Shown here: positions 1 through 22,075 of the stretch, piece by piece | Numbering within the stretch: the first letter of the stretch is position 1 | Layout: every line of letters begins with the position of its first letter | DNA from: an uncultured Roseateles sp. | GTDB lineage: Bacteria; Pseudomonadota; Gammaproteobacteria; Burkholderiales; Burkholderiaceae | Direction of reading: 5' to 3' | Length of the DNA stretch: 22,075 bases | Assembly (NCBI GenBank): GCA_946480605.1 | Contig: CAMLKW010000052.1 | Span: 1 to 22,075, forward strand | Notes under the pieces: model-generated | Database searches by the model: none | Seen by the model: only the letters and a program-made list of their open reading frames with translations | What the model was told of the DNA's origin: nothing | Translations under genes and position numbers: made by a program

Positions 1-681
1 CTGCGCGAACATGGCTGCGCCGTGGTGCTGCTGGACGTGCAGATGCCCGGCGTCGACGGCCTGCAGTTCGCCGACGGCCTGGCCCAGCGTGTGGCCGGCG
101 GCCAGCCGGTGCCGCTGGTCGTCTTCGTCACCGCGCATGCCATGCACGCGCTGCGCGCCTTCGAGCTGGACGCGGTGGACTACCTGACCAAGCCCGTGCG
201 CCGCGAGCGGCTGCAGGCGGCGCTGGCGCGCTGCGCCCAGCGCCTGGCCGAGCGCAGCGCCGTGCAGGCCCAGGTGCCGCCCGACATGCCCATCGCGGCC
301 GAGGCCGACTTCGTCACCATCACCGACCGCGGCCGGCTCAAGCGCGTGCCGGTGGCCGAGGTGCTGTACTTCAAGGCCGAGCTGAAGTACGTGACGCTGC
401 GCACCGCCGGCGAGAGCCATGTGATGGACGGCGCGCTGTCCGAGCTGGAGCAGCGTTTCGGCGACCGATTTCTGCGCATCCATCGCAACGCGCTGGTGGC
501 GCGCTGGGCCGTGCGCGAGCTGGAGCGGCATGCGCCCACCAGCTTTGGCGAACTGGACGGTGGCGATGGCGAGGCGGCCGACAGCTGGGCGGTGCGCATC
601 GTGCACGTGGACGAATGGCTGGCCGTGTCGCGCCGCCAGGTGGCGGCGGTGCGGGAGGCGCTGGCAGGGCAGGGGCGGTGA
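1..681 (+). CDS. AlgR-like LytTR response regulator (5' end missing)
   Basis: Cytoplasmic two-component response regulator whose reading frame is open at the window edge, so about 40 N-terminal residues (including the acidic pocket) are missing. The visible receiver half has the phospho-acceptor Asp in LLDVQMPG (fragment residue 12), the switch Thr in FVTA and the conserved Lys in YLTKP. A LytTR DNA-binding domain follows, from roughly fragment residue 98, with the typical LKYVTLRT and RIHRNALVAR segments and a C-terminal VSRRQVAAVREAL helix. Domain order and motifs match AlgR of Pseudomonas, which pairs with the atypical histidine kinase AlgZ/FimS. The kinase gene may lie upstream of the window. 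In Pseudomonas algR precedes hemC; here about 17 kb of other genes separate the two. Its targets cannot be read from the sequence; the two unknown genes just downstream are candidates because they follow on the same strand. Confidence 0.9.
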   Translation: MREHGCAVVLLDVQMPGVDGLQFADGLAQRVAGGQPVPLVVFVTAHAMHALRAFELDAVDYLTKPVRRERLQAALARCAQRLAERSAVQAQVPPDMPIAAEADFVTITDRGRLKRVPVAEVLYFKAELKYVTLRTAGESHVMDGALSELEQRFGDRFLRIHRNALVARWAVRELERHAPTSFGELDGGDGEAADSWAVRIVHVDEWLAVSRRQVAAVREALAGQGR

Positions 682-757
682 AGGCGCCGCTGCGGGCCAG
701 CGGCCTGTCGCCGTGGGAGCTGCATCCGCGTCGCGTGCAGCCGGGTGGGGCGGTGCC

Positions 758-1900
758 TTGAGGCGAGGCTGGCGTTGGCTGGGGCTCGGGGTGCTGCTGA
801 TCGCCGTCTCGGGTGGGTGGCTGGGCTGGCGCGAACTGACGCGGGACGGGCCGCAGGCGGCACCGGCGGCCGTGGCGGCTTCGGCCGCAGAACCGTTGGC
901 CGACGGATGGCTGAGACCTGCCGCGGCGGCTGCAGCGTTGCCGGCCACAAGTGCCGCCTCGGGTGTCGCAAATGGGGCTGCGGAGCCCGGGTCCACAGCG
1001 ATGGAAATCTGCCGCGTCGGGCGCTTCACAAGGCGGCAGGCCGAGGGCTGGGGTGCCATCGAGAAGCTCCGGATGATGGCCGGCATGTATGCACTCGACC
1101 AGCGCAAGGACGCGGCGCTGAGCCAGTTGTCCGCGCGGCTGGCGGCGGGCTCGGACAGCGAGCGGGTGGCGGCGCGGCTGGTGATGGACGATGCCGAGGG
1201 GGCGGCGAGCATCGCCGCACGCTCCAGCGACGCGGCGGCCTATCGGCTGGCCCTGCTTCGCTGCCGCAGCCAGAGCGACGCAGCGCCCAGTTGCCGGGCG
1301 CTGACGGTGCAGGCCTGGCAGCAACTGGACCCTCAGGACGCACGACCCTGGGCACGGCTGGTGGCCCAGGCCTGGGAGCGCAAGGATGAGGCGGCGGCCG
1401 CGCAGGCGGTGGAGGAGATGCTGCAGCGCCGCCCGCGCGGCACCAACAGCCCGTTGCTGGAGTCCCTGTACCAGGCGCAGGATGCCGTGGCGGACGTGGA
1501 AGCCCGGGGCCTGTTGGTGATGGAGCTGATCGGCAGGGACTCGTTGCTCTCGCCGTGGGATGGCGTCTTCGTGTTCTCGCGTTATTGCAGCGCTGACCGC
1601 TTGAAGGACGCGTCGCTTCGCGCCCGTTGCGAACGGGTGGCGCGCTGGCAGCTGCAGCATGCGACCGATCTGGTGGAAGCCGGGAGCGCCACCGCCATCG
1701 CCGACCGCGTTGGGTTGCCGGCGGACCAGCGCCCCTTCACCGGCGAGCAGCTGAGGCGAGGGCAGGAGCGGTTCATGGCGTGGTCCACCCAGCGGCTTGG
1801 CATGAGTTGCGCCGAGCTCCAGCACACCTCGGAATGGATGGTGCAGCGCGTGCAATTGGGCGAACTGAAGATGGCGCTGCAGGCCGCGGCCGACCGTTGA
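758..1900 (+). CDS. Membrane-anchored hypothetical protein, first of a paralogous pair
   Basis: Not recognised as a named family. From the proposed TTG start the protein has about 380 residues: a basic N-terminus (RRGWRW), one hydrophobic segment at about residues 5-22, an Ala/Pro-rich linker, then a mainly helical, Ala/Arg-rich domain that should sit in the periplasm. Several Cys residues (in EICRVG, LLRCRS, PSCRAL, RYCSAD, RARCER, MSCAEL) could form disulfides. The helical composition suggests a TPR- or Sel1-like solenoid, but no clear repeat was found. The start is uncertain: TTG 758 directly precedes the membrane segment and has a G-rich stretch (GGTGGGG) upstream, while in-frame GTG 713 is the alternative. 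The frame is open much further upstream, but that part overlaps the regulator gene. It shares a Cys pattern with the next gene, 21 bp downstream. Confidence 0.6.
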   Translation: MRRGWRWLGLGVLLIAVSGGWLGWRELTRDGPQAAPAAVAASAAEPLADGWLRPAAAAAALPATSAASGVANGAAEPGSTAMEICRVGRFTRRQAEGWGAIEKLRMMAGMYALDQRKDAALSQLSARLAAGSDSERVAARLVMDDAEGAASIAARSSDAAAYRLALLRCRSQSDAAPSCRALTVQAWQQLDPQDARPWARLVAQAWERKDEAAAAQAVEEMLQRRPRGTNSPLLESLYQAQDAVADVEARGLLVMELIGRDSLLSPWDGVFVFSRYCSADRLKDASLRARCERVARWQLQHATDLVEAGSATAIADRVGLPADQRPFTGEQLRRGQERFMAWSTQRLGMSCAELQHTSEWMVQRVQLGELKMALQAAADR

Positions 1901-1921
1901 TCTGGCCCGTATGCTGTGGCC

Positions 1922-3277
1922 ATGATCGTGCAGTTACGTCGCCGCCTGTGGGCTGGGGTGATCGTCGTCGGCTTGCTGGCCACCGTGGGCGGTTGGTGGA
2001 GTCGGGAGTTTGCTGCGCCTCATGGTGAGACCCCGACTGCCGTGGCCGGCGTGCCGCGAGCCGTCGCCGCAGCGATGGACGCCAGGCCGACCGCCGGAAG
2101 GCTTGCCACGCCGGTGTCTGCCGTGGTGGCGTTGAGCGCCGCTCCCGAGCCCTCCCTGGCGCCGGCTCAGGAGCGGGCCCGCGCCGAGCTGAAGCAGCGC
2201 ATGCAGGCGGACTGGTGCGGGTTCGGGCTTGCCGAGAAGAGCCGGCAGATTGAGGCTGTCTTCGAGAAGGCGAGTGCCGGTGGGCGGCCCATTGGCGTGG
2301 ATGTGATCGCCGAGGTGAACCGCACGCCGGCTGCAGAAGTGACGGACGAGGCGGTTGCGCAAGTGCGCCAACGCTGGGTGGCGGCTCTGCAGCGGCGCGG
2401 CGACCCGCGCTCGCTGGCTGTGGCGGAGTACCTGGGCGGCAGCGATGGCGACGTGTCCCGGGCTTCGGCGCGCTTGCAGGCGCTGGCGCGCAGCGCCACC
2501 GACCCCATGGTGACCGCGCTGGCGCTGCAGCGGCCCTGCTCGCCGGGCTGCGGCAATGTCGATCGGGCGCAATGGTCGCGGCTGGAGCCAGCCAATCTGC
2601 AGGCTTGGCTGACGCTGCTGGGCGATGCGCGCACGCGCCACACGCAGGAGGCTTATGTGCTGGAGCGCATCGCCAGCGAGGCACGCTATTCGCGCACCTA
2701 CGAACGCGAGTTCAAGGTCTTGCTGCTGGAACTGCCGCAGACGGAGTCGCCCGGGCTGGTGCAGGAGGCAGAACTGCAGCTCATCGTCGGCACTGCCTCG
2801 GCATGGCCCCTTGCCAGCCTTCGGCCCGCGATGGAGTTCTGCCGTGCGAAGGCTGCGGAGCCGGCGAGTCAGCATCTGTGCCTGGCTGTGGCCGAACTGA
2901 TGTGGCAGGGGGACAACCTGGTCGATCGCAGCCTGGCCCTGGCGCTGGTGCGGCAGCTGTTGCCTGCGCGGGCCGGGTTGCGGGCCCAATGGGAGCCTCG
3001 TGCGCGTGTGGCTGAGGCTGTGCGGCATTGGGCTGAGTCCAACGTGGCGCCTTGGCTGTCTGAGGTGGGGGCGGAGGCGTCTTCTTGTGGCTGGCAGGCG
3101 GGCATTCGCCGTGAGCTGCAGGTGCGCGCCGCGCAGGGGGAGTGGGGGCAGCTGCAGGCCGATATGCAGGCCGCACGGGCGGACGAGGCCAGCCTGTCCG
3201 CGAAGTGGCGCCAGGGCGCGGGCCGCGGTCTGCTGGATCCGCTGCCGTCGGCGCGCCCGGCGTCTTCGGGGCGTTGA
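1922..3277 (+). CDS. Membrane-anchored hypothetical protein, second of a paralogous pair
   Basis: About 451 residues from ATG 1922; in-frame GTG 1916 is an alternative, and neither has a clear Shine-Dalgarno. The N-terminus is IVQLRRRLWAG followed by a hydrophobic stretch ending in GGWW, a type II anchor or uncleaved signal. After a low-complexity linker comes an Ala/Leu/Arg-rich helical domain. It can be aligned by eye with the preceding gene product: ADWCGFGLAEK with MEICRVGRFTR, the short Cys pair before W..L.P....W..L, and FCRAKAA...HLCLAVAELMW with YCSADRL...RCERVARWQL. The two genes therefore probably arose by duplication and diverged strongly. Function is unknown. Extracytoplasmic location is inferred from the anchor and the paired Cys. 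The gene meets the hydrolase gene tail to tail with only 3 bp between stop codons and no visible terminator. Confidence 0.72.
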   Translation: MIVQLRRRLWAGVIVVGLLATVGGWWSREFAAPHGETPTAVAGVPRAVAAAMDARPTAGRLATPVSAVVALSAAPEPSLAPAQERARAELKQRMQADWCGFGLAEKSRQIEAVFEKASAGGRPIGVDVIAEVNRTPAAEVTDEAVAQVRQRWVAALQRRGDPRSLAVAEYLGGSDGDVSRASARLQALARSATDPMVTALALQRPCSPGCGNVDRAQWSRLEPANLQAWLTLLGDARTRHTQEAYVLERIASEARYSRTYEREFKVLLLELPQTESPGLVQEAELQLIVGTASAWPLASLRPAMEFCRAKAAEPASQHLCLAVAELMWQGDNLVDRSLALALVRQLLPARAGLRAQWEPRARVAEAVRHWAESNVAPWLSEVGAEASSCGWQAGIRRELQVRAAQGEWGQLQADMQAARADEASLSAKWRQGAGRGLLDPLPSARPASSGR

Positions 3278-3280
3278 AGC

Positions 3281-4090
3281 TCAGTCGGTCGTGAAGGCCT
3301 CGGCCTGGTGGCGATGCAGCGCTTCCAGCAGTAGCGGGTTGACACGCGCCGCGTCCGAGATGGGCGCCAGGTGGCCGGCGCCTTCCAGCGCTGCCAGTTG
3401 CGCGTGTGGCAGGCGGGCTGCGAGCGTCTGCGCCACGCGGCGGGCGCTGGCGCGCGTGGCGCCGCCGCAGATCAGCTGCACCGGCATCTGCAGCGTGGCG
3501 AGCTGGGCGTCGCTCCAGCGCGCCGCGCTCAAGGCCTCGAAGTGGCGGCGTATGGTGGGCATGGGCTCGGCCAGACGGGCGCGCTGCCCTTCGTCCAGCT
3601 CGGGCCACACGTCTCGGCCTTGCCAGTAGCCGACGAAGCCGCGAGCGGCGCCGTCCAGGTCGCCGCGGTCCAGCGCTGCGGCGACGGCCGCCGCCACCTG
3701 CTGGGCTTCCTGCCATTCGGGCAGGTCCTCGCCCAGCGCGGGCAGCAGGCCGAAGGCGACCGGCTCGTACAGCGTCAGCGAGCGCACGCGCTGCGGCTGC
3801 TGCAGCGCGAGCTGCAGCGACACGGCGCCGCCGTAGCTGTGGCCCACGAGGTGGAAGGCTTGGGCGGGCGGCAAGTCCAGCCCGGCCAGTACGCCGTCGG
3901 CCTCGAAGGACAGGCGGCTGGCCACGCCGTCCGGCCAGCCGGCACGGCCGCCGTGGCCCAGCAGGTCGGGTGTGTGCCAGCGCCAGGCCAGGCCGGCGTC
4001 GGCGGCGTCTGCGAGCAGCCGGCGCCATTGCTTGCCGCCTGCGCCGCTGGAGTGCAGGCAGACGATGGGCAGGGCGGGGCTGTCGGTCAT
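3281..4090 (-). CDS. Alpha/beta-fold hydrolase
   Basis: A 269-residue single-domain alpha/beta hydrolase, probably cytoplasmic since no signal peptide is seen. Near the N-terminus CLHSSGAGGKQW supplies the oxyanion-hole loop, TPDLLGHG the next conserved loop, and GHSYGG at residues 83-88 the nucleophile elbow with Ser85. The catalytic His is probably His240 in GAGHLAP. The usual acid position after the sixth strand reads CGGATRAS and carries no Asp or Glu, so the acid may instead be Glu109 in LYEP, as in some subfamilies. The substrate cannot be predicted; ester or lactone hydrolysis is a family-level guess. The gene is last in the leftward ppc operon, 43 bp after the diguanylate cyclase. The ATG lacks a strong ribosome-binding site, so coupling or read-through translation is plausible. 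Confidence 0.85.
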   Translation of the reverse strand: MTDSPALPIVCLHSSGAGGKQWRRLLADAADAGLAWRWHTPDLLGHGGRAGWPDGVASRLSFEADGVLAGLDLPPAQAFHLVGHSYGGAVSLQLALQQPQRVRSLTLYEPVAFGLLPALGEDLPEWQEAQQVAAAVAAALDRGDLDGAARGFVGYWQGRDVWPELDEGQRARLAEPMPTIRRHFEALSAARWSDAQLATLQMPVQLICGGATRASARRVAQTLAARLPHAQLAALEGAGHLAPISDAARVNPLLLEALHRHQAEAFTTD

Positions 4091-4133
4091 GGAGGGGCTT
4101 TCGTCGTGGCTCGGGCGGCCATCGTAGAACGCG

Positions 4134-5447
4134 TCAGCCGGTGAGGCCGCCCTCGGCGATGACGCGGTTGCGGCCCTGGGCCTTGGCGCGGTAGAGGGCC
4201 GCGTCGGCGGCGGCGAAGACCTGCTCCAGCGGGCGTTCGCCGTTGTCCATCGCGGCGACGCCGAAGCTGGCCGTCACGCGCAGGCCGTCGCCGAAGTCAT
4301 GGCCGGCCACGAGGGCGCGCAGCTTCTCGGCAATGGCCTGCGCCTGCGGCAACTGGGTGTCGCGGCAGACCAGCAGGAATTCCTCGCCGCCCCAGCGGCC
4401 CAGCAGATCCTGGGCGCGCACATGGCTGCGCACCAGCGCGGCCAGGCCGGCCAGCACGCGGTCACCGGCCTGGTGGCCGTGGCTGTCGTTGACGGCCTTG
4501 AAATGATCGATGTCGATGAGCACCAGGCCCAGCGGGTGCTGGTGGCGGCGCCAGTCGGCCAGAGCCTGCTGCAGCACGTCCTCCAGTCCCTTGCGGTTGA
4601 AGGCGCCGGTGAGCGCATCGGTGGTGGCCATCTGCACCAGCTGTTCGCTGCGGGCGTTGAGCACTTGGTTGATCTCGTGCAGCTCCTGCGACTGCTGGCG
4701 TTGCTTGCGCACCATGGTCTGCAGCCGGACCAGGCGCAGCAGCAGGTAGAGCAGCGCCAGCCCCAGCCAGATGCTCATGATGATGAGATACCAGCGTTCG
4801 GTGGACAGGCGCTGCACGTCGTACTCCACCTTGTGCAGCACGAAGCGGTACTCGCCCAGCGGCGCCTCGGTGCCGGTGGTGATTTCGAGCGTGACGATGT
4901 TGTCGAATTCGGGCCGCCCCAGGTGCGGCGCGACGTGGAACTGCTGCATCCACCAGTTGGCGACGACGAAGTTGCGCAGGTCCACTTCGATCATGCCGCC
5001 CTGGATGGACTGGGCGTTGATCTCGATGTGGTTGTACTTGGCGGATTCGTTCTCGGCTTGCGGGATGCCGTAGGCCGGGCTGGCGTTGCGCAACTGGATC
5101 TTCAGCGTGCCGGCGGGGCCCTGGTAGTCCAGCCACAGCCGCATGCGGCGCACTTCGCTGAGGTCCACGCCTTTGACGAGCTGCGGGTCGAAGCGCAGCG
5201 CGATGCCGCAGTAGGGGTAGCGGTAGCGCGCCTGCAGCGTGCACAGCAGCTCGAAACCTTGGGCAGGACCGCGCCTGACTTGGCTGTTGCCGCCGTTGCG
5301 CTGGTCGGACATCGGCTCCGTGAGGAAGGGCGCGTCGGGCGCGATGACCCGGACCTGCCGCAGCAGCGCGTCGGAGAACTGCACCGCGGCCACGCTGAGC
5401 AGCATCAACAGCAGCAGGCTGTATTCAAAACGCCACTTGAACCCCAT
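4134..5447 (-). CDS. Membrane diguanylate cyclase (GGDEF) with periplasmic sensor domain
   Basis: A 437-residue inner-membrane enzyme predicted to make cyclic di-GMP from two GTP. Transmembrane helix 1 lies at about residues 10-28 and helix 2 at about 219-240. Between them is a periplasmic region of roughly 190 residues rich in beta-type sequence (MRLWLDYQG, TLKIQLRN, MIEVDLRNF, IVTLEITTG), resembling a jelly-roll or carbohydrate-binding-like fold. A coiled-coil linker (about 242-272) leads to the GGDEF domain, which starts at TTDALTGAFNRKG. The active-site loop is GGEEF (353-357). RAQD at 344-347 lies exactly five residues before it and matches the RxxD inhibitory I-site, so product inhibition should be intact. 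No EAL domain is present. It lies 74 bp downstream of ppc on the same strand and may be cotranscribed with it. The ligand of the sensor domain is unknown. Confidence 0.92.
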   Translation of the reverse strand: MGFKWRFEYSLLLLMLLSVAAVQFSDALLRQVRVIAPDAPFLTEPMSDQRNGGNSQVRRGPAQGFELLCTLQARYRYPYCGIALRFDPQLVKGVDLSEVRRMRLWLDYQGPAGTLKIQLRNASPAYGIPQAENESAKYNHIEINAQSIQGGMIEVDLRNFVVANWWMQQFHVAPHLGRPEFDNIVTLEITTGTEAPLGEYRFVLHKVEYDVQRLSTERWYLIIMSIWLGLALLYLLLRLVRLQTMVRKQRQQSQELHEINQVLNARSEQLVQMATTDALTGAFNRKGLEDVLQQALADWRRHQHPLGLVLIDIDHFKAVNDSHGHQAGDRVLAGLAALVRSHVRAQDLLGRWGGEEFLLVCRDTQLPQAQAIAEKLRALVAGHDFGDGLRVTASFGVAAMDNGERPLEQVFAAADAALYRAKAQGRNRVIAEGGLTG

Positions 5448-5459
5448 GCGGGGACTCTA

Positions 5460-5487
5460 GCGCGCACCCCTGCACGGGGATGCGCGC
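5460..5487 (-). other. GC-rich hairpin between ppc and the diguanylate cyclase gene
   Basis: The two arms pair as GCGCGC-A-CCCC (5460-5470) and GGGG-AT-GCGCGC (5476-5487) around a TGCAC loop, with a small internal bulge. It lies just after the ppc stop codon in the leftward transcript. No T-run follows, so a classical Rho-independent terminator is not supported. It could protect the ppc mRNA end or weaken read-through into the next gene. Confidence 0.45.
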
Positions 5488-5521
5488 CGCGGCGCCAAGT
5501 GAGCATTGCTGACGCCCGGAA

Positions 5522-8320
<2,799 letters not shown>

Positions 8321-8353
8321 GGCGGGGCGTCCGGAAAATGGGCTGAATCAAAA

Positions 8354-8370
8354 AGGTAACGAAGTTACCT
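8354..8370. promoter_or_regulatory. Perfect 7-3-7 palindrome in the ppc promoter (candidate operator)
   Basis: AGGTAAC (8354-8360), spacer GAA, then GTTACCT (8364-8370): every arm base pairs. It lies directly downstream of, and touching, the predicted -10 of the ppc promoter, 34 bp before the ATG, which is the classical place for a repressor operator. The cognate regulator is not identifiable from the window. Confidence 0.6.
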
Positions 8371-8399
8371 AAATATGACTCTAGCAGTTTCTCTGTCAA
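8370..8399 (-). promoter_or_regulatory. Predicted sigma-70 promoter of ppc
   Basis: On the minus strand a perfect TTGACA (8394-8399) is followed after 18 bp by TATTTA (8370-8375), or after 16 bp by CATATT (8372-8377). The -10 is imperfect but the -35 is consensus. Transcription would start close to the palindrome at 8354-8370, giving a short 5' leader before the ppc ATG. No competing gene lies in this direction. Confidence 0.6.
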
Positions 8400-8602
8400 A
8401 TGGGCCGCTGCCGATGCGGGCCTGCAAGCCCGTTGTTGTCGCGCATCCACGGCGTGGAACGGCCCGTTTCGCCACTGCCAGAAGGCCCGCGTGGCAGGGC
8501 ATCCGCACCGTCTTCGGGGTGGGCGAAGCTGGCATTGCGCACTTACAAGGGAGGTGGAGAGGCGCCGGTGCGGCGGCGCAAGAGTTGGCGCCGTGGCGGG
8601 TG

Positions 8603-8630
8603 AGCCCCCTCGGCGCTGCGCCGAGGGGCT
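8603..8630. repeat. Strong intergenic inverted repeat (hairpin)
   Basis: Arms AGCCCCCTCGGCG (8603-8615) and CGCCGAGGGGCT (8619-8630) pair completely apart from one bulged C, around a CTG loop. No T-run follows on either strand. It may be a dispersed intergenic palindrome of the genome or a bidirectional transcription barrier. No second copy was seen in this window. Confidence 0.55.
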
Positions 8631-8754
8631 GGCCCGGCTGCCGCATGGGCCTGCAGGCGCATCCGCAGCAGAGCCGGTTCTGTAGCGCGCAGGCACCACG
8701 CCGGGTAAACCAGACTGTCGGCGCAATTGAATGCCGGGAGTGAATGGGATATCG

Positions 8755-8770
8755 TAGACAACGTTGTCTA
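8755..8770. promoter_or_regulatory. Perfect 16-bp palindrome TAGACAACGTTGTCTA (candidate operator)
   Basis: Both 8-bp halves are exact reverse complements with a central CG, the symmetry used by LacI/GalR-family repressors. It marks the beginning of the AT-rich stretch 339 bp upstream of the receptor ATG. Genes for Xanthomonas/Caulobacter-type receptors are often controlled by such regulators, so this is a plausible operator. The regulator is not encoded in the window. Confidence 0.6.
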
Positions 8771-8811
8771 TTTCGGATGCCGACGTTTGTCGTAATCCCG
8801 GTATTGCTGAC

Positions 8812-8825
8812 TGGGAGCGATAACA
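8812..8825. promoter_or_regulatory. LacI/GalR-type operator candidate TGGGAGCGATAACA
   Basis: Matches the degenerate pattern TGNNANCGNTNNCA typical of LacI/GalR-family sites. With its flank it reads GAGCGATAACAATT, strikingly like the right part of the E. coli lac operator but one base shorter. It shares the pattern with a second site at 9018-9031. The individual match is short, so confidence is moderate. Confidence 0.4.
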
Positions 8826-9017
8826 ATTGCTTGCGTCATAACTGGTTCTTCCATGTCTCCCATTGGAGGGCGGTCGTGCTGAGTGTTGGGCATTTCATGG
8901 TTGTTGTGGAATGCGGACAGCGTTAGCCAGACTCGCGTAAACCCCATGATGGGCTGCTTGGGTGAGTCAATAAAGTACAGCAAGCGCTTGAACCAAGGCA
9001 CTGTTGCGCGAGCAATT

Positions 9018-9031
9018 TGGTAACGCTAACA
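9018..9031. promoter_or_regulatory. LacI/GalR-type operator candidate TGGTAACGCTAACA
   Basis: Second site fitting TGNNANCGNTNNCA, with five of seven symmetric positions paired. It is 77 bp upstream of the receptor start and closely followed by CAAGCGCTGG (9030-9039), a near copy of the palindrome CAAGCGCTTG at 8981-8990. Its proximity to the gene makes it a candidate repression site. Confidence 0.4.
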
Positions 9032-9108
9032 AGCGCTGGCATCCGCGGGCTACAAAGTCGTCGTGAAGTCGGCCCGGTTCGGGTCGTTAAAGCAAAGCAA
9101 GGAGACAA

Positions 9109-12100
9109 ATGAAACACCCTCAGAGTTCCAAGATGCGGGCGCAGACGCAGCGGGCGCGGTTGAAGCCGGTAGCCTGGGCGTCGTCGGTCGCGTTGCTCGC
9201 CGGCGCCGCTGCGGTGCAAGCCCAGCAGGCGCCTGCCGCTCCCACCACTGCAGCGCTGGAGACTGTCGTCGTCACGGGTATTCGCAAGTCGCTTGACAGC
9301 GCTGTCACCTTGAAGCGCGAGTCCCGCGGCTTGGTGGATGGCATCGTGGCCGAAGACATCGGCAAGTTTCCCGACACCAACCTGGCCGAGTCGATGCAGC
9401 GCATCGCCGGCGTGTCCATCGACCGCTCGCCCAGCGGCGAGGGCTCCAGGGTCACGGTCCGCGGCGTCGGCCCCGACTTCAATCTGGTGTTGCTGAACGG
9501 CCGCCAGATGCCGACGGCCTTCATCAACCGCCTGAACCAGGGTGCCAGCGGCTCGCGAGCCTTCGATTTCGCCAACCTGTCGTCCGACTCGATCTCGGCA
9601 CTGGAGGTCTACAAGACCGGTCGCGCCGAGTCGCCCACGGGCGGCATCGGTGCCACCATCAACGTCAAGACGGCCCGTCCGCTGGACCTGCGCGAGCGCG
9701 TCGCCAGCATCGGTGTCAAGGTCAACCACGACGCCTCCAACAACCGTCTGCCCGAGTCCTTCAAGGGCGACAAGGCCACGCCGGAAATCTCCGGCATCTA
9801 CAGCGACACCTTCGGCAACCGCACGCTGGGCATTGCCATCAGCGGCAGCTATTCCAAGCGTGACTCGGGCTCCAACGAGGCCTACACGCAGGGCGGCTGG
9901 CTGACCTCGACGCCGAGCTCCAACGACTGGGGAACGGTGCCGCAAGCCCAGCGTCCGAACGGCCTGTATTCCACGTCGGTGGACATGCGCTACTCGCTGA
10001 CCGCGCTGGAGCGCGAGCGCCTCAACGGCCAGGTCACACTGCAGTTCGCGCCCACCAAGGACCTGAAGTTCACCGTCGACCACACCGTCGCGACGAACAC
10101 CATCAACGCCAAGAACGCCGAGCTGTCGAGCTGGTTCAACTTCCAGTTCGGCCCGACGACCTTCACCGGCGGTCCGGTGGCTTCGCCGCTGGTCCAGACG
10201 TCCACCTGGGCGACTCCGGACCACGACCTCGCCATCAACACCGGCGTGTTCGGCCAGAAGGCCAAGTTGAATTCCACCGGCTTCAACTCCGAGTGGAAGA
10301 TCAGCGACGCGCTGAAGATCGACGTCGACGTCCATCACTCCAACGCCAAGACCAGCCCGAACAGCCCTTATGGCACCTACTCGGTCATGGACCTGGGCCT
10401 GTTCAACCAGGGCAATGCCGTCGCGTACTACGACAAGGACTTCCCCATCCTGAGCCTGCCGACCAGCGGCACGCTGGGCACGCCCAACAACGGCAAGCTC
10501 GACCCCACCAAGCTGCAACTGACGGGTTCGCAGTTCGTCAACAACATGAGCGACCAGACGGTCGACCAGTTCCAGACGCGCGGTAGCTGGCGCATGGACA
10601 CCGACAACAAGTTCATCGCGGGTCTCGGTTTCACCAAGACGAAGAACCGTGCCGCCAACCGCAACAACCAGCATGACGACTGGGGTGGCGTGGGTGTGCG
10701 CGGCACGCAGGGCGACTACAACAACGTCAAGGTCTACACCGAGAACCTGCAGAAGTTCTTCGGTCAGATCCCTGGCAGCGACGATCCGCGCCAGTTCCAG
10801 AACTACTACATCGCCGACTTCGACAGCCTGCGTGCAGCGTCCATCGCGGCCATCATGAAGGAGCGTGGCTACAGCAAGGCGCAGGCCGAGGCTTATTTCT
10901 CGACCTCACCCGACTACTCGCTGGGCAACGACTGGCGCACGACCGAGAAGTCCACCAGCGCCTTCGGCCAGTGGGACCACTCGTTCGACACCGCCATCCC
11001 GATGAACCTGTCGGTGGGCCTGCGCTACGAGAGCACCAAGGTGGACTCGTCCTCGCAGGTCGTCACCCGCACGGGCACGAGCTGGGGGACGCAGAACGAG
11101 GTTGCCCTCAACTCCGGCAGCACGACGTTCGGCAGCAAGTCCGGCAAGTACAACTACTGGCTGCCCAGCATCGACTGGGATGCCGACCTGGCGGATAACA
11201 TCAAGGTGCGCGCCAGCTATGGCGAGAACATCGGGCGTCCGGGCTGGGACACCTTGCTCGGCGGCGTGAACTTCAACTCGCCGGCCAACGCAGGCGGCGG
11301 CACCGGCAGCACGGGCGACCCGACGCTGAAGCCGCTGAAGTCCAAGAACCTCGACTTCTCCGCCGAGTGGTACTACGCCAAGTCCAGCTATGCGGCACTG
11401 GGCCTGTTCTACAAGAAGGTGAGCAACTTCATCGGCACGTCGACCTACGACACCACGGTGCCGGGCCTGACGACGCCGATCGGCGGCGCCTACTACCGCG
11501 CCGGTGCGGCCGCCTGCGGCGCCAATGCCACGCCGCTGTGCATCCGCAACTACATCTTCAACAACTTCAGTGGTCAGCCCGGCGTGACCCGCACCGGCGT
11601 GAGTGACTCGGGCGAAATCCTGGGCACCATCGCCGGCCTGCCGACAGATCCGCTGCTGAACTTCCGGGTCACCCGTCCCTCGAACGAGGCCGGTGACAAC
11701 ATCAAGGGCATCGAGCTGAACTTCCAGCACATGTTCGGCAACAGCGGCTTTGGCGTGTCGGGCAACTACACGATGGTGAAGACCGGCCTGGAGTACGACA
11801 ACACCAACATCACCACGCCGCAGCGCGCGCTGCTGGGCGTCAGTGATTCGGCCAACCTGGTGGGTTTCTATGAAGACAACACCTGGTCGGTTCGTGGTGC
11901 GTACAACTGGCGCGGCTCCTTCCTGGCCCAGCGTTTCGACGGCCGCGGCAACAACCCGGTCTACACGGAAGCCTACGGTCAGGTCGACATGTCCATCGGC
12001 TACAAGATCGGCAAGAACCTGACGGTTCAGGCCGACTTGCTGAACCTGAACGATGGCTACATCCGCCAGCATGGCCGTGCCAAGGAGCAACTGGTCTCGG

Positions 12101-12150
12101 CCATCCAGACCGGCCGCCGCTACCTGATCGGTGCTCGCTATCGCTTCTGA
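9109..12150 (+). CDS. TonB-dependent outer-membrane receptor, Xanthomonas/Caulobacter type
   Basis: A 1013-residue outer-membrane active transporter driven by TonB-ExbBD. The start is certain: AAGGAG at 9099-9104 lies 4 bp before the ATG. A signal peptide (basic stretch to residue 20, hydrophobic core VAWASSVALLAGAAA) should be cleaved after VQA, near residue 38. A TonB-box-like ETVVVTGIRKS follows at about 51-61. The plug domain has GIVAEDIGKFPDTNLAESMQ and GVGPDFNLVLLNGRQMP, hallmarks of the TonB-Xanth-Caul receptor family often linked to carbohydrate or complex-nutrient uptake. The remainder is a beta-barrel ending in ARYRF with the terminal Phe needed for barrel assembly. Codons are strongly C-ending (aac, aag, gac), consistent with high expression. 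The ligand is unknown. The downstream halogenase/SapC/cupin genes form the family's recurring partners. Nothing suggests siderophore specificity. Confidence 0.96.
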   Translation: MKHPQSSKMRAQTQRARLKPVAWASSVALLAGAAAVQAQQAPAAPTTAALETVVVTGIRKSLDSAVTLKRESRGLVDGIVAEDIGKFPDTNLAESMQRIAGVSIDRSPSGEGSRVTVRGVGPDFNLVLLNGRQMPTAFINRLNQGASGSRAFDFANLSSDSISALEVYKTGRAESPTGGIGATINVKTARPLDLRERVASIGVKVNHDASNNRLPESFKGDKATPEISGIYSDTFGNRTLGIAISGSYSKRDSGSNEAYTQGGWLTSTPSSNDWGTVPQAQRPNGLYSTSVDMRYSLTALERERLNGQVTLQFAPTKDLKFTVDHTVATNTINAKNAELSSWFNFQFGPTTFTGGPVASPLVQTSTWATPDHDLAINTGVFGQKAKLNSTGFNSEWKISDALKIDVDVHHSNAKTSPNSPYGTYSVMDLGLFNQGNAVAYYDKDFPILSLPTSGTLGTPNNGKLDPTKLQLTGSQFVNNMSDQTVDQFQTRGSWRMDTDNKFIAGLGFTKTKNRAANRNNQHDDWGGVGVRGTQGDYNNVKVYTENLQKFFGQIPGSDDPRQFQNYYIADFDSLRAASIAAIMKERGYSKAQAEAYFSTSPDYSLGNDWRTTEKSTSAFGQWDHSFDTAIPMNLSVGLRYESTKVDSSSQVVTRTGTSWGTQNEVALNSGSTTFGSKSGKYNYWLPSIDWDADLADNIKVRASYGENIGRPGWDTLLGGVNFNSPANAGGGTGSTGDPTLKPLKSKNLDFSAEWYYAKSSYAALGLFYKKVSNFIGTSTYDTTVPGLTTPIGGAYYRAGAAACGANATPLCIRNYIFNNFSGQPGVTRTGVSDSGEILGTIAGLPTDPLLNFRVTRPSNEAGDNIKGIELNFQHMFGNSGFGVSGNYTMVKTGLEYDNTNITTPQRALLGVSDSANLVGFYEDNTWSVRGAYNWRGSFLAQRFDGRGNNPVYTEAYGQVDMSIGYKIGKNLTVQADLLNLNDGYIRQHGRAKEQLVSAIQTGRRYLIGARYRF

Positions 12151-12162
12151 GCGATGAGCCCG

Positions 12163-12211
12163 GCCGCCCGGTGACGCCACCCTGGGGGTGGCCAGCCGGG
12201 CGGCGTTTGTT
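12163..12211 (+). terminator. Stem-loop with short T-rich tail after the receptor gene
   Basis: Outer arms GCCGCCCGG (12163-12171) and CCGGGCGGC (12196-12204) pair perfectly; an inner hairpin GCCACC/GGTGGC (12176-12181/12187-12192) stacks inside. The tail reads GTTTGTT. It starts 12 bp after the receptor stop codon. It is probably a partial terminator or mRNA-stabilising structure separating the abundant receptor transcript from the enzyme genes. Confidence 0.55.
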
Positions 12212-12247
12212 GGCCGAGGCGGGCGTGCAGACGCTCGCCTCGGCCAA
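12210..12247 (+). terminator. Second, 12-bp perfect stem-loop before halogenase A
   Basis: TTGGCCGAGGCG (12210-12221) pairs exactly with CGCCTCGGCCAA (12236-12247); inside, GCGT/ACGC forms a further 4-bp stem with a GCAG loop. The tail GTTGCTTTG is only mildly T-rich. Together with the preceding hairpin it fills most of the 162-bp gap between receptor and enzyme genes, suggesting attenuation or processing. Confidence 0.5.
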
Positions 12248-12312
12248 GTTGCTTTGCAGAATGCTCGGGCCTTGCGGCAGCCGACGGCCCGCACGGCCCA
12301 TACTTCCCGAGG

Positions 12313-13872
12313 ATGGATTCCGAGTTGACGACGGCCGTTCGACGCATCGTGGTGCTGGGTGGTGGCTCGGCCGGCTGGCTGACGGCCGCGACCCTGGCCG
12401 CCGAACATGGCGGTGATGCCGCCGATGCCTTGCAGATCACGCTGATCGAGTCGCCCGATGTGCCGGCCATCGGCGTGGGCGAGGGTACCTGGCCCACCAT
12501 GCGGGCCACGCTGCACCGCATCGGCCTCAGCGAGGTCGATCTCATCCGCGAATGCGATGCCGCCTTCAAACAGGGCTCCTGCTTCGACGGCTGGCTGCAT
12601 GGCGGTCCCGGCGACCGTTACTACCATCCCTTCTCCCTGCCGCATGGCTTCGGCGAGGTCGACCTGGCGGGTGCCTGGGCGCAGCGCGGCGGCGAGCCGG
12701 CCTTCGCCGAATGCGTGGGGCCGCAGCCGCATCTGTGCGAGGCCCATCTCGCGCCCAAGCAGACGACGACCCCCGACTTCGGCGCCGTCATGAACTACGG
12801 CTACCACTTCGACGCCGTCAAGCTGGGCCATCTGCTGCGTCGGCATGCGACCCAGGTGCTGGGCGTGCGCCACGTGGTGGCCCACTTCACGGCCGTGCGC
12901 TCGCACGAGAACGGCGACATCGCCGCGCTGACCACCCGCGAGCACGGCGACATCGAAGGCGACCTCTTCATCGACTGCTCGGGCCTGGCCTGCTTGCTGC
13001 TGGGCGGCCACTACGGCATCCCCTTCCATTCGCAGCAGGGCGTGCTCTTCAACGACAGCGCGCTGGCCGTGCAGGTGCCGCATGCCGATGCGCAATCGCC
13101 GCTGGCGTCGGCGACCATCGCCACCGCCCATGTCCAGGGCTGGACCTGGGACATCGCGCTGCCCACGCGGCGCGGCGTCGGCCTGGTCTATTCCAGCAGC
13201 CACACCGATGACGCAGCGGCCGAGCGCACGCTGCTGGCCCATCTTCAACGCAGCGGCGCGCCCGCCGTGGAGGCCCAGCCGCGGCGCATCCGCTTCAGCC
13301 CCGGCTACCGCGAGCGCTTCTGGCACCGCAACTGCGTGGCCGTGGGCCTGGCGGCGGGCTTCATCGAGCCGCTGGAGGCATCGGCGCTGGCGCTGGTCGA
13401 GCTGTCGGCCGCCTTCATCCGCGACGAGATGCCCGTCAGCCGCGCCGACGTGGACCTGGTCGGCCGGCGCTTCAACGAGGCCTTCGCCTACCGCTGGTCG
13501 CGCATCATCGAATTCCTGAAGCTGCACTACGTGCTCAGCCGGCGCGACGATTCGGACTACTGGCGCGACCACCGGCGCGCCGACAGCCAGCCCGATTCGC
13601 TGCGCGACCTGCTGCAGTTGTGGGCCCATCGCGCGCCGTCGCGCAACGACTTCTACCGCGCCGAAGAGGTCTTCCCCGCGGCGAGCTACCAGTACGTGCT
13701 CTACGGCATGAAGTTCCAGCCCGCCCTGCGCGCGCTGCGCCCGGGGCGGCTGGCCGCGGCCGAAGCGCGCATGAAGGACGTGACGACAATCACCAAGCGG
13801 ATGCTCGGCGCCCTGCCGCGCCACCGCGACCTCATCCAACACCTACGCACGCACGGCATGCCCGCCGCGTGA
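12313..13872 (+). CDS. Flavin-dependent halogenase A (tryptophan-halogenase family)
   Basis: A 519-residue soluble enzyme of the PrnA/RebH-like family, which uses FADH2, O2 and halide to make hypohalous acid that halogenates electron-rich aromatics. The FAD-binding GGGSAGW is at residues 17-23. The Lys that relays hypohalous acid (PrnA Lys79) aligns with Lys86 in AAFKQG. The catalytic Glu (PrnA Glu346) aligns with Glu355 in FIEPLEAS. The signature WxWxIP reads WTWDIA (277-282), so Pro is replaced. GVGEGTWP replaces the commoner GVGEATIP. Halogenation competence is thus likely but not assured, and the substrate is unlikely to be inferable from homology. A reduced-flavin supplier is not encoded nearby. 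The start ATG has GAGG immediately before it, too close for an ideal ribosome-binding site, yet the next residues lead straight into the FAD motif. SapC follows after 17 bp. Confidence 0.92.
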   Translation: MDSELTTAVRRIVVLGGGSAGWLTAATLAAEHGGDAADALQITLIESPDVPAIGVGEGTWPTMRATLHRIGLSEVDLIRECDAAFKQGSCFDGWLHGGPGDRYYHPFSLPHGFGEVDLAGAWAQRGGEPAFAECVGPQPHLCEAHLAPKQTTTPDFGAVMNYGYHFDAVKLGHLLRRHATQVLGVRHVVAHFTAVRSHENGDIAALTTREHGDIEGDLFIDCSGLACLLLGGHYGIPFHSQQGVLFNDSALAVQVPHADAQSPLASATIATAHVQGWTWDIALPTRRGVGLVYSSSHTDDAAAERTLLAHLQRSGAPAVEAQPRRIRFSPGYRERFWHRNCVAVGLAAGFIEPLEASALALVELSAAFIRDEMPVSRADVDLVGRRFNEAFAYRWSRIIEFLKLHYVLSRRDDSDYWRDHRRADSQPDSLRDLLQLWAHRAPSRNDFYRAEEVFPAASYQYVLYGMKFQPALRALRPGRLAAAEARMKDVTTITKRMLGALPRHRDLIQHLRTHGMPAA

Positions 13873-13889
13873 CGCCCTGACCGACTCTC

Positions 13890-14585
13890 ATGCTGCAACT
13901 GCTCAACAACATCCAGCACAAGGACCTGCGCATCGTCACCGAACGGGGCGCGCGATGGGGCGACGACGTGATGTCGGCGCCTGTCACGCCGGACGAGTTC
14001 CGCAAGCTGCAGGCCCATTACCCCATCGTCTTCCAGCCCGACGGCCAGGGCAGCTACCTGCCGGTCGTGCTGTTTGGCCTGCAGCAGGGGCAGAACCTGT
14101 TCCTGACCGACGCCGGCTGGGACGCCGACTACCTGCCGCTGTCCATGCAGCGCATGTGTTTCTCCATCGGCCTCTCGGACACGGAGCTGCGCATGGTGGT
14201 GGACATGGCCAGCCCGCGCATCAGCCACGGTGCCGAAGGCGAGGCCGTATTCCTGCCGCACGGCGGCATGACCGAGTTCATCGAGAACGCCAACTCGGTG
14301 CTGCACACCTTGCATCAGGGCCTGCAGGCCATGCCCGAGTTCATACAGACGCTGACGGCGCACGAGCTGCTGGAGCCCTTCGTGCTGGACGTCGAGCGCC
14401 CCGACGGCTCGCGCGGCCAGCTGACGGGCTTCCACATCATCCATGAGGAGCGCCTGGCCGGGCTGGACGCCGCCACCGTGGGCCTGCTGCACCAGGCCGA
14501 CTACCTGCAGCCGATTTACATGGCCATCGCCTCGCTGTCCAACTTCACGAAGCTGATCCGCCGCCACCTCGACCGCGGCGGGTGA
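13890..14585 (+). CDS. SapC family protein
   Basis: A 231-residue protein of the SapC family, which was named for a Campylobacter surface-layer protein but is widespread next to TonB receptors and tryptophan-halogenase genes. Family-like features are the opening segment with a short basic/aromatic pattern, then HYPIVFQPDGQGSYLPVVLFGLQQGQNLF, of which I quote only the first part as evidence (HYPIVFQP, LPVVLFGLQ), the DAGWDADYLPLSMQR segment and the acidic C-terminal half ending in SNFTKLIRRH. No signal peptide or membrane segment is seen, so it is probably cytoplasmic despite the name. Biochemical role is unknown; recurrent neighbourhood suggests an accessory to the halogenases or their substrate. 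The ATG is 17 bp after halogenase A, without a clear Shine-Dalgarno. The stop overlaps or closely precedes the next start (GTGA). Confidence 0.88.
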   Translation: MLQLLNNIQHKDLRIVTERGARWGDDVMSAPVTPDEFRKLQAHYPIVFQPDGQGSYLPVVLFGLQQGQNLFLTDAGWDADYLPLSMQRMCFSIGLSDTELRMVVDMASPRISHGAEGEAVFLPHGGMTEFIENANSVLHTLHQGLQAMPEFIQTLTAHELLEPFVLDVERPDGSRGQLTGFHIIHEERLAGLDAATVGLLHQADYLQPIYMAIASLSNFTKLIRRHLDRGG

Positions 14586-14590
14586 CGGCC

Positions 14591-15574
14591 ATGCGCGAGC
14601 GCAGCGACGTCAGCGCGCAGGCGCTACCGGCCGAGCTGCTGCAGTCCGGCCATCCGGTGCTGCTGCGCGGCCTGGTCGCGCACTGGCCGCTGGTGCAGGC
14701 GGCTCGGCGCTCTGACGCGGCCTTCTGCGACTACCTGCGCGGCTTCGGCGGCGACACGCGCGTGGGCCTGTGGCGCGGCGCACCGGACATCGCCGGGCGC
14801 TTCTTCTACAACGACGACTTCAGCGGCTTCAACTTCCGCCGCGAGATCGGTCACTGCGGCGCGCTGCTGGACGAGCTACTGGCCCAGGTGCCCGACGCCC
14901 TCTACCTGGGTTCGACCGAGGTGGATGGCTCCTTCCCCGGCCTGCGCGAGGCCAACCCGCTGCCCGCGCTGCAGGTCTTCGATCCGCTGGTGAACCTCTG
15001 GCTGGGCAACCGTACCCGCGTCGCCACTCATTTCGACCTGGCCGACAACATCGCCTGCGTCGTCTCCGGTCGGCGCCGCTTCACGCTGTTCCCGCCGGAG
15101 CAGGTCGGCAACCTCTACATCGGTCCGCTGGACCTCACGCCGGCCGGCCAGCCGGTCAGCCTGGTCGACCCGGCCGCGCCCGACCTGCAGCGCTTCCCGC
15201 GTTTCGCCGAGGCCCAGCGGCACGCGCAGGTCGTCGAGCTGGAACCGGGCGACGCGATCTTCATCCCCAGCCAGTGGTGGCATGCGGTCGAGGGGCTGGA
15301 GCCCATCAACGCGCTGGTCAACCTGTGGTGGCGGCAGTCGCCCGCCTACATGGACTCGCCGCTGCCCACGCTGATGCTGGCGCTGCTGACGCTGCGCGAC
15401 CTGCCGCCGCACCAGCGCGACGCCTGGCGGGCGCTGTTCGACCACTACGTCTTCGACGCCGACGCGCAGACCGCGGCCCACCTCCCGCCCGCGGCCCGCG
15501 GCGTGCTCGCGCCGATGAACGACGCCAGCGCCCGCCAGATCCGCAGCCTGCTGCTGAACCGACTCAACCGATGA
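14591..15574 (+). CDS. Cupin-like/JmjC-type putative Fe(II)/2-oxoglutarate oxygenase
   Basis: About 327 residues from ATG 14591, which has GGGTGA seven bases upstream; in-frame GTG 14582, overlapping the sapC stop, is the alternative. The sequence matches the cupin_8/JmjC-like group: an N-terminal GHPVLLRGLVAHWPL, the metal-binding HFD (His147, Asp149) in VATHFDLADN, the VSGRRRFTLFPPEQ strand pair, and the distal metal His231 in PSQWWHAVEGL followed by NALVNLWWRQ. These give a complete HxD...H triad, so an iron-dependent hydroxylase is expected, by analogy with FIH-type asparaginyl and related protein or small-molecule hydroxylases. Substrate unknown. It is cytoplasmic, and its stop codon overlaps the start of halogenase B by ATGA, so translation is coupled. 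It belongs to the same operon as both halogenases. Confidence 0.88.
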   Translation: MRERSDVSAQALPAELLQSGHPVLLRGLVAHWPLVQAARRSDAAFCDYLRGFGGDTRVGLWRGAPDIAGRFFYNDDFSGFNFRREIGHCGALLDELLAQVPDALYLGSTEVDGSFPGLREANPLPALQVFDPLVNLWLGNRTRVATHFDLADNIACVVSGRRRFTLFPPEQVGNLYIGPLDLTPAGQPVSLVDPAAPDLQRFPRFAEAQRHAQVVELEPGDAIFIPSQWWHAVEGLEPINALVNLWWRQSPAYMDSPLPTLMLALLTLRDLPPHQRDAWRALFDHYVFDADAQTAAHLPPAARGVLAPMNDASARQIRSLLLNRLNR

Positions 15575-17823
15575 GCCTGCCCATGACGCCTCAACCCCAA
15601 CCCGTCCGCCGTGTCGTCATCTGCGGCGGCGGCACCGCCGGCTGGATGGTCGCCGCCGGCCTGTCCAAATGCCTGGGCAAGCAGATCGACATCCGCCTGG
15701 TCGAGTCCGAGGAGATCGGTACCGTGGGCGTCGGCGAGGCCACCATCCCGACGCTGCACTTCCTGCACGACGTGCTGGACCTGGACGAGAAGGAGTTCAT
15801 CCAGGCCACGCAGGCCACCTTCAAGCTCGGCATCAACTTCGAGAACTGGCGCAATGTCGGCCGCGACTACTTCCACTCCTTCGGCAAGACCGGCAAGAGC
15901 CACTGGACGGCCGGCTTCCAGCACTTCTGGCTGGAAGGCCGCCGGCGCGGCCTGGCCAGCGACTACGGTGACTACTGCCTGGAGCTGCGGGCCGGCCTGG
16001 ACAACCGCTTCGCGCTGCTGCCCGACAACGGCATCAACTACGCCTACCACTTCGACGCCACGCTGTACGGCCAGTACCTGCGCCGCTTCTCCGAGGCGCT
16101 GGGCGTGCAGCGCGTCGAGGGCAAGATCGTCAAGGTCCACACCGACGCGGCCAGCGGCGACGTCACCGGTCTGCAGCTGGAGCGCGGCGAGCTGATCGAG
16201 GGCGACCTCTTCGTCGACTGCTCCGGCATGCGCTCGCTGCTGCTGGGCGAGACCCTGGGCGTGCCCTACGAGAGCTGGTCGCACTGGCTGCCCTGCGACC
16301 GCGCGTTGGCCGTGCAGACCACGTCGGTCGGCGAGCCCGTGCCCTACACCCGCTCCATCGCCCACCCCTGGGGCTGGCAATGGCGCATCCCGCTGCAGCA
16401 CCGTGTCGGCAACGGCGTCGTGTTCAGCAGCCGGCATGTCAGCGACGACGAGGCCAAGGCCGCGCTGCTGGCCAACGTGCAGGGCGAGGTGCTGCGCGAG
16501 CCGCGCGTCATCAAGTTCACGCCGGGCCAGCGCGAGGTGGTCTGGAAGAACAACGTCGTCGCCATCGGCCTGGCCAGCGGCTTCCTGGAGCCGCTGGAGT
16601 CCACCAGCATCCACCTGATCCAGAAGGGCCTGCTGCGCCTGGTCGAGATGTTCCCCGCCAACGGCGTGCGCCAGAGCGACATCGACGAGTACAACCGCCA
16701 GGCCCGCGAGCAGATCGAGGTCATCCGCGACTTCATCATCCTGCACTACCACGTCACCGACCGAACCGACACCGCCTTCTGGCGAGCCTGCCGCGACATG
16801 GAGGTGCCGCCGCTGTTGAAGCACCGCATCCAGCACTTCCGCGACACGGCGCGCATCATGCTGGACCTGGGCGAGCTGTTCCAGGAGAACTCCTGGGTGC
16901 AGGTCATGATGGGGCAGGGCATCCAGCCCGCAGGGCATCACCCCATCACGCGCAACATGGATGACCGCGCGCTGGCCGACTTCCTCGGCGACATCCGCAA
17001 GGACGTGGCGCGCACGATGATGAAGCTGCCCCGGCACCAGCAGTTCATCAGCCAGTTCTGCCCCGCGCCCAAGGTGGAGGCGGCCGCCCCGAAGCCCGTG
17101 ATGGCCGGGCCGGCGCTGCGCATCAACCCGCAGGCGCGCATTGAGACGGTGCAGCTGGCCGACGGCGCCAAGGTCTTCGTCGTCGACGACTTCGCGCAGG
17201 ACCCCGAGTCGCTCGTCGCGCTGGCGGCCTCCGTGAACGGCCAGTTCGCGCCGCTGGCCGGCCATCCCTATCCCGGCCCGCAACTGGACCTGCCCGACAG
17301 CATGGCCGCCGACCTGGACAGCTTTTTCCGCCGGCACCTGAGCCAGCCGCTGCGCACCGGTGCGCCGCTGGGCATGTATGGCCGCTTCGCGCGCGTCGCG
17401 CAGGACGCGGCCACGCTGGACGCCCGTCAGCGCATCTGCCACCGCGACGACTCCGCGCTGCAGGTCGGCGAGATGATCTCGGCCTCCGTGCACTACCTGT
17501 TCAAGGACGAGCGGCTGGGCGGCACCGTGTTCTTCCGCTCGCTGATGAGCGAGGCCGACACGCAGCAGTTCCGGCGCGACGCCAACACGCTGGACGCCAG
17601 CGCCTTCGGCGACAAGTACGGCATCGCGCCCGGCTACATGACCGAGAGCAACCGCTACTTCGAGGTCATCGGCCGCGTGCCCGCCAGATGGAACCGCGCC
17701 ATCTTCTACGACGGCGGCATCTTCCACACCGGCGACATCCAGTGGCAGGCCAACCGCGATGCCTACCAGGCCGGCCCGGGCCGCCTGACCATCAACGCCT
17801 TCTTCAAGAGCCGCCAGCCCTGA
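15571..17823 (+). CDS. Flavin-dependent halogenase B fused to a C-terminal DUF6445-like oxygenase domain
   Basis: A 750-residue two-domain protein; PrnA-type halogenases are near 540. Residues 1 to about 496 form the halogenase: GGGTAGW (19-25), GVGEATIP (53-60), Lys85 in [11 protein letters not shown] aligning with PrnA Lys79, an intact WxWxIP (269-274, WQWRIP) and Glu343 in FLEPLEST aligning with PrnA Glu346. A linker rich in Ala/Pro (about 497-523) leads to a C-terminal domain of about 225 residues like DUF6445. It carries CHRDD (His624, Asp626), a distal His719 in GGIFHTGD and RLT at 738-740, an HxD...H...R layout that recalls Fe(II)/2-oxoglutarate oxygenases. This assignment is inference. 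The start ATG overlaps the preceding stop (ATGA); ATG 15583 is the alternative. Both domains look catalytically complete, so coupled halogenation and hydroxylation on one substrate is possible. Confidence 0.93.
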
Positions 17824-17837
17824 GGCCGGCATGGTGG

Positions 17838-17852
17838 CCTCGATAATCGAGG
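17838..17852 (+). promoter_or_regulatory. 15-bp palindrome over the hemC ribosome-binding region
   Basis: CCTCGAT-A-ATCGAGG is a perfect palindrome ending two bases before the hemC ATG at 17855. The right arm contains the Shine-Dalgarno-like GAGGG, and the centre contains GATAAT, a good -10 hexamer though no convincing -35 precedes it. It may be a DNA operator or promoter element; a hairpin with a one-base loop is sterically poor. Confidence 0.45.
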
Positions 17853-17854
17853 GC

Positions 17855-18781
17855 ATGACCACCCCCATCACCATCGCCACGCGGGAGAGCCGCCTGGCGC
17901 TGTGGCAGGCCGAGCACGTGCAGGCCCGCCTCGTCAACGAGCTGGGCCTGACGGCCACGCTGCTGGGCATGACCACCCGCGGCGACCAGATCCTCGACCG
18001 CACGCTGTCCAAGATCGGCGGCAAGGGCCTGTTCGTGAAGGAGCTCGAAGCCGCGCTGGCCGAAGGCCGCGCGCAGCTGGCCGTGCATTCGCTGAAGGAC
18101 GTGCCCATGGAGCTGCCCGAGGGCTTCGCGCTCGCGGCCGTGCTGGAGCGCGAAGACCCGCGCGACGCCTTCGTATCCAACGACTACGCCTCGCTGGCCG
18201 AGCTGCCGCAGGGCGCCGTGGTGGGCAGCTCCAGCCTGCGCCGCGTCACTCAACTGCTGGCGCTGCGGCCCGACCTGCGTGTGGAGCCGCTGCGCGGCAA
18301 CCTCGACACGCGGCTGCGCAAGCTGGACGAGGGCGGCTACCACGCCATCGTGCTTGCAGCCGCGGGGCTGAAGCGTCTGGGCTTGGCCTCCCGCATCCGC
18401 GGCCATTTCGAGATCGACCAGATGCTGCCCTGCGCCGGGCAGGGTGCGCTGGGCATCGAGATCCGCGCCGACGATGCGGTGCTGGCCGCGGCGCTGGCCC
18501 GGCTGGCCCACACGCCCACGCTGCTGGCCTGCGAGGCCGAGCGCGCCGTGTCGCGCGCGCTGGGCGGCAGCTGCAGCCTGCCGCTGGCCGCGCACGCGCG
18601 CTGGCAGGGCGGCACGCTGCGCCTGGACGCTGCGCTGGGCCACGCCGAAGCTCACACCTCGCCGCTGCTGCGTGCCGGCGTGGCGGCCGAGGTCGGCGAC
18701 ATGGCCGCCGCCCGCGCGCTGGGCCAGCAGGCTGCCGCGCGGCTGCGCGAGCTGGGCGCCGGGGCCTACCTGCCGGGATGA
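17855..18781 (+). CDS. hemC: Hydroxymethylbilane synthase (porphobilinogen deaminase)
   Basis: A 308-residue cytoplasmic enzyme that polymerises four porphobilinogens to hydroxymethylbilane, the linear tetrapyrrole precursor of haem, sirohaem and cobalamin. Family hallmarks are [15 protein letters not shown] near the N-terminus, [14 protein letters not shown], the catalytic Asp in [31 protein letters not shown], and the cofactor-attachment Cys240 in [12 protein letters not shown], to which the dipyrromethane is bound. The start ATG 17855 was preferred over the in-frame ATG 17831 because GAGGG lies just upstream and the product then begins like family members ([11 protein letters not shown]). 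It follows halogenase B by 31 bp and overlaps hemD by ATGA, heading the haem operon. Confidence 0.97.
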
Positions 18782-19527
18782 CCGCGCCCACGCTGGTCCT
18801 GACCCGCCCGCGGCCGCAGTGCGGCGCCTGGCTGTCACGGCTGGCGGCGCTGGGCCAGCCGGCCGTGGCGCTGCCCCTCATCGAGATCCTGCCCGCCCGC
18901 GACCCCGGCCCCGTGCAGGCGGCCTGGCTGGCGCTGCCGTCGGTGGACCTGGCCGTCTTCGTCAGCCCCAACGCGGTGCAGCAGTTCTTCGCGTTGGCCG
19001 GTGGTGCCGGCTGGCCGCCGCAGACGCTGGCGGCCTGCGTGGGCCCAGGCAGTGCCCAGGCGCTGATGGAACACGGCGTGCCGGCGGCGCTCATCGTCCA
19101 GCCGGCCGCCGACGCGGCCGGCCTGGACTCCGAGCACCTGTGGCAGCAGCTGCAGCCGCGCCGCGGCTGGGCCGGCGCCCGCGTGCTGCTGCTGCGCGGC
19201 GACGGTGGGCGCGAATGGCTGGCCGAGCGGCTAGCGGCGGCCGGCGCCCGCACCGAGGCCGTCACCGTCTACCACCGCAGCGGCCCGCGCTTCGACGCCG
19301 CCGAGCAGGCCCTGCTGGCGCAAATCCTGACGCAGCCGCGGAGCTTTGTCTGGCTGTTCAGCAGCGCCGAGGCCGTGGGGCATCTGGCCGACTACCCCGT
19401 GGCTGGCCAGCGCGCCATTGCCACCCATGCCCGCATCGCGGATGCGGCCCGCGCCGCCGGCTTCGCGCCTGTGGTTTTGGCGCGACCGGACCCGGAAGCG
19501 GTGACCCGGGCGCTGAAAGGCCTCTGA
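18778..19527 (+). CDS. hemD: Uroporphyrinogen-III synthase
   Basis: A 249-residue cytoplasmic enzyme that cyclises hydroxymethylbilane with inversion of ring D to give uroporphyrinogen III. The family is poorly conserved, but [17 protein letters not shown] at the N-terminus, [45 protein letters not shown] and [10 protein letters not shown] occur in the expected order for the two-lobed fold. The start ATG overlaps the hemC stop codon as ATGA, indicating coupled translation and supporting the assignment by position. It is followed 16 bp later by hemX. Confidence 0.94.
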
Positions 19528-19543
19528 CAGAATCGGCCGCACT

Positions 19544-20692
19544 GTGAGTGAGCCGAATTCCCCCGACACGGCGCTGCCGCCCGCGGCCGAGCCCGCGGCC
19601 CCGCCGCCCCCCGCCTCTTCCCCCTTGCCCGCCTGGCTACCCTGGTTGCTGGCGCTGCTGGGCGCGGCCGCGCTGCTGTGCGTGGCGCTGGCCTGGCAGA
19701 GCCTGTCGCGCCAGCAATCGCTGGAGCAGGAGCTGGTGCGCCGCCAGGAGGCCAGCCAGGCCCAGGTCACCGAGGCCCGCCTGGCCGCCAAGCAGTCCGG
19801 GGAGCTCGTGCGTGACACCGCCGCCAAGGTCTCGCTGCTGGAGGCGCGCCTGGCCGAGGTCGCGCTGCAACGCGGCCAGTTGGAGGAGCTGATCCAGTCC
19901 ATGTCCCGCTCGCGCGACGAGAACGTCGTCGGCGACATCGAGGCCGCCATCCGCGTGGCCCTGCAGCAGACCCAGATCACCGGCAGCGCCGAACCGCTGG
20001 TGGCCACGCTGAAGCAGGCCGACGAGCGCCTGCTGCGCTACAAGCAGCCGCGCATGGAAGGCGTGCGCCGCGCCGTCGCGCGCGACCTGGACCGCGTGCG
20101 CGCCGTCGCCGTGGTGGACGTGTCCACGCTGACCATCAAGCTCGACGAGGTCGTGCGCATGGCCGACGAGCTGCCACTGATGTCGGGCGGCGACGTGGCG
20201 GTCCGCCCGCGCGAGGAGCGCCCGTCCGAGGTCGCCGCCCGGCAGCGCGAGCAGGCGCTCAAGCTGCAGCGCGAGCAGGCCGCCGCGGCGGCCGACGGCA
20301 AGCTGGCGCTGTGGTGGTGGCAGGCGCGCCAGCAGCTGTCCAGCTGGACCGGCCTGGTCTGGGGCGAGGCGCGCACGCTGCTGCGCGTGACTCGCATCGA
20401 ACATCCCGAGGCCGCGCTGATCTCGCCCGACCAGAGCTTCTTCCTGCGGGAGAACCTCAAGCTGCGCCTGCTCAATGCCCGGCTGGCCTTGCTGAGCCGC
20501 CAGTTCGACACCGCACAAAGCGACCTGCGCGACAGCCAGGAGATGCTGAACCGCTACTTCGACATGCGTTCGCGCAAGGTGGCCGGCGTGGCCGAGCTGC
20601 TGCGCCAGGTGGGCGGCCAGGCGCGTCAGGTCAGCGTGCCGCGGCCCGACGACACGCTGGCCGCGCTGACCGCAGCCGCAGCGGGGCGCTGA
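19544..20692 (+). CDS. hemX: HemX family inner-membrane protein
   Basis: A 382-residue protein starting at GTG 19544 with a weak ribosome-binding site. A Pro/Ala-rich cytoplasmic N-terminus (about 1-29) is followed by one transmembrane helix (about 31-51, WLPWLLALLGAAALLCVALAW). A long Gln/Glu/Arg-rich coiled coil comes next (SRQQSLEQELVRRQEASQAQ and beyond), and a helical periplasmic domain containing the MSRSRDENVVGDIEAAIRVA, QTQITGSAEPL and DQSFFLRENLKLRLLNARLA segments of the family. The last piece is quoted only in part as evidence. It is often annotated as uroporphyrin-III C-methyltransferase, but no methyltransferase (SAM-binding) motif is visible, so that name is misleading. Its role beside hemCD is unresolved; a scaffold at the membrane is a reasonable inference. 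hemY begins 2 bp after its stop. Confidence 0.9.
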   Translation: MSEPNSPDTALPPAAEPAAPPPPASSPLPAWLPWLLALLGAAALLCVALAWQSLSRQQSLEQELVRRQEASQAQVTEARLAAKQSGELVRDTAAKVSLLEARLAEVALQRGQLEELIQSMSRSRDENVVGDIEAAIRVALQQTQITGSAEPLVATLKQADERLLRYKQPRMEGVRRAVARDLDRVRAVAVVDVSTLTIKLDEVVRMADELPLMSGGDVAVRPREERPSEVAARQREQALKLQREQAAAAADGKLALWWWQARQQLSSWTGLVWGEARTLLRVTRIEHPEAALISPDQSFFLRENLKLRLLNARLALLSRQFDTAQSDLRDSQEMLNRYFDMRSRKVAGVAELLRQVGGQARQVSVPRPDDTLAALTAAAAGR

Positions 20693-20694
20693 GC

Positions 20695-21942
20695 ATGCGC
20701 CTCGTCATCTGGCTGGTCCTGCTGTTCGTCGTCGCCGTCGTCGCGGCGCTGACGCTGGGTTCCAACGACGGCCTCGCCAGCTTCTACTGGGCGGGCTGGC
20801 GGCTGGACATCTCGCTCAACCTCTTCCTGCTGCTGCTGGTGGCCAGCTGCTTTGCGCTGGTGACGGCCATCCAGGCCATCGAGGCGCTGACCACGCTGCC
20901 CAAGCGTGCTCGCGAATGGCGGCTGGCGCAGCGCGAACGCAGCGCCCAACTGGCCTTGCGGGAGGCACTGGTGGAGTTCTTTGGCGCCCGCTTCAGCCGC
21001 GCGCAGAAGGCCGCGCAGAAGGCGCTCAACATCCAGTCCGCCACGCCGGAGTTGGCGGCGGACCAGGCCTTCATGGCGCTGGCCCACCTGCTGGCCGCGG
21101 CCAGCGCCCATCGTCTGCAGGACCGGCGACACCGTGACGAGCAACTGAGCCGCGCGCTGGACCTGGCCCGCCGCAGCGGCGGTGCCCGCGCCCACGAGGA
21201 CGGCGCCCGCCTGCTGGCCGCCGAGTGGGCGCTGGACGACCGTGACGCCGCCCGAGCCCTGGGCCTGCTGGGCGAACTGCCACCCGGCGTCGCCCGCCGC
21301 ACCCAGGCGCTGCGCCTGCGCCTGCAGGCCTCGCGCCTCGCCCAGCAGCCGCTGGATGCGCTGCGCACGGCGCGCCTGCTGGCCAAGCACCAGGCCTTCT
21401 CCAAGGTGGCCGCGCAAGGCCTGTTGCGCACGCTGGCCTTCGAAGCGCTGGACGGCGCCCGCGATGTGGACCAGCTGCGCATGGTCTGGCAGCAGCTGGA
21501 CTCCGCCGACCGCCGCGACCCGCTGGTCGCCGCTCGCGCTGCCCAGTGCGCCGGACAGCTGGGCGCCCCCGACGACGGCCGCGGCTGGCTGCGCCCCTTC
21601 TTCGACGACCTGGCCGAGCAGCAGCCCGACGACCGCGCGGCGCTGGCGCATGCGCTGGTGCCGGTGCTGGCCGGCTGCGGTCCCGACTGGTTGCAGCGCC
21701 TGGAGGCGGCGCAGTCCCGCTTCCCGCGGGAACGTGCACTGGCCTATGCGCTGGGGCATGCATTGGCCGAGCGGCAGTTGTGGGGCAAGGCGCGTTTGAT
21801 GCTTGAGGCCGTGGCCGACGACGTCGCCATGCCCGGTGCCGCACGCCGGCGCAGCTGGCTCAGCCTGGCGGCGCTGGCCGAGCAGGAAGGCGACGACGCG
21901 CGACGAGCGCGATGCTACGAAGCAGCCGCGCGGCTGCCTTGA
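20695..21942 (+). CDS. hemY: HemY-type TPR inner-membrane protein
   Basis: A 415-residue protein of the proteobacterial HemY_N family, which is not the protoporphyrinogen oxidase HemY of Bacillus. Two transmembrane helices lie at the N-terminus (about 3-21 and 42-64), separated by GSNDGLASFYWAGWRLDIS. The following ALTTLPKRAREW and the RALDLARRSGG/ALDDRDAARALGLLGEL segments belong to a soluble domain built from TPR-like helical pairs. Family knowledge links it to haem-pathway protein interactions at the membrane, but the exact function is unclear. It sits 2 bp after hemX, last of the hem genes in the window; 82 bp then separate it from the tRNA gene. Confidence 0.92.
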   Translation: MRLVIWLVLLFVVAVVAALTLGSNDGLASFYWAGWRLDISLNLFLLLLVASCFALVTAIQAIEALTTLPKRAREWRLAQRERSAQLALREALVEFFGARFSRAQKAAQKALNIQSATPELAADQAFMALAHLLAAASAHRLQDRRHRDEQLSRALDLARRSGGARAHEDGARLLAAEWALDDRDAARALGLLGELPPGVARRTQALRLRLQASRLAQQPLDALRTARLLAKHQAFSKVAAQGLLRTLAFEALDGARDVDQLRMVWQQLDSADRRDPLVAARAAQCAGQLGAPDDGRGWLRPFFDDLAEQQPDDRAALAHALVPVLAGCGPDWLQRLEAAQSRFPRERALAYALGHALAERQLWGKARLMLEAVADDVAMPGAARRRSWLSLAALAEQEGDDARRARCYEAAARLP

Positions 21943-21947
21943 AGGTC

Positions 21948-21967
21948 CGCGGCTCGTCGGGGCCGCG
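21948..21967 (+). terminator. Weak hairpin after hemY
   Basis: CGCGGC (21948-21953) pairs with GCCGCG (21962-21967) around an 8-base loop, 5 bp after the hemY stop. The tail CAAAATTGCG is AT-rich but has no T-run, so termination is only possible, not demonstrated. Confidence 0.3.
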
Positions 21968-21983
21968 CAAAATTGCGAAAGTC

Positions 21984-22013
21984 TTGCTGAGACTTCGGAA
22001 TTCTGGCTATACT
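21984..22013 (+). promoter_or_regulatory. Predicted sigma-70 promoter of the tRNA-Arg gene
   Basis: TTGCTG (21984-21989) and TATACT (22008-22013) are 18 bp apart, with the -10 ending 11 bp before the mature tRNA start. Position and quality fit a stable-RNA promoter independent of the hem genes. Confidence 0.7.
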
Positions 22014-22024
22014 GTGAGGCTTCA

Positions 22025-22075
22025 GCGGCTGTAGCTCAGTTGGATAGAGTACTTGGCTACGAACCAAGGGGTCGT
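22025..22075 (+). tRNA. tRNA-Arg (anticodon ACG), 3' end outside the window
   Basis: The acceptor 5' strand GCGGCTG starts at 22025. T and A at positions 8 and 9 follow, then a D-arm GCTC...GAGT with the loop AGTTGGATA. The anticodon stem CTTGG (22052-22056) pairs with CCAAG (22064-22068) around the loop CTACGAA, giving anticodon ACG at 22059-22061, which decodes CGN arginine codons after A-to-I editing. The variable region begins before the window ends; the T-arm and the acceptor 3' strand are not visible. Confidence 0.95.

Follow-up and report, generated by a model that had tools for sequence, protein, structure and literature searches.

Between ppc and hemC of an uncultured Roseateles sp., the window (the whole stretch of DNA that was analysed, 22,075 nucleotides) carries a five-gene operon that we regard, with high confidence, as a receptor operon under sugar control to which tailoring enzymes are linked, because the linkage of its TonB-dependent receptor to flavin-dependent halogenases is conserved, glycosidase genes lie near its relatives and LacI-type palindromes lie upstream of the receptor gene. 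The receptor and four closely packed genes that the initial annotation had recognized between 9109 and 17823 were all recovered at those positions, with Pfam or TIGR01782 matches, and are given here with the genes that border them:

5522 to 8320, reverse strand: ppc, left neighbour and border of the insertion site
9109 to 12150, forward strand: TonB-dependent receptor of 1013 aa (TIGR01782, 602 bits, cut-off 310)
12313 to 13872, forward strand: flavin-dependent halogenase HalA (PF04820, 386.5 bits, cut-off 21)
13890 to 14585, forward strand: SapC family protein (PF07277, 210 bits)
14582 to 15574, forward strand: JmjC/Cupin_8 oxygenase (PF13621, 240 bits)
15571 to 17823, forward strand: HalB, whole gene, a fusion of PF04820 and PF20043 (DUF6445)
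15571 to 17080, forward strand: halogenase part of HalB (PF04820, aa 14 to 464, 623.6 bits, cut-off 21)
17128 to 17823, forward strand: DUF6445 domain of HalB, a predicted Fe(II)/2-oxoglutarate oxygenase (PF20043, aa 520 to 745, 209 bits)
17831 to 18781, forward strand: hemC, right neighbour and border of the insertion site

The genes for HalA, SapC, the cupin and HalB have near-touching or overlapping ends, and hemC is followed by hemD, hemX and hemY-type genes. Among the genomes scanned, the nearest relatives of the window are Pelomonas and Roseateles. A survey of 60 genomes of the same family found hemC in 58, and in the best 30 of these 58 matches ppc directly adjoins hemC in 26, HalB-DUF6445 lies between the two in two (one of them the genome of locus L001 itself) and neither arrangement is present in the other two. 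The five-gene cassette is therefore inserted between ppc and hemC at a site that is mostly empty in relatives. Elsewhere in the window, positions 1 to 4200 hold long ORFs on both strands, of which none of the seven scanned with Pfam gave a match, and a GGDEF protein gene lies at 4134 to 5447 on the reverse strand. Around positions 8500 to 9500 the G+C content drops to about 0.61 to 0.65 and the GC skew changes sign, at the divergent transcription of ppc and the receptor gene.

The association of receptor and halogenase recurs in other genomes. A search with HalB yielded 370 relatives, and within the best 80 of these 370 loci the receptor lies upstream in 77, the other three beginning at a contig end; receptor, HalA, SapC, cupin and HalB follow one another in that order on one strand in 53, only HalA is missing from the run in 14, and 13 hold other gene sets. 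HalB and DUF6445 form one open frame in 26 of the 80 loci; outside the fused loci DUF6445 is a separate gene, or none was found. As these 80 loci were chosen by HalB similarity, we also surveyed whole genomes. Twelve genomes taken from those with HalB loci hold 91 strong halogenases, at least 76 of them no more than 6 kb (the proximity limit used) from a TIGR01782 receptor, where 4.2 would be expected at random. The conserved co-occurrence on which the initial annotation had staked its account is borne out by both counts. Fifteen of the 91 had no receptor within 6 kb among the matches listed, and follow-up found that four of these do adjoin one (two by Pfam, two by a custom model), leaving 11, some of which may also have a nearby receptor because the Pfam scan covered ten ORFs of nine loci. 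In a broader sample of 150 genomes from the phylum, with the best ten candidates per genome scored, at least 15 carry a halogenase at a threshold of E 1e-60, one of them already in the 12-genome set. Seven genomes of this sample with complete receptor lists (one with 45 of its 57 candidates scored; the other seven new genomes were left out) hold 29 halogenases, of which 21 are within 6 kb of a receptor, against 0.86 expected, and eight are not. Each of the 12 genomes has between 2 and 17 strong halogenase genes, far above expectation for natural-product enzymes. Judged by sequence, the parts belong to known families, and their link, receptor with halogenase, appears to have no earlier report in the open-access literature that we searched; subscription papers were outside that search, so the novelty of the link is not proven.

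HalA and HalB are both members of PF04820. In the flavin-dependent tryptophan-halogenase family, which includes PrnA and RebH, a Lys and a Glu have catalytic roles and WxWxIP is a characteristic motif. An alignment of 182 rows with repeats, comprising 167 distinct halogenase sequences, retains the catalytic Lys in 166 of the 167 and the Glu in all of them. Both residues are present in HalA and HalB, whose intact active-site residues agree with the earlier assignment to the FAD-dependent halogenases. HalB carries the complete motif as WQWRIP and HalA reads WTWDIA; among HalA-type proteins the Pro of WxWxIP occurs in 3 of 69 rows and is missing in 66. The nearest PDB entry to HalA is 2pyx (565 bits, nearly full length), a structural-genomics tryptophan halogenase cited as unpublished in the excerpt of PMC7336383, and the nearest to the halogenase domain of HalB is 6y1w (Xcc4156, 699 bits), with 6frl (BrvH) at 455 bits. 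Xcc4156 and BrvH share with HalB the catalytic Lys and Glu and the WxWxIP motif; the DUF6445 fusion, in contrast, is a feature of HalB, and HalB lies beside a TonB receptor whereas the excerpts of the papers on both enzymes make no TonB link (PMC7336383, PMC5945002). According to these excerpts, Xcc4156 and BrvH accept indoles and refuse free tryptophan, close relatives brominate in vitro, and a peptide substrate has been proposed (PMC7336383, PMC5945002). HalA and HalB also match the phage family phrog_2928 (tryptophan halogenase), HalB at 352 bits, and one distant viral locus was found; DUF6445 has a weak match (47 bits) to phrog_1644, which is annotated as a minor coat protein. We speculate that phage halogenases may relate to TonB receptors serving as phage receptors.

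The iron triad of JmjC/Cupin_8 Fe(II) oxygenases has the form HxD...H, and in the JmjC/Cupin_8 protein of the window H150-x-D152...H234 is invariant across 20 aligned rows. The oxygenase-like domain that had been noticed earlier in HalB is indeed present and can be refined to DUF6445; a 19-row alignment, in which two rows are the same protein, shows H121-x-D123, H216 and R235 to be invariant. Its structure model (pLDDT 93.7) gave 27 matches in the PDB with E-values of at most 0.001, the first being OGFOD1, and resembles OGFOD1, PHD2 and P4H, which act on proteins, with modest TM-scores of up to about 0.5; the fold matches also include Fe/2-oxoglutarate enzymes acting on small molecules. Motif and fold together predict that DUF6445 is a prolyl-hydroxylase-like Fe(II)/2-oxoglutarate oxygenase. 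The structure model of SapC was likewise confident (95.4), and its comparison with PDB structures gave no match. SapC also occurs on its own: in 11 of the 12 genomes a single SapC gene lies apart from halogenases (loci L111 to L121), and the sampled neighbours of these lone genes include CNNM/CorC-type and FAD-oxidase genes. In Gilvimarinus (locus L032), a second SapC-like ORF (12233 to 12934, 23 percent identical to the SapC of the window) and a second cupin lie just downstream of HalB and DUF6445.

Signals that could control expression surround the receptor gene:

8756 to 8769, no strand assigned: perfect 14-base palindrome AGACAACGTTGTCT, LacI-operator-like, one match in the window
9018 to 9031, no strand assigned: operator-like TGGTAACGCTAACA, one letter off the Xanthomonas xyl-box TGGTAGCGCTAACA
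12163 to 12204 and 12210 to 12247, forward strand: two very stable hairpins, terminator- or attenuator-like, in the gap between receptor and enzyme genes

The single window match of AGACAACGTTGTCT compares with 0.02 expected when up to two mismatches are allowed, and at no more than one mismatch it occurs upstream of the receptor in 11 of 71 regions and in none of the shuffles; the xyl-box sequence is that given in the excerpt of PMC7748154. A strong palindrome with a LacI-type CG core lies upstream of the receptor in 53 of the 71 regions; mononucleotide shuffles gave 1.9 such regions, with 5 as the largest count, and among 64 control stretches 6 had one. This shared operator footprint may be partly due to common descent, because some stretches of the upstream region still align among near relatives. 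The gap between receptor and HalA spans 162 bases and contains the two strong hairpins, and 45 of 64 related receptor-enzyme gaps fold better than mononucleotide shuffles (z below -2).

The sugar link was absent from the account of the initial annotation, and it is seen in relatives and upstream operators only. Using neighbour-gene models built from clusters of the same loci, each named by one Pfam-scanned representative, we found GH1, GH3 or GH16 genes near 48 of the 62 loci away from ppc/hemC (GH1 in 16, GH3 in 25 and GH16 in 30) and a LacI-type regulator gene in 35 of the 62, as against 0 of the 18 loci at ppc/hemC in either case. The 11 loci with a lone SapC gave no glycosidase genes. An extra survey covered 20 of 24 places with halogenase and receptor but neither SapC nor cupin nearby, with 76 of 131 unlabelled neighbours scanned, and the neighbours (25 of 89 families listed) include GH2, 9, 13, 20, 27, 31, 63-like and 95 as well as glucokinase; genes for sugar transporters of the MFS or ABC type also lie near relatives elsewhere. 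Searches for glycosidase, LacI and sugar-transporter families found no match among the 20 other ORFs or genes of the window scanned. The Xanthomonas xylan system is a carbohydrate-utilization locus of the CUT/PUL type with a TonB receptor. The window operon resembles such loci in its TIGR01782 receptor, its LacI-type operators (one near the xyl-box) and its relatives with glycosidases, but differs in that no glycosidase, regulator or transporter, the genes by which a CUT/PUL locus is recognized, stands alongside it among the ORFs scanned.

As the substrate of the linked enzymes we propose, tentatively and at somewhat less than even chances, the receptor polypeptide before export. The receptor crosses the cytoplasm before Sec export, and it is a candidate because it is the partner common to the loci while glycosidases vary widely; we see no second polypeptide for export in the operon, where the gaps contain small ORFs. 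The likeness of DUF6445 to protein hydroxylases also speaks for the receptor, as does, more faintly, the weak match of HalA and HalB to flavoproteins that modify a partner protein, while the small-molecule enzymes among the fold matches and the halogenases that had no receptor listed within 6 kb speak against it. A LacI-type regulator, presumably encoded outside the window, would act on the two palindromes (8756 and 9018), and the hairpins after the receptor gene would probably hold the enzymes scarcer than the receptor by attenuation. HalA, HalB, the JmjC oxygenase and DUF6445 would then halogenate or hydroxylate receptor residues, most likely tryptophan, in the cytoplasm, with SapC as a possible binding or presenting partner, and the modified aromatic residue could tune glycan binding by stacking. 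In sequence tests, no receptor residue tracked the enzymes cleanly once clades were allowed for. Trp occupies the W934 position in 28 of 40 receptors beside a halogenase versus 9 of 40 that are not, and the enrichment of a W934/A931 signature was explained by receptor clades; W367, suggestive as a HalA-linked residue among near relatives, was lost as a candidate across 25 receptors (W in 10 of 16 HalA-bearing versus 5 of 9 HalA-less loci). The receptor of the window shares 83 percent identity with the receptors of the HalA-less loci L009 and L025 and 70 percent with that of L001, and its DUF6445 is 83 percent identical to that of L001 and 70 to 73 percent to those of L025 and L009. Trees agree in their topology, placing the receptor with L009/L025 and HalB with L001, and these sequence relationships indicate that receptor and enzymes have recombined.

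The initial annotation had proposed a different substrate, namely a ligand imported by the receptor, which the cytoplasmic enzymes would halogenate and hydroxylate for use or detoxification. Such a ligand might be an aromatic-bearing glycan fragment or glycoside, modified on its aromatic part. We consider an imported ligand somewhat less likely than the receptor and do not favour it, because no inner-membrane transporter is linked to the operon (none among the window ORFs scanned, nor, with MFS models, in the 18 ppc/hemC relatives), because many different glycosidases stand beside related loci, and because we know of no plain sugar that serves as a halogenation substrate. The joint conservation of receptor and enzymes would fit an imported ligand, as would the sugar-transporter genes near relatives elsewhere and the small indoles accepted by BrvH and Xcc4156 (PMC7336383, PMC5945002). 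Our grading of the two substrates, receptor polypeptide and imported ligand, follows from setting the shared partner and the indole and peptide data against the recombination and the lack of a tracking residue.

It is improbable that the product of the enzymes is a small halogenated molecule of its own (a signal, a defence compound or a siderophore-like ligand), either sharing the regulation of the receptor or taken back up through it. Several enzymes do share one operon, and FAD halogenases with this fold take part in making natural products, but no scaffold-making enzyme or precursor gene was identified among the window ORFs scanned, and the strong halogenases of the 12 genomes are too numerous and mostly lie beside receptors; the earlier judgement that this is not a classical halogenated-antibiotic cluster also stands, with no NRPS or PKS match among the window ORFs scanned. 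QhpG and LodB are flavoprotein maturases that modify a partner protein, and HalA and HalB are distantly related to them, although the scores are far below the family cut-offs (QhpG, 28.8 bits for HalA and 22.7 bits for HalB; LodB, 17.9 bits for HalB) and the partner proteins differ. Still less probable is that the halogenase-like proteins are flavin enzymes that hydroxylate a protein or ligand, with halogenation only a side activity, a reading with which these weak matches and the missing Pro of HalA-type proteins are compatible but against which stand the near-universal halogenation Lys and Glu and the bromination by close relatives in vitro (PMC7336383, PMC5945002).

With the receptor polypeptide as the substrate, a wider possibility arises, which we put forward with more hesitation: in many Pseudomonadota, residues of glycan TonB receptors may be halogenated and hydroxylated in the cytoplasm by the receptor-linked enzymes HalA, HalB, the JmjC oxygenase and DUF6445 together with a receptor-binding SapC. 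Xcc4156 and BrvH are structurally solved halogenases for which the excerpts of the papers name no native substrate (PMC7336383, PMC5945002), and the position of halogenases mostly beside glycan-type receptors narrows the hunt for that substrate to receptor peptides and receptor ligands. If our proposal is true, the operon would represent a system by which outer-membrane receptors mature post-translationally and would give halogenases of the BrvH/Xcc4156 type their native role, and halogenated receptors would be a novel type of protein maturation within a very large family of receptors.
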